Origin: Phlebopus portentosus
Taxonomy: Eukaryota > Basidiomycota > Agaricomycetes > Boletales > Boletinellaceae
Direction: 5' to 3'
NCBI GenBank assembly: GCA_037892935.1
Contig: JAYXKI010000004.1
Span: forward strand, 930,001-994,000
Length of the DNA stretch: 64,000 nt
A program made the translations under genes and the position numbers. Of this stretch, positions 1 to 64,000 are shown in pieces. Every line of letters starts with the position of its first letter. The stretch's first letter is position 1. The notes beneath the pieces were generated by a model. The model saw only the letters and a program-made list of their open reading frames with translations. It searched no databases and had not been told where the DNA came from.

Positions 1-770
1 GGCAATCTTCGCGCATGAGGTGTATCTGGGTGGTGTATGCGGACAAGTTGGTAATCTAAGGAAAGTCGCTCGAGATATTTACTTCCATAAAGTATGAATA
101 GGCGTACATCTGGACTTAATCTCGCTCGGGCGGGCTCCAGGCTTGAGATGGAAGATCTCATGGGGCGTCGGATGCGGATGATTCGGAAAGGGGAACTTTA
201 GAGGGATGGAGTGCGGATCTCCTTCGTTATTATCGGCACTTGCAGTCGAGGCATATCGTAGAATTATGATCTGCCTCAATCCTGCCGGCAAAATACCTGA
301 TCGAATTGCATGTAGGCCCGGTTTGGCTACGCCGAGCACAGTCGCGTGCATTGGTTCAGTAGGGAATCGACAATCTGCCACCGAGGGTGCTAGAGTGACC
401 TAGATTTGTAGTAGTGATCGCTGATTATTTCTTGACTCCGAATGACAAATGATGCCTCGAAGAGAAAGCTGCACATCGCTGTCAACAGCGACGAGGATTG
501 CTCACCGTGTCCTGAACTGAACTTGCTTGAAGTACCTACTACTGAGTACTTTATTATTGAGCTGAAGCGGGTCACATGACCATCACGTGCATCACCGATC
601 GTATATGCTAAATTAGGTAGTGTCAGTTACGTACACAGGATTACTTGTTTCCCAATTGAACACCTCGGCCTGTATCGCCAGCCAAGCACCGCAGTCAGTC
701 CAGTAGAGCCGAACGCATCTCTTTCTTGTACCTCATCGTCGTCGACGGTGCCCGCTCATCGCGAACAGCA
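1..770. other. No gene recognised (upstream region)
   Basis: Only short overlapping frames on both strands, none with a family resemblance or a convincing splice pattern. The last part is presumably the promoter and 5' UTR of the gene starting at 771. No clear TATA box was seen. Confidence 0.4.
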
Positions 771-2363
771 ATGGCCACAGATGTAAAGCACGTGGTGAAC
801 AATCCCTTTCGATCTCAGCCAGTGACACCAAATCCAACTGGTGCTGGTCCTTCTGGGTCCACCGAGCCTCCTCCGCAGCCGGACTCACAGACACAGTCAG
901 AGGTACGCCGCACTGATCCAGTGACGCCTGCTGCAGCTGGATCTCCAGCACGTGAACGGGATCCAAGTCTGCGTCGTCAAGATCGTCGTTCTGTTGATGA
1001 CCTGGCTGCTGAGCTGCAATCGACAACGCTTGACGACAGTACACCGGCCGAACCACCTCCAGCGTATACTCCCTCGGCCAATCCGTATGAGGGCGAAGCT
1101 ACCGTAGAGTATGGACCGCGGAGGCCATTTCAATCCGCGCCTCCTCCTCCGCCCCTTCCTCATCAATTTACGGGGATGAGCGGTGCGAGTGTCCCTCTAC
1201 ATCCTCAGTATTCTGGGTTTCCCCAAGGAAGTCCGTACATTACTCCTCAGGGCACTGGAATGCCAATGATGTCTACGCCAACGGGTGGTTGGAATGCTTA
1301 CCCTGACCAGGGAATGTCATCCAGTGCATCTTTAGGTCGCTATGGGGCCCCGCCACGGCATCCTTCTCTATCTGCGAACAGCCATACTTCAACTTCCGCG
1401 GCAAGTATCAGACCTGCGCCGACAGGCGATGGTATGTCTGAGTTTGCCAGAGATTTCTACTCTTCACCTCCGGAACGCCGGTCGTCCCCCGCACTTTCAA
1501 ATGCTTCATCTGACGGCGGAGCTGGGCCCGAGCATTTTGAACGACTAGCTCCACCTACGATCACTACATCTTCTTCTGCACCTTCGACTACGTACGCTCC
1601 TCCCAACGTTCCTCCGTCGCCTACATCTCCAGCGTTGCCTTCATCTGCCTACGCTCGCCCTAGTGGACCTCCTCCGCCAAGAACATCAACGGATAGTGCG
1701 GAAGATTGTAAACCGACCACCACTCCGACTCCAGGGCGTCCATTACTCAACAAAGGGCGCGTGTTAGTTTATCCTTCCGGCTATGAGTGCAAGAAGTGTC
1801 TTAATACAGGCTATAAGGTAAGTTCATCTACATTGCTCGTCCTATGATTAACTGATTTTGCCTGCACGAAGTCATTTGACCCAACGCATCCTTGTCGGAA
1901 ATGCTGGGAAAAGTACTCAAAACTATATACTGGTGCAATCGTATACGCGCCGCGTTCTTCGCAATCACAACGACCTTTACCAAATCTGAAACCTCCGCAT
2001 CTCGGTCACCAGCATTCTGAATCTCAATCATCATCCTCTTCCAGCCATTTACGACCACAATCTGCTTACCAGTCTTCGCTTAGTCCATGGCAAGGTTATC
2101 CCGGTCGAGTTGCTTCTGCCTCATGTTTGGGTGCTGGTCTAGGTCGTACTGGACCAGGATTTGGCGGTGGTTATAGGCCTGCACCTAACGTGAATTTCAC
2201 TCGCGGCATGCCTCCGCCTGGTTCAGTAGTTGTCCGACCTGGAGACCCACGAATCGGAGGTAGACTTTGCTGGCGATGCGATGGCAGCGGTCAGGTTAGC
2301 TTCCTTATTTTTGACGTTGAGCCATGTCCGGCCTGTAACGGGGTTGGGAGGATCTTCCAATAA
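771..2363 (+). CDS. HUA1: HUA1-like proline-rich protein with DnaJ-type zinc motifs
   Basis: Two exons (771-1817, 1872-2363) around a 54-bp intron give 512 aa. The frame is open further upstream, but only through non-ATG codons, so the ATG at 771 is taken as the start. The first two thirds are low-complexity, rich in Pro, Ser and Thr. They contain PPPAYTP, a PPxY motif of the kind that binds WW domains of Rsp5/NEDD4 ubiquitin ligases. The C-terminal half carries four CxxC motifs: CKKC and CRKC, then CWRCDGSG and CPACNGVG, the last two matching the CxxCxGxG zinc repeats of type I J-proteins. The phrase GRVLVYPSGYECKKC just before the first pair fits the fungal HUA1 family (cytoplasmic, linked to ubiquitin and actin patch biology in yeast). 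The exact role in this organism is inferred. The gene looks intact. Confidence 0.75.
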
Positions 2364-3106
2364 TACACCATCAAAATACGAAGGAAAACCATTTCCAATG
2401 TCGCCCATGAGGAGGTACGCACCAGCAAGTCAAGGTCGAGGCTTCTTTCATCATTCAACATATTCTCTTTAACATTTCTTTCCGATATTCCGTTCTGTCT
2501 GTTTCTTCCGCAATCACACGACGTGGATCACTAACAGTTCTTGCATGACTCCTCCAAAGTTGTTTTATCTCAAATTTTCATATGTAGAGTTCCAGGGATA
2601 TGTCACTGTAATACTTTTTTTTTTCTTTTCACGGACCTTACTCTTGTGCTATGCGTGCCTGCTTCAGCTTTGATATTCATCAAACCTGTGTGTCACGTCC
2701 GACGAACGCGATTGGCTCGTGAGACATACTGCACGCATGAATCTACTTGCGATCGATCTTCAGTCTTCGCTCCTTAGTCGGTACCCTCGCGTAGCCCGAA
2801 GTGCCCGAGAAGCGGCGCCGTTCCTTAAAATAACTCATCCTTGCGTCGCAGAGAGGACAGACTTCCCGAGTTCAGCGCGTTTTCCATGTGCGCTCTTGTC
2901 TGCTTACAGCGTATCGCAGGCAATTTCGAGCCCAGATCCGTGGCGAGCGGGGGCGCAGCTATGCTTGCGATCCTGTTCCTGTGTATGCCCGCTCTGTACC
3001 CCGGGGGAGTATAAAGAATGGCTGGTTTCCGATGGTTGTATTGACCGGTGGTCTGTTCTTTCCATCTCGTCTCCTCATATTCCGATTTCCTTTCGGACTG
3101 ACAACC
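2364..3106. other. Intergenic, 3' end of HUA1-like gene and promoter of next gene
   Basis: A T-rich stretch near 2617-2637 suits a 3' UTR or terminator. Open frames at 2719-3189 are unsupported and overlap the promoter of the downstream gene. Confidence 0.4.
3010..3015 (+). promoter_or_regulatory. Putative TATA box of the ferritin-like gene
   Basis: TATAAA lies 92 bp upstream of the ATG at 3107, a plausible distance for a fungal core promoter. Inferred from position only. Confidence 0.5.
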
Positions 3107-4254
3107 ATGAGGTTTGCTCTGAGGGCAGCATATGCTTTAACCGCTGCGACCTTGACTGTTGCCCTGCCTCTCAAGCGATGGTCTTCTGAAATTCCTGGTG
3201 AGCATCTCTGCACACAGCCCGTTGATTCTGATACTGATATCTCAATTCAGATGACGTGATCCTCAACTTCGCGCTGACTCTCGAACATCTGGAGGCTGCT
3301 TTTTACCAAGAAGGCTTAGCTCTCTTCGACGAGGCTGCTTTCGAAGCGGCAGGATTCCCTGCATTTGCACGCGGGCGTATCGTCCAGATAAGCGAGAACG
3401 AGCAGACACACGTGAGCGTTCTCTCAGGAATTCTTGGTCCCGGTGCTACGCAGCCGTGTAATTATTCTTTGTGAGTCGAGGCTCCAGAGCGTCCCTAAAC
3501 ATTACTCACTTACTTCCTTTCTTTTACCCGCCAGCCCTCTGACTGATGTGAGCTCATTCGTGGATATGAGCGCTATCTTTGAAGGAGTTGGAACGGCTGC
3601 CTACACTGGCGCGGCAAATCTGCTCGCGGATCCTTCGCATGTTACCGAAGCAGCATCTATCCTTGCCACAGAGTGAGTTCCTGTGCATTCCCTCCTTCGA
3701 CTTTCTGATATGACATCACTTTCCAGAGCCCGACAAGCAGCATGGGTGATGTCTGCGGTGAAAAAGCAGAATCCTTGGTCAACATCTTTTGAGGCTAGTT
3801 TGATCTTTCTTCTCGTTCGGAAGGTGATTCATTATACGATCTTTAGACTCCACTAGACATGAACCAAGCGTTCTCGCTCGCCGCTGCATTCATCACGTCC
3901 TGTCCGTCAACTAATCCTTCTCTTCCCGTGAGCGCATTCCCGCCTCTTAATGTAACAAGCGCGAACAATGTTCCTGGCGGGAGCATCACGGTGTCGTTTG
4001 ATCCCTCAGCAAACGAAATTGCTGAGTCGAAGACGCCTCTGTTCTTGGCTCTGCTCACGGGCCTGAGGAAGCTCTTTGTCCCTCTTTCGAGTAATGCGGA
4101 CGGAACCTGGACGGCGACTCTGCCTGGTGACTTGCAGGGAACGGTCTATGCTTTGGTGACTATCAACAATGGATGGGCGGCGGATTATGATACAGTTGCT
4201 GGCGTGGCACTCCTGCAGTTTCCTTTCGACTCGCAGGCTCATATACTAAATTAG
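3107..4254 (+). CDS. Secreted ferritin-like domain protein (Rds1-like)
   Basis: Five exons (3107-3197, 3251-3470, 3535-3672, 3727-3793, 3847-4254) give 307 aa. The N-terminus MRFALRAAYALTAATLTVAL is a signal peptide. The mature part begins with a helix of ferritin-like type (NFALTLEHLEAAFYQEGL), followed by ENEQTHVSVLSG, the Glu/His pattern of the fungal 'ferritin_2' family (relatives of the yeast stress protein Rds1). The C-terminal part is a beta-rich extension seen in these proteins. Intron 4 (3794-3846) starts with GC, not GT. No GT donor of normal spacing fits the frame, so a GC-AG intron is the best reading. Catalytic or iron-binding function is not shown by the sequence. Confidence 0.75.
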
Positions 4255-4557
4255 GTGGATTCGGACTGACAATATCATATATGATTCATGGATGATGTAT
4301 TGACACGTTTACCTTTTCTTCTCTGTATTTTGAATTATCTCCGTACTCTATCTCGGATATTATCTCAGGCACTGCTTTGATACATTATGCACAAAGCTTG
4401 CCTTTCTTTACGTGTACGTAGCCTTTGCTTGGCGAAGTTTCGTAGATTCTCTGCACATACATTATCTTGAGTGTACAAGCACTGCACCATGCCAGGGTCA
4501 AAAAATATGCTCCATCTATCGATTCAAGTCGCAGACATCCCTTCAATTGTAGCCTTT
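4255..4557. other. Convergent 3' intergenic region
   Basis: The ferritin-like gene (plus) and the transporter gene (minus) end here tail to tail. Only AT-rich 3' UTR-like sequence is seen. Confidence 0.5.
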
Positions 4558-6421
4558 TTACCACTTTGCCTTGATGTCCCTCGAGCACAACAGCCTGGAG
4601 ACGTATAGAAGCACGCTACCAGAAACGATCATAACGCCCTGACAGATTGCACACAGTTCCATGTCAGTACACTTCTACGGGATGGCACAGCACAGGTAAA
4701 CATACCGCAAAAATGGCGATATGATGATACTCATCCCTCGTACCAGTCTTTACGAAAACACCACCAATGGGCGTTCCGACGAGCGTCGCTACAGCCGTGG
4801 GCAAAAAGAAAGTCCCAATCCGAGCACCTAGCTTGTCGACGGGCGAAAGCTGACCAACAGCGGCCGAGGAAACTGAGATAAAAATGCCTGAAAAAATGCC
4901 TGGAGTAAGGAATAAGTACGAATGCATGAGTGTAAATGCTAGCAACTATGATTACTTACCGTAAGCGCAAGCGAAGATGATCAGTGGAGCAGTGCTGGTC
5001 GAAGGAAACCATAGAGCGAGGCAGAGTATTCCAGAGATAAGTGTGGCGGGACACAAAACGTTAAGACGTCCATATCTATCTGCCAGTTGACCCCCTCTAA
5101 CACCACATCAAAACATCAGAATAAATTTTGAGAAGAACGGTAAGAGACCAACAATATCCGCCCAAAAAAGGACAGCCCGTTTATAATAGACAGAAGGTAC
5201 GGATGAACAGAATCGGGTACCCCGTATTGCACCGCGAAAGGTTCTTTCGTCGAGAGTTAGTAACATTTTTGTCTACACACATAAATTTCTCAATGCTCAC
5301 CTATGTAGTAGTAAGGTGAATACAGACCCAGGTTCACTAAGACACAGCCAATTGAAAGAACAGAATAGCGTGGATCCATGAATCCTCCGAAATCGACAAT
5401 GCTGGTTAAACCTTTGAAGGGCTTAGGTGATAATCTAGTCCTTGAGATGAGCATAGTGATTGAATAGCAAAACCTGCAATTAGAACATAAGTATCAGCCG
5501 TCGTTGAATAAAAAGGGGAATTCATAGGCATTCCGAAGGACTTAGATTACTCACAGCGTGATTAGAGCAGCTACTCTTACCGACCAAGCTGTCGATGATA
5601 ATACGAAGTACGTACGTTAGCAGAGTCCCGAAATATGCGGATCAACATACCAAATCCAATCGTCCCAAACAAACGAGAAAACATTATGGGAAGGCAGACA
5701 CCCCCGACGCTGCTTCCAGCAGCCACAATGCCCATCGCAAGAGCACGTCGGCGGTTGAAATAATGGCCGACGATCGACAAGGCAGGATAGTATCCGAAGC
5801 TAACGGAGATACCAAACAGAATACCCTGAAACATTATCAGCTATGAGCGAAGTGAAAATTATATCAAAACATTCACCTGAGACAGAAATTGCTGCCATAT
5901 TTGATTGGGACGTGTGAACGAAAGCGCAATGAGTGAAGTTACGCTCCCAAGCACCCCAATCGGATAGAGATACTACAGGGAAAAGAAATCAATATTTTCA
6001 TTTTGACAGAACGGCAATCATAGGGAAGCACCTTGAAACCTTTCGCATCGAATATAGGACCGATAATTATGCCCATTACGTACAGAAGAGTGATCTGAAG
6101 GGATCCGATAAATGCGATCGCTGTGGCAGAGTAATTTGAGAGATAATTTTGAATGTAAAATTCCTGCATAGGACGTTTGTGTCACACGAACAACATGAAC
6201 CAGTTTTCCTTTCTCACCTGAAATGTGCCGAAACTATTGATGACTCCAAATGAGGCAAAGTACACAAGAAACGATCCCAGAACGACCATCCATGCACGAA
6301 GCCCACCTTCTGGGTATTTAACAGCGTCAATTTGGCTCGAAGCGTAACTGGTCGACGTCGTGCTCTCTTCTTGCAACTTTTCTGGAAAGGACTTTGATAC
6401 TGAGATGACTGCGTCCTTCAT
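4558..6421 (-). CDS. MFS transporter, monocarboxylate-permease type
   Basis: Ten exons on the minus strand, all with consistent phases, give 438 aa. Exons: 6218-6421, 6032-6163, 5877-5972, 5651-5825, 5555-5588, 5301-5473, 5153-5243, 4960-5096, 4706-4899, 4558-4638. A hydrophilic N-terminus leads into PEGGLRAWMVVLGSF and GVINSFGTFQ, the first helix signature of fungal MCH/monocarboxylate transporter-like permeases. GYYPALSIVGHYFNRRRALAMG and the loop motif GRILGGQLADRYGRLN are also characteristic of this MFS branch. About twelve hydrophobic segments are spread through the chain. The substrate cannot be read from sequence; members transport monocarboxylates, riboflavin or unknown compounds. It is transcribed away from the P450 gene that starts at 7198, so the two share a 776-bp divergent promoter region. 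The gene looks intact. Confidence 0.85.
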
Positions 6422-7197
6422 TTTTGCAATGGCGGCAAAAAATTACAGGCAAGGTAGTGGTTCAAGTGAGAGTTGGATGACACAAGGATTGAGTCAGGCC
6501 GGTAGAGAAAAATATCGCGACCGTGAGATCCCGATCTACACGGCTACAAATATAGCAACACCTCTTGGGTACGGAACCACTCGCGCGTCGACGGCTTCTG
6601 TCCCACTGCCGTATAGTTAGAAAATATCACTGGATTTCATTCAGAGCTTGTTTCTTGCTACTTGCACAACCGAGAATGGATCCAAGCGCGGGCTGCTGAA
6701 GTATCGTAATTGACTCCGGCTTGATGTCCTTCCATTTTTCGTTTGCGTTGGAGAATGAAACCAAAAAAGCGGTTTTTCAGCGAAGCTGGATGTGTAGACA
6801 TTGTGCTTTATATGCGATGCTTCCGATTCTCGACAATGTCCTCCCGGATTATTCGCGGGAACCCTGTCGAACTTCTTCCTCGACGCCACCTGCGTTTCGT
6901 CGGAGACAGCTGCTGAGTATGGCAGGGAAAGAGCCAGTAGCGATCCCGCTGTGAACGGAATCAAGTTCGCGTACAGCTTATCCCACCGTTTCCCGTCTGG
7001 CCTCGGATTTGGAGACTCGGGCGCAACATACGAACATAAAAATACAATTTTCTTACGTTAAGGCTAGGCTGAGCTGTATATAAAATGCATGGCAAGCCAG
7101 ACCGGACTCCTTACCACCTCTATAGAGAAATGAAGGCCAGTAGTCCTTCATCGACTCTTGTGAAACACTATCCGTACTTGTCTTATCAGCTCACAGC
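6422..7197. other. Divergent promoter region between transporter and P450
   Basis: No coding region supported. It separates two divergently transcribed genes and so may hold shared control sites; none was identified beyond the TATA element at 7077. Confidence 0.4.
7077..7085 (+). promoter_or_regulatory. Putative TATA box of the P450 gene
   Basis: TATATAAAA lies about 115 bp upstream of the P450 ATG. Confidence 0.5.
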
Positions 7198-9006
7198 ATG
7201 TCTCATCGGAATATTCTCGTGAAAACGGTTCTATTCTTCGTCGCGTACCTCAAGGCTCGTCGGCAATTTCCTGGGCCTCCAGTTTCTAGTATATGGTCTG
7301 GGAATCTATCTGATACGATGACTGACGATATCCATGAAAAATGGAGGGATTGGCACAGAAAATATGGACCAGTCTATCAGACGGTCAGTTCCGCAAATTT
7401 GATTCCAGCATATATTCTTACAACGTACCTTCAGTGGAACGGTCTCCTTTCCCGTGTCATCTACATTGGAGATCCGGTCCTTATCAGCAAAATCGCGAAA
7501 CGTAACTGGCCGAAATTCCCTTCTCAGTACTCTGGCTTCATGCCTCTCAGCGGGTCCGCACTATTCGCACAGATGGACCAGGAACGATGGAAACAGCAAC
7601 GCAAGGCACTCGCTCCTGCATTTCAACCACAAGTTGTCGGTGACCAGGGCCCATCCTTGCAAAAATACTTGCTAGTAAGCCCTGAACCATCTCAAACGCA
7701 AAGATAGACCTCAAGCTTGCATATTTATATACAGAAGATGATTTGCGTTATCGACGGGGCTGCAAGGCACAATTCGGTGATCGACCTGTCGTCGCTACAT
7801 GTCTTGCTTACTCTTGACTTTGTTGGAGAAGTGGCGTTTGGGACGCAACTGAATGCCATTCGGGATGGAGACAATTGCAAGATCTTACAAATATTTCAGG
7901 ATGTTCTTCCAGAGCTTATGAAGTGCGGTCTCTTTCCACTACGCGCGAAAATCCCTATTTTGAGGAGTACCAGACGAATGCATCGTGGCATTAAGCAACT
8001 GCGGATAATGGCATTTGCTGCTGTGCAAAATGCCAGATCGGTCGATGACAAGGTCGGCTCTGAAGACGGAAGCAAGCGCATTTTCGAGATTCTCGCTCAG
8101 TACGTGACGTGCCGTTCTTAACCTTCCAATATTAATGGCGTTCATAGACAGCGAACTTCTGACGGGTCATATCTGTTCTCTGCTGAAGAGCTTGTGGACA
8201 ACTATGGTAAGTAAGCTCCATACACAAGGGAGCAGCGCTCACGCCTCTGGATAGTTACATTTCTCGTGGCAGGGGGCGATCCGACGGCTCATACAATGAC
8301 GTTTGCCGTGAATGAGATAGTAAGCAATTGGGGATAGAACTCAAGCGAATTATCTCTGACATTTATTACAGCTGAGCAAGCCTTATGTTCTAGCTAAACT
8401 CAGAGCCGAACTTGACGAAGTGTTGCCAAAGGATTGTGACGTTCCCACCATTGAACAAGTCTCGAGGTTGAAATACCTTCGCCTAGTCATCAAAGAAACG
8501 CTTCGGTATAACGGTCCTGGATTCGGGACTTTCAGGCACACCCCTAAAGACACCGAAATAAACGGAATCACTCTTCCCGCCAATACTACTCTAGCACTTT
8601 GGAACCCGCAAGGTACAGAGTTTGGTCCGAGTGAGCAACATTTTTTAACCTTTCCTGTAGTGCACCGCGATCCCAAGCTGTGGGGAGCCGATGCAGACGA
8701 GTTCAACCCCGAGCGTTGGTTCGCATATTCAGAAGCTTCTCGTCCGAGTCCTCCGCCAGGTTCCTACTTCCCGTTCTCGTATGGCCCCCGCAAATGCCTC
8801 GGTTGGTTCTAATCATTCGAAGGGAGAATCTTTACTCATGACCTATAGGGGAAGGATTGGCCATGCTAGAGATGTCGCTGACGCTCGCGACACTATTCAA
8901 GAGATACGAATTGGAATTCCAAGAAGGGTTTCAAATGGAGTTCCTGCCCTCTTTTACTCTATGCTCCAAGAACGGCTTACCTATAAAAGCACGTCTACGG
9001 GACTGA
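7198..9006 (+). CDS. Cytochrome P450 monooxygenase
   Basis: Eight exons (7198-7383, 7435-7674, 7735-8099, 8148-8206, 8255-8319, 8372-8612, 8661-8801, 8849-9006) give 484 aa with no frame break. A short hydrophobic N-terminal stretch (TVLFFVAYL) and a Pro-rich hinge (FPGPP) fit an ER-anchored enzyme. The helix-C WxxxR appears as RWKQQRK. The I-helix oxygen-activation motif is AGGDPTAHT, the K-helix ExxR is KETLR, and the haem loop is FSYGPRKCLG with the Cys thiolate ligand. The first intron (51 bp) is in frame and free of stops, so simple ORF reading would wrongly include it. Family-level assignment and substrate are unknown. It lies beside a transporter and a flavin monooxygenase, which suggests a joint oxidative pathway (inference). 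Confidence 0.9.
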
Positions 9007-9254
9007 GTCTCGGTCCGAAAGCCAGTAACCGTAAAGACCTTTCTAAAAAAGCGAAGTTTTTGTGTACTTAGACTTAGGACACTTGAGAAGGATAATCTGT
9101 TGTCCCGCCAGTTACTGAGTAGTAAGTAAATGCGCGCGCGCCGATGATCCCAATCCTATCAATACAAATACGGCAATCATAGCAGCCCTTATTATCAACC
9201 TTCCATCCCACGACCTGCAACACACAAACTAATTTTTTTAAACCGATCGAAAAT

Positions 9255-9928
<674 letters not shown>

Positions 9929-10335
9929 ATCGACAACTCTTCGAGAGACGATGTAGGCGCACCTGTTCAGTAATAGTGGGTAGTACTCGTGAACAAAGCT
10001 ACCGACTATCTTGTACAGTATGATCACATGCCCACAAATTCGTGCACTTGGCAAAGTAGACAATCCGTTTACATTATTTTCCCAGGTCCAATACTATCCA
10101 ATACCGATCAGTGGTCATAAGAGCAAGTGATCAATCGGCTGAGGACTGAGCCAGGAACGGAGTTTCGTCATTACCCAAATTGGCTACGAAGGCTCGCACG
10201 TTGCCAGTCACTCTTTTCACTCATGAGGCAGCTGGACCCGTGCTGATAAACTCCCAGCATTTGGTCTCTGTTAAGCTGTTCACCCACTCTATGATATTTG
10301 AATAGCGGTCATGGATCCAGAGCCCACCAAGTTCT
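9929..10335. other. Intergenic, no gene seen
   Basis: Only short frames without resemblance. It probably holds the deaminase 3' UTR and the promoter of the flavin monooxygenase. Confidence 0.4.
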
Positions 10336-13108
10336 ATGCTGGGAACGTTCTCTGCCCCCATGGCTCTCGACATTCTTCAAACCGTAGTGAACACAGAGCC
10401 CGACGGTGTCTACCATGAGTTGAATGGAAAGCCGGGAATTCTTCTTCATACCGAACTTGCTAGTCCTCCTAGTCCACTTACTACGAGCTCTGATAGTGCC
10501 ACGAGTCTCGCAACACCTCCAGACGGTAATGGAGTCTCTGTCACCGAGGAGCATGACAAGCTTGTCCCTGATGTTAAAGCCACTTCTCGTATCGATACCG
10601 GGTTCAAACTGGGTACACAGTCTATTGACGAACCGCGGCCCCTGAAGATTGTTGTCATTGGTGCGGGTTTCAGTGGTATTACGGCCGGTATCAGGTACGT
10701 AGCTCTACGCTATTCACTCGCTAAAGTCCTGACTTTTGCTCAGGTTCCCTCAACGAATGAAGAACATTGACTTGATCATCTATGAGAAGAACGCAGGGAT
10801 TGGCGGCACGTGGTTCTCGAACAGATATCCTGGGCTCGCGTGTGATATCCCTTCGCATTGCGTGAGCTGATTTCGTCCTGCTTAGATCTCTCAGCAGCTA
10901 ATCATCGGATGTGCAGTATCAATTCACGTTCGAAGAGAATGTAAGCCTTTCTCCCGAGTTTCTATATAGAGTACAACAACAGGGCGCCTTTTAGACTCAA
11001 TGGTCAGCTTTCTATGCTCCCGGAGCCGAAATCCGTGCTTATCTGGAACGAGTCGTGGAAAAGTACAAGCTGATGCGCTATATCAAGCTGCAGCATGAGC
11101 TGGTTCATGCGCGTTATGACGAAGCAAGTGGAAAATGGCACTTAAAACTTCAGCGACCGATAACCGGGACGACCGGAGACGTACAGTATGAAATTATTGA
11201 TGACACAGCAGATTTCGTCCTAGCGGGCACTGGGGGCCTTAGCAGATGGAAATGGCCAGATATCCCTGGCTTACGCGATTATAAAGGGGCCTTACTTCAT
11301 TCTGCTGGCTGGGAGACGGATGAGGGTAAAACCTGGAAGGAGCAATTGCGAGGTTGGGGTGAGAAAAAGGTCGGGGTAATCGGAGTCGTAAGTCATCTCC
11401 GTCTTTTACACTCCATTTTATAATTTCTTTTGGACAGGGTTCTTCTGCCATACAAATCGTCCCTACGTTACAACCTCTTGCTAAGCACGTTTACAACTAC
11501 GTTCGCGGGAAGACATGGCTTGCTCGCCCCTTTGCTTCACAAAAGCTCATAGAGTTGATGAAACGTGATCCTAGCTCGGAGAACTGTAAGGACTAGTCTC
11601 GAAGAGAATATACCTGACTAATTTATTTTTGCTAGATGCGTTTTCAGAGGACGACAAGCGAGCATTCGAAGATCCCAAATTCTACAGAGAATTCCGGCAC
11701 GATTTAGAAAGCGAGCTAAATGTAGGTGGCTCCTTCCTTTTCCGTTTTCTGAAAATACTTAACATCTATCAGTCGGTACATTATACGACCATCAAAGGCT
11801 CGGCCCTGCAAAAGGCCGCTCGGGAGGCTTTCAGAGCTGATATGCTTCAGAGACTCGCGAAAAAGCCTTGGATTGCGGATTATCGTACGATGGCATTAAC
11901 TTTTTTCTGTTCCATTGCGCTAACCAGCCCTGGTTTGGGCCGTCACCGAATGAAGTTATGCCAGATTTCCCGGTCTTATGCCGAAGGCTTACTCCAGGCC
12001 CAGGATATCTCGAGGCGCTCTGTGAAGATAATGTAATTTCTTTCACTGATACAAGAACTGCTCTGCTAACATTTGAGGAAGACGGATTTCGTGCCGACTC
12101 CTATCAAAGGGATAACGGAGACCGGAATAGAACTTGTCGACGGAACTCATCACGACTTGGATGTCCTTGTCTGCGCGACAGGTTAGTTGGCAATATAAAG
12201 TTTTGAGCATAAGAATAAGCCGGTCGAACTTACTGTAACTTGACGTGTAGGATACGATACATCCTTCCAATATCCTTTCCCTGTTATAGGGCGCGGCGGG
12301 GATACCTTGAATGAGCGGTTCCTACCGCATCCGGAGACGTATCTCGGAATGTGCACGGACGGCTTCCCGAATTGGTTTATGGTACATATCACCTCATCGT
12401 GTTCAAGTTGCATTGCTTATTGAGCCATTGCAGTCGCTCGGTCCCAACTCTGCGATCGGATCGGGTTCTCTTCTCCTTCTTATCGAGAAACAGGTCGAAT
12501 ACGCGTTAGAGGCGGCGAAGAAATTGCAGCGCGAACATTTGAAGAGTATCGAACCGAAGAACGAGGTCATCAAGGACTTCGACGAATATCTGGAGGTAAG
12601 CGATGAAATTGCTCGTGTTTATTTACTGATTGCTTACCCTCCATCACAGAATTATTTCCCAACGGTAAGTACAATCGTGAGTAATTGTATCGCAGCACCG
12701 ACGCTGATGTGCAATTGCAGACCGTTTATAGCGAAAATTGTCACTCCTGGTATAAGTTGGGCAAGGAGGAAGGTCGTATCGTAGGACTCTGGCCCGGATC
12801 CTGTCTTCATGCCGTACGAACGATAGAACATCCGCGCTGGGAAGACTACAATTATGAACCGCTTGAAGAATCGAAGGCGCGAAATCGCTTCTTCTGGCTT
12901 GGTGATGGTTCAACGTACAACGAGAAACATATGGTCGGAGATCGTAAGTTGTTTCTTCGTCACTTATCCTTTTCCATGCGATAACTAAGGGTTCTCGCAG
13001 GGGCATGGTACCTGAACAACGTTGATATTCCACCAGGTTCGTTCGAATTACTATCTCAGACTGCGTAGAGATGGAGTTGACACTAACGCGAATCAAGTCC
13101 CGGAATAA
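10336..13108 (+). CDS. FAD-dependent monooxygenase, Baeyer-Villiger / FMO type
   Basis: Fourteen exons give 681 aa from the ATG at 10336 (673 aa from the in-frame ATG at 10360). Exons: 10336-10694, 10744-10861, 10917-10940, 10995-11387, 11438-11585, 11636-11884, 11956-12032, 12082-12181, 12251-12381, 12434-12595, 12650-12664, 12721-12943, 13001-13036, 13098-13108. After a ~95-residue Ser/Thr-rich leader comes the FAD Rossmann motif GAGFSG, then GGTWFSNRYPGLACD. YKGALLHSAGW corresponds to the Baeyer-Villiger fingerprint FxGxxxHxxxW, with Tyr in place of Phe. A second, NADPH-binding segment reads GVGSSAIQIVP. CRRLTPGPGYLEAL and CATGYDTSF are typical of fungal cyclohexanone-monooxygenase-like proteins. 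It would insert oxygen next to a ketone or oxidise a heteroatom; the substrate is unknown. Exons of 24, 15 and 11 nt are notable. No inactivating change was found. Confidence 0.88.
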
Positions 13109-14354
13109 GTACGCCGCCATGGACAAAGAATTCCAATACCGTCCTTCCACATGGGCGAATGGATTGTTATATCGTTTCTTATATCCATGTATTTGTCATA
13201 GAGGATCCATTCTGTATACTCCTTGTTTTTATGTCCAAGCAGATGAAAGGTGGAAGGATGAGGACACTGCCTCAGGAACACTGCCTAGACCTGCAAGTAT
13301 CTTGAAAATAAACTTATATTACGTGACCTCGACGCCTCATGAATGCGTACCAATTGACTTTCTAAAGCTTCATCATTCATCAAAGATATGGGATAACTCT
13401 ACTCGTGGGGACAGATTCAGAGAATATGAATCTGATGAGTTTCAAGCACATAACGGCGATGATATTATATAGACATTGATGATTTTCTCGGTTCTGGGGC
13501 GCCGCGAATGTTCTTCCCAACTGCCTTCCCAGTGATGCTAGCTTCCTTCTGATATTTTTGTTTGTCTTAAATATCCATATCCGGATAATGAATACACTAA
13601 TCCGTATTTGAATCTAGGGGTTGTATAACATCGTTTTCTATCGCTGCTATAGTGAGTGGGCTTCTGAGGATGCTCGAATCAAAATGTTCCTTAAAGCTTA
13701 AGCGAAGTCATCCCAAGGTACACACAGAGTTCATTCTGCTCTGAAAACCATCAGCTCGATTCTATGCTTGAGCATGCCTCTGTCCTCTTGTACTTTGAAA
13801 ATGAATGCAATGTCGAGAAAGCGATGATAAAACAAAGACTGGATACATCATACACCGCATCGATTATTTATATCGATATCGAGTCGGGCTTCAGGTTCGC
13901 ACAGCCACCGGAGCATTTCACTCTTCCGCACTTCACAAAGTCACGGGGCCCCACGTATCCGAGGTCGAGGCCAGAATAGCCGAGGCCAGACGCAGCGTCT
14001 CCAGTAGCAATCGTTAAAATCAAATTGCAGCACGCAGGTGACTAGTACTAGCCTCATTTCGGTTTGGGAGAATTCCTGAATATTCCTGAAAAGGGATGCC
14101 CACGATCATCCGTAATCACCGCCTTCCACCGCCTCCGACCAGGCCTGAGCTCCTAAATACTGGCAACCTTGCCCAGGCGTGCCCACAACCTCCACTCCCG
14201 TACGCCTATTGTCAGCACCCCGCAGCAGGTCATGTCCCTTAGGCGACATCCCCAGGTGAGTTTTAAGCGCCTTAGCAAGTGCTTTATATAAACGCCGCCG
14301 TCTTATTTGACGCCCTTGGGTCTCTCCCTCTCTGTCGCATGCTCGTGAACAGCG
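13109..14354. other. Intergenic, no gene supported
   Basis: A 133-codon plus frame (13071-13472) overlaps the end of the monooxygenase, lacks resemblance to anything known and is not convincing. The rest holds short frames and the promoter of the next gene, with TATATAAA near 14284, about 70 bp upstream of the ATG. Confidence 0.4.
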
Positions 14355-15500
14355 ATGAAAGAAAAGTTCTCAACCCGCAAGTATGCATCCCGCAAGTTCA
14401 CCGACATCATCCTGAGCGCCGTATCCAAGTGGCCGAATTGGGATCCATCCATACCAATCGAGGTACGCTAATTTGGAATCTGTCTGACTCTTCGCGATTA
14501 GTCTGACGACCACATTGCCGATCAGGCTGGGGACTACGGTCGAGTCGATAGGAAATCAGGCCAGTTCGAGCGAGAGGGCAACATATACCGCGATCCCGAT
14601 GTCGCTCACATCGCATCACAATTCCCGCCATCGACCGGTCCGCGAGTCGACACTCACAGAATTCACTCAATGGACGTGAGGAGGGTTACTGTAGCCCCCG
14701 ATGTGCACGCGTATGTGTTTCTTCTCTTAAAAAGCAAGTCCAACAAACCTTATCCTAGTTCAGAAATCTTCTTGGTGTGGCAGAGCCGACGATCGGCGGA
14801 CAGTGGCAGTTTAGTCGCTCACGCGGGGCGCTTCTCCTGCTATACAAGTCGTATATCACGTTTGTCCCTAATGAACTGCTCACGGAATTGAAAGATTCTG
14901 GATGGGCGAAGGGGAAGTGCGTCGTGACGCATGTTCAGACGTGCTGCAGTTATTTTCTTTATCTATCTGATAAAAGTATTAAAATGCGCTTGTTCTTGCA
15001 CTGTGTCGCTAACTTTACAATCTCTTTAGGCAGCGAAGTTGTTAGTATCACTCTGCAAGCTGACGTCCCGCTTCCGATGGCGCCAGGGGTCACTCCTGGC
15101 GCTGGAATCAGCGCGGGCTGGCATTTCTCTGGCGCTTCCGGGATCGTCCAAGAGGCTTTCCATGATGAACCTGTTTTTGTTCCCTTGTATCAACTCAAGG
15201 AGATAACGAAAAAGGATGGATGGAATCGCCGTAGCCCCTGCCCCGATTCGGACGACGATGACGAGTAAGTCCTAGATAAGTTTTATTCGAATGTCCGATT
15301 AAATTTGCTTGAAATAGTGACGGCTGGATCTCCGTTGAAGTACCGTGGAGTCCGCTCGATGATGACGGGGTCGAACTGACAGAAGAGTACTCGGTAAGGC
15401 GGTTAACGAGTTCTCACCATTACGCTTTCGCTCATCATCTCTCTTTCGAAATCAGGGCGAGCCTGACTCAGACTGGTACGTGATATGTTGTTCGAGATGA
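14355..15500 (+). CDS. Unrecognised basidiomycete-type protein, paralogue 1 of 3
   Basis: Six exons (14355-14462, 14526-14710, 14764-14975, 15030-15264, 15318-15393, 15456-15500) give 286 aa. I recognise no characterised domain. Shared with the other two copies are NWDPSIP just before intron 1, GDYGRVDR and GNIYRD in exon 2, GGQWQFSRSRGALLL in exon 3, YLSDK at the end of exon 3 and EPVFVPLYQLKE in exon 4, followed by an Asp-rich tail. There is no signal peptide or membrane helix, so it is probably cytosolic or nuclear. Exons 2 and 3 (185 and 212 nt) have the same length and phase in all three copies, so the family arose by gene duplication and the genes are still constrained. The last exon could alternatively splice again at 15476; the stop at 15498 is my choice. 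Confidence 0.7.
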
Positions 15501-16454
15501 AAACCCGTATCTGAAGCTTTGTCCTTTTCTTTGTGTTGATGTTACTAGATTTTTCTTTTGCATTTGTAGAGAGGTGTTGCCGAACACCGGATACCACTGT
15601 GCCTTCGTGCTTGTCATTTTTGCTTTGCTAGTAGGTATGGTGACCTTTAATTGGTCCATAGTACTTACTCGAGGATCGTAGCAGCAATGTGCTATTATTT
15701 GTACCTATTTTCTTTCGTGTAAATACTTGCAATATCGATCCTGTTCAACCTTTGACAGTATTACATAATTACTGTATTTGATTGGTTTCCCAATAACATA
15801 AATGTAAAAATGTTTCTTCAAAACAATATGTCTGTCCAAGCCAAGTAGTACTTCACTCATACTTAGGTTTTCCAATTCCAAGGACATTTGAGTGTTGGGC
15901 CGGAACTAACAGTTATTGATTGGGAACTTAAGCGGTGCTGTTCTTCAAATTAAAGTACCAGTCACAATCGAGTCGGAGTCTAAAATGCAGTGACAAATTC
16001 GGTACTAAGCCGGGTTTTCCTATCATATCCTCTGTACATTGGGCATCCTCCAAAATCCTCCTTGAGCTTCCCATGATTCCGGCGTTCCGCGCCCCAAGGC
16101 AATGAAGGATGCAAAGCCGTTTTCCGAGGATGAAAAATCCGTGTGAATGTAAGGCGCAGCTGACTCTATCCAGGGTTAGAAGTCCAAAGGGCGCGTCTAG
16201 CAAATGAACTACTATTGAAATCGATCAAACACGCCGCTTGCCTCATTCATCGAGAGGGTCGCGTGAACATGCAGTGCCGGAATACAGCTTCGTCACCGCC
16301 TCCTAAGAGCTTCTCCGGGTTTGCTGGTATTCAATCGATCATCGTCTGGCCACAGCAGGAGTGGAAATAGCCTCAGACGCATGACGTGAGCGTTAAAATC
16401 CTTTATATATCGGTGCACCGGCTCACGAGCTGTACCACCTTTCACCAGAAAGCA
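15501..16454. other. Intergenic between paralogues 1 and 2
   Basis: No supported gene. A TTTATATA element near 16402, 53 bp before the next ATG, may be the promoter of paralogue 2. Confidence 0.4.
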
Positions 16455-17644
16455 ATGGGCAGAAAGCACGCATCTCGTAAATTCGTAGACCTCATCTGGG
16501 CAGCGTCATCCCATTGGGCGAACTGGGATCCGTCCATTCGAATGGAGGTGAGCCAAACCCCGTCTCGCTTTGCACGCGTTCTTATGACGGCCCTGTTTCA
16601 GGCAGGAGACTACGGTACAATCAACAAAAACTCTGGCCTGTTTGATTATGAAGGCAATATCTATCGCGACAGCGACTACTCGATCGTTACTTCAAATTAC
16701 CCACCAGAGAAAGGTCCTCAGATCGAAGACCTCCAGATACATTCGATGGACACAAACAAGTTTGGCGTCGAGCCTGATGCGCACGCGTGAGTAATCTTCC
16801 CATTGCACACAGTTTTGGAGCAAGTTTCATTGCTTTCTAGGAATGTTTTTGGGATAGCCGAGCCAGCGTTTGGCGGGCAATGGCAGTTTGGTCGTACCCG
16901 AGGCGCTTTGCTCCTCATGTATGGGACTCAAATTATCAACGTTCCCAACGATCTACTAGTAGAGCTCAAGAAGTCAAACTGGACCCGAGAAAAGTACATC
17001 GTGACCCACATCTACTGCTGCCGGGGCTATTTCTCATACCTGTCTGATAAAAGTTGTAGTAGTGCGTACTGTAATTTGCACAGGATGCTAACCTCACATT
17101 TTTTTGTAGGTAACGAAAAAGTCAGCGTCAATTTGCGCGTGGACGCACCGATTGCTACAGCTCCAGGAGTCACTCCGGGAGTTGGGTTTAAAGGATACTG
17201 GCATGCGAACGGCCTTTCTGGAACTGTCCAGCGTGCTATTCACTCGGAACCTGTGTTCTTCCCCTTGTACGACGTCAAAAAACTAGGGAAGCGCTCCAAA
17301 TGGTTCCGCCGTGATTCTGACCCATTCGGGGAGGACGAAGAGCATGAGGAAGAGGAAGAGGAGGAAGAGGAGGAAGAGGAGGAAGAGGAAGAGGAGAAGA
17401 AAGAAGAAGAGGAGCTGGGCGATGAAGAGTAAGCTTTGAAACACGAATTCAGGCCCGTATTGACTTTGTTCCAGCGGTGAGAGTTGGGTCCCCGCTGGGC
17501 TTCCGTGGAACTGCCTTGATGACGATGGGCAAGAAGTATCTGATGACTTCCTCGTGCGTCAAGAACAATAAGCTCTTTGTCACCTTTTTGCTGATTATCC
17601 TCGCTCTTTGGCAGGGCGAGTCTGATACGGAGAAATGGAACTGA
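16455..17644 (+). CDS. Unrecognised basidiomycete-type protein, paralogue 2 of 3, with long acidic tail
   Basis: Six exons (16455-16547, 16602-16786, 16841-17052, 17110-17428, 17475-17553, 17615-17644) give 305 aa. The core matches paralogue 1: NWDPSIRM, GDYGTINK, GNIYRD, GGQWQFGRTRGALLL, VTHIYCCRGYF, YLSDKS and EPVFFPLYDVKK. The main difference is a run of about 25 mostly Glu residues encoded by GAGGAA-type hexamer repeats at 17335-17412, which lengthens exon 4. This looks like recent slippage expansion of the short acidic stretch found in the other copies. The ending GESDTEKWN after the last intron parallels GEPDSDW in paralogue 1. Function unknown. Confidence 0.75.
17335..17412 (+). repeat. 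GAGGAA-type repeat coding for poly-Glu
   Basis: A purine-only stretch of near-perfect GAGGAA/GAAGAG units inside exon 4 of paralogue 2. It is a slippage-prone coding microsatellite. Confidence 0.8.
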
Positions 17645-18252
17645 ACTTGCTGTCTCGTACTATCTCTATTCAGAACTTATCTTCTTGGCATTCTGTATAT
17701 ACTTTTTGCAGATTCATAAACGAACATTGATACCAACGATTGCAATACATCTCTCAGGATGATGTTTGGGGGACTGTTCATTGTCGCGGAATGAGGAGAC
17801 TTTTTTTCACGCCAAAGGTTATTTAGATCAAAAACACACCAGGTATACATCCAGGCAGACAGGAAGACTAAGAATACCACAGCAACAAGGCTGTTCTTGA
17901 AACCTCGACTCGCTCTGAGTCTATCAAAAGTGGAGCATCCTCCGCAAAAGCACTGCCCTATTGGAGAAAAGCGAAATTATTCACCGAATCGACTTCCTGT
18001 GTGAATAGCCAACAGTGATATATTTCCTTCCGGCATGATACGTCACGGAACTCGAGCGTCCGGGCAAGTGCACAACAGATGTGACTAACGGCGGAACGAT
18101 CAACCGATGGCCTGCTGGAGAGTATAGAATGTCTTCGTGAAAGAATATTAGTGGCACTTGTATCTCGGAAAATCGATTCACAGCACAGAAGAGTCTCCAT
18201 TCATCGATTCTGATAGGAGGCCTCATTGCTTCAAGCCTCGCGTTCAACCTTC
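17645..18252. other. Intergenic, no gene supported
   Basis: Short minus-strand frames of 67-88 codons are present but overlap each other and resemble nothing. Confidence 0.4.
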
Positions 18253-18696
18253 ATGTTACGTGTACGAGCCTACTATATCCGGTAAATCCCGAAGTTTCCC
18301 ACGCTGACTTGTATATTTAAATTTGTTTGGTTCCGTTCTGCCTCACCTCACGGAAGCAAAAGCATGCCTGTTCCTCGAGCGATTGGATGCTGACTCTTAT
18401 TGCAATATAGTTTCTGGGAAGGAGAAGATGAGCGCGATGGGCTGCTTTGAACGACTGATCCTATCCTGTGTACACCTGTCGATGCTGGCAGCTCTGCGAT
18501 ATGAAATGAGGATGTAATCGGATACAGCAAGGCAATGCCTCGTTCGTCGCGCCCTTCTTTTGAACTCGAGTCCTGTGCCTCCTTCGCTAGGAAGATAGTA
18601 GTTGTCAAACCTTCTATGCCTCCTCATCGCCTCGCGAAGCCAATTTCACAGCCTTCAGAGGCGCCGCACTTTGGGATCCTAGGGTGAGCTTTACAC
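18253..18696. repeat. Direct repeat R, copy 1 (~0.44 kb)
   Basis: Closely similar, in the same orientation, to 23574-23994. The homology starts at ATGTTACGTGTACGAGCC and ends at GGTGAGCTTTACAC, with small indels and scattered substitutions. No terminal inverted repeat or target duplication was seen. Both strands hold an open frame of 60-85 codons in each copy, but frames are changed by indels, so coding is doubtful. Confidence 0.85.
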
Positions 18697-19079
18697 ACTA
18701 AGTCTGACGAGGTGTTGAGGAACGCGTTCCGACAGCGACGGCTGGTCCATTGGCACTCGATTCTACGCCGCCTACATGATCGAAGCCATGGCCCCTGACT
18801 AACAAGACAGCATCGCCATGAGCAACGATAGAGCAGAAGGGGGACTTGGAGTCGAGATTTCACCACTCAGCTTCAGGGCGGTCGACGATAGTCTGTTGTC
18901 ATATAAAGGGCCCTCCTCTCCCTTTTGGCCTCGTCGTTCTCTCGACTCCCTTCCCATCCATCCCCCTCTCGTTATCCGCCGCGGCCTGCTCGACTTCTCT
19001 GTCGTTGTGTGCCCGCTCGTACCACTCACCACCAGCACCTTCTTCCTACTCGGACGTCCTCCCTCTTCGTTCAACACAT
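18697..19079. other. Region upstream of the recombinase-like pseudogene
   Basis: Overlapping frames on both strands at 18799-19144 are artefacts of C-rich composition. A TATAAA-like element at 18902 and pyrimidine-rich tracts (18910-18975) suggest the former promoter of the broken gene downstream. Confidence 0.35.
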
Positions 19080-19860
19080 ATGCCTCCCGCGGCTCGGCAG
19101 GCTCATTCTCGACGCCCAGCAGCACACCTGGGCTACGGTCTTGACAAGTGTGCCAATGGTTTCGTCGACCAGTACACAGACCCTCGAAAAGGGCGCGCCA
19201 AAGCCCAAATGACGGCTCAGCAACAAGCTGTCTTCCGCTAGAATGCTGACCTTATCGCCTTCATGCCGCCAGCCTGGGCCGACAACACCAAGCTCAAGCT
19301 CAACGTTGCTGGTATCCTGAAGGAATGGAAGGCGTACGTCGGCTCATTTGGGTATCTTTGAGTCCGAGTTTCCGCTGGTCCTCATATCTGCTTTTCCCTT
19401 TTCTGCACAGGTTTTGCGAGGTCATGGGCCTTGGCGACTGGAAGAGCGAGCTGAGGAGCGCCCAGAAGGGGACAGCCATGGACTTCCTCCTCCATCTGTG
19501 CGAGACGTGTAATATCAAGTCGTCCGGCACCTGTTGGCAGTACTTCCGGCAGTGGAAACAACGTCGGTCCATGATTGTCGCTGGATAGACGTTAAAGCTC
19601 ACCCTTGGCTCCGTCACGCCTTTGCAGTGTATTCCAAGACGGTTGGGCGGCGTCTCGACCTCAACGACAGCGATGAGGTGCTCAAGGTATGCATGCCGCT
19701 CCCCTCCGTCGCTCCGCGAGAGAAACATGTCGCTTACGGGCTCCTCGGCTCCTCCAGTTCTTCAAGGCCTACCTGATCCCCCAATTTCAACTCGAGGCAC
19801 CCACCCTGCGTGCAAAGGGCGTCACCGACTCAGGCGACCTTCTCGCACTATATAAAAAAC
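19080..19860 (+). pseudogene. Broken DUF3435/FluG-like (tyrosine-recombinase-related) gene, 5' part only
   Basis: Starting at the ATG at 19080, the reading runs into an in-frame TAG at 19238-19240. It continues as WADNTKLKLNVAGILKEWKA, crosses an intron (donor near 19334, acceptor at 19410), and goes on through FCEVMGLGDWKSEL and TCWQYFRQWKQ. A frame change follows near 19585. After it comes VYSKTVGRRLDLNDSDEVLK, then another intron and FFKAYLIPQFQLEAPTLRAKG with DLLALYKK, where the homology stops near 19855. The layout resembles the N-terminal region of fungal DUF3435/FluG-type proteins, related to the tyrosine recombinases of large mobile elements. The catalytic part is absent. It is dead: one stop, one frameshift, truncated 3' end. 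The family call is from memory and only moderate. Confidence 0.45.
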
Positions 19861-19966
19861 TCTTATCTGTCTTGTTTTTACCTTCTGAACTTTTAAATTT
19901 ATTTAATTCTTCATCTACAGAGGGGAATTTACAGTAACGTTCTTTCTACTAATATCTGCGTTGTAG

Positions 19967-20263
19967 CAACAAAATCCCCGCGAGCGATACGATGCACGAT
20001 CCTACGAAAGCCAGCTTCTCGCTTCCGTAAGCGAGTTCCCATCAGTAGCAGCGAAACACAGCCGCGAGCTAGTACCTCTATTCCTGTCTTTCATTTCGTC
20101 TGCGTCTTCTGAGAAGGCTTCGCGTTCTAAATTGGTCAACTGGCTCAAGCTCTTCGCAAAGTTCTCGAATCCGAAAACCTACTATCGGTCAAATGAGGTG
20201 CACGCATTGTTCATTTCGTTGCTCTCGCATCCGGACAGGAGCATGCAGTCCTCCGCTTTCTGA
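19967..20263 (+). pseudogene. UTP20: Isolated exon scrap resembling UTP20 (U3 snoRNP component)
   Basis: A 99-codon open stretch begins right after an intron-like 3' end (branch-like CTAAT, then TTGTAG at 19961-19966) and ends at TGA 20261-20263. It has no initiator. The translation contains RYDARSYESQLL, SRELVPLFLSFI, NWLKLFAKFSNPKTYY and LLSHPDRSMQSSA. This resembles the HEAT-repeat region of UTP20, a very large ribosome-biogenesis protein of the small-subunit processome. Upstream and downstream parts of that gene are missing, so it is a captured or leftover fragment. Identification rests on pattern memory. Confidence 0.4.
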
Positions 20264-20717
20264 GGAACAATCTATACTAAAAGGCGTGTGCTGAAGTCCT
20301 CAGGGTTATTGGACTAGAAACAATATAGCTCGTGTTGTCGACCGGGCTATCGAAATAATGATCGGCTGACGTGGAATAAGTTTTCAAAATATGCATGTGG
20401 TCATGAGTCAAGAAGGGCGTGTCCCGGATTCGGAATCAATCTTCAACTTCAAACACTTCGCAGAAAAATATTGAAGCGAGCCAACTTGACATAGTAAGAG
20501 CACGTATATGTAACATTCAGTCGTACTACAATATGTGATATTGACAACGTAAGGTTCGATACTGAAAACTGTCCGTGAGCAGGTACCAGGAGAGACCGCA
20601 TTACAGAGTTACGAAGAAAAGTTCGAAGTCCATCGCTCGTATATTTTCATCATCTGGGCTAAAGCTGAGATCGCATCAGACTAAAGAATAACACTGTTTG
20701 TCATTGAAACCTACATT
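20264..20717. other. Intergenic, 3' side of cerato-platanin gene
   Basis: No coding frame supported. It probably includes the 3' UTR of the minus-strand gene ending at 20718. Confidence 0.4.
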
Positions 20718-21134
20718 TTAGAGTCCACAAGCGCTCGCGTTCAATTGGGTTGCCGTAGCCTGGACGACACCGACCTGCTCAGCCTGCCCATTCGTCAGGT
20801 TGTTCATTGCACTGAGTGCAATGTTGAATCCGCTAGCTGCATAGTCGATCGCGGTCACCACAATGCTCGTCCCGTTGAACGTGATGTTCCAGCATGAGCC
20901 GCACTGGGCGGAGTTGAAGCCCTCCACAGCCTGCGCACCGCCAATGAATGGGAATGTCGGGAGAGAATCAAAGGTGGTGAAGTTGCGGGTGATGAGCCCG
21001 TTTGTGCCCGTAGAACACTCGACGGTTGTGAGAGACTGGTTTGCGTTGTCATAGACCGGGTCAAATGTGACTTGTTGCGCAAGTGCACTGAGAATGAGAG
21101 CGGAGGGAAGAGCGAAAACAGCTGCGAGCTTCAT
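20718..21134 (-). CDS. Cerato-platanin family secreted protein
   Basis: An intronless gene of 138 aa, the usual size. The frame extends further upstream only through TTG, so the ATG at 21134 is used. MKLAAVFALPSALILSALAQ is a signal peptide. The mature protein starts with VTFDPVYDN and carries the four family cysteines (VECSTG, QCGSCW, SACGL), predicted to form two disulfides in a double-psi beta-barrel. Other matches are LPTFPFIGGA, GFNSAQCGSCW and the C-terminal NASACGL. Cerato-platanins are secreted or wall-bound, bind chitin oligomers, act like expansins and can be sensed by plants. Mushrooms often have several copies. The gene is intact. Confidence 0.95.
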   Translation of the reverse strand: MKLAAVFALPSALILSALAQQVTFDPVYDNANQSLTTVECSTGTNGLITRNFTTFDSLPTFPFIGGAQAVEGFNSAQCGSCWNITFNGTSIVVTAIDYAASGFNIALSAMNNLTNGQAEQVGVVQATATQLNASACGL

Positions 21135-21216
21135 GATTGAAGAGAAGTAGAACGCCAAGAGCTAACTTTGAGATGTTTTGTTCGCGCTGAGCAAAAAGGA
21201 GGGTCGCCTCGAACGT

Positions 21217-21223
21217 TTTATAG
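21217..21223 (-). promoter_or_regulatory. Putative TATA box of the cerato-platanin gene
   Basis: On the minus strand this reads TATAAAA, about 85 bp upstream of the ATG at 21134. Confidence 0.6.
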
Positions 21224-21585
21224 CCGATGCCAGCTCACGAGAAGACCGAAATATCATGACATAACATGACGAAGGTTGGAACAGCACATGCAACATGTCG
21301 GCAGAAGCTGATTCTTTCGTGCTTTAGTTGAATGTAATCCAGTGGAATGTCGGTGGAAGACGGTTCGAAATGAAGGATTGAGACGCGTGATGAAGTAGCC
21401 AAGTCACGCGTCGCCCTCTTCCGCTGATTGCATCACTAGCTCTTTTCCTTTTGCCACCATCTCGCGAGTCTTAGGAGACTATATTGACTGGGTTCTTCTC
21501 CTTCTCCTTCTAGTTCTGTTCTCAATTTAAGGGTCATAAGATTCCCGACGTGGCAAAAGAGGATTGAACAAACAACGAGTGAAGC

Positions 21586-23038
21586 ATGGATCCTTTTGAA
21601 GTGAGGATGCAGTTCCTCACCCTTCTTCACCGGCTCAACGCGTCAGTATACATACTTCTTAGAAGCCGCGGCGTGAAAAAGTCTGATTGATGGTTTCGGA
21701 TTTTGCGCAGCGCAGGTCGCAACAGTCGATCCAGAAAGTCGTTTCTTACGCGCTCAAGTACTTCTCTCGCTGTGGTGACTTGATCTGGGACTGCATTGTG
21801 GAGGAATGCCAAAAGGTATCGTACCTCGACCTTTTTTCTTTCCGTACTCTTGTAGACTGATGTAGACATGTATTTCTGCAGGGATCATTGAACACGCGGA
21901 TAAATATTCTTTACCTTCTTGATTCTCTTTGTGAGGCGTCACTTCTTAGCAAAGCGTCCTTCGGACCTGGGTCCACAAGTAGCAGTGCCAGTGGAAATCT
22001 CTATATTGACTTCGTTTCTCGTGACTTGTCAACAATTGTCGACTATGTCATTCCTTCAGGTAGAGAGGGGCTGATCAACCTTATGAGTGCTGTTCAGGTG
22101 TGTATTGCAATTACTTATCTTCCTGATTTTCTACGATCTGCCCTTTTCACCATTTACGTCTAGAAAGTGGCATGAAGTCTAACGAGACCGGCTTTCTTTC
22201 CTGTAACGTATAGATACTGGAGAACTGGCACAACAAGCGCGTTATCGAGACACAGAAAGTCGAGGAGGTCCTTTCCAAACTCGAATCCCAAAAGGCGGAA
22301 ATGCATGCTGCGGCTAATTCTTCTGCTCAAGATGCATCATCGAACGCACAAGGCACATCAGAAAATGCTGAAACTCACGCTTTCTCACGAAACGAGGTAT
22401 TCAAACGGATCGAGGAGGATAGGGAGCGGCATAAGCGACTGAGAGAGAGAAGATGGGTGCAGGCCCTGGTGCATGGACCTCAAAGTGCACCGATACTAGC
22501 TTCGTTTGCGCCATTGCCTGCTGAGACGGCCTCTCCTTCTATCTCCTCGTCTGCTAATCTCGGTGCGGAGAAGAAGGAAAATGCGTCTGCCATTACAGTA
22601 CCTTCGTCGTCGGGTCCAGCCTCGAATCCAGCTCCTCTGCCTTCACGTACCGCTCTTCCCTCAAATGCGCCTGATCTCCCTATCGACATTGAATTCGACA
22701 ATGCATGGGAAACGACGAGCGACTGGAACGAAGATGATGACGAAGCAGTAGCAGAGGAAAACTCACTATGTTATCCCAATGCTACGACACGATTCGATTC
22801 CGGAGAAGGAGTGGGACCAGTTGCCCCTGCAACTATAAAGCAGAGCTATTCTTCTACCAGTACCGCTCCTACGACACTCACGTCAGGTTCATCCATGAGT
22901 CGTACTTCAAGTACCACTTCCCGCCCTTCCGGTCCTCCCCCGGCACCCGCGCCCGCGTCCTCCCGGGAACAAGGAAAACGACCTTTCAAGATTGACCGGA
23001 TGCGAATAAACAAGTTTGCCGATCGAAGAGGAAATTAA
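21586..23038 (+). CDS. CTK3: CTD kinase subunit gamma (Ctk3-like)
   Basis: Four exons (21586-21641, 21716-21815, 21882-22097, 22214-23038) give 398 aa. The start MDPFEVRMQFLTLLHRLNA, with SQQSIQKVVSYALKYF across intron 1, is the signature of the CID-like N-terminal domain of Ctk3. Helices NTRINILYLLDSLCEASL and YIDFVSRDLSTIVDYV follow. Ctk3 is the regulatory subunit of CTDK-I (Ctk1 kinase, Ctk2 cyclin), which phosphorylates Ser2 of the RNA polymerase II C-terminal repeat during elongation. The C-terminal half is Ser/Pro/Ala-rich and disordered, and ends with a short basic segment, FKIDRMRINKFADRRGN. The acceptor at 21715 was preferred over 21710 because it restores the family sequence. The gene looks intact and faces away from the cerato-platanin gene. 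Confidence 0.88.
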
Positions 23039-23573
23039 TAAAAAGAATGTGTTGGGAGAATGGCTCGGTTCAGTACGTACATCATGTTTTAGGTATATCT
23101 GCATGTTACCGTTGTGAACGTACTCCGAAGAATCCATAATGGAGCATCAAACTTGCTCGTTTGTTTTCAAATTATTGTTCGACTTTTTGGCCCTCCCCGC
23201 ATATTGCATCCGAATTCATGTGGGAAAATTTCCGGTGAAGTATTTCTTCTCATTGAAATACACAATTTGTTAACAATTGTTCAAAAGCACTACAAAGAAC
23301 AACATGTCTGGATGATCATGGCCATTCACTCCAGAAACATCTGCAGCTAGCTCACTGCCGCTGCCGTTACCATTTTCGTACGCGTGTCCATTTGTAATGG
23401 GAGGTGTCTGAGGTTTATAAGGTCGTTGCGCAATTTGCCATGAGGGTACGTGTCCTTGAACAAGAGGAATAGGCTATAAAGTAACAGGCTGACAGACTGT
23501 GGCATACGAAGGCAGAGGCGTAGGAGGAAAGATCGCTTGTGCAGGCGGTGGCGCGCGAACCTGATGTTACGTG
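23039..23573. other. Intergenic, no gene supported
   Basis: Downstream of the CTK3 gene and before repeat R copy 2. Only short frames. Confidence 0.4.
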
Positions 23574-23994
23574 TACGAGCCTACTATATCTGGTAAATTC
23601 CGAGCTTTCCCACACTGACAAGTATATTTGGTTCCGTTCCGCCTCACCTCACGGAAGCAAAAGCATGCCTGTTCCTCGAGCAATTGGATGCTGACTCTTA
23701 TCGCAATATCTTTTCTGGGAAGGAGAAGATGAGCGCGATGGGCTGCTTTGAACGACTAATCCTATCCTGTGTACACCTGTCGATGCTGGCAGCTCTGCGA
23801 TATGAAATGAGGATGAAATCGGATACAACAAGGCAATGCCTCGTTCACGCCCTTCTTTTGAACTCGAGTCCTGTGCTTCCTTCGCTAGGAAGATAGTAGA
23901 TGTCAAATCTTCTATACCTCTTCATCGCCTCGCGAAGCCAATTTCACAGCCTTCAGAGGCGCCGCACTTTGGGATCCTAGGGTGAGCTTTACAC
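23574..23994. repeat. Direct repeat R, copy 2 (~0.42 kb)
   Basis: Second copy of the repeat at 18253-18696, same orientation and about 23 bp shorter through small deletions. It sits about 160 bp upstream of paralogue 3, whereas copy 1 sits downstream of paralogue 2. The repeat may therefore mark the edge of a segmental duplication. Confidence 0.85.
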
Positions 23995-24153
23995 CTTCAT
24001 ATATGGCTGGTGCATCTGTCCCACCGCCTCGAACCAAAAATGACTTCAAGTTGTAAGTTCGTAATAGGATAAAATGAGTGTCTGTCAAGTGCTTAAAGAT
24101 GCGGGTAACTCATTCACGAAAGACCGTCACGCATTCTACCCCTACAGAACCCA

Positions 24154-25269
24154 ATGGTCTTGCTTACGAGGAAATTAGCATCACGCAAGTTCATTGACCT
24201 CGTCAATCTAGCCGCGTGCAAATGGGCAAATTGGGATCCAACCATTCCGGTTGAGGTAAGTCCTAGTGTGTTTTCCAAGTATCGCGAGGATGTTCTTATG
24301 ATCAATTCAGCCAGGAGACTACAGTAGAATCGACAGGGAGACTGACCAATTCCAAAAAGAAGGAAACATCTTCCGCGAGACTGAAATTGCGGACATAGTC
24401 TCAAAGTATTCCTTGATAACGGGACCTCGAGTCGACGACTACATTATCCAGTCTCTCAATGTGAAGTCTATTAAAGTTGCCCCCGATGCACATGCGCAAG
24501 TGGTTTCGTATCGCAATCGATTCCAGCAGGCTCATTACTTTCTAGGGGCGCTCTTGAGACAGCCGGACCAACATTTGGTGGACAGTGGCAATTCGGGAGC
24601 AAGCGGGCCGCCCTCCTCCTGCTATACGGGTCGCGAATCACGAGACTCCCAGAGGAGTTATTTGAGGAGCTCAAGGAAACCAAATGGGGGCACGGAAAGC
24701 ATATCGTGTCGCACATTCATTCATGTCCTGCTTATGCTCTTTACCTTTCTGACAGAGGTAAACGTATTAATCTGTGATCGAGGTTGTGCTGTGCGCTAAT
24801 CTGAAGTTCACAGATAACGAAACTGTCATGATAAATCTGCATGCGGATGTCCCGCTCGGACCAGCTCCAGACGTTGGAATTAACGCAATATGGACTGCCA
24901 GTGGAGTTTCTGGAACTTTCCAACGAGCGTGCGTAGACGGGTCTGTGTTCGTACCGCTTTATCAGGTTAAAGAACTCAAGAAGCGTAGGGGAAGAAGGCG
25001 TCAGAGCCCTGACCCGCTTAACGATGACAAGGAAGAGTGGGTGCTAGATAATCGCATATCTTTGAAGCTCTCGCTAACTCACATAAACCTTGAGAGTTGG
25101 GTTCCCGTTGATTTCCCATGGAATATCCTTGACGATGATGGGAAGGAAATGGCCGATGTATCGGTGGGCGTCGTTCCGCCAATGCTCGTTTATCCTCATT
25201 ATTAATGTATGCCGGAAGGATGATGACTCGGACCTAGAAGAAGAGCACTACTTGCAGGATGAAATTTAA
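24154..25269 (+). CDS. Unrecognised basidiomycete-type protein, paralogue 3 of 3
   Basis: Six exons (24154-24255, 24311-24495, 24546-24757, 24814-25040, 25095-25163, 25219-25269) give 281 aa. The core resembles paralogues 1 and 2: ASRKFIDLV, NWDPTIP, GDYSRIDR, GNIFRE, PDAHA, GGQWQFGSKRAALLL, YLSDR and SVFVPLYQVKEL. Exons 2 and 3 again measure 185 and 212 nt. Intron 2 (24496-24545) begins GCAAGT, the optimal GC-AG donor, exactly where the other copies have GTATGT and GTGAGT. The fourth intron donor (25041) and the last exon are less certain. The tail is rich in Asp and Glu but short. Function unknown. Confidence 0.65.
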
Positions 25270-27696
25270 TTCTTGGCTCTCATACCGAAGGTTTACTGTA
25301 GTACTGCATTTCTTGGTTTCAATTATGAAAATCATTCCGGGAATTAACACCGGAGACCTTGTTTCTTTCTAATGACCGCGTCCAACTGGAGCCTTTGACT
25401 TTCAATTTCTATGCACAACATGATCGTTTTCTTGTGCGTGATTAATCCAAGTCCCTTGTAATACTACTCCTGTCCCCTTTTGGTATTCGACCGCGCCTAT
25501 GCCTTGATCCTTTTTTGTCAATAAAATGGTCCACCTTACTCGCATTCCTGAAGAGTTGCTAATGACACATAGTCTTTGAAATACAATCGGGTGTCCACTT
25601 ACTGTTCAGCTCTGAGACAAATCTCATTTGCCCTCGCCGCAGTGGGCAATGAAGAGTTTCAATGACACCGAGATGACACCGAGTCCCGAAATGCACATTA
25701 AGATTCTAGAGTTTCTCTAGCATGAAAACTTATAGTCTCCCATATCGAAACACATGACAAAATTCTAAATCTCAATCTGTATTATTTCAATACCATCGGC
25801 CGTACAATGCCCATTGTACGCCTGTCTGCTGACTGACTCCGACTCTGCAGAAGGCTCTGCACATCTGACTCACGATAGCCAGAGATCAATGGACCTCAAT
25901 TCTTCATTTCCTACTCGTTCCTGTTTCGACAGGTACTGGTTCTACAGTATTTACGTCGTGTGCGATTACCAAGTTTGGTTCTCACAAACCTGGTGGTATA
26001 ACTGGAACTATTCTAGTGCAACTCGTCTCGTCCGAGTCGTCTCGTTACGTTCCTGAGCAAGATCATATGATGGGAAAGTTTTCCCACGCAGCGATCACGT
26101 GCCATGTGTCATCTCGCCAAACAAACGGAACGTCGTCAACGTGGCGGCTTCCTGATATTTCTGCGTTTATCTGTCAATAGAGAGTAACATCGATCTTTTG
26201 CCACTCCAACCTAAATCTAGTTGTTTAAAGGAGCTCAGGTGGAGTTATCAAGCTATCTTCTGCTCGACGAATCGTCATTTGATGCGATAGCTAAGCCCCC
26301 GACTCGGAGGATGGGCAACAAATCGCTGCGGCCGCGTCTGCTCTCGATGCCTATAAACGGAAGTGGAGAAACTGTACCTAAAAGGTTCTGTGTTGGGCTT
26401 CAATTTGAGAAAACGAAGGATATGCGAAGAATCTTGATGAATGAGCTGGACTCATATGGTTCAGAACACACGGCCCATCACAAAAACGTGCACGGATTTC
26501 TTGTTTATTGCGGGTCTTACATTTGGGTGCAACCAAAAGGCGAATTCTTATATTCGCTTATAGCTTGCATCATACGGTTGCAGTAGAACATCGTCCCGAC
26601 GCCACTTCAATATGCTCTGAAGGATTACGAGAAGTAGGTCTTATTATTAAACAACGCCGACTCGGCATACTCAATTGGGGACATCTCAGTGGTAGAACAT
26701 TATTTGTAATGGTATGTGGCGGATCGCTTTTGATATGACAAAGTAACTTGAAATGTACCACTTTTTGACTGCGAAGTATTTTGGCCTCCCGAATATCGCT
26801 TTAACGGACTCAGTCATGGACGTATTGCTCTCAGATGTTATCGTTGCTATTATATGAACTTATCGGATGCTGCAAATACGATCTTCACCGGTGCTTCGTG
26901 TCTTTCTGAATTGGTCACCACAAAGAGCTGACAGCTTCAGGATGCCGCTGCGAAATTGAAATCCACATTTCAACCGATCATTGCTGGTGTGACTCACGAA
27001 TCGCCCCTTACTAGATGTTTCGTCTTGGTCATTATCGGCGCCACAGAAGCCTACCTCTTGTATGGAAGTGAATAAGCGTGCCTTAACTCGGCTACTCACT
27101 CTTTCCTATCTAGGGCAGAATGATTGCTTAAGGTTGGTCGAGAAGCTATTCCGAGACCATGTACCGTTTTGAAACGGGTGGACAAGATGCGTCGCATCGC
27201 GCGAACAACCACCAGTCATATGATGAGGAACGCCGTCAGAGCATATTCATTCAGCCAAAATCGGTGCTCGAGAACCTCTACTCCGACATCGAGGGATGCC
27301 AGAAATTTCGAAACTTCTACGATGTGCTGCGAGGGGGGACCGACTGTAGCGTACGTGAAATTGTTTCATCTGAATTCTCTCGCGGTCTGAGGGACTTGGG
27401 AAGTGTAAATTCAGCTAATTGTTTTGCGGATTTTCAAGGGTTTTAGAGCATACGCCGGAAATATTTTATCGAGCGACTTTATCTGTATTTCCGACCGTCG
27501 CGGTTCCGGTATACAGTTTCAGTTCTCCAGCGTATCAGGTCTGTAATATATTATCTACTAAGCTAAACCTCTCAGCCGGATTCAAATGGTATGCCGGCGC
27601 GTATGCGGTAGATTGTACGCGCTTATAAAGGCTCTGCTTCTCGAAAGCTAGGACTTCCAACCCCTCCTCATCTGCGAGGTGGCTTTGTGCAGGGCT
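25270..27696. other. Long region without a recognised gene
   Basis: Scattered short frames only. The best are a 121-codon plus frame at 26221-26586 with no ATG at its start (first ATG near 26311) and a 95-codon plus frame at 27159-27446. Neither resembles a known family or joins to neighbours by clear splice sites. A diverged gene remnant is possible. Confidence 0.35.
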
Positions 27697-29338
27697 ATGG
27701 CGACTATTGCTTTAAAGCTCTTAATTCTCTTCTGCGCTTTTTTACCGTTCGGTTCCTTGCTCTCCGTTGCGCAATGCATAGAACCATCAATTCGTCGCGA
27801 ATGGCGCCAGTTCAGCACTGAAGAAAAGTCCGCTTGGATCTCAGCCGTCAAGGTTTGTGATCCATACTCTGAACTTTAAGTGCTAACCTCGCGCATTCAG
27901 TGCCTTACGACCTTTCCCCATACCGATTTGCTCGCCCCGTCTGTTGACCCATCCCTTTCGCTAATGCCGCCTGTGAATACTTCGTCGACGTATTATGATG
28001 GTAAGCAGCTATACAGACTTTATACGTATCACAGGCAATGTACTATCTTCCCCTAGATTTTGTTTATATGCACATGGATCTCAATATCAGGGTATGCTCC
28101 AACAATAATATGCATGGCAACTGACACATTTTCGCTGTTCAAGATACATTCGACCGGTTATTTTCTTCCTTTCCACCGATGGTATGTTGCAGTATACGAG
28201 CAGGTCCTTAAGGAGAAGTGCAACTATATGGGCGTCTCACCATACTGGAATTGGTCGATTGGTATCAAATAATGATCTTGATTTCATTCATTTCCGCTCA
28301 ATGGTCCGGTCTTACAGACTCTACGGACGTCTTTGACTCGGATTTTTTCAAAGACTCGGATCCCACGAGCGGTTTGGGAGGTTGGGGAGATCCGAGCAAG
28401 GATTTCAGCGTAACAGATGGGGCTTTCAGTGACTTCATGGTCGCCTACCCCAACCCGCACATCTTGCGCCGCAATTTCTCTGTACAACCGTGGTCGTACG
28501 TAGGGGATCTCAACGGATTCAACACCTATCCGGAAACGTACGCAAACACAACTTTTACTCCCGACGTCATAAGTGCGATGATAAACGGTTATGTCGGAGA
28601 TTATGTCGGATTCCAGGCGGACTTTGAGAAATCACAAGGAGCACATGGTACGTATTATGTCTCTTTTTTCATTCTTTCATGCTACTTATGAAAAAGATCC
28701 GGCTTCTTGATTTAAATCGCTAAAAATAGCTGCGGTTCACCTTATGATGGAGGGGTAATATATTATTGTCTCGGCGCTTGATGGATGTCCGGCTTTCTCA
28801 CTAAACGTTCTGCCTGTGTATCTTAAAGTGACCTCGGTGGTACTTGTCCTCAAGGCGCTTATGCGGGTTGTTCAGGCAATAGTCCGACGTGGTCCGCGAA
28901 TGGTAGGCACTGTACTTCATGTAGTCTGAATTGACTAATCGGAGTATTCTAGAGCCACTTTTCTGGATGCATCATGCGGTGCGTCTGAGCTATGGGCCGG
29001 TTCAGTTGCTCGGCCCGGAGGAAACTAATATATTCGTGCAGATGGTCGACAAGGTGTGGTACGACTGGCAAAACGCCAACCCAGTGAACTTCTGGGCCTT
29101 CTTTGGCGGCGCTACGTCTGCGCTGCAGAACGTGAGCTACGCGGATAAGTACCCTAATGGTGGACCGCCCTTCCTTTCCGTATGTCCTTATTCTTTATCC
29201 TGAGCTGGTATGTGCCTTTCTCCTGACATGTCTTGATAGATTAACGACACAATTCCGGCCGACGGATTATTCAACGAGACGATGATTTATAATGTCATGA
29301 ATACTACGGGAGGCTATCTATGCTATGTTTACGAATAA
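27697..29338 (+). CDS. Secreted tyrosinase, short form
   Basis: Ten exons (27697-27852, 27901-28000, 28057-28091, 28144-28261, 28318-28647, 28730-28754, 28829-28902, 28953-28978, 29042-29179, 29240-29338) give 366 aa. The N-terminus MATIALKLLILFCAFLPFG is a signal peptide, unlike the cytosolic long mushroom tyrosinases. Copper site A has His in MHMD, IHSTGYF and FHRW. Copper site B has GAHAAVH and the MHHAMVDKVWYDW segment, so all six ligands can be assigned. There is no long C-terminal lid domain. The intron at 28979-29041 is in frame without stops and sits inside the CuB motif; without splicing it would disrupt the site. CuB is also split by a 25-nt exon. Tyrosinases oxidise mono- and diphenols to quinones in melanin formation. 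Confidence 0.85.
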
Positions 29339-30731
29339 AGTCTGGGTTCTTCGCGTGGTATTTTCGACTCTAGGATGAAGTTCTCTTCCCTCTGTACCTT
29401 AGTACTAGTGGCGTACCCGCGACTTTCTTCTGGGAAGAATGTGTACGGAGAGGGCTTCATAAGCCAAATATAAATTGCATTCTATTTTTGGGGATAAATT
29501 CGCGGTCGAAAGGAAAAGTACCGATTTTTGATATACACCGCGCACAGGGGGCAGAATTATGTTTCTGAGCCGCTTATATAGGAAACAGAATTGGAAAGCT
29601 CGCCTCTGATTGGCTGGATTTCAGTTCCGGATCAAAATTTTCAGGCTCGAAAATAGGGTTTTGCCCCCTATGCCGAATCGAGATTAGCGATTGACCTTAT
29701 CTAATGTGGATCTGAGGCTGTGTCGATCGTTTTTTTGAATCATTGTTCTTTCCCGCTAGAGGGGGACAAAGAAAACAACAAAGGTGGGTCTACTGGTGTT
29801 CGATTCTCTCACGAATAGTTAGACGACTCTCGCGGTAATGACGGAAGATTGACTTGCACCGATTTTGGGCGAGAAATCTTTTTTCTAACTGGTCGAGCGA
29901 GGCTGTTCTCTATAGGGAGCATCCGATAGACTTGAGAAGAAACGAGGCTCTAGTGCTGCTGTTGCTATGGGGTCGGTGCACTCTGTCGTTGTCGTCGACG
30001 ACACCTGTCTGGCGCTAATAGCGTCCGCAAAGAGGCTTGGCTGTCCGCTGGGCCAGAAGCTCAGTTCGCGCGTCTGACATGGAAAAAGATTGCCTGACTC
30101 GAGGGTGTATTTTTGTGTCGACCGAGGTGATCGAACGATGAGCGAGAGTGAAGTTCTTCGACGTCGTGGGAGTGATGATTGGGTTGGAAAGGAAAGAGGA
30201 CTTCCCGCAGCCAATATGTAGAAGGCGGTGGTTGCCAGGGCAGTCGGTCGGTGCTACCAGTCCAGTCTTCAAGAGGGCAGGACAACAGCCACCACTGGCA
30301 CGTGCAGCTATAGCTTTGACATACGTAACCCGAAGAACCCTCTGCGGTACCTATTTAGGCCATTTTTCCATCTGATAATCAGATCATAACCGACATCGCC
30401 GCCAAATAAAGGCTGGATATGGAAGGAAGCGCTGTGGGGTCTCGACCAAGGTATTAATATTCATTACTAATTGTTGTTGTTTTCTCTCAGCTCTCAGCTC
30501 TTCTTTCTCTCTTCCCATTTTCCATCTCTCTCTCTTCTCTTCTCCGTTCGTTCCACTCGGTAGCTTGACGCTCGCCTTGAACTCGCTGGGCTCGAGTATC
30601 TATTCGTTCTCTAGCCGGCACCTCTGCGTCGTGCTGGCCTTCTCGTCGGTCGACCCGATCCCCGTTTTGTCTCTTTCGTTACAATTAGACCTTACGATTC
30701 TTAGTGGGCTGAGAGTGTTAGATTAGCTGGA
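29339..30731. other. Intergenic and promoter region
   Basis: Overlapping minus-strand frames at 29885-30285 (74-109 codons) are not supported. From 30477 to 30550 there is a long pyrimidine (CT-rich) tract, common just upstream of fungal transcription starts, so it probably belongs to the promoter of the next gene. Confidence 0.4.
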
Positions 30732-32953
30732 ATGGTCTCCTTAGCAAACAGAGTCATGATATGGTTCAAGTCAGCAGTGAGTGTCACTTAGTTCTCTTCC
30801 TGTGCTGTTCGCTAAAACCAGTTCCTTATCAATCCTAGTATTGCCGCATTACCCTCACGAAGACGACGCTCGCGTTCTTTCTCTTCACGTTTGCGCACTG
30901 CTTCATACAATCTCTTGTCCAATCATTTCTCTTCCAGCTGGACTCTGATGCATGCTCTCTCACCTCTGAGATCGTCTCCGCTGCCAAAGTACCCAAGAAT
31001 GTATTCGCGTGGCTATCAGAAAGCCATAATGACACAACGGATTCAAATAAGTATACACTGAGGCTTTGCGATCAGATTCCATTCGAGAAGAGCGAGGAGG
31101 AGAATCCATGTGTTGTCGTCTTCGACAGTGATGATCTTGGTGTGAACGAAGTGCCAAATGGATTCAGAAGGCGAGACGTTCGTCGCCTTCATTTTCTGTC
31201 TATGGATGACGTCCTGATTTCTTCTGTTCTAGGTATCTTCATCTGATAAGAGAGATGTAGATGTATCATCTCTCAACAGAACCTCAGAAGAGTTTCCAAC
31301 AAGTCTTACCCAGGCATTCATCCAACCCGTATTCGACGAGTCTAGCAATATTTCGGCAGTCGAGCTAGCCATACCGGACATTAATGATGGTCAGATGGTG
31401 TCTCTGAGTGCCCAATGCACTCGAGTGGTGCTCTATGCGGATCAGGTCCTGATAAACTCGAAACGAGAGGTTTTTGCTCTTATCGGATCCGAATTTTGGT
31501 TGCTCTCGACCTCTACTATTGCGGTTTGTTGTTCATTTCAAACCGCAGCGCTTATTCGGAACGCTGACGTTTATGTCCGTATCTATAGTTGATGTATGGA
31601 TCCATCGCGCATCTGTAAGCACAATTGATGCTATCTTCTACTAGAAGAATTTATGCTGATTCTTCTCACTTGATCCCAATTATCATCAAACTTAACTCAA
31701 CTCGGCTCCCTTGATAATTTAGCTATGCCGCTCTCGCATTTCGGGTATTGTCTGTTGGCTGGTCTGCGTACTCAATCTGGCGTACTCATGACATCGATCG
31801 CCGGTTCGACGTACTTCTGACTAGTGGTGCATGTGGAGTTGATCTATTCCCTGGATACGTCAAGCCACGTATCGCCATCCAGGTACTTGCTTCGCTCAGT
31901 TTGATGTTTCACATGATATGAATGCTCATTTCGGTTACTTACCCTTAGTCCGTGGACCTTAGCTTGAACGTGCTCGCGCTTATTCTTATGGCCTACTTAT
32001 GCTCGCGGCTTGTACGGACTTATACCACTGTCATGTTCCGTTGCATTGGTCCGCCAGATCATGTCGTGAGAATTCATAGAGTGGGTCGCAGTATCTCATT
32101 TTCTTAGTGGAGAATTTTAACTTGTCGCTCGCAGTATGTGCTGGGCTTGTTCACTTGTCTTCAGGTCTCCGTGTATCTACTTGTCACATCTGCAGCTCTC
32201 TGGCTTGATCAGTTGCGCAACGGAGCGATCGCATCTATATCTTCCCACATGTCGCTTTATCTCAGCATCTTCATCGTGACACTCGTGCTATTGATACCAT
32301 GGATCTGGATCGGCTGGCGTTCGGTACGCTTCGAGCACCGTCGCTTATTATATGTATTCGTCGGCCTCGGATTGCTGTTTGAGGCAGGCTGGTCAGGGAT
32401 GTACGAGTCGCTCGTATGGCGCTGGACGTGGATTGAATGGCCTTTCTTTGCTTCGACAGCGGTCGCTTCGCAAGCCATCTTAATCGCAAGCGTGGTATTC
32501 GGTATCATATGCCGCCTGAATTTCGGGAAGGGATTGAAGCAGTATCTCCAGGCGGCAAGCGCTTTGGAGAAGGAAGATTTCGAGCCGGAGATTTTCGAGA
32601 GCTCTAATCGCAATTGTGCTGCGCCCAATCAGAATGACGATGATGGATGGGCAGCAGATATCGAGAAGAGAATTATGACTGAACGACTCTCGCAGGCCCT
32701 TGATTTCGGCGCGCATCAACCCGCTCCGCCTCCATCACCGCCGTCGTGGAGTATACCTGCTGTACCTCCGAAAGCTGCCGCTGCTGCTGCTGCTACAGTA
32801 CCACAGTCGACGTGGACCTCAGCAGAACAGACGACCCGACCAACGAGCTTCACAAGCGTACTTCCGACGCTGCCAACGCTTGACAAATTCTCGCCTTGGA
32901 GTAAACCGGACGAGCATGATGAGAAAGGTGGTGATCCTATGTTCCGCTTCTGA
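30732..32953 (+). CDS. Multi-pass membrane protein of unknown function
   Basis: Seven exons (30732-30776, 30839-31177, 31233-31523, 31589-31614, 31723-31882, 31949-32080, 32135-32953) give 603 aa. An N-terminal hydrophobic helix (LAFFLFTFAHCFIQSL) is followed by a ~190-residue region with NxS/T sites that is probably luminal or extracellular. Then come about seven hydrophobic segments, including LNVLALILMAYLC, YVLGLFTCLQVSVYLLVTSA and SIFIVTLVLLIPWIWIGW. The last ~115 residues are hydrophilic, Pro/Ala/Thr-rich and probably cytosolic. The layout, a large ectodomain plus about seven helices, recalls receptor-like or GOST-type proteins, but no diagnostic motif was seen. The donor at 31178 (GTTCGT) is weak; the rest is consistent. 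Confidence 0.7.
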
Positions 32954-34292
32954 TTCTTGACTTGATGCTATTTTTTGTCATATACTGGACTGTATCTCGC
33001 TGTAATTTCTTGGACTTGTTATTGTACTTGTTTTCCCCTTTCGTCATTTTGGTCTTGACATATCTCCCTATTGTGTTGCCTGTGCGAATGTTTCCTATTG
33101 GTCGGACCAGCATAGATACTTGGGTGAACTAACCCGTGAGATTGACTTGGGGGTACGAAGATGCATACAACTCTCAGCGTCGTATATAATCCCAAGGGTC
33201 TTGCAATTGTAATCTCAAACCGGCTGTAGCCTCTTTGTAACTCGTGACTAAATTTGAAACAGCGATCGTATCTCAGCCATACTGTCATATCTCATTCCTG
33301 ACACAACCCTGAATGAAAATACACATCTTTCACCAGATGCTGTATTACAAAGGGACTGAAACCGAGTTTTGCCCGTGAAAAGTAGAAGGCGAGTCCCTTG
33401 TCCCTACTTGGTCTCCTGTAATTTCTTTCTTGAAGAAATCACTCTGCGCACTTTATTGCCCAGAAGATTGGGTTTCTGCGTCCGATATTGTACCTACAGG
33501 GAACTAGTTATTCAAATCATCCTCTAACCTAAAGAAGCGTTCAAGCGAGGAAGTTGAAGACGAGGTCTCCAGGGTGCTCCTTTATAATTCGCCACGGAGA
33601 TACCAAACGCGCGGATCAATGGATCCAAGCACTTTGGCCAGACGCTCCTCCGCAACTCGGGGCTAGAATAATAGCAGACACAGTCAGAATAGTATCTGAA
33701 AGTCTTGAAAGAGAGAGAATCATGATTTACGTACTAGGTGTAAGGCCATTTAAATAAGGATTTTATTTGTATTTCTTTGAGATTTCTTTTGTCTTCTGGA
33801 GTTGCCTCTAGGGCAGCTCTTATGCTATCGAAGAACGGCACAATTAAAGATTTTGGATGCATGCCATTATTCCGGGCGCTAGAGAAGGCATGGCGAGATA
33901 ATGACCGAAACGACAATTTCCAGTCAAAAGCACGTCGCATACCAGGGCAAATTCGACACTACTTGGAGCAGAGCTCAATTTCCTTCAATATTGGAGCAGC
34001 GAATGAGAGCATAAGTATCTCAATGTCTGGTCCCTGGGCAGACGTGTCGCAACTCAGTAAACTGTGGGACGGCACTGAAGCAGGGAGCACGTACGACAGC
34101 ACCATGACCTAAACCGAGAGTCTCTATAGTCGCCGTCTCGAGCATGGAGCCAATAATACTATACAAGCGCATTATTTCGAATTGAAACCATCGGATGAGT
34201 GAGCCTGCAAAACTCAGACGTTTTACCGTGCTTAAGCTAGAGTGGCATGACTACTGGTACTGAAGCGAAGCAAGTTAATGAAGGCCGTAAAC
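32954..34292. other. Intergenic, no gene supported
   Basis: A plus frame at 33777-34112 (111 codons) and another at 33554-33757 show no family resemblance and cannot be joined convincingly. Confidence 0.35.
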
Positions 34293-35003
34293 TTACTCCC
34301 AAGAAGCAAGCAGATCAAAGACTGTCCCGTCTTCATAGTCCTGGATGACAAGCACACGGAGCCGCTTGAATGTAACTTTCTTGCTTGAGGCAAAATTACT
34401 GGTGCATCCGCTAATGCCCGTGCTGGCTACTTTAGGGAGCTCGTTCGGGCATCGAAGCCAGAGAACCTCTAGGGTTTCAAGTCCGGAAAAGTACTCCGGA
34501 TATAAAATATCGACCTCTGTTGTGCATTAGCAATATAATGATCGAGATTCGTTTCGAGACAAAGGTCAAGCTTTGCCAGTGAACGACCAAGGTATTGTGC
34601 CAGTAAGCGTATGTCGCCAGGGCACGCGGGAAGAGCGAGCTCGGTTATGTGAGACATTTTGCAAAGCGCATTCTGCACGACGTCTTGAGCCTTTCGCTTC
34701 ATGTCAGTTATGACGCGTGGGTCGCTATTGATGTAGACATTCCGGACCAGGACCGAAGCTGATTCATACACTAGTTCCTTCATGAATAGCATGCCGTTAT
34801 AAAAGTCCGCGATCGCGACTTGTAAGAATTGAAAGGCTGGGAAAAGGACTGGTATATTGTGATGTCGAGTAAGAAGTGAGTTCTAAAGAAAAAGCTCGTA
34901 CCTTGAATGATCTCGAAACACGAGCTGAAGAGCAGAAAATGTTCTTGAACGCCGAGAATCCCGTATCGTCTATCCCGTCTGAGAACAGGCCTTCGCTCAA
35001 CAT
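34293..35003 (-). pseudogene. F-box/LRR-like gene remnant or fragmented gene
   Basis: On the minus strand a segment with LFMKELVYES and SHITELALPACPGD ends at a stop near 34469. The expected continuation, FSGLETLEVLWLRCP then FKRLRVLVIQDYEDG, lies in another frame from about 34520 down. No intron of normal length fits between, so a frameshift is likely. An upstream piece (EMLSEGLFSDGI...) at 34870-35003 may be an earlier exon. The style matches the leucine-rich part of the large F-box families of mushrooms. Boundaries are uncertain. Confidence 0.35.
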
Positions 35004-35204
35004 CTCGGAGGTGAGTACCAGTGCGACTATACTTTTTATAACACGGTCTGGAAGTCGGGCGGGAGTTGCAGAACAACTCTTGAAAGGACGTTGTTTTATT
35101 CTTTTCCCGTCATAAAGCTGGTAGAACCTTTACATTCACGATCAATAGGTCGCCTGGATGCTCATTTTGCTTATGCTTACTGGTCATAATATGCTAGTCG
35201 ATTT

Positions 35205-36082
35205 TCAGTGTCTGAACTCGAGAAGACAGTGTCTCCTATCTTTCTTTTCATTCGTTTCGGGCAGGCAATAACGCATATCCGCGCGACCTGACTCTTTGCT
35301 GAGCAGTGTTGAAATGAATTCAGGCATCCCGGTGTTGCGCGAGCAAGACACAGCGACTAGGCGCAGTTTTGGCACATGGTCCAAAGCGTCCGCGAAGTAG
35401 AGTGTACGCGGAAGAGCAAACATTTTCCTCCGCCACCAAACGTGCCATTCAAAAACATCCTGATGGAATTTCGGAAGTCAGCAAGCTGGTCGTATTCAAG
35501 TGCCCTCAAGTTGCTTACCAGGTGGCCTGAGTGAGTTATCATTCTACAAATCGATTCGACAACTGCGTCTAGAGACCGGTTACGATTAATTGTACTTCCA
35601 ATATCGTAGAGTATCAGTTTAGTCGGCGTGAGATACTTCAATGCGTGACAGACTTTCGCGGCGTCTACGAAGCTGTACACGATAAGACTGAGAACCAGTG
35701 TTTCGACCTGTGGCATTCGTTCAGTGATCTCCTCGAGGCCAGAATAATACGCGCCCTCTTCGATGCGAAGGTTTTTCACGAACCTGCCGAAATTGGGATG
35801 ATCAAGTACAGTCATCTTCAGTGCACAGACTTGCGCAACTGATCGGAGGATAACCGTGCGGTATAGCAAAGGCAGTCCGCCCTCCAGCCATGACTTGGAT
35901 ACGAGCAGGTATTCCGAGGATGAAGGAATATACTGATTGAGGTGCGCGGTAGGATTAGTAAGCGTATTTTCGCGGATTGCGAGGGCCAAGTCAAGGATCA
36001 AGCGGAGTATCTCGGCCGGTAGACGGGAAATAGCGGTATGTCGTTCATGATATTTGTCGATGTATTTGTCGATGGTCACCAT
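35205..36082 (-). pseudogene. F-box protein gene with apparent frameshift
   Basis: The ATG at 36082 opens a single-exon frame. The F-box lies near the N-terminus (AISRLPAEILRLILDLAL, then EYLLVSKSWLEGGLPLLYRTV), followed by LRR-like segments such as PQVETLVLSL and NLRALEYDQL. This is a typical agaricomycete F-box protein, expected to recruit targets to an SCF ubiquitin ligase. The first frame ends at a stop near 35357. From about 35423 a second frame with sensible continuation (FALPRTLYFADALDHVPKLRLVAVS) runs to 35205, so a one-base change near GGAGGAAAATG has probably split the gene. The alternative is a functional protein ending at 35357. Confidence 0.55.
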
Positions 36083-38082
36083 AACGTCGTCCTTCAAACG
36101 TTCATTGATGGATTAGTTATAGCAGACTGAAATGTGGCGGTAGAGCAAAGTGAGAGGCTGAAAGGCCGATACTCACTTCAAATTGTTGATTTGACAATGC
36201 GCGAATCCATTATCCAAGAAGGATATGGAACGCCACATTCTGCCTGTTTATACATAGAGTACGAAGAGATCGCGCAGCAGTAACTCGCCTGGCTCTGCAG
36301 CCACTGATTAGGCTTGTGGTTGCCAGCCCGACAATAACCTAAATGTAAAAGTCCACCAAAATCAAATCCGGATCTGAGCCACTGGAATAGGCTGATATTG
36401 ATCTACAGCAAAGCGATCAGTCATCTCGTTCACAGATAATTGGGAGCACTGGTCACTTGCCTTTACACCACAAAACCTTTCCAGATGTATGCACTTGCTG
36501 AATAACTTTCATTGGGCTATAAACTTTTGATGTTGTTTCGTTCCTGTGATATCGTTGACGTGGGGTCAACGGCGCGCTTAGGTAAGACAAGTTACTATTT
36601 CTGAAATAAAGTCACGTGTTGATATATAATGTGTATATTTGTAAAAGGCGTGTCAGTTACATGTTATACCAGCAACTTGTGTTTTCGGCTTCGCCAAAAA
36701 CTCTGCTGGCCATAATCTCTAGTCTTTGTTACAGGTTCTTCTGTACATCCAATTTGATATAAATCCAGCACACATACTGAGCTGAATTGTGCAAGGAGGA
36801 ATGGGATTTTTGGATGCTGATCACGATCACATTTGTTCATTGCATACATGTCCGAAGTTTTCCTTTTTTCTTCTTTTCCTTTTTTTCTGCAAGACTTGAG
36901 AAGTGCTTTAGCTGACGAGCACATATGTGTGATGCATACATGCCCTAAATTTCCCTGTTTTTTCCCCCCCACAAGGATTAATGTGTGTTGATGAAGTGGT
37001 GTGGAGGCAGATCAATCCACAGATCACAGCCGATCAAACTCCTTAGTTTAGTGGATTGACCTTGGCATCACGTGGGAAATGAGAAAAGAAGCACTCAAAT
37101 TCAAGGTCCGAATTTAGTCAGCAGTGGCTGTGTAAAAAAAGTACGTCCTGTTTTAAATATTAAGATAAAACGAACAAGACCAATTGGATGGACAACCTAC
37201 GGATGAAGTTACTAGTAAGAATGTCTACTGGTGTTTGTATGTATAACAAGTAAAATTTTTCAGTATTCGTACTAATACCACCACATGGACGGCTAGAATT
37301 GCTCGATCTTTGACGGGGCCTTCACATTACGGAATATGGTGTTCTGCCTGTCCTGAACGAACCATATACCACTGCCCCTAAGTTTGATCCTCCGACTTGC
37401 CGGACCCTCAGCGGTCATAGGTGTGACGGGCAGTCGGACTCTCGTGAGATGTGTCTTGCCGGTAATGGGCCATCTTTCGAGTACACATGACGGTATGATT
37501 CATCTTTGCCCAGACTCGATGTCCACTTCTTTACTTAAAGCTTCCAGCAGAACACCGCGATGAACACCAGTATATATATACCCCTGCGTTGTATCAACGG
37601 AATCCGAGTGTAGACGGATTGGAATATTGGATCCGATGGGCACGATGGAAGGCGTCTGGACCGAGAATCCCCTCCGTTTTCGTACTGAGGAGCAAGCGGG
37701 TACCCCAATCGACAAGGCGGCGTTGCAGGTGTTCTGTGATATAGAACTGTGGGGCTAGACGCCGAGCATCGATTGGTCGATTATGGGCGCTTTTGCTATA
37801 CAGCATCAAATCGTGCCTTCAACGAAGCAACTCACTCCGTCATGTATATAGCCTTCATATCAGCATCAGAGGACCAATCTAACATCTTTCCACCAAATCC
37901 AGCGACTGCATATCTAGGTTCATGTAGCGCGGAGGCCGTGTGCGACTCATTTCTTTGAATCTTATTTAGGCGCCCGTTCATCCTGGCTCTCTCCAGGCCA
38001 GGAATACGCTTCCCGGCTCTTACCTAGTACTTCAATCCAACCACCCACTTCACCCACCCAGTACTTGCCCTACACGATTCCC
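36083..38082. other. AT-rich region without a gene
   Basis: No supported gene in 2 kb. There are short frames, homopolymer runs around 36880-36970, and a small inverted pair (GATCAATCCAC / GTGGATTGACC) near 37008-37064. It separates the F-box gene from the helicase gene and may hold decayed repeats. Confidence 0.4.
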
Positions 38083-41000
38083 ATGTCTCTACCTCACAAG
38101 AAGACCTGTAGATTTTTCAATAGGCCCAGTGGTTGCAGGAATGGTAACCGCTGTCCCGATGAACATGAAAGGCTCCGCCAAGGACGCAACGATGGGCCGT
38201 CGTCATCCGCGGGTCGATCGTCTGGACAGAAGCCCCCGAGAGCTCCGCGGGGCAAATGCGACTTTTACTGGTCAACCGGTACCTGCAAGAGGGCCTTCGA
38301 GTGCAAGTTCGAGCACGTCCTGTCTCCTACCGCCATGAGTGAGAGGGACAATAGCGCCAGAGATGAAGTCAAGGATATTTCTAGGGACGCTTCAATGCCT
38401 TATCTCTCGGTTTCTGGACTCTCCGATCTGGCCGTATCTGGTGGAGATACGTTTCGTGATCCATCAACCGGCTTCGATCCGCAACAGACCCAGGGCTACC
38501 TTACGCGTTTCTTGAAGGATGGCTTCCGTTTCGCCTCAGCGGCCGAAATGTGTTCCTTCGCAAAGTTGCTATCAAGTGCCTCCTCTTTGAATAAGTCTTG
38601 GGTACGTTCCGATTTCTCTTATGAAACAACCTCATCTGAATGGCATGATGTCACATAAACTTCCTCAGAGCGTAGAAGATGGCCAAGTATGTAGCACTTG
38701 ATTGACCCGCATCATAATTTAACAGAGTTCCCTAGCTGTTCCTTGTCGCCATTGCATCGGTCAGTACATTTTCTGACTGCTTTGTGCTGCGGATACTGAT
38801 ACTCCTATAGGAAAACGGACGTCTTCGTTTGTCCAGTATCCTCAGTTACGAGAACGTTTCAAGCACTTCCCACTACGATTACAAGGCCCTCTCTTTCCAG
38901 CGCGGCTACTTGCCGGTTTTCCAAGTACGTAACTCCGAGTGCATTATCTTATCCCATTAATCTTCGTCCAGTACCTATCATCAAAATTCGTTGTCAACAG
39001 CACGCTCAGTCATTATGTGAAGTCAGTTGTTTTAGCTACTATTACTCGTGACCGTATTTTACGATTGCCTTCTTGTCTCTTCTAGTTCTCTATATACTGT
39101 GCTTCATCACAACATTGAACAGGTCCTGTCTCATCTGGAGACGTGTATTGCAACATATATGGGTGCGCGATCGTTCAAGGAAAAACCTTCTTCTCCCGAA
39201 TCGTCAGGTTCTAGCATATTCGGTCCCATAGTGACCGTCTTTTACGAGTGAGTTGTGGCTCCCAAATTGATATGGCACCCGACACTAATGCCTTGACGCC
39301 AGGTATCTATCGCGGTTCAAGAACGCTTTGGCGACGCATAAAGAACTTGGCATATTTGTCTTAAAGTTCGGTTCCTGGTTGGAAGGCTGGGCAAATGACA
39401 TCTCATCAGAAAGCCCGGCCTTTCAGGACACGTTGACGAATCCAGAGCAACAGCACGCGCGTAGTTTGGTCTCTGGTCACATCCAAGGCCGTATGCAAAG
39501 GGTAGTCAGCATTATTGAGCGCGAACAAGCTGGGATAGATCGCTCGGTGGCACGAAGGACCGCTCGTGATGCCGTGTCAGCCGCTCAAGCTGATGCTACG
39601 AACCTGCTGCGGACTCTTCAAACCTATTATGAGGGACCAGGAGAAGAAAGGAGTGAAGGACCACGACATGACAACGACTTTGTCGATATCGCCAGCATCA
39701 AAGTCGCTCCAACAGACGAAGAATTAATTTGCAAACTCGTCCCCTTTCTTCCCGTGAACATTCCCCACGCGCCACATCCCTTCCCCAAACAGAGTATGCA
39801 GAGACTTCTCGATATTCAGTTTCGCTTGCTTCGAGAAGAACTCCTGTAAGATCGCCTTTGGTCTCCGCTAAGTGATTTATCGATATCGTCAGCTGAACCG
39901 GGATTTCTTTCTAGTGCCGCCCTACGTACTTCTGTGCAGGTTTTATTAGACGATATGCGTGCCCCGCCTTCCAGAAAGACGCAGCTCAATGAGATCAAGA
40001 AGAAGAAAGGAGGGCGTTACAACTATCAGGATCGTCAAGACTCGGTCATGTTCAATGTATACACCGGCATAAACTTCTCAAAGATCGAGATGGATACTCG
40101 ACGCGGTCTGGTGGTAGAACATTCGCTCGATGCGCCACCAGGGAGCGCTCGCTCAGATAATACAGGCGTCAGGACAGCATATTGGGCCAATGGAAAGAGA
40201 TTGATGCAGGGCGGCTTAGTCGCTCTCTTATGGGGGCGCGGCGGTCATATCGATGTGCACCTTGGCATTCTCTGCAGCTCAAGCGACAAACTTGCAGAGT
40301 CTGCCAAAACGAGCAATAACAGGCTACTCGTTCGCGTGCAGTTCTTTGATGCCATAGTCAACTTCAAGGTCCTAGAACACATCCGAAGAAAAGACAAACC
40401 GAAGAACGAAAGGCTTTTGGTCGAGTCATCCGTGATGTTCGAGACCATCCGTCCTTTCCTTGAATCACTCAAGAGAACACCCGAGACTATTCCATTTTCT
40501 AGCTATCTGCCACATCCGGAGTCTGGATCGCTCGCCGGCGTACAGATTCATCCTCCAGCGTACTCTATGGTGCCGAACTTCGAGTTCAATCTCGAATGCC
40601 TTCGCCGAGGAGAAGATGAGGACGGTCTCCGCGGCCTACGATTGTCCACTACGAATCATACTTCTATCGAGCAGACGCGTACAGCGCTCTCGGAGAGAAG
40701 CAAACTGGATCCTAGTCAAGCGGAAGCTATGGTCAGTGCGCTTACTAAGGAAGTAGCTCTCATTCAAGGGTACGGTAGTTCGCTATCTACTTATGGAACT
40801 ATATAACTGATAGTAAATCTATTTCTATGGCTTCTCTTGTAGACCTCCGGGAACAGGAAAGGTAGAATCACCTCCCTTCCTCTGCACCACCGTTGCTAAC
40901 ATCAATACAATCAGACGTTTATTGGCGTTGAACTCATACGTGTCCTAATCGAAAATAACGTGGGACCCATTCTCCTGATCGCCTTCACGAACCATGCTTT

Positions 41001-44000
41001 AGATCACATGCTTTCTTCGGTCATTAATTCTGGAATCACTAGCAACGTGGTTCGATTAGGTGGAAGATCCGTTGACGAGACAATTAAACGATATTCGATC
41101 GAGGAACTTGAACGGTCGTCAGGACGTTCCTACTTTGACCGAGCCATGAAGAGCGAATACCGAACTATTAAGGAGACCGAAGACGAGATCATGAAATTGC
41201 TGAAGCGGGTAATTGGAATTAATGTTCCTTCCCAAGTTTTACTCAATCATATCAGCATGCTTTATCCGGATCATGTTGACCATCTCGAACTTCCTCCGCC
41301 TTGGATCCTTGAGTTGCAATCTCTGCATGGTTCCTTTCACGAAGATGAGTGGCAACAGAGCGATGCGAAAAGGCAGCGAACTGTTCGGGATTCTTCTCTG
41401 TATGCCTTCTGGAAATCATGTAGGGACCTCGAGTTTCTTAGAGATGCCCGGGCGCAAAAGATTCCGCGCACCGGTTCCCCCGCTTCCGCCAATAGATTCC
41501 ATCAACTCAGCCCGGTCTCGGATAGTGTCGACTCTCATGCTGCCGTGCTTTCTGAGGGGAGCGAAGTGGAAACACCTATGAGTGTTGACGAGGACGATTC
41601 GGGATCAACTTCTCCTCGTAGTTCCGCGTCTGAGCTTTATCGTCACAATGCATCCTTGACAGAGGGTGAAGTGTTCTTGCAGGCTCATGGCATGGTGGAT
41701 TTGCCTCAGGAACCGCTTTCCGACCGGCCACTGGAAACCCTTTTGGATGGTAGTCATTGCGATGTCTGGGAGTATTCAGCAGTTGAAAGGTCGCGCATCG
41801 ACGCACATTGGGCAGCCCAATACCGAGAGTCTGAATATGAATCGCAGAGACGGCGCTTCGAGGACCTTGTTGAAAAGCATTCAGATTTGAGACAAAGGCA
41901 GCATAATAGAGACGAGGAGGTGAGCAAAGTCGATCCTCTGCGATGACCAAAATATTCAATAGTTCACAGATACGGCTTAATATCATGCGTGATCGCAGGT
42001 TGATTGGCTGCACGACGACAGGTCTGATCATTTCCATGAGTTTTCAGCCGCAGAATTAATATAAATGTCATAGGAGCCGCGAAGCTGATCTCTTTACTAA
42101 AGGTGAAGTGCAGGCTTCGCTCTATATTATTCTCATAATTTTAACGTTACGAAAAGGGAATCACTCCCCGAGTCATGATTGTGGAAGAGGCTGGACAAGT
42201 GCTAGAATCTCACGTTCTAGCTGGTCTCATAGATTCAGTACAGCACCTTGTCCTTATTGGGGACCCGCTCCAGCTACGCCCGACTCTCAATAACTACGGT
42301 AAGCACTTTCCTCTGACACCGGACAAGTTCGACTGGATTGATGTTCTTGCTAGCACTATCGATGGACAACCCGCGAGGGAGAGAACTGTATAGATTTGAC
42401 ATGTCGCTGATGGAAAGGCTTTCGACAAGTGCATTTCCTATGTCTAGACTTGATGTCCAACGGCGCATGAGACCTGAAATATCTTCTTTGATCCGGTATG
42501 TTGCCTTTTAATTGTTTTCGGATCTATTATATATCGCTGGATTTACTGGGTAATAACAGAAAGACTTTGTACCCTGGACTAGAAGATCATGATTGCGTTC
42601 GTCAATACAAACCAGTCCGAGGCATGGGCAGAGACGTATTCTTCCTTTCGCATGGTCACCAAGAACATGGAGGAGGAGACGATTCGGTGTCCAAGCATAA
42701 CTCCTACGAGGTTCTTATACTGTCCCTCCGCGCATTTGTTTCTTATCTCTGACTGGAATGCTCAAAGGTGTCGATGATTAAGGATCTCGTGAAGTACTTG
42801 CTTCGGTCAGACTTTCCCGTCGTTTATATGTTATATCGGCACTGACAATGGTATGATAGCCAAGGATGCTACTCCTGGGAAGGAAGCATTGTCGTTCTTT
42901 GCACCTATCTTGGACAACTAGCTAGAGTTAGAGATGCTCTAAAGACAGAAATGACAGTCGTCATTGATGAGCGCGATCAAGATGCCTTGGAGAAACATGA
43001 GGGCGATGACAGTGAGGACAACGGGGTTACGGTAGAACGAGTTCATGTTACTCAGAGGGTAAGCATTGTTTCTCAGTGTTTAGAGGCCTCCCTCCCATCC
43101 TATTTATTGCACCAGGTCAGGGTCCGTTCCGTGGATAACTATCAAGGGGAGGAAGCTGATGTGAGTCAACCTGAAGTATATTGTTTCAAGATGATCGCTT
43201 ATTCTCCTAGATTGTCATCTTGTCGCTTGTGCGAAACTCTGGTGGAGGCCACGAGACTATTGAACAGGATATCATTGCTCGCCGTACGGCCCCAAGAATT
43301 GGATTCTTGAAGGTCAGTGGAGGTGCATTTCGCAGGCAAATAAATAATTGACTATGCGCAGTCTGAGAATAGGACGAACGGTAAGATCAATTTGCTGTTT
43401 GTAATGTACTCTTTAGCCTCAAATATCGCGTTACAGTCGCTCTTTCCCGTGCTCGCCTTGGACTCTACATACTTGGAAATGCCGCCGATTTCGCCTCGCA
43501 AAGCACGATGTGGTCCTCGGTCATTTCTCAGCTACAGGAAAATGGAGCAGTCGGAGATGCCATTCCTATCAAGTGTCACAGGCACCCGGAAGATATCAGG
43601 TACATTTCGAAGCCAGGTGAACTACCCAAGTCCTCCCCAGACGGTACGATACAAATATTTTTTGTTCAAGGATTGCGAATAACTGCCTTCGCATAGGTGG
43701 ATGTCTACGGAGTTGCAACACAAGACTATCGTGCGGTCACAATTGTCCTTACAAGGTACGAAATTCTTCAATTTCATTTTGGTAAACGGACTGACGAAAT
43801 CACAGTGTCATTCGGATGACGAGAATCATCGCAATGTCTTCTGCACACAACCGTGCCCGAGACTATGTCCGAAAGGTCATCCCTGTCCCAAACAATGTTC
43901 GGATGCTTGCGGAGACTGCAAGCATCCCATTCGAGATGTGATGCTTCCGTGTGGACATGTTCACAAGAGTGTCCCGTGGTCTGTAATACTTGTTCAGTGT

Positions 44001-46474
44001 TTACATCATCAGCTGACATCGCTGCAGTCACCAGATGCATGATCTTTCCGAGGTTAAGTGTACGATGAAGGTCGAGAAACAGCTTCCGACTTGTGAACAT
44101 AAGGCCCAAGTGCCGTGTTACTTTGGTGTCAGGGAGCACAAGTGTCAAGCTCTCTGTGACGGTATCTTGCCTTGCTGTGGGAAGTCCTGTAAGGCGAAGT
44201 GCCATTCGTGCCAGGATCCGGTAGCGGAGCGAGCTCTGATGCAGGTCGTTCCTCGTACTCGACATCTCGCGCACAAATGTGGTAGACCCCTTTACTGCGA
44301 ACATGCCTGTTCTGGAATTTGTGCGGCTGACCATAAGTGTGTGAACGAGTGCGAGGAGCAGTGCAGACAGTCGTGCATTCATGCAACATGTCGACTGCCG
44401 TGTTCGACTCCCTGTACCCCTTGTCAAGAGCATTGTACATGGTATGTTCCGCTTATATCTTTAGATCTCTAGATTTGATAATGGCGCTATTGCAGGAACT
44501 GTCCGCACCATTCATGCCCTGTACCCTGCGGTTCGGTAATGAACTTCCGATTGTACGTGAAGTAAACAGACATTAATGGATATTTAGGTGTGTGCACGTT
44601 TGCCATGCGATCTTCGATGCGAGAAATTACTTTCTTGCGGACATCGATGTCCATCAAGTAAGTTGTGTCAAAGCTATCTCTAAGTATCCGCATTCAACTG
44701 GCTGTTTTAGTTTGTGGAGAGGACTGCTCTGAGCAATTGTGTCTGGAATGCACTCCGAAAGAGAGACTTGGTGCGACAGCAGATCTGATCATGCAACGGT
44801 CTCTCCGGGAGCTCGATCCTTCGCGTGGTTCGACCGATGAACTTATCATCACACTTCCTGGCTGCAAGCACACGTTCACCGTCGAAACATTGGATGGACA
44901 CTGTCAGCTTCAGGACTACTACGAGCTTGATGCGAACGGGACCTGGAGAGGGTTGAAGTCGTCTGCACCAGGCTTCAAGCTTCCTCCAACATGTCCTACG
45001 TGCCGTCGTGCAATACGATCTCCCCGATATGGACGTGTTTACAAGCGTGCAGACTTAGACATCCTCGAAAGGAATGTTGCATCCCGATTGACGAAGTCGA
45101 TACATGCCATCGTTGATGACTTCAAGTCCGTTGACGCGAGGAGCTTGTGTGACTCTGTAAAAGTCGCAAGCACGTTCTTATCGCTTAGTGGATATGTCAG
45201 GTCTGAAGACGAAATTAAATCGGAAGAGAAGTCCCGATCGAAAATACTCAATAGCGAGAAAGAACTACCGGTTCCGTGGAATGCATTGGAACCAGGGAAA
45301 CACTGTCATGGTTTAAAACCTGACGTCATGAAGCAGTGGTCGAAGGAGGTATGGGTGGTGAAGGGCATTTACGAGCGGACTCTGAAGGTCGCCTCGGCCC
45401 GATCGGCGCATATGAAGGCTTGGGATTCCGCATTCTCGAGCTTGTATCGGCAAGAGATCGAGAGCGCAGTTCAGGAGCCGACAACCGCTCCTCGGCATCC
45501 TGCGGAACATGCCATGCGCGTGGCAAGGATGAAAGTTGGTATGTCGAAGCCGCTGGCAGATAAACGGTTCGTTGTCGAAGCTTTCTGGCTTACGATCGAC
45601 ATAAGGATCCTGCTCGTAAACGTGGCGCAGGAGTGGTTGACGTTGACGCCGAGACACCTTTATCCAGAACGCTTCTCATTTTTCAAGGAAGCTTGGTCTT
45701 CGTTTATCAGTTTCGTCCTCGAAACGTGCAGACGAGATGCGCGTATTGCTCTACGCATTGCTCAGGCATCCCAAAGTCGGAAGCAAGTGCTTCGTTCGAA
45801 GGTTCTGACCTTCAGCATTGAATTGGAAATCTTGAAACTGAACTTCCGCCTTTTCCGGGACGCAGTATCTACTGCATTGATTCAAGATGAGCTCATCAAA
45901 CTCGTCCAAGCTCAGCTGGAGAAGCTGGAGCTATCTGTGAATGAGGAGGATGCACGCCATCGTGAATATCGCGGGACTGGAATGGCCGATGCCGACTTCA
46001 AGCAAGTCTTCCTAGATCCTATGAACATCATACGCAAGGACCTGGCTGGCGTTGAAGAATCGATACGCTTGGGTTCGCTGTATACGCCATTGACTGATGA
46101 AGAGAAGCAACAAATTGTCGCCGGTCTGATGGCCAATATCGATTTTGGTGAGTCAATAATGCAGCTTATCGTTGCTTCGCTGACACCATCACTCTGAATA
46201 GCTTATTCGGGACACTTTTACCAGTGTTCCAATGGACACCCCTTCGTGATTGGGGATGTAAGTCGTTTCTTCTGGCCCTACTCTATTGTTCGTCGCTTAC
46301 TCTCACATTGTGTAGTGTGGAGGAGCTATGCAAACCACTCGTTGCCCTGAATGTTATGAGTTGATCGGCGGCTCGAACCATTCCCTTGTTTCGGGGAATA
46401 GGGCGAATGCTGAATTAGAGAGTATTGCCCGAGCCAATGGGGCTAGGCAGAACCCATGGCCTTGGGCTAGATGA
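38083..46474 (+). CDS. ZNFX1/NFX1-type zinc-finger superfamily 1 helicase
   Basis: An 8.4-kb gene with over twenty exons. The ATG at 38083 follows non-ATG codons. Two N-terminal CCCH fingers (C-x8-C-x5-C-x3-H) are seen: CRFFNRPSGCRNGNRCPDEH and CDFYWSTGTCKRAFECKFEH. A long helical region follows. The helicase core has Walker A GPPGTGKT, split over a 19-nt exon (40843-40861), then GCTTTGAAK, the DEAG-type Walker B VMIVEEAGQ, GDPLQLRP, RRMRPEIS, SVDNYQGEEAD and VALSRAR. Downstream lies a Cys-rich NFX1-type array (42 or more Cys in 43.8-44.7 kb). The end carries an RZ-type finger: HFYQCSNGHPF...CGGAMQ...CPEC. The order matches ZNFX1-type proteins, which act in small-RNA inheritance, antiviral sensing and, in fission yeast (Hrr1), RNAi heterochromatin. 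That role here is inference. Some exon borders (41.95-42.2 and 43.3-44.7 kb) were only spot-checked. Confidence 0.85.
40843..40861 (+). other. 19-nt micro-exon carrying the Walker A motif
   Basis: Flanked by TTGTAG and GTAGAA, with introns 40770-40842 and 40862-40914. It encodes PPGTGK of the GPPGTGKT loop. Without it the ATPase cannot work, so its inclusion could act as an on/off switch. Confidence 0.8.
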
Positions 46475-46849
46475 TACGGAATCAGAGGGATTATCCTGAC
46501 TCTCGACTAGTATCCATTGCCAAAGTTTACCAACTGCCTGTTTATCTTCGTGCCAAATCTGAAGTGTTTTAACGACGACCTTTTAGGGAAAAAGTAAAAA
46601 TAAGAAATGCGCCAGGCAAAGCCTCGATACGTATGGACCACATGTGGAAGACTAGGAGGGATGACATCAGGATGTGTCATTCCGTCGTGCTGTGGAGCTA
46701 GGCCAGTGAGAGCACGTATAAGAGATGTACACTGCAACACTGTGTACCAATAATATCATTTGGCCACCCGCATCTACATACATAAACTATAACTTGATTC
46801 AACACGATGTCTTCGAACACAGAAACAGGTAAGCTGCCGCTGAAACATC
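46475..46849. other. Intergenic between helicase gene and small acidic protein
   Basis: No coding frame supported. It probably contains the 3' UTR of the helicase gene and the promoter of the next gene. Confidence 0.4.
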
Positions 46850-47182
46850 ATGTCAAGTTCGATCAGTGACGTTGGGCTAGTCTCACAAGAGGCACGCCAG
46901 AAGACGGAGCAGACAGCTGAAGCAATCGAGTTCGATTCGCATCCAGAGCTCGTCAAGCCTGTCGGAGTGCTCGACTCAGAACATTCAACTCTAAGCGGTA
47001 AACGCTATGCGGATCGACCGGAGGGCGTAGATCAGTTTGGTGGAGAGGAGAGCGAGCGCCAGCGCGTTGATGACGCTGAGATGCAAAGCGGTTCGGGGCT
47101 ATCACAACGATTGCAGGACTACGAAGGGAACCCTGGCGGTGTCGACACGTTTGGCGGCGAAGACACTGAACGGAAGCTGTAG
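46850..47182 (+). CDS. Small acidic protein with a duplicated GVDxFGGE motif
   Basis: A single-exon frame of 110 aa from the ATG at 46850. An alternative start at 46807 with an intron cannot be phased. The protein is hydrophilic and acidic, with no signal peptide or membrane helix. Its C-terminal half contains two related 14-residue units, PEGVDQFGGEESER and PGGVDTFGGEDTER, arguing that this frame is truly coded. It resembles small, disordered, stress-type fungal proteins, but no named family is claimed. Confidence 0.5.
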   Translation: MSSSISDVGLVSQEARQKTEQTAEAIEFDSHPELVKPVGVLDSEHSTLSGKRYADRPEGVDQFGGEESERQRVDDAEMQSGSGLSQRLQDYEGNPGGVDTFGGEDTERKL

Positions 47183-47895
47183 AGTCACGGTATCGATAGC
47201 GGAAGGCACAACTTGAACTCCGAGTCGAACAGAACAAGCAACATAATCTACCAAAGTTTGTGTAATTATATCTCCCAATGTCCGTCTCAATTGGAGTGAA
47301 ATGCGCATTTCAGCTGGTAAGCGCATGCGCTTCGGCGGACCTGGAAGTGACGTAAAAGTCTGTTATTCATTCATTGATCTTGCATCAATCTCGATGGTGT
47401 TTACATAATCAAAACATGTAACAACGTACATACAGAATTCTACGCCTATGAGAATCAAACAGTCGACATGTTATTTTTGAAGCAAATACACTGAGTTTCG
47501 CTGTCTTGTCGATAAATGGACAAAATATACTATGAGAAGAATAGATGCGAGTGTTGCCAGACTAAGTATAGATAAACGACATAGGGGGAATTAGTGAGAC
47601 TGAAATTGTGATGAGTGGGGATCAGATCAGCGATGGACGCATGACCATCTGTACAGGTGACTTCTAGCATTTCGTTCGACAAACCGCAGACAACTTGGGA
47701 GTATGAAGCGTAGCGAGGCAAGACTGGTCCATAGGCAACCCTTCATAAAAGATGATTAATCACTACAATTCGTTCTGTTCTGTTTGAAGGAGCTGAGCAC
47801 GTGGATCAGTCAACAAATAGAAGCGAACCAATATGAATGCTTGTACTCACGGTCGTAGGTTTTCATCTGAATTGATAGTACCATAAATAGCAGCT
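47183..47895. other. Intergenic, no gene supported
   Basis: AT-rich, with only short frames. It separates two convergent genes. Confidence 0.4.
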
Positions 47896-48536
47896 TCAAG
47901 CAGTTGGTAGGTATTCGACAAGAAGATTCTCGACCGTTTTTATACGACACTCCAGTGCGTCCTTTCGAGCTTCCGAGATAGCTTCCCTGATCTTTTTCTT
48001 TGCTAGCGTCTTTCTGTTCTCCTCCATGTCAAGCTGCGCCTCCAACATATTTATCTTGTCAATGAGAGCACTCGTATTTCTATGGATAGCTTCCCGGATA
48101 GACTCTGAGTAGCGAAACGGCATTAGGTCGCTCGTCGAGAGAAGCAACATGGAGTAAGGCTCACCCAGACCGGGAGTGGGTTGATGACCAAACGTGTAGA
48201 CTGGTTCTCCTTGCATGTCTTCTGTCGGATTCAGTCAGACATCTTGGATGAAAGATTATCGTACGGAACCCCTGACTTACTGAATTCGTCGTCAATCTCT
48301 TTGGCAATGACCTCAAGAGAAAACGGGTTGTTGATGACAGATGACTCTGGCGTGATTGACCAGTTGTCCATCGGAGACAAAGGGGTAGAGCGAGCGTCTA
48401 ACAGTGGCACTGATCGAGAAAACGAAGTAGGCCATTCGGACGAGTGCCACACTTTGTTAGGAGCGTGTTTGAATGCCTCAGGATCACCCCATGAACGGCG
48501 GGAAATGCGGACTTCGCCCTGGCTTGACTCAACCAT
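47896..48536 (-). CDS. Unrecognised coiled-coil protein
   Basis: Two exons on the minus strand, joined at a donor near 48284 and an acceptor near 48213 so that DDEF continues as NMQGEPVYTFGHQ. The ATG at 48536 (MVESSQGEV) is the first clear start, but an upstream exon cannot be excluded because open frames continue to about 49315. The first half is Ser/Pro-rich. The second half (SESIREAIHRNTSALIDKIN, then LEAQLDMEENRKTLAKKKI) is a strongly charged helix suited to a coiled coil. No known domain recognised. Confidence 0.45.
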
Positions 48537-49406
48537 ATCGCAAAGGCAGTACTGCTGAGAGAAGAGCAATGGGAAGCAAAAGAGATGCTCCAGATCCTAT
48601 GGCAAGTTTCCCTTGATTTCTGCGTTTAAGTATTGCAGATGTGAAGGGAACCGCAGCGTAGAACAGGGGTTGCGTTAGCAATCCGCAGAGCAAAGAAGCA
48701 CACTGACTCAGTCAGTAGCTCTCGGAGTCAATATCATCCCAGCATGTCTTTCCGCGCGGCAAATTTGAGAGTGTAATCCCGAAGCGAGCCGTTGCTCAAA
48801 GAAAGGAGTTCCCGTGAAGAGTTGCGCAGTACATCCCCAGGAACGCATGCTATAGGAACCCAGCTCTCGAAAGCGATACGTGGTCTAGATTTCTGCTTCA
48901 GGATGGATGGAGACCACAGGTCACTTGGACGACCAAAGGGTAAAAATCGTACCAGTTTGAATGCCTTCAATGCAAGTACTGTGTGCACATTGAAAACATG
49001 TTGCCGCAATATTTAACCTCTGATCTCCTTATCCTGACGCTGTCTTCAGACAGACCCCATCGAATCATTGTAAGGCAGTCCCGAAGCAAATTTTTCGCTG
49101 CGCTACATCTTTCATGTGAGCCTTGAATGCAGGTTTTCAACACGCATGACAGCATCGACGTAAACTTGAAGTAAACGACCCCGACGACAAATGACAAGAA
49201 GATGAAGCTGGGATTTGCCGAATTGCGTGATCGACGTCGGGACATCCGAATCGGAAAGGACGATCATGGTGACATCATTTATGGTTTCAGGTGGTTCACT
49301 CCAAAGCCTCCTCATAAATTAATAATGAAATTATAATTCTTCGATTCCGGCTCTCAACTTCTGCTCTACTCTACGCAGGCCATTTAGCTTGATACCGAAC
49401 AACGCC
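48537..49406. other. Region with possible minus-strand exons
   Basis: Minus frames at 49112-49315 (ATG at 49315) and 48734-49009 have protein-like composition and could be upstream exons of the gene at 47896-48536 or a separate small gene. Splice joints could not be fixed, so no gene is called. Confidence 0.3.
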
Positions 49407-50047
49407 ATGTCTTCGACGCTTATTCGCAGAGCTCGCCAGATTACCTCAAGGGCGGTGGCACGTCCGTTGGCAGCCGCCAGGCTTGAGTCAACCAGGTATT
49501 TAAAGTGCTGTCCTCCGATCTAATGAATTGCTGCGGTTCTAATAGTTAAAGATTTAACTCTAGGTATATGGGCATTCCAGCTTCCATTATGAACTATTGA
49601 TTGTAATGCAGAACGTTCTCAGCACTGTGCACGACAATGATCCAGACGTACGGCGAAAATATGTCTTCCTTGCTCATTGATGCTCTTGCTAATTCGTCAC
49701 AGACCCTCGAACGTGAAAAACGGAAGAACCTTTCAGGGAAGCAATACAAGACTTCGTCGCCACACGATCATGCTCCCGGCTGGAACGAATATCTCGCCTC
49801 AGCGTCGGAGGCAGCTGTGAAGGCCGACGGCGACCGTTCTGACGGCGGACCTGAGGTCCTTCAGAAGAAAACTACCGAGCACATCCGAGCACGTTATGAA
49901 GCAGACGAAGATGACAGCACGGATGGAAATACGCAGGCAGGCCAAGAATTTCAGAAGGAGACTGTTCAGGGTCCCTTAGGGAGTGCGAAGGGCAATGTCG
50001 CAAAGCCAAGCAGCAGGTCTGAAGGTGTTGCGGGCGGTGAACCGTGA
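49407..50047 (+). CDS. Small, probably mitochondrial protein of unknown function
   Basis: The first exon (49407 to about 49496) encodes MSSTLIRRARQITSRAVARP, an Arg-rich presequence without acidic residues and so a likely mitochondrial import signal. The intron probably runs from GTATTT near 49497 to TGCAG near 49612. The second exon then reads to the TGA at 50045-50047. The core has EREKRKNLSGKQYK, HDHAPGWNEYLASASEAAVKA and a charged, disordered tail. The LSGKQ...APGWNE...SASEA pattern recurs in small fungal proteins of unknown role, from memory only. The exact acceptor is uncertain; one more intron is possible. Confidence 0.5.
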
Positions 50048-50402
50048 AAGATGATGTCAAACCTGATATGTACATATCGCTTTACGACCAAACCCTCTCA
50101 ATATTCATGTACACATTCGCAGATTTTCATTCAATAGCTCTGCTTCATTCGATTAATATTCATAGATCAAAACGTAATTGGCTTTCTTTGTGTACATGAA
50201 TCGAGATCGTTTTATCATTCTGTTTTGCGTTGCGGGCGAGAAAATACAGTGGTTATATTGCTTTGAAGAAAATCTTCATCCCTCGACTCGCCTTCTTTCG
50301 CGAGCTCAAATCGACCTTGCGCGTCTCCGAAGTTGATGTGAAGTTTCTAGATTCACAGTACTTGTCGCGCAGTCGTCTACGGCGTATAATGATGACTCTC
50401 CG
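50048..50402. other. Intergenic or alternative 3' exon region
   Basis: Convergent 3' side. On the minus strand, an open stretch of about 60 codons (from the AG near 50477 down to a TGA near 50307) could be the alternative last exon of the gene at 50403-50849. Confidence 0.3.
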
Positions 50403-50849
50403 TCAGTGCCTTCGAAAGTCTCGATCGCGATCGGCTGAAGTTGCTGCACGGCATGAGTCATCCAGCTTTCGGAATTCGACTGCTGTAGATTTCGCTGAGA
50501 AACCCAGAGGGATTTCAGTATCGATGGAAATTATTCTTCGTAGAAGGATACCTACCTGATGCAGAATGAGCAGCAGACTTCTCAGTTGTCTCTGGGTGTC
50601 CAGAAGCAGTTCTCGCGCAATGTCAATCTTCTCCTGAACGTCATCAAGTTTCTGCGAAATTGTGGTGGACAAGTTCACCGCGTCATCCTCGTCTGCGAGG
50701 CCGTCCTTTCCGTCTTCGATCGTCTTCTCCTTTCCGTTTATCTCGTCAAAGCTGTGCCGCACACCGTCCGGTGAATTCGTCTCGGTACTTCTTACGATCT
50801 CTTCCATAACTTTGTCGTTTACGATCTCCTCTGTATCTGCACCCGCCAT
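50403..50849 (-). CDS. Unrecognised coiled-coil protein
   Basis: The ATG at 50849 opens MAGADTEEIVNDKVMEEIV, an acidic N-terminus, then QKLDDVQEKIDIARELLLDT, a heptad-type helix. Read through, it gives 148 aa. A good donor (GTAGGT after LILHQ, near 50559) and an acceptor CTCAG near 50495 allow a 64-bp intron and a different C-terminus running beyond 50403. Which form is real cannot be settled by eye. No family recognised. Confidence 0.4.
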   Translation of the reverse strand: MAGADTEEIVNDKVMEEIVRSTETNSPDGVRHSFDEINGKEKTIEDGKDGLADEDDAVNLSTTISQKLDDVQEKIDIARELLLDTQRQLRSLLLILHQVGILLRRIISIDTEIPLGFSAKSTAVEFRKLDDSCRAATSADRDRDFRRH

Positions 50850-51215
50850 TAATGAAATGGTGCATGAGCGACGGACGGGAATGCATATGCCATGTGAAGT
50901 AAAACATACCGGTGAAGCAAGGAGATCCAGAGACAGAACATTCTGTGTCTGAAGGGGTCAAGACCATTAGACTGATCAGATCTGAGTTATGGGGGAATGC
51001 TGGAACAAGAATCTTCACTGACGACTGAAATTTGAACCAAGGGATAGGGGCGAGCCCTCACTGCGCTCACATTCTTCACAATGTTCAAAAATAATTAACC
51101 AGTGATGACGAGCGCGGAAGTGACTGAGTGACTCACAGCGCAATGATGGACTTTCAAGACGACTTTATTTCATCAATTTGGACATGTACAGACTTTACCG
51201 TATTCTGGTTGGGGT

Positions 51216-51929
51216 TTAACTCTGCAGTACAAATTGCCAGAGCTCCTGATCCTGAAGCAGGGCTGTAGCTTCTTGCGCTGCTTGAGCCTCCTGCAAGCGT
51301 TTCGCATATTCAGCTTCCGATACCTCCTTCGCTTTCCTCTCCTCCTTCGATCTATACTTCGTCAGCGTCTTCCATACCGAGTCAGACTGAACCGGTGGCG
51401 GGATCTGCGCTCGGATTTCCAACTCCGGGCACATGGCTCTTGCTAATGATTCTAGGGTTCTACCCGCAGCACCGGGGCCCTCACCGTCCGGGAAAGAGGC
51501 AAGATACGAATGCCAATCTGAGTATTTTCCGAGCGTAAGCAGCTTTACGAGGTCGTTTCTGCCCTCTTCAAGAGTGACTCTGCGAGAAATGCGAGCTCTG
51601 GCGTCAGAACTCTGAAAAGCAAGAATGCGTAAGTGGATGCCGCAGCAAATAGGAACAGACGGGATATAACAGCAACTTACTCCGACGACAGCTGCAGACA
51701 TATCACCAAGGCGCATCTGTACTTCCCTAAGTTCCGCTCGCAGGGACGCATTCTCAGCTTTCAAGTGCTGGTTTTCTTTCGTCAGGGTGCGATAACAGCC
51801 CCATAGCGTATGCATTTCTGACACCCCGGGGTCCTCTACTTGATGACTACAGAGCTCCTGGTCGGGACGGTCTACATCCTTTCCGCTGTCTTCCTCTCCC
51901 AACAGTTCATTCCATTCGGTTTCTGTCAT
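51216..51929 (-). CDS. Unrecognised protein with leucine-zipper-like coiled coil
   Basis: The ATG at 51929 (MTETEWNELLGEED) is the first clear start, although the frame is open to 51977 and an upstream exon is possible. The first exon ends at SAAVVG with donor GTAAGT near 51682. The second starts at SSDARARISRRVTLEE, after the acceptor near 51613, and runs to the stop at 51216. TLTKENQHLKAENASLRAEL forms a leucine-zipper-like helix without an obvious basic DNA-binding region before it. The C-terminus (KEERKAKEVSEAEYAKRLQE) is another charged helix. Function unknown. Confidence 0.5.
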   Translation of the reverse strand: MTETEWNELLGEEDSGKDVDRPDQELCSHQVEDPGVSEMHTLWGCYRTLTKENQHLKAENASLRAELREVQMRLGDMSAAVVGVSCCYIPSVPICCGIHLRILAFQSSDARARISRRVTLEEGRNDLVKLLTLGKYSDWHSYLASFPDGEGPGAAGRTLESLARAMCPELEIRAQIPPPVQSDSVWKTLTKYRSKEERKAKEVSEAEYAKRLQEAQAAQEATALLQDQELWQFVLQS

Positions 51930-51977
51930 GAATAACCCGTCCGACGCGATTAGATGATCTAATTTGAAAGGCTTCAA

Positions 51978-53051
51978 TTTTTATCTTCATAGGAAACAAG
52001 AAATATACCTGTTGAATGCACGGAATGATGGAACGACAATCCGGTACCGTTGCAAACGGAACAGTCTGATAAGTCCATGGCGAATGAGCCCCGTAACGAC
52101 GCTCGCATCCCGGAGATGACAGTCTTATATCGGACGCCTACTGCGGTCACGCATTCAACGTAGCAAGTCAAATTTTCTGAGCAGTCCATTCGAAGAGGAG
52201 TCACAGACCACAAATATATAGTCCCATTTCTCCCCGTCACAGTCATTTCTGCCCAAGGCTCTCCAACGCTTCTGCCTTTCATCGAGACGAAATTTTATCC
52301 GGAATATCCTGTATCGGAATGAACGGTCGGCGCTCGGGCGGGCGAGTAAGAGAAGCTTTAGGCTGCTTAATGACCTGGTCTTACACGAAAAGAGGTACAA
52401 GTTTAGTCCCCATGTCAAAGTAGGTCTTGCTTCGGTAAGGCGGTTGACTGGAGATGAGCCATGACAGTCTGGATGAGGTGAGATTTGGACTAGAGTCGAA
52501 GGCACACTAGTAGAAAACCATTACAGTTAAAGATTCGACCATTAATATCGGCAGTCCTTTTCTCATATGTCTCGAGGTTCCGCGGCTCGAAGCCACGCTT
52601 CTCCATTTGCAGGCATAAGCTTTTTCGTGAAATATCCAAGGAACCGTGCACTCTGATTGGGCAATAGGTAAAGTCACATCACGTGACACTAGGCACTGCT
52701 ATACACAGTGGACAAAGAGTTATTAAAATTCGACATAAATTTGTAATTAGTTGACAAACAAGATTTGAAATTAGATACTACATTTAGTTACATTATATAT
52801 TTCATGTTTGTTGCTAAGCCATATTTGAAATAACAATAGGCATTTAGATTCAGATTAGGAAAACAAAGAGATTTCAAATAATGTCATATCACAGCGGGCA
52901 ATATTAATAACTGTTTGCCCCCTGTGTGTGCCATCAATCTCGCCGGAATATCTTCCCAAATCAAGCATAACGAGCCGCTTTCGCTTACAAACCACCGGCG
53001 CAAAGCGCAAGACATCGTTTTTCTCCCATCCAGCTACTTCAACAACTCAGC
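51978..53051. other. Possible upstream exon, then AT-rich intergenic region
   Basis: A minus frame at 51974-52282, with an ATG in MTVTGRNGTIYLW, has protein-like composition and may be an earlier exon of the gene at 51216-51929, but the joint could not be phased. From 52690 to 52910 the sequence is AT-rich with no frame. Confidence 0.3.
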
Positions 53052-55356
53052 ATGATACCGTTAGCCAAGGATTGGTTCAGAGAGTATGCGATATTCAACG
53101 TTCCGCCAGATCCCCCTCCCGAGCAAATTAGGACCACCAGACCCTCCGCCTCCTCTACTAAGGTTAACGTTGACCATGTGAATAGCCTCGACCGAGAGCT
53201 TCTGCCCCTCTTCGCCTTCAGGGACGATGAGAAAGTTGACAGGCTTCTTGAAGCTGCCGAACGGGCTCTCGGAGACAAACAACTCAAGGGCTACTCGAAT
53301 GGTAACGGGGACCTATCAGACGACGCCGTGATAGACTCGTATGCGGAACTGTTTTCTCCTCGGGTTGAAGAGAGATACGGCGTGAAACGCGACGAATGGA
53401 TGTGGATTGAATACGAGCAGGACGTAAGTGCCCATCCACCATGTCGTTGGCTATGACTCATCTAGTCTGCCTAGGCTACACGTCTTATCCGTTCGGGGTT
53501 GATCTATGCCATCAAGTCCATCTTGGCGAGGCTATTCGGACGACAAATTATCAGTGTCGAGACGCCTCTGCACCCTTTGTATGGTGATGGTGGTCCCATC
53601 ACCGATGCCGGGGAGCGGGTAGACATTGTGATCATGAACCCGGAGTATAATCACTTTTATGCGCTCTGCGAAGCCAAGCGATCAGCGGTTCTGAAGAACG
53701 CCGTCGTTCTGACCAGTCATTATGACTTCCTCCTGGTCGACTTCTCGCATGTTGAAGGTCTCGATCGACAGATTATGTACAAAGTGCATCTGATTGTATC
53801 TACCTATTCGTATCACGGGCTGACTGAGTTATTTAGGCCTTTTTTAATATGGTCCTCTGGAAATGCAAGTTCATGTGGCTATCCAGCTTCGAATTTAGTA
53901 TTATCTTGCAAATGCATCAGACCTCCGTTGGTGCTGCCGTCTCTTACTCGCAAAAGTTGAATCAAGATGGGAGAAGTGAACCTTTCCGAGCTTTGCTCGG
54001 GATGATGTTGGCCCAGTTGGGTGAAGTGACCGTGAGAGATCCAGATTTGGACAAACAAGTCGAAAAGTATAGGGCACAGGAATTCCCTCGCAAACCGTTT
54101 GGTGGATCAGGTGGTGGACCAAGGGGTGGATCGGGTGGTAACGGATGGAACGATATACATCCTAATTGGCTAGAAAAGACAGAGCGTACGTCGGGTAAAG
54201 GCAAGAAACGAGGTAATTCTGGTCAAGGTGGACGCACTTCCGGCAGCAAAAAGAGCGTCAGACGCCCTCACGCCATCACGAACAATGTGGATCCGATCAT
54301 TTCCTTAAGACTAACAAGGTCAGTGTCACGACAATTGATGAGCCACAATACGTCGAAGACGGATAAGGGATCTACTCCAGTAATTGTGCGTTTTCCCGCT
54401 CTCGTTACGTAGTCCAAATCTAATTATAACGTAGAGAATTGCTGGTATAAAGTGCCTTGGGCCGGATTTGGAGCGCAACGCTCTCTTCGAACTTGTACCG
54501 GGTGTGCAATTCCCATCTTTCCCTTCAACTGCGGAAGTGCCTTTCTTGCGAGTAGTCGGTGGTAAAGGAACGGGCGCGACCGGTATTCTATACAAGACGC
54601 AGCTTCGCAAAGCGGATGGCACAAAACATTTTTACGCGCTTAAACTCGTGGACGGCTTGCGTCCGGGACGTGGCAACGTAAACTTTTGCGCGGATCTCTA
54701 CAATGAGTACATCAACTACTCCCTGCTTCAAGTAGCCAAGCACGACAAGCATTTAGAGGAGGTTATAAACCGCGTGACTACTGCGTGTTTTGGGCTATAT
54801 CGGCTCAAGGATTGTTCATGGTTCATGTTGATTACAGAGTGGGCAGGCGAGCCGCTCAAGGAGTCTTGGGTCATACCAGAAAATGGTGACAAGTAAGTGA
54901 ACTACCCACTTCAATACATATTCAGATCTTCACTAGGTTCGCAGAGACGAGTTGTTGGCTAGCCTGACCCTTTTCCACTCCCTTGGCCTTGAGCACCGAG
55001 ACTGCGACGAGAAGAACATCGTCTTCAATCCAAAGACCAAGCTTTTCAAGTTCATTGACTTGTGCGATGCCGTTTGGCACGATTGTCCTGGTTTTTGCGA
55101 TTGCGAGGAGATGGTCGTTAGATGGGAGATCCTCAATGATGGCTCCGTGACGTTGGTCAACCCTCTAGAGTTTCAGAGGAGGGTCATAGACAAATACGGC
55201 ATGGAGTTCTGTAACCTTCGAAAGGTCTTAGCGTGGGATGGCCTGGTTAATGTATATGACCTTGGAAAGTGCTTGCGAGAATTCGCCGATGGGTATGAAG
55301 AAAGTCGGAAAGAGGCCAAGGTCAACTTCTTGGGATATAATTACAGCTATAGCTAA
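53052..55356 (+). CDS. PD-(D/E)XK-like / protein-kinase-like fusion protein
   Basis: At least five exons. Exon 1 (53052-53423) joins exon 2 near 53475. The first region contains GERVDIVIMN followed about 20 residues later by YALCEAKRS. This D...ExK arrangement is that of the PD-(D/E)XK nuclease fold. Joins between about 53790 and 53895 are uncertain. A Gly-rich linker with GGSGGGPRGGSGG and a basic stretch follow. The C-terminal part is kinase-like: Gly-loop GGKGTGATG, ATP-binding Lys in YALKLV, catalytic loop HRDCDEKN and metal-binding Asp in KFIDLCDA. Such combinations resemble the nuclease-kinase architectures described for Crinkler-type (CR) proteins and mushroom 'FunK1-like' kinases. Activity is inferred; the middle exon could hide a break. 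Confidence 0.6.
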
Positions 55357-56374
55357 ATTCAAAATTCCTGAGAATCTGAAAAATTATGCTTTGTTTTGTC
55401 GAGAGACCGGGGCTGGGCGGGGGTCGCTGACACAGGGGGCAGAACCTTATTCACCTGCCGGTCCCACACCGGCTAATCAAATAAGACAAGTGATTTCAGA
55501 CGTTGATCCCCTCTGATCTGATGCCACTCTGAAATTTTCGGTATACTGTGCTTGCTTAATACTGCGTCCTGCGGGTTAAAGATATTACTAGGTCCAGGGT
55601 TTAGGTGATCGCTCGTGTGACTAAGCATGATGAATGACTAAATGCCTTTATAAGCTTACATTAGCTTGATCTCACATGATCACTGATGACCAGTGGCTGG
55701 CTGCATGCTTGCTTCGTAGCATCTCGTTTGCCACATGTCATGTCACTGCACCTCATCACGTGCTTGCTGCCTTGCACGATGAGCGCACAATATTGTCACA
55801 ACCCGCACATTTCTTCATCAATTTATTTTGTTCTTTTTTACATTTATTTTGGAACTAATCACACAAGTACGCATAAAATGACAAATAAAAATAAATAAAA
55901 TACAGAGAAAACATGTCTGATAGATGATATGCAGCACACATAAAAATTACGTCTGCTGTCCATTCATCCATCCATCCATCCATCCATCTATCCATCCATC
56001 CATCAGTTACTCCTATGCTCATACTAGTGAGTGTGGGGTAAAATGGATGGCATCATCAAGCAAGCAGTTGTGTTGGTGATCCAGACAACAATTAGATGAC
56101 CTGCGGGAGTTCATTTGGTTGATTGTTGCATGGTGCATCACCATAGCATGAATGAAGAGAGCCTCCATCGCAATCTTTTGCTTGCCATAGTAGTGAGGGG
56201 AAAGTGCATTTATTTGCAACGGACAAGCAAAATGGTTGAATGCACTATACACTAATGGTGTGCTTGATCTTACTTAAGCAAATGATAATAACATAATTCA
56301 AATAAACAGACAGTGTTCTATTATTAGTAGACTCTACTTTGTGCAATATATAACATCTATTCAGTGTGGGCAAT
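55357..56374. other. Intergenic, AT-rich, with microsatellite
   Basis: No gene supported. It contains the CATC repeat at 55961-56004. Confidence 0.45.
55961..56004 (+). repeat. (CATC)n microsatellite
   Basis: Eleven near-perfect tetranucleotide units with two imperfect ones (CATT, CTAT). Confidence 0.9.
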
Positions 56375-56674
56375 TTAGTTGCATTCACTATCTGGATCAT
56401 TGATGCTTTGCTTCTTCGAACCACGTTTTTTGCCTTTGTCTGATCTCTGCTTCCTCTTCTTTCTTGGTGGCTTGGGCAGTTCTTTGACATGTTCATCTGG
56501 CTCAGAATCGTCTTCAATTGCTTCCCACCGACAGTCACCTGCTTTGACCGCATTGCAAATTTGCTCGAGAGTCAGCTCATTGAGATTGTCAATCGGACCA
56601 ACTTGTTTGAGTGGCCAGTTGACTAAACACACATTGTACTTGTGTACAAAAGCTTCATACATTTTCCAAGGCAT
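56375..56674 (-). CDS. C-terminal piece of an unknown gene cut by an LTR
   Basis: A minus frame of 99 codons starting MPWKMYEAFVHKYN and ending in a Lys/Arg-rich, acidic-flanked tail (PPRKKRKQRSDKGKKRGSKK), a likely nuclear localisation signal. The piece begins 4 bp from the end of the LTR at 56678, so its upstream exons were probably separated by that insertion. Similar MPWK...NWP segments occur near the C-terminus of repeated hypothetical proteins in mushroom genomes (from memory). It may be part of a mobile-element gene. Confidence 0.4.
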   Translation of the reverse strand: MPWKMYEAFVHKYNVCLVNWPLKQVGPIDNLNELTLEQICNAVKAGDCRWEAIEDDSEPDEHVKELPKPPRKKRKQRSDKGKKRGSKKQSINDPDSECN

Positions 56675-56677
56675 TAG

Positions 56678-57115
56678 TGTTAGGCGGTGAGACTAACGGG
56701 TGTCAATCTCGAGGCGGCCAACACAAACAACTAACAGCTGGCTGAATGCAAGCTGTCAGGCAATATGCATGCTAAGTCGATCGTGAAGGTAAGTAAAATA
56801 GTCACGACTAAATAATACAAGAATGAGTAGATACCTAAGTCGATCGTGAAGGTAAGTAAAATAGTAAGACAGGGAATTGAAAAGTCAGACTATCTACTTA
56901 TATTCACTTTGAGTGTGAGAGAGGTCTACTCTATTAAGGGATCACATGATGAAGGAATGGGGTGATTAGTGAGCAAGATGGAACATTGTAGAATGTTTCA
57001 GTGAATGGATGAATAAGTGCATAAGAAAATAAAAGAAAAGAAAAAATGAATATTAAAATGAATGATGATATAAGAAAAGAAAAGGAAAATGTTCGAGTCC
57101 TTACATCACCCCTCT
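56678..57115 (-). mobile_element. LTR-A of a Ty3/gypsy element (minus orientation)
   Basis: 438 bp bounded by TGTTAGGCGG and CTTACA, similar to the LTR at 57756-58173 along its whole length. It is a 3' LTR of a minus-strand element, because it is followed by a polypurine tract and the pol 3' end in the matching order. It contains a ~40-bp internal tandem duplication around AAGTCGATCGTGAAGGTAAG. Confidence 0.85.
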
Positions 57116-57262
57116 CTCAAGGTTGGGCATCCCAACCAACCACATAATCCTTCCAATGATGTGAATTTGTACAGTGCTCACAGGCTTTGTCGAGGTATCA
57201 TTAACTTCCTCAGTGCTCCAGGATGTTTGCAATAAAAATCCTGAATTGATTCGCTCACATTG
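57116..57262 (-). mobile_element. 3' internal remnant of element A
   Basis: About 147 bp matching 58174-58325: the polypurine tract and the last part of pol. The rest of this element is missing; the match stops at the border with LTR-B. Confidence 0.8.
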
Positions 57263-57691
57263 TGTAAGGACTTGAGCATTTTTCCTTTTCTTTTCTTATG
57301 TCATCATTCATTTTAATATTCTTTTCCTTTTCTTTTATTTTCTTATGCACTTATTCATCCATTCGCCAGAACATTCTACGACATTCTATCATGCTCACTA
57401 ATCATCCTATTCCTTTATCATGTGATCCCTTAATAAGAGTAGACCTTTCTTATGCTCAAAGTGAATATAAGTAACTAGTTTGACTTTTCGATCCCCTGTC
57501 CTACTATTTTACTTACCTTCACAATCAACTTAGGTATCTACTCCACTCTTGTATTATTTAGTTGCAACTATTTTACTTACCTTCACAATTGACTTAGCAT
57601 GCGTATAGCCCGGCAGCTCGTGTTTAGCCAGCTGTTAGTTGTTTGTGTTAACTGCCCTGAGATCAATGCCTGTTAGTCTTGCCACCTAACA
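57263..57691 (+). mobile_element. LTR-B, opposite orientation (plus)
   Basis: 429 bp, an inverted copy of LTR-A: it begins TGTAAGGACTTGAGC and ends CCACCTAACA. It is a 5' LTR, since the next 64 bp match the leader of the chromovirus. Confidence 0.85.
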
Positions 57692-57755
57692 TAATAATAA
57701 GACCTACTCTCAAGCCAGTGGAAATGCTCGCTGTCACTACTCCATGCAAGGAGTC
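57692..57755 (+). mobile_element. Leader remnant of element B, interrupted by element C
   Basis: Starts TAATAATAAGACC and parallels, in reverse complement, the leader next to LTR-D (63880-63936), including CTACTCCATGCA. It is cut at 57755, where LTR-C begins. GAGTC (57751-57755) is the candidate target-site duplication of element C. Confidence 0.7.
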
Positions 57756-58173
57756 TGTTAGGCGGCGAGACTAATGGGCGTCAATCTCGAGGCAGCCAAC
57801 ACAACAACAAATAACTGGCTAATGCGAGTTGCCGGGCTATACGCACGCTATGTCGCAGTGAAGGTAAGTAGAATTCAACAAACTAATAATACAAGAGTAG
57901 ATACCTATGTCGCAGTGAAGGTAAGTAGAATAGAAAGACAAGGAACGAAAGAGTCAAACTATCTACTTATATAGACTTTGAGCATGGGAAAGGTCTACTC
58001 TAATAGGAAGTCACATGATAAGGAATGAGATGATTAGTGAGCGTGATAGAATGTTGTGGAATGTTCTGGCAATTGGATGAATAAGCGCATAAGAAAAATA
58101 AAAGAAAAGGAAAAAGAATATTAAAATGAATGATGACATAAGAAAAGAAAAGGAAAATGTTCGAGTCCTTACA
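57756..58173 (-). mobile_element. LTR-C (3' LTR of the chromovirus)
   Basis: 418 bp, TGTTAGG...CCTTACA on the plus strand (TGTAAGG...CCTAACA in element orientation), ending in TG/CA as expected. It has the same internal tandem duplication as LTR-A (two TATGTCGCAGTGAAGGTAAG units). Confidence 0.9.
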
Positions 58174-58186
58174 TCACCCCCCTCTC
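58174..58186 (-). other. Polypurine tract
   Basis: In element orientation GAGAGGGGGGTGA directly abuts the 3' LTR, the primer site for plus-strand synthesis. It also encodes the last residues and the stop of pol. Confidence 0.85.
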
Positions 58187-61100
58187 AAGGTTGGGCGTCC
58201 CGACCAACCACATAATCCTTCTGACGATGTGAACCTATACAGTGCTTGCATGCTTTGTCGAGGTATTGTTAACTTTCGCAGAGCTCCAGGATGTTTGCGA
58301 TAGAATTCTTGAATTGATTCCTGTGCATTATCCTTGACGTCGGATTCCGGCTGCCATGTCACTTCCTCATATCCAACCCACTTGACCAAGAACTGGAGCC
58401 TTCCTCGATGTAGACGTGAGTCGAGTATTTCTTCAACCTCGTACTCTTCTTGTTCATCAATGATCACTGGCGGGGGTGGAGGCAGCTTCTTTTGTGATTC
58501 GAAAGACAGTTGAACAGCCGGTTTGAGTAGGATCTCGTTAAAGATGGGATGAACGTGTTTCCATGTCTTCGGGATCTTTAGCTTATATGCGCTCACACCC
58601 ACCTTTTCCATAACCTCGAATGGGCCAAACCATTTGTCGTCCATCTTCTTCGTCGGTCAGATCATCTTAATGTTTTGACCATCCAAGAAGACCTTTTGTC
58701 CCATCTCATAGACTACCGACTTTCCAGCATGACGATCATAAAAGCGTTTCATGTCTTCATTGGCCTGAGTCAGATTGGCCTGAGCGAGTTCGTGTATTCC
58801 CTTGACATGTTTGGCAAACTCTTCTGCCGATAGATTGGATGAAGTCGTTCCAATGCCCGTGAAGCTAGAAGGGTGTTGTCCCGTGTTGACAAAGAAGGGT
58901 GATAGTTTGGTCGCCGAATGTTCACGATTGTTGTGCGCAAACTCTGCGAGAGCTAGCCAGTCCGCCCAGTCTGATTGTCGATGATTGACGTATAGTCGAA
59001 GGTACTGTTCGAGTTCTTGCTTAACTTGTTCCGTCTGTCCGTCCGTTTGAGGGTGGTACGCCGTTGACGGATTGCCTTCGATGTGAAGGAGTTTGTACAA
59101 CTCTCTCATCATCTTCGCATCGAACTGTACTCCTCAGTCATGGATAATCTTTCAAGGTAATCCGTGCAACCGGAAGACATGGTCCCTGTAAATCCTGGCC
59201 ATTCCTTCTGCCGTCAATTTTGTCGTCGTTGGTATCGCATGGATTTGTTTGCTGAAGCGATTGACTACCACACAAATTGCGTTAAATCCATTTGACTCCG
59301 GCAACTCTCTGATCAGGTCGACTGTGACAACTTGCCATGGCGCCTCCGGTACCTCGTTAGGGTGCAAAACCTTTGCCCTTGTTGTTCTGAGGGCCTTCGT
59401 TCGCTGACAATGATCACATCCTCGCACGTAATTCCTGACATCGACGTACATGTTAGGCCACCAGAAACTTCTGTTTGCTAGTGCAACGGTCTTGTTCGCT
59501 CCTGGGTGGCCTGTCAACGTCGAGTCATGACACTCCCTCATCACTTCCTCCCTCATGCTCGTCGGTACGAAAACATTTTGAAACTTCTTTGTCTTCGTCA
59601 TTGAGAGCTTAACCGTCACCTCCTTTTTCCACAACCCATCTACGAACACTAAGTTCGTCGGTCTCTCTTCCTCATTCAACTCCGTTTGTGCTTTTCAAAT
59701 CTTCTCAATCAACACGTCTCGTGACGTCTCTACTGCTCCTCTGACCAGCCATTTGTCTCTGATGAACGTGACGTCCTCATTATCCTGTTCGCCCTTGTTG
59801 TAGTCTGCCCGACATGACAATATGTCCGCCTTGCCCAACGTCTTCCCTGGCTTGTGTACTAACATGAAGTCGAATTCAGCTAAATCGAGTCGCCAACAAG
59901 CTTGTCGACGATTCAACTTTTGAGGTGATCAGAAATACGTCAAGTTTGCATGATCGGTCCATACTTCGAAAGGTCTCTTGGCTCCTTGGAGGTATTGTCG
60001 CTATTCCTTAAGAGCTTGGACGATTGCGAGCATCTCTTTGTCATAGATCTCGTAATTTTGTTCAGCCTCCAAGAAGGTCGACGATCAATAGGCTATCACC
60101 TTCCACTTGTCGTCTTGTTTCTGAAGGAGCACTCCTCCAGATGCAAAGTCCGACGCATCTGCTTCGACCCAGAAAGGACCCTCCTCGTTCGGGATGGCTA
60201 GAACCGGGGGACTACTCAACCGACCCTTCAACTCTTCGAATGTTCGTTGTTCCTCCTCTCCCCACTTCCATTCCACCTTACCCATCAGCGTCATCAGGGG
60301 TTTAACGACAGAGCTATAGTCCTTTACGAATCGTCGCAACCAATTCCCTAGTCCCAGGAATTGTTGCAGTTCGTGAATGTTTCGCGGGATTGGCCACTCC
60401 TGAACTGCTGTTATCTTTTTCGGGTCCATTCGAACCTCGCCATTACCGATGATGTGTCCGAGATACTTAACTGTATCAACCTCGAACTCACATTTCTGCA
60501 GCTTCAGGAAAAGTCCGTTTTGACACAGGATTTCAAAGACTCGTTTGGTGCGTTGGCGATGTTCCTCCAAATTATTCGAGAAAATGAGGATGTCGTCGAG
60601 GTAAATGATGACAATACCCTCATGGATCATTTCTCGAAAGATATTGTTCATGAAACCTTGGAATGTCGCTGGCACATTGCATAATCCGAAAAACATGACC
60701 GTTGGTTCAAATAAGCCTAAATTCGTCCTAAACGCCGCCTTCCATTCATCGCCCTCTCGAACCCAAATGTTGTAATATCCCCAGTGAACGTCGAGCTTCG
60801 TGATGTATTTTGCATCCTTGACCTTATCGATGAGCTCATTTATCAATGGCAATGGGTATTTGTTCTTAACCGTTCCTTCGTTAAGCTTTCGATAGTCTTG
60901 GATTGCTCATAAGCTCCCATCTTCCTTCTTAATAAAGAAGAACGGAGATGCCATCGGGGATTTCGACTGTCGGATGCGTCCAGATGCTAGGTTCTCTTCG
61001 ATAAATTCCTTCATTGCCTCTTGTTCCTTCGGCGACAATGGGTAAACCTTGCAATCGCTAGGCTTAAAATCTGGTTTCAAGTCGATAGCATGGTCCCACG

Positions 61101-62106
61101 TTCGATGGTTTGGTAGGCGTTCAAACGATTCTTCACTAAAAACGTCCACATATTCTTCCAGATAAGGTGGCCACTTCGCCGCCTCCTTCATCTGCACATT
61201 CCTCACAAATTCTTCGTCTATCTCCTCGCTCGGTAGTGACAACTCACATTCATCAGGGCAACGCATGAACTTGACTGTTCCTGACCTCCAGTCGATCTCA
61301 GGATTGTGCTTCGTCAACCAGTCATGTCCGAGGAAGATGTTGCTCGATGCTAAGGATGTCACCGCCAGTTGTATCTCCTCTTCATGTTTCCCAAAGAACA
61401 TTCATACGACTACATATTCCTTGATCAATCCCGCCTCATTGCTTGTTCCGTCAGCATTGAAGACTGGTCTAGGCCGAATGTACCTTTGGGTGGGGAAACC
61501 GTATCATTTGACAAAACCCTCGTTGATACATGAACCCGTGCATCCCGAGTCAATTAGCGCATGAGCATCAATGAAGTTTTCCTCTTCGAGTAGAGGGTTT
61601 GACAAATCTACTTCATCATCGCCCGCTATCTTTGGGTGTACGATGCTAACGAAGGCATCCAACTCTTTTCCTCCCGCCCTCCTGACGAATTGATCTGCAT
61701 CCACTATGCCCTCGCGCCATACCTCAGCTGTGCGTCTGCCAACCACATCCCATACTGCTTCAGTATTGTTCGCCTGAGCAACAACGTTCTCGCGGTAAGG
61801 TGCTTCCACCTCAACCTCATTTTTTATAGCGGTTTGATTCTGCTCTTCCACACTAAGCTCGTTTGAATCGCCTGCTTGTGCATTCACTTTTCTAACCAAC
61901 AAATCTGTGTAGACGTCGAAGTCATCATCGTCTGCTTCAGGTTCGTCAGGTATTACGTCGGTAAGGAGTTTTCAAAGGGTGAAACCGTCACTGATATTCG
62001 CATCTTGGTATTGTACATCAGGACAATTATATTTTAATGAGTCCAACGAAAAGAATCCTTTAGGTGATCGACCAGTCGTTCCGACGTCTACGTCTGGTCT
62101 TCCGGA
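58174..62106 (-). pseudogene. pol polyprotein (PR-RT-RH-IN-chromodomain), 11 stops
   Basis: One continuous reading frame from 62106 down to the stop at 58174, broken by stops at 61972, 61504, 61402, 60907, 60085, 60001, 59929, 59695, 59152, 59134 and 58657 (lowest coordinates). Domains in order: aspartic protease ALIDSGCTGSC; reverse transcriptase with TKLDVHWGYYNI and the catalytic YLDDILIFS; RNase H with VEADASDFASGGVL; integrase with the zinc-binding H/CDHCQ end, catalytic Asp in TVDLIRELP, then HD-stop-GVQFDAK, and AYHPQTDGQTE; and a C-terminal chromodomain, EYEVEEILDSR to LVKWVGYEEVTW. No frameshift is needed anywhere, so decay is by point mutation only. Ten stops are TGA and one is TAG. 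Confidence 0.93.
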
Positions 62107-63611
62107 AAACCCTCGCCATCCACGAGTTCTTCCAGCTCAGTCGGCACTGCTCGCACATCGATGTCGTCGACCTCTTCGAAGGAGGATTCCTTTACTTGGC
62201 CGAGTTCCTCGAAGAGCGCCTTTCTGTCTGCTGGAACAAAGGCCGCAATAATTGCACGTATCGCTTCACGGCCTCGGGGGCATTCCCAGATGTAGTGGCC
62301 CACTTGACCACACTTATAGCAAGCACGTGCATGACGCACCTGATTCATCATCACCTCCATCGGCTGACCTAGGCCTCCGTATGTTACTCCAGTCGCATCA
62401 CGACGATCTTGGGCGGGAGGGATGAAAGGGCGAGTCGCTTGTTGAGGTGGCCCCGAACGTCTTAGTGGCGGTGGTGCTGGTTTCATCACTGTTGAGCCGA
62501 CCGTCTTCCTCCTATGCTCGGCCATTAGATCCCTGATCTGACGCTCAACCCTGTTGACCTTGACTGCAGCCTTCTTGAATTCCTCATACGTTGTCGGCTC
62601 ATTGGGTAGGCGCATGATACCTTCAACCACCTTCGGGTTTAGTGCTCGTTTCAAGCGACTCATCAGCCATTCGTCATGAGCCTCGGTGGCCAGTCCAGCG
62701 TCAACTCGACAGATGTCAAACTTATTGAAGAACTCGTCGGCGTTGAGGTCCCCTTGGTACATCGCGTCGAGCCTTTCGAAGGCCTTCTGGGAACGAGCTG
62801 GATCATCAAATGAGGTGTCAAGTTTCTTTAGGAAAGCATCCCAAGTGTCCTTGAATGCTATCCTACCCTGTTCGTCAATTGCGCCACTCGTGTAGCTTTC
62901 CGCCCAGCTCGCAGCAGCACTGCTCTTCATATACGACAGAGCGAACATGATCTTTGCTTTGCTCGTCCTAAACTCTGACTCTGACGTGTAAACATACAGG
63001 CGCAGCTCTCGTTTGAAGTCGACATATCCGTGTTCACCGTCGAAGTCTCGGGGCTTGGCGACATGAACCTTGTTTGTCTTCAATCCTTGGCTCATTCCTT
63101 CTCCTGCCGCTTGGAGTGCTAGCACGATCGCCATAGCAAGGTCCGTTATTGATTCTTTCGATAATGACATCTCTTGTTCTTGTTCTTCTTGTTCTTCTTC
63201 TTCGTCTGTTGGTACAAGCGGAGCTGGCTCTCGTGGTTCAGTGAAAGACAACGAGGGTGCTATGGGTGGAGCTGACGTCTGGCCTGTCGATGTTGATGGC
63301 CCTGGTAATGAAGCCGTTGATCATGTGGGGGTAGGGGGTGCGGGGTCGTCTACGTCACCATCTTGTTTCGCTCTCCAATATTGGGACTTGTCGCCTCTGG
63401 TAGAGTACCACTTCTTCGTAGTCTCATCCCACCAAGCAATGAAGGTTTGATCGCCCGACTTGACGATATACTGTCCTCGTGACGCGCTCCACCTAGTGTT
63501 TGTCGGGAGAGCCGCCTGCTGATCGTCAGTTAGATCCACCTTGATAGGCCGGAGGTAGAATGGGGATCGAGATAGTGTTCGGACGGGACCAACTTCGGAT
63601 GACCGGCTCAT
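62088..63611 (-). pseudogene. gag polyprotein with one premature stop
   Basis: ATG at 63611, end at TAG 62088-62090: 507 codons plus stop, interrupted by a single TGA at 63321-63323. The N-terminal part (MSRSSEVGPVRTLSRSP) is followed by a Pro/Ser-rich stretch, an acidic EEEEQEEQEQE segment, a helical capsid-type region (PRDFDGEHGYVDFKRELR, AFKDTWDAFLKKLDTSF) and a zinc knuckle, CYKCGQVGHYIWEC (C-x2-C-x4-H-x4-C). It assembles the virus-like particle in active relatives. Translation of the second part from an internal start after the TGA is not supported by a good ATG. Confidence 0.9.
62106..62112 (-). promoter_or_regulatory. Slippery heptamer G GGT TTT for -1 gag-pol frameshift
   Basis: In the gag frame the element reads G GGT TTT, fitting the X XXY YYZ rule, 15 nt before the gag stop codon. 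A -1 slip enters the pol frame, which is open from this point (SGRPDVDVGTTG). A downstream stem-loop was not modelled. Confidence 0.6.
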
Positions 63612-63936
63612 CTTTGAAATTGACGACTAGTCGGAAGGCACCAAGGTAGATGATGAACGAGATGCTCGATGATGATTGGACTCTATGAGTCACCCAAGAG
63701 AATGTCTGATGCGAGTTCCACAGAAGAGTGATTCGGAGTGCCACAATTGGAGGGTTGATTGATTATTTCGGGAACTATCGGGACACGTCAAAGTCAGTCG
63801 GACCTTGACGGGCAAGATAGGGGTTGCTCGGATAACTCCGGGATGGGCGCGGTTGTTGACCGTCGATGTGTCTCCTGCATGGAGTAGCGACGAACGAGTG
63901 GTTAACCCACGGGTTCGAGAGTGGGTCTTTCTATTA
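63612..63936 (-). mobile_element. Chromovirus leader / primer-binding region
   Basis: A 325-bp untranslated leader between 5' LTR and gag. Directly after the LTR it reads TAATAGAAAGACCCACTCTC, not a classical TGG primer site; a TGGGTTAACC stretch lies about 29 nt further in. The primer is therefore undetermined. Confidence 0.6.
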
Positions 63937-64000
63937 TGTTAGGCGGTGAGACTAACGGGCGTCGATCTCAAGGTGGCCAACACAACAACAAACAACTGGC
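63937..64000 (-). mobile_element. LTR-D (5' LTR, truncated by window)
   Basis: The first 64 bp, TGTTAGGCGGTGAG..., align without gaps to LTR-C with seven differences, all transitions. Confidence 0.85.

Follow-up and report, generated by a model that had tools for sequence, protein, structure and literature searches.

A disabled Ty3/gypsy chromovirus on the minus strand

The disabled minus-strand element at the right-hand end of the window, that is, of the whole 64,000-nt stretch of DNA analyzed, is an ordinary Ty3/gypsy chromovirus. Matches to the families Retrotrans_gag, zf-CCHC, RVT_1, RT_RNaseH_2, Integrase_H2C2, SH3_Tf2-1 and Chromo follow the order expected of this group, with gag, RT-RNase H and integrase preceding the chromodomain, and the window copy shares with Ty3/gypsy chromoviruses the LTRs, a CCHC-bearing gag, RT-RNase H, an integrase H2C2 domain and the C-terminal position of the chromodomain. 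Separate pieces of the window copy, when searched, gave no match to a protease or integrase-core family. The element has a pair of LTRs of 418 bp each and is flanked on both sides by a GAGTC target-site duplication; its left end lies exactly at 57756 and its right end at 64354, outside the window. Its features are as follows.

57751–57755, no strand: left copy of the target-site duplication GAGTC, the letters beside the LTR ends (right copy at 64355–64359, outside the window)
57756–58173, minus strand: 3' LTR, 418 bp, with 12 differences from 63937–64354
58174–58176, minus strand: native TGA end of pol, abutting the 3' LTR and excluded from the premature stops
58174–62136, minus strand: pol frame, interrupted by 11 premature stops (10 TGA, 1 TAG) and containing pieces of RT, RNase H, integrase H2C2, an SH3-like domain and a chromodomain
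60001–60003, minus strand: the sole premature TAG, not a CpG site
62088–63611, minus strand: gag, comprising a capsid and a CCHC zinc knuckle and interrupted by a single TGA at 63323
62106–62112, minus strand: GGGTTTT heptamer in the gag-pol overlap, found in 27 of 30 copies, including that of the window
63937–64000, minus strand: the 64 bases of the 5' LTR that lie within the window (whole LTR 63937–64354)

We take the GGGTTTT heptamer to be a candidate slippery site for -1 frameshifting.

Listing the stops across the three minus-strand frames recovered the 12 in-frame stops of gag and pol that had first been noted, 11 of them TGA, one TAG and none TAA. The single premature stop of gag (63611–62088) is the TGA at 63323, and those of pol are ten TGA codons (61974, 61506, 61404, 60909, 60087, 59931, 59697, 59154, 59136 and 58659) and one TAG (60003). 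We read the TGA at 58176 as the regular terminus of pol, given that pol ends in TGA in all 7 copies with an aligned pol end among the 10 tried; a TAA in the row of copy L018 belongs to a hit that extends out of the 5' LTR and contains no pol end. Coding frameshifts are absent, as the initial annotation had stated: over 4316 aligned bases there are no gap columns against either L011 or L014, and the remaining 5' part contains a 12-base gap in gag against L011, a multiple of three, and, against L014, a 1-base gap upstream of gag. From 62136 onward, the pol frame of L014 stays open as far as the fetched locus extends.

Most premature stops probably arose from CGA codons

At all 11 TGA columns, most rows of the alignment to relatives from the same genome carry CGA or CAA, in agreement with the proposal that CGA arginine codons had been converted to TGA. 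Deamination at CpG is expected to turn a CGA codon into TGA when it affects one strand or into CAA when it affects the other; the CAA codons seen at the TGA columns correspond to the other-strand product. Were all one-transition routes to a stop equally likely, a CGA origin for 10 or more of the 11 premature stops in pol would have P = 1.4e-5. The TAG had been attributed to a TGG-to-TAG change and counted within the same CpG signature; TGG is indeed present at this column in 29 of 29 relatives, but the change is therefore not of the CpG type, and the signature holds for 11 of the 12 stops. These stop-column counts retain the most diverged or gapped copies (L013, L017, L019, L020, L035, L037 and L038). 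Across 11 decayed copies, CGA codons have become TGA in 46 cases and CAA in 39 (P = 0.52 for equality), which is what symmetric CpG decay predicts, and the corresponding numbers for the window copy, 10 and 3, are uneven, although not significantly so (P = 0.09).

Several copies have a few stops in common, for example L012, which shares those at 60087, 58659 and, in gag, 63323, as would be expected if the stops had been inherited from one dead master copy; a related reading is that TGA is decoded as a sense codon. We regard both as highly improbable. The copies that share a stop are not the same at each column, at none of the 12 columns does L011 carry the stop codon of the window copy, and many copies have long open frames. 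Pol itself, moreover, ends in TGA in all seven copies aligned there, and the differences between the two LTRs postdate insertion.

A CpG excess at all ages examined

Polarizing the changes of the window copy by two real relatives, L011 and L029, bore out the excess of CpG transitions that had been expected from the stop codons: C-to-T changes occurred at 43 of 373 CpG sites and at 9 of 1367 other sites, a 17.5-fold higher rate per site (P = 1.3e-21), and transversions at 5 of 3659. The C-to-T changes are split almost evenly between strands (25 vs 27). We relied on these polarized counts, because strictly private changes run too low when other copies have been altered at the same CpGs. The pooled rate covers 10 copies, leaving aside L033, a near duplicate of L029, and the seven most diverged or gapped of the 30 copies, named above, are absent from every rate count. 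In this pool, C-to-T changes were found at 477 of 3544 CpG sites, 111 of 4821 CpA sites (2.3%), 1.3% of CpC and 0.7% of CpT. The slight CpA excess can be due in part to CpG sites that had previously changed in the reference copies, and there may also be a weak CpA component in the decay.

Two known modes of repeat-induced mutation were considered and rejected on these counts. Neurospora-type RIP targets CpA, whereas CpA changes remain far below CpG changes both in the window copy (5/480 vs 43/373) and in the pool. The TpCpG preference of basidiomycete RIP-like mutation is likewise missing, TCG not exceeding other NCG sites in either the window copy (12/155 vs 31/218) or the pool (190/1498 vs 287/2046).

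The two LTRs of the window copy differ at 12 positions, all of them transitions and 11 of CpG type (P = 7e-11); a CpG that changed on a different strand in each LTR enters this count of 11 twice. This comparison shows that CpG changes accumulated after insertion. Among 10 other copies with both ends available, LTR pairs were compared in five (L011, L014, L018, L039 and x2, the last with 174 gap columns); L012, L032, L013, L020 and x1 yielded one LTR at most. Among 19 copy pairs of our choosing, a subset of all possible pairs, a CpG excess was evident at all ages examined. Of the four closest pairs, three differed by CpG-type changes only (5/5, 10/10 and 10/10) and one by 6 of 8, and in more diverged pairs 15–36% of substitutions were not of CpG type. 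For a related subfamily whose frames are open, the CpG-type share of substitutions was 31–65% in 18 of the 20 pairs with any, and CpG decay is therefore insufficient to account for divergence between active lineages.

An active, repeat-triggered, RIP-like process aimed at CpG and acting in bursts at the sexual stage would share with these data the concentration of C-to-T changes in repeats and the slight pooled CpA excess, and a RIP-like CpG bias has been described for basidiomycetes in the sections of PMC4014442 and PMC4352252 drawn on here. We nevertheless consider such a process unlikely. Besides the low CpA rate and the lack of a TCG preference, the changes in the window copy are scattered, forming 28 strand runs where 24.5 are expected, and the family displays many intermediate levels of decay, including pairs with just 5–10 changes.

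In the places tested, decay is concentrated in repeats

A tandem duplication comprising Ty3 copies and an adjacent gene block offered an internal control. The gene block shows no changes at 171 CpGs, whereas the two Ty3 copies, which have 232 and 257 CpGs, show 66 CpG-type changes (P = 1e-17 vs the gene block). However, L030, the Ty3 copy of the third unit, and L033 differ at 225 sites despite a gene block that is ~100% identical across the three units, so the parts of the duplication may have separate histories, which weakens the control; the gene block may have been protected by conversion or selection. The CpG observed/expected ratio is 0.95–1.12 over the window's first 56 kb, ~1.2 in near-intact copies and 1.0 in the internal part of the window copy, and falls in older neighboring repeats to 0.49 (old LTR pieces) and 0.32 (the right-hand neighbor). 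Thus, in the places tested, namely, this one duplication, with the caveat on its history, and the CpG content of the window, CpG decay is concentrated in repeats over genes.

If CpG were instead hypermutable genome-wide, with transposons not specifically targeted, a CpG excess would appear in the Ty3 pairs, as it does in those examined. Such a property would be hard to reconcile with a CpG ratio that stays near 1.0 elsewhere in the window and with a gene block unchanged beside a heavily changed Ty3 part, the block's history notwithstanding, and we consider it quite improbable.

Predicted CpG methyltransferase genes

The genome contains predicted CpG methyltransferase genes of the DNMT5-like and DNMT1-like types. 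The DNMT5-like gene matches 7r76 (E = 2e-129) and includes SNF2 and helicase pieces; its relatives, among the matches listed, include proteins from Leucoagaricus (60% over 77% of the query) and Armillaria (65% over 43%) and others, one of them from an alga. Of two DNMT1-like places, which may or may not be of the RID/Masc1 subclass, the first has an RFD match and the second a methyltransferase exon with a weak BAH match, along with one exon that had no match among solved structures.

Discussion

CpG methylation of transposons followed by gradual deamination is the best explanation of this decay and probably the right one. In a fungus that is probably an agaricomycete, a chromovirus copy would have been inserted intact or nearly so, and would then have lost its function chiefly through C-to-T changes at the CpGs of both strands. 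The host would methylate the CpG cytosines of its transposons, with DNMT1-like and/or DNMT5-like enzymes as the presumed agents, and the methylated cytosines would deaminate over time, probably passively, to yield TpG or CpA. The mutational spectrum, its near confinement to repeats and the methyltransferase genes jointly suggest such methylation. It appears doubtful that a dedicated repeat-sensing process mutates transposon CpGs faster than passive methylcytosine deamination would, while sparing a gene between repeats.

CpG-type decay of transposons is already known in basidiomycetes, where the parts of PMC4352252 and PMC4014442 consulted likewise describe C-to-T changes at CpG in repeats and DNMT1-like enzymes. 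The window family, with its CpG bias and no TpCpG bias, matches what the latter source, as far as it was used here, expects of an agaricomycete, and differs from Pucciniomycotina, for which a TpCpG preference is reported. For Rhizoctonia solani AG8 the bias is reported to extend to genes as well as repeats, whereas here it is missing from the gene block that adjoins the repeats. Classical RIP in Neurospora similarly creates stop codons by C-to-T changes in repeats, but in the window family CpA is not the main target and the decay has a graded, not a burst-like, character. Repeat-centered CpG decay of this kind would be predicted by the CpG methylation of transposons described, in the portions cited, for Agaricus bisporus (PMC7473861) and Pleurotus (PMC6627472); in those mushrooms methylation was measured, whereas what is seen here is its likely mutational footprint.

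From the stop-codon types in one raw sequence it was possible to predict how mutations are distributed in a whole transposon family and, by inference, that the family is methylated. Copies at graded stages of decay could help date insertions and, combined with methylation and cross data, could show whether passive loss of methylcytosine or a RIP-like process is at work in mushrooms; the relevant part of PMC4014442 leaves these two readings side by side for Rhizoctonia.

Anatomy of the element

The decayed chromovirus at the right end of the window (hereafter the window copy) is organized as follows:

57756-58173, minus strand: Ty3/gypsy chromovirus LTR, 418 bp
62106-62112, minus strand: GGGTTTT heptamer within the gag-pol overlap
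63611 to 62088, minus strand: gag
63937-64354, minus strand: LTR, 418 bp, mostly beyond the window and taken from the contig sequence
both flanks of the element: target duplication GAGTC, 5 bases

Pfam domains are found in separate pieces: gag, zinc knuckle, reverse transcriptase, RNase H, integrase zinc-binding, SH3-like and chromo. The pol gene comes after gag in the -1 frame, and the heptamer in their overlap, which 27 of 30 copies share, is a candidate -1 frameshift site. Pol ends natively in a TGA that directly abuts the 3' LTR; this codon is TGA in all 7 copies whose pol end aligned (10 tried). LTR-like pieces in both orientations adjoin the element on the left at 56678-57691, with a CpG observed/expected ratio (o/e) of 0.49 over 56678-57755; directly to the right lies a Ty3 relative in the opposite orientation (window numbering 64360-70000; o/e 0.32).

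Premature stops and reading frames

The initial annotation described twelve premature stops, almost all TGA at arginine sites, and intact frames. Our counts agree, with 11 TGA, 1 TAG and no coding frameshift relative to L011 and L014, two Ty3 copies from the same genome, against which the window copy has zero gap columns over 4316 bases; the rest of its 5' part shows two gaps, one of 12 bases (divisible by three) inside gag and one of a single base upstream of it. The 12-base gap is against L011, which at 63204, on the minus strand, carries the additional bases in a GAA-type repeat.

The proposed derivation of the TGA stops from CGA also held, CGA being the commonest codon at these columns in same-genome copies. 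In the 29 other aligned copies, each of the ten TGA columns of pol has CGA in 20 to 27 rows, CAA in 1 to 7 and TGA in 0 to 6, other codons being rare; among the 9 copies aligned at the gag column, seven have CGA, one TGA and one CAA. For the TAG, the suggested TGG source stands (TGG in 29/29 other copies, and the change is a transition), but the site is not at a CpG. Pol-frame stops in the compared stretch comprise 66 TGA, 6 TAG and 6 TAA when the 23 less diverged copies are counted; the full set of 30, window copy included, has 93, 22 and 16, respectively. Of 491 reverse transcriptase candidates in the genome, 150 were scored, and frames longer than 1200 aa are numerous; stops within the listed reverse transcriptase pieces are 14 TGA, 5 TAA and 1 TAG.

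Mutation spectrum

We polarised changes in the window copy at sites where the references L011 and L029, another Ty3 copy, agree. The expected excess of CpG transitions is evident: C>T affects 43/373 CpG cytosines versus 9/1367 other cytosines, and 11-12% of CpG cytosines with three other reference pairs. T>C occurs at 12/1919 sites, part of which may be sites decayed in both references, and transversions number 5 among 3659 sites. Pooled over 10 copies, C>T amounts to 477/3544 at CpG, 111/4821 at CpA, 54/4260 at CpC and 31/4640 at CpT, so that CpA is slightly raised relative to CpC and CpT. The pooled data show no TCG preference (190/1498 TCG versus 287/2046 other NCG, P = 0.25), the four NCG contexts being alike. 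In the window copy, C>T changes split evenly between strands (25 and 27), and its 47 CpG changes show no strand runs (28 runs versus 24.5 expected).

The 31 CGA codons of L014 in the compared pol stretch correspond in the window copy to 10 TGA, 3 CAA, 16 unchanged and 2 otherwise changed codons; about 5 TGA are expected at the CpG rate of 91/578, and thus the window copy is rather rich in TGA. Over 11 decayed copies, CGA codons yielded 46 TGA and 39 CAA, with 239 unchanged. CpG o/e is about 1.2 in near-intact copies, 1.00 in the internal part of the window copy and 0.95-1.12 in 4-kb bins across the first 56 kb of the window, repeats unmasked.

Timing of decay

The two LTRs of a retrotransposon are presumed identical at insertion. 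Those of the window copy differ at 12 sites, all transitions and 11 of them CpG-type (C-to-T at CpG on either strand); decay therefore came after insertion. Between the LTRs of five other Ty3 copies, CpG-type changes, other transitions and transversions number 7, 2 and 1 (L011) and 9, 2 and 1 (L039, with 11 gap columns); L014 and L018 each have 1 CpG-type change and 1 other transition, and x2 has 1 of each class, with 174 gap columns. Across 19 copy pairs, the CpG-type fraction of substitutions ranges from 0.61 to 1.00; three of the four closest pairs have CpG-type substitutions only (5, 10 and 10), and the fourth 6/8. This graded pattern is the expectation under gradual decay.

A tandem stretch as an internal comparison

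On contig C4, one stretch occurs in three copies at about 1.49-1.59 Mb (L063, L064), 39.4 and 39.8 kb apart. Comparison of L033 and L029, the Ty3 elements of two of the units, gives 66 CpG-type changes, 12 other transitions and 2 transversions. The gene block of the same units (2837 bases, 171 CpGs; a Crinkler-domain frame and a kinase-like frame by Pfam; final 76 bases matching Ty3 LTR ends) has 2 differing sites, neither CpG-type. A CpG-poor part (o/e 0.48), whose final 612 bases match many places, has 12 CpG-type changes, 7 other transitions and 1 transversion; the last 748-base part, matching many Ty3 copies, has 5 CpG-type changes and 3 other transitions. Fisher tests of the gene block gave 1e-17 against the Ty3 copies (with their mean CpG count, 245, as denominator) and 2e-7 against the CpG-poor part.

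The silence of 171 gene-block CpGs, compared with 66 changes in the Ty3 copies, argues against CpG hypermutability acting genome-wide without transposon targeting. However, the parts of the unit may differ in history: 225 sites distinguish L033 from L030, the Ty3 copy in the third unit, the gene block is ~100% identical across all three units, and its similarity may be kept by conversion or selection. This possibility makes the genome-wide alternative marginally less implausible, although still very improbable, and slightly lowers our confidence in CpG methylation of transposons followed by gradual deamination, which we continue to regard as the probable explanation.

Seven copies of a related subfamily whose frames are open were also compared: CpG-type changes make up 31-65% of substitutions in 18 of the 20 pairs having any, and 5/6 in the remaining two. 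Transposing lineages therefore also diverge by other changes, as would arise, we infer, from reverse transcription errors. CpG decay accounts for the death of the window copy, not for all divergence.

Methyltransferases and precedents

Cytosine methyltransferase family matches lie at four places in the genome. At one, DNMT5-like, chain 7r76 is the best match of both the methyltransferase exon (E 2e-129) and the SNF2 exon (3e-87); we take this entry, labelled Rad8, to be Cryptococcus DNMT5. A second is DNMT1-like, with an adjoining RFD match; a third combines a methyltransferase exon with a BAH match below cut-off; and the fourth is DNMT2-like, matching tRNA methyltransferases.

Excerpts from the literature describe C-to-T signatures confined to CpG in transposons of basidiomycetes, tied to Masc2-like DNMT1 and methyl-cytosine deamination (PMC4352252); CpG hypermutation in Rhizoctonia solani AG8, of which TGA would be the primary nonsense product, and an expectation of CpG rather than TpCpG in agaricomycetes (PMC4014442); and CG methylation mostly in transposons of two Pleurotus species (PMC6627472). 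On these excerpted precedents, the CpG decay of the window copy is well supported as a case of an already known kind.
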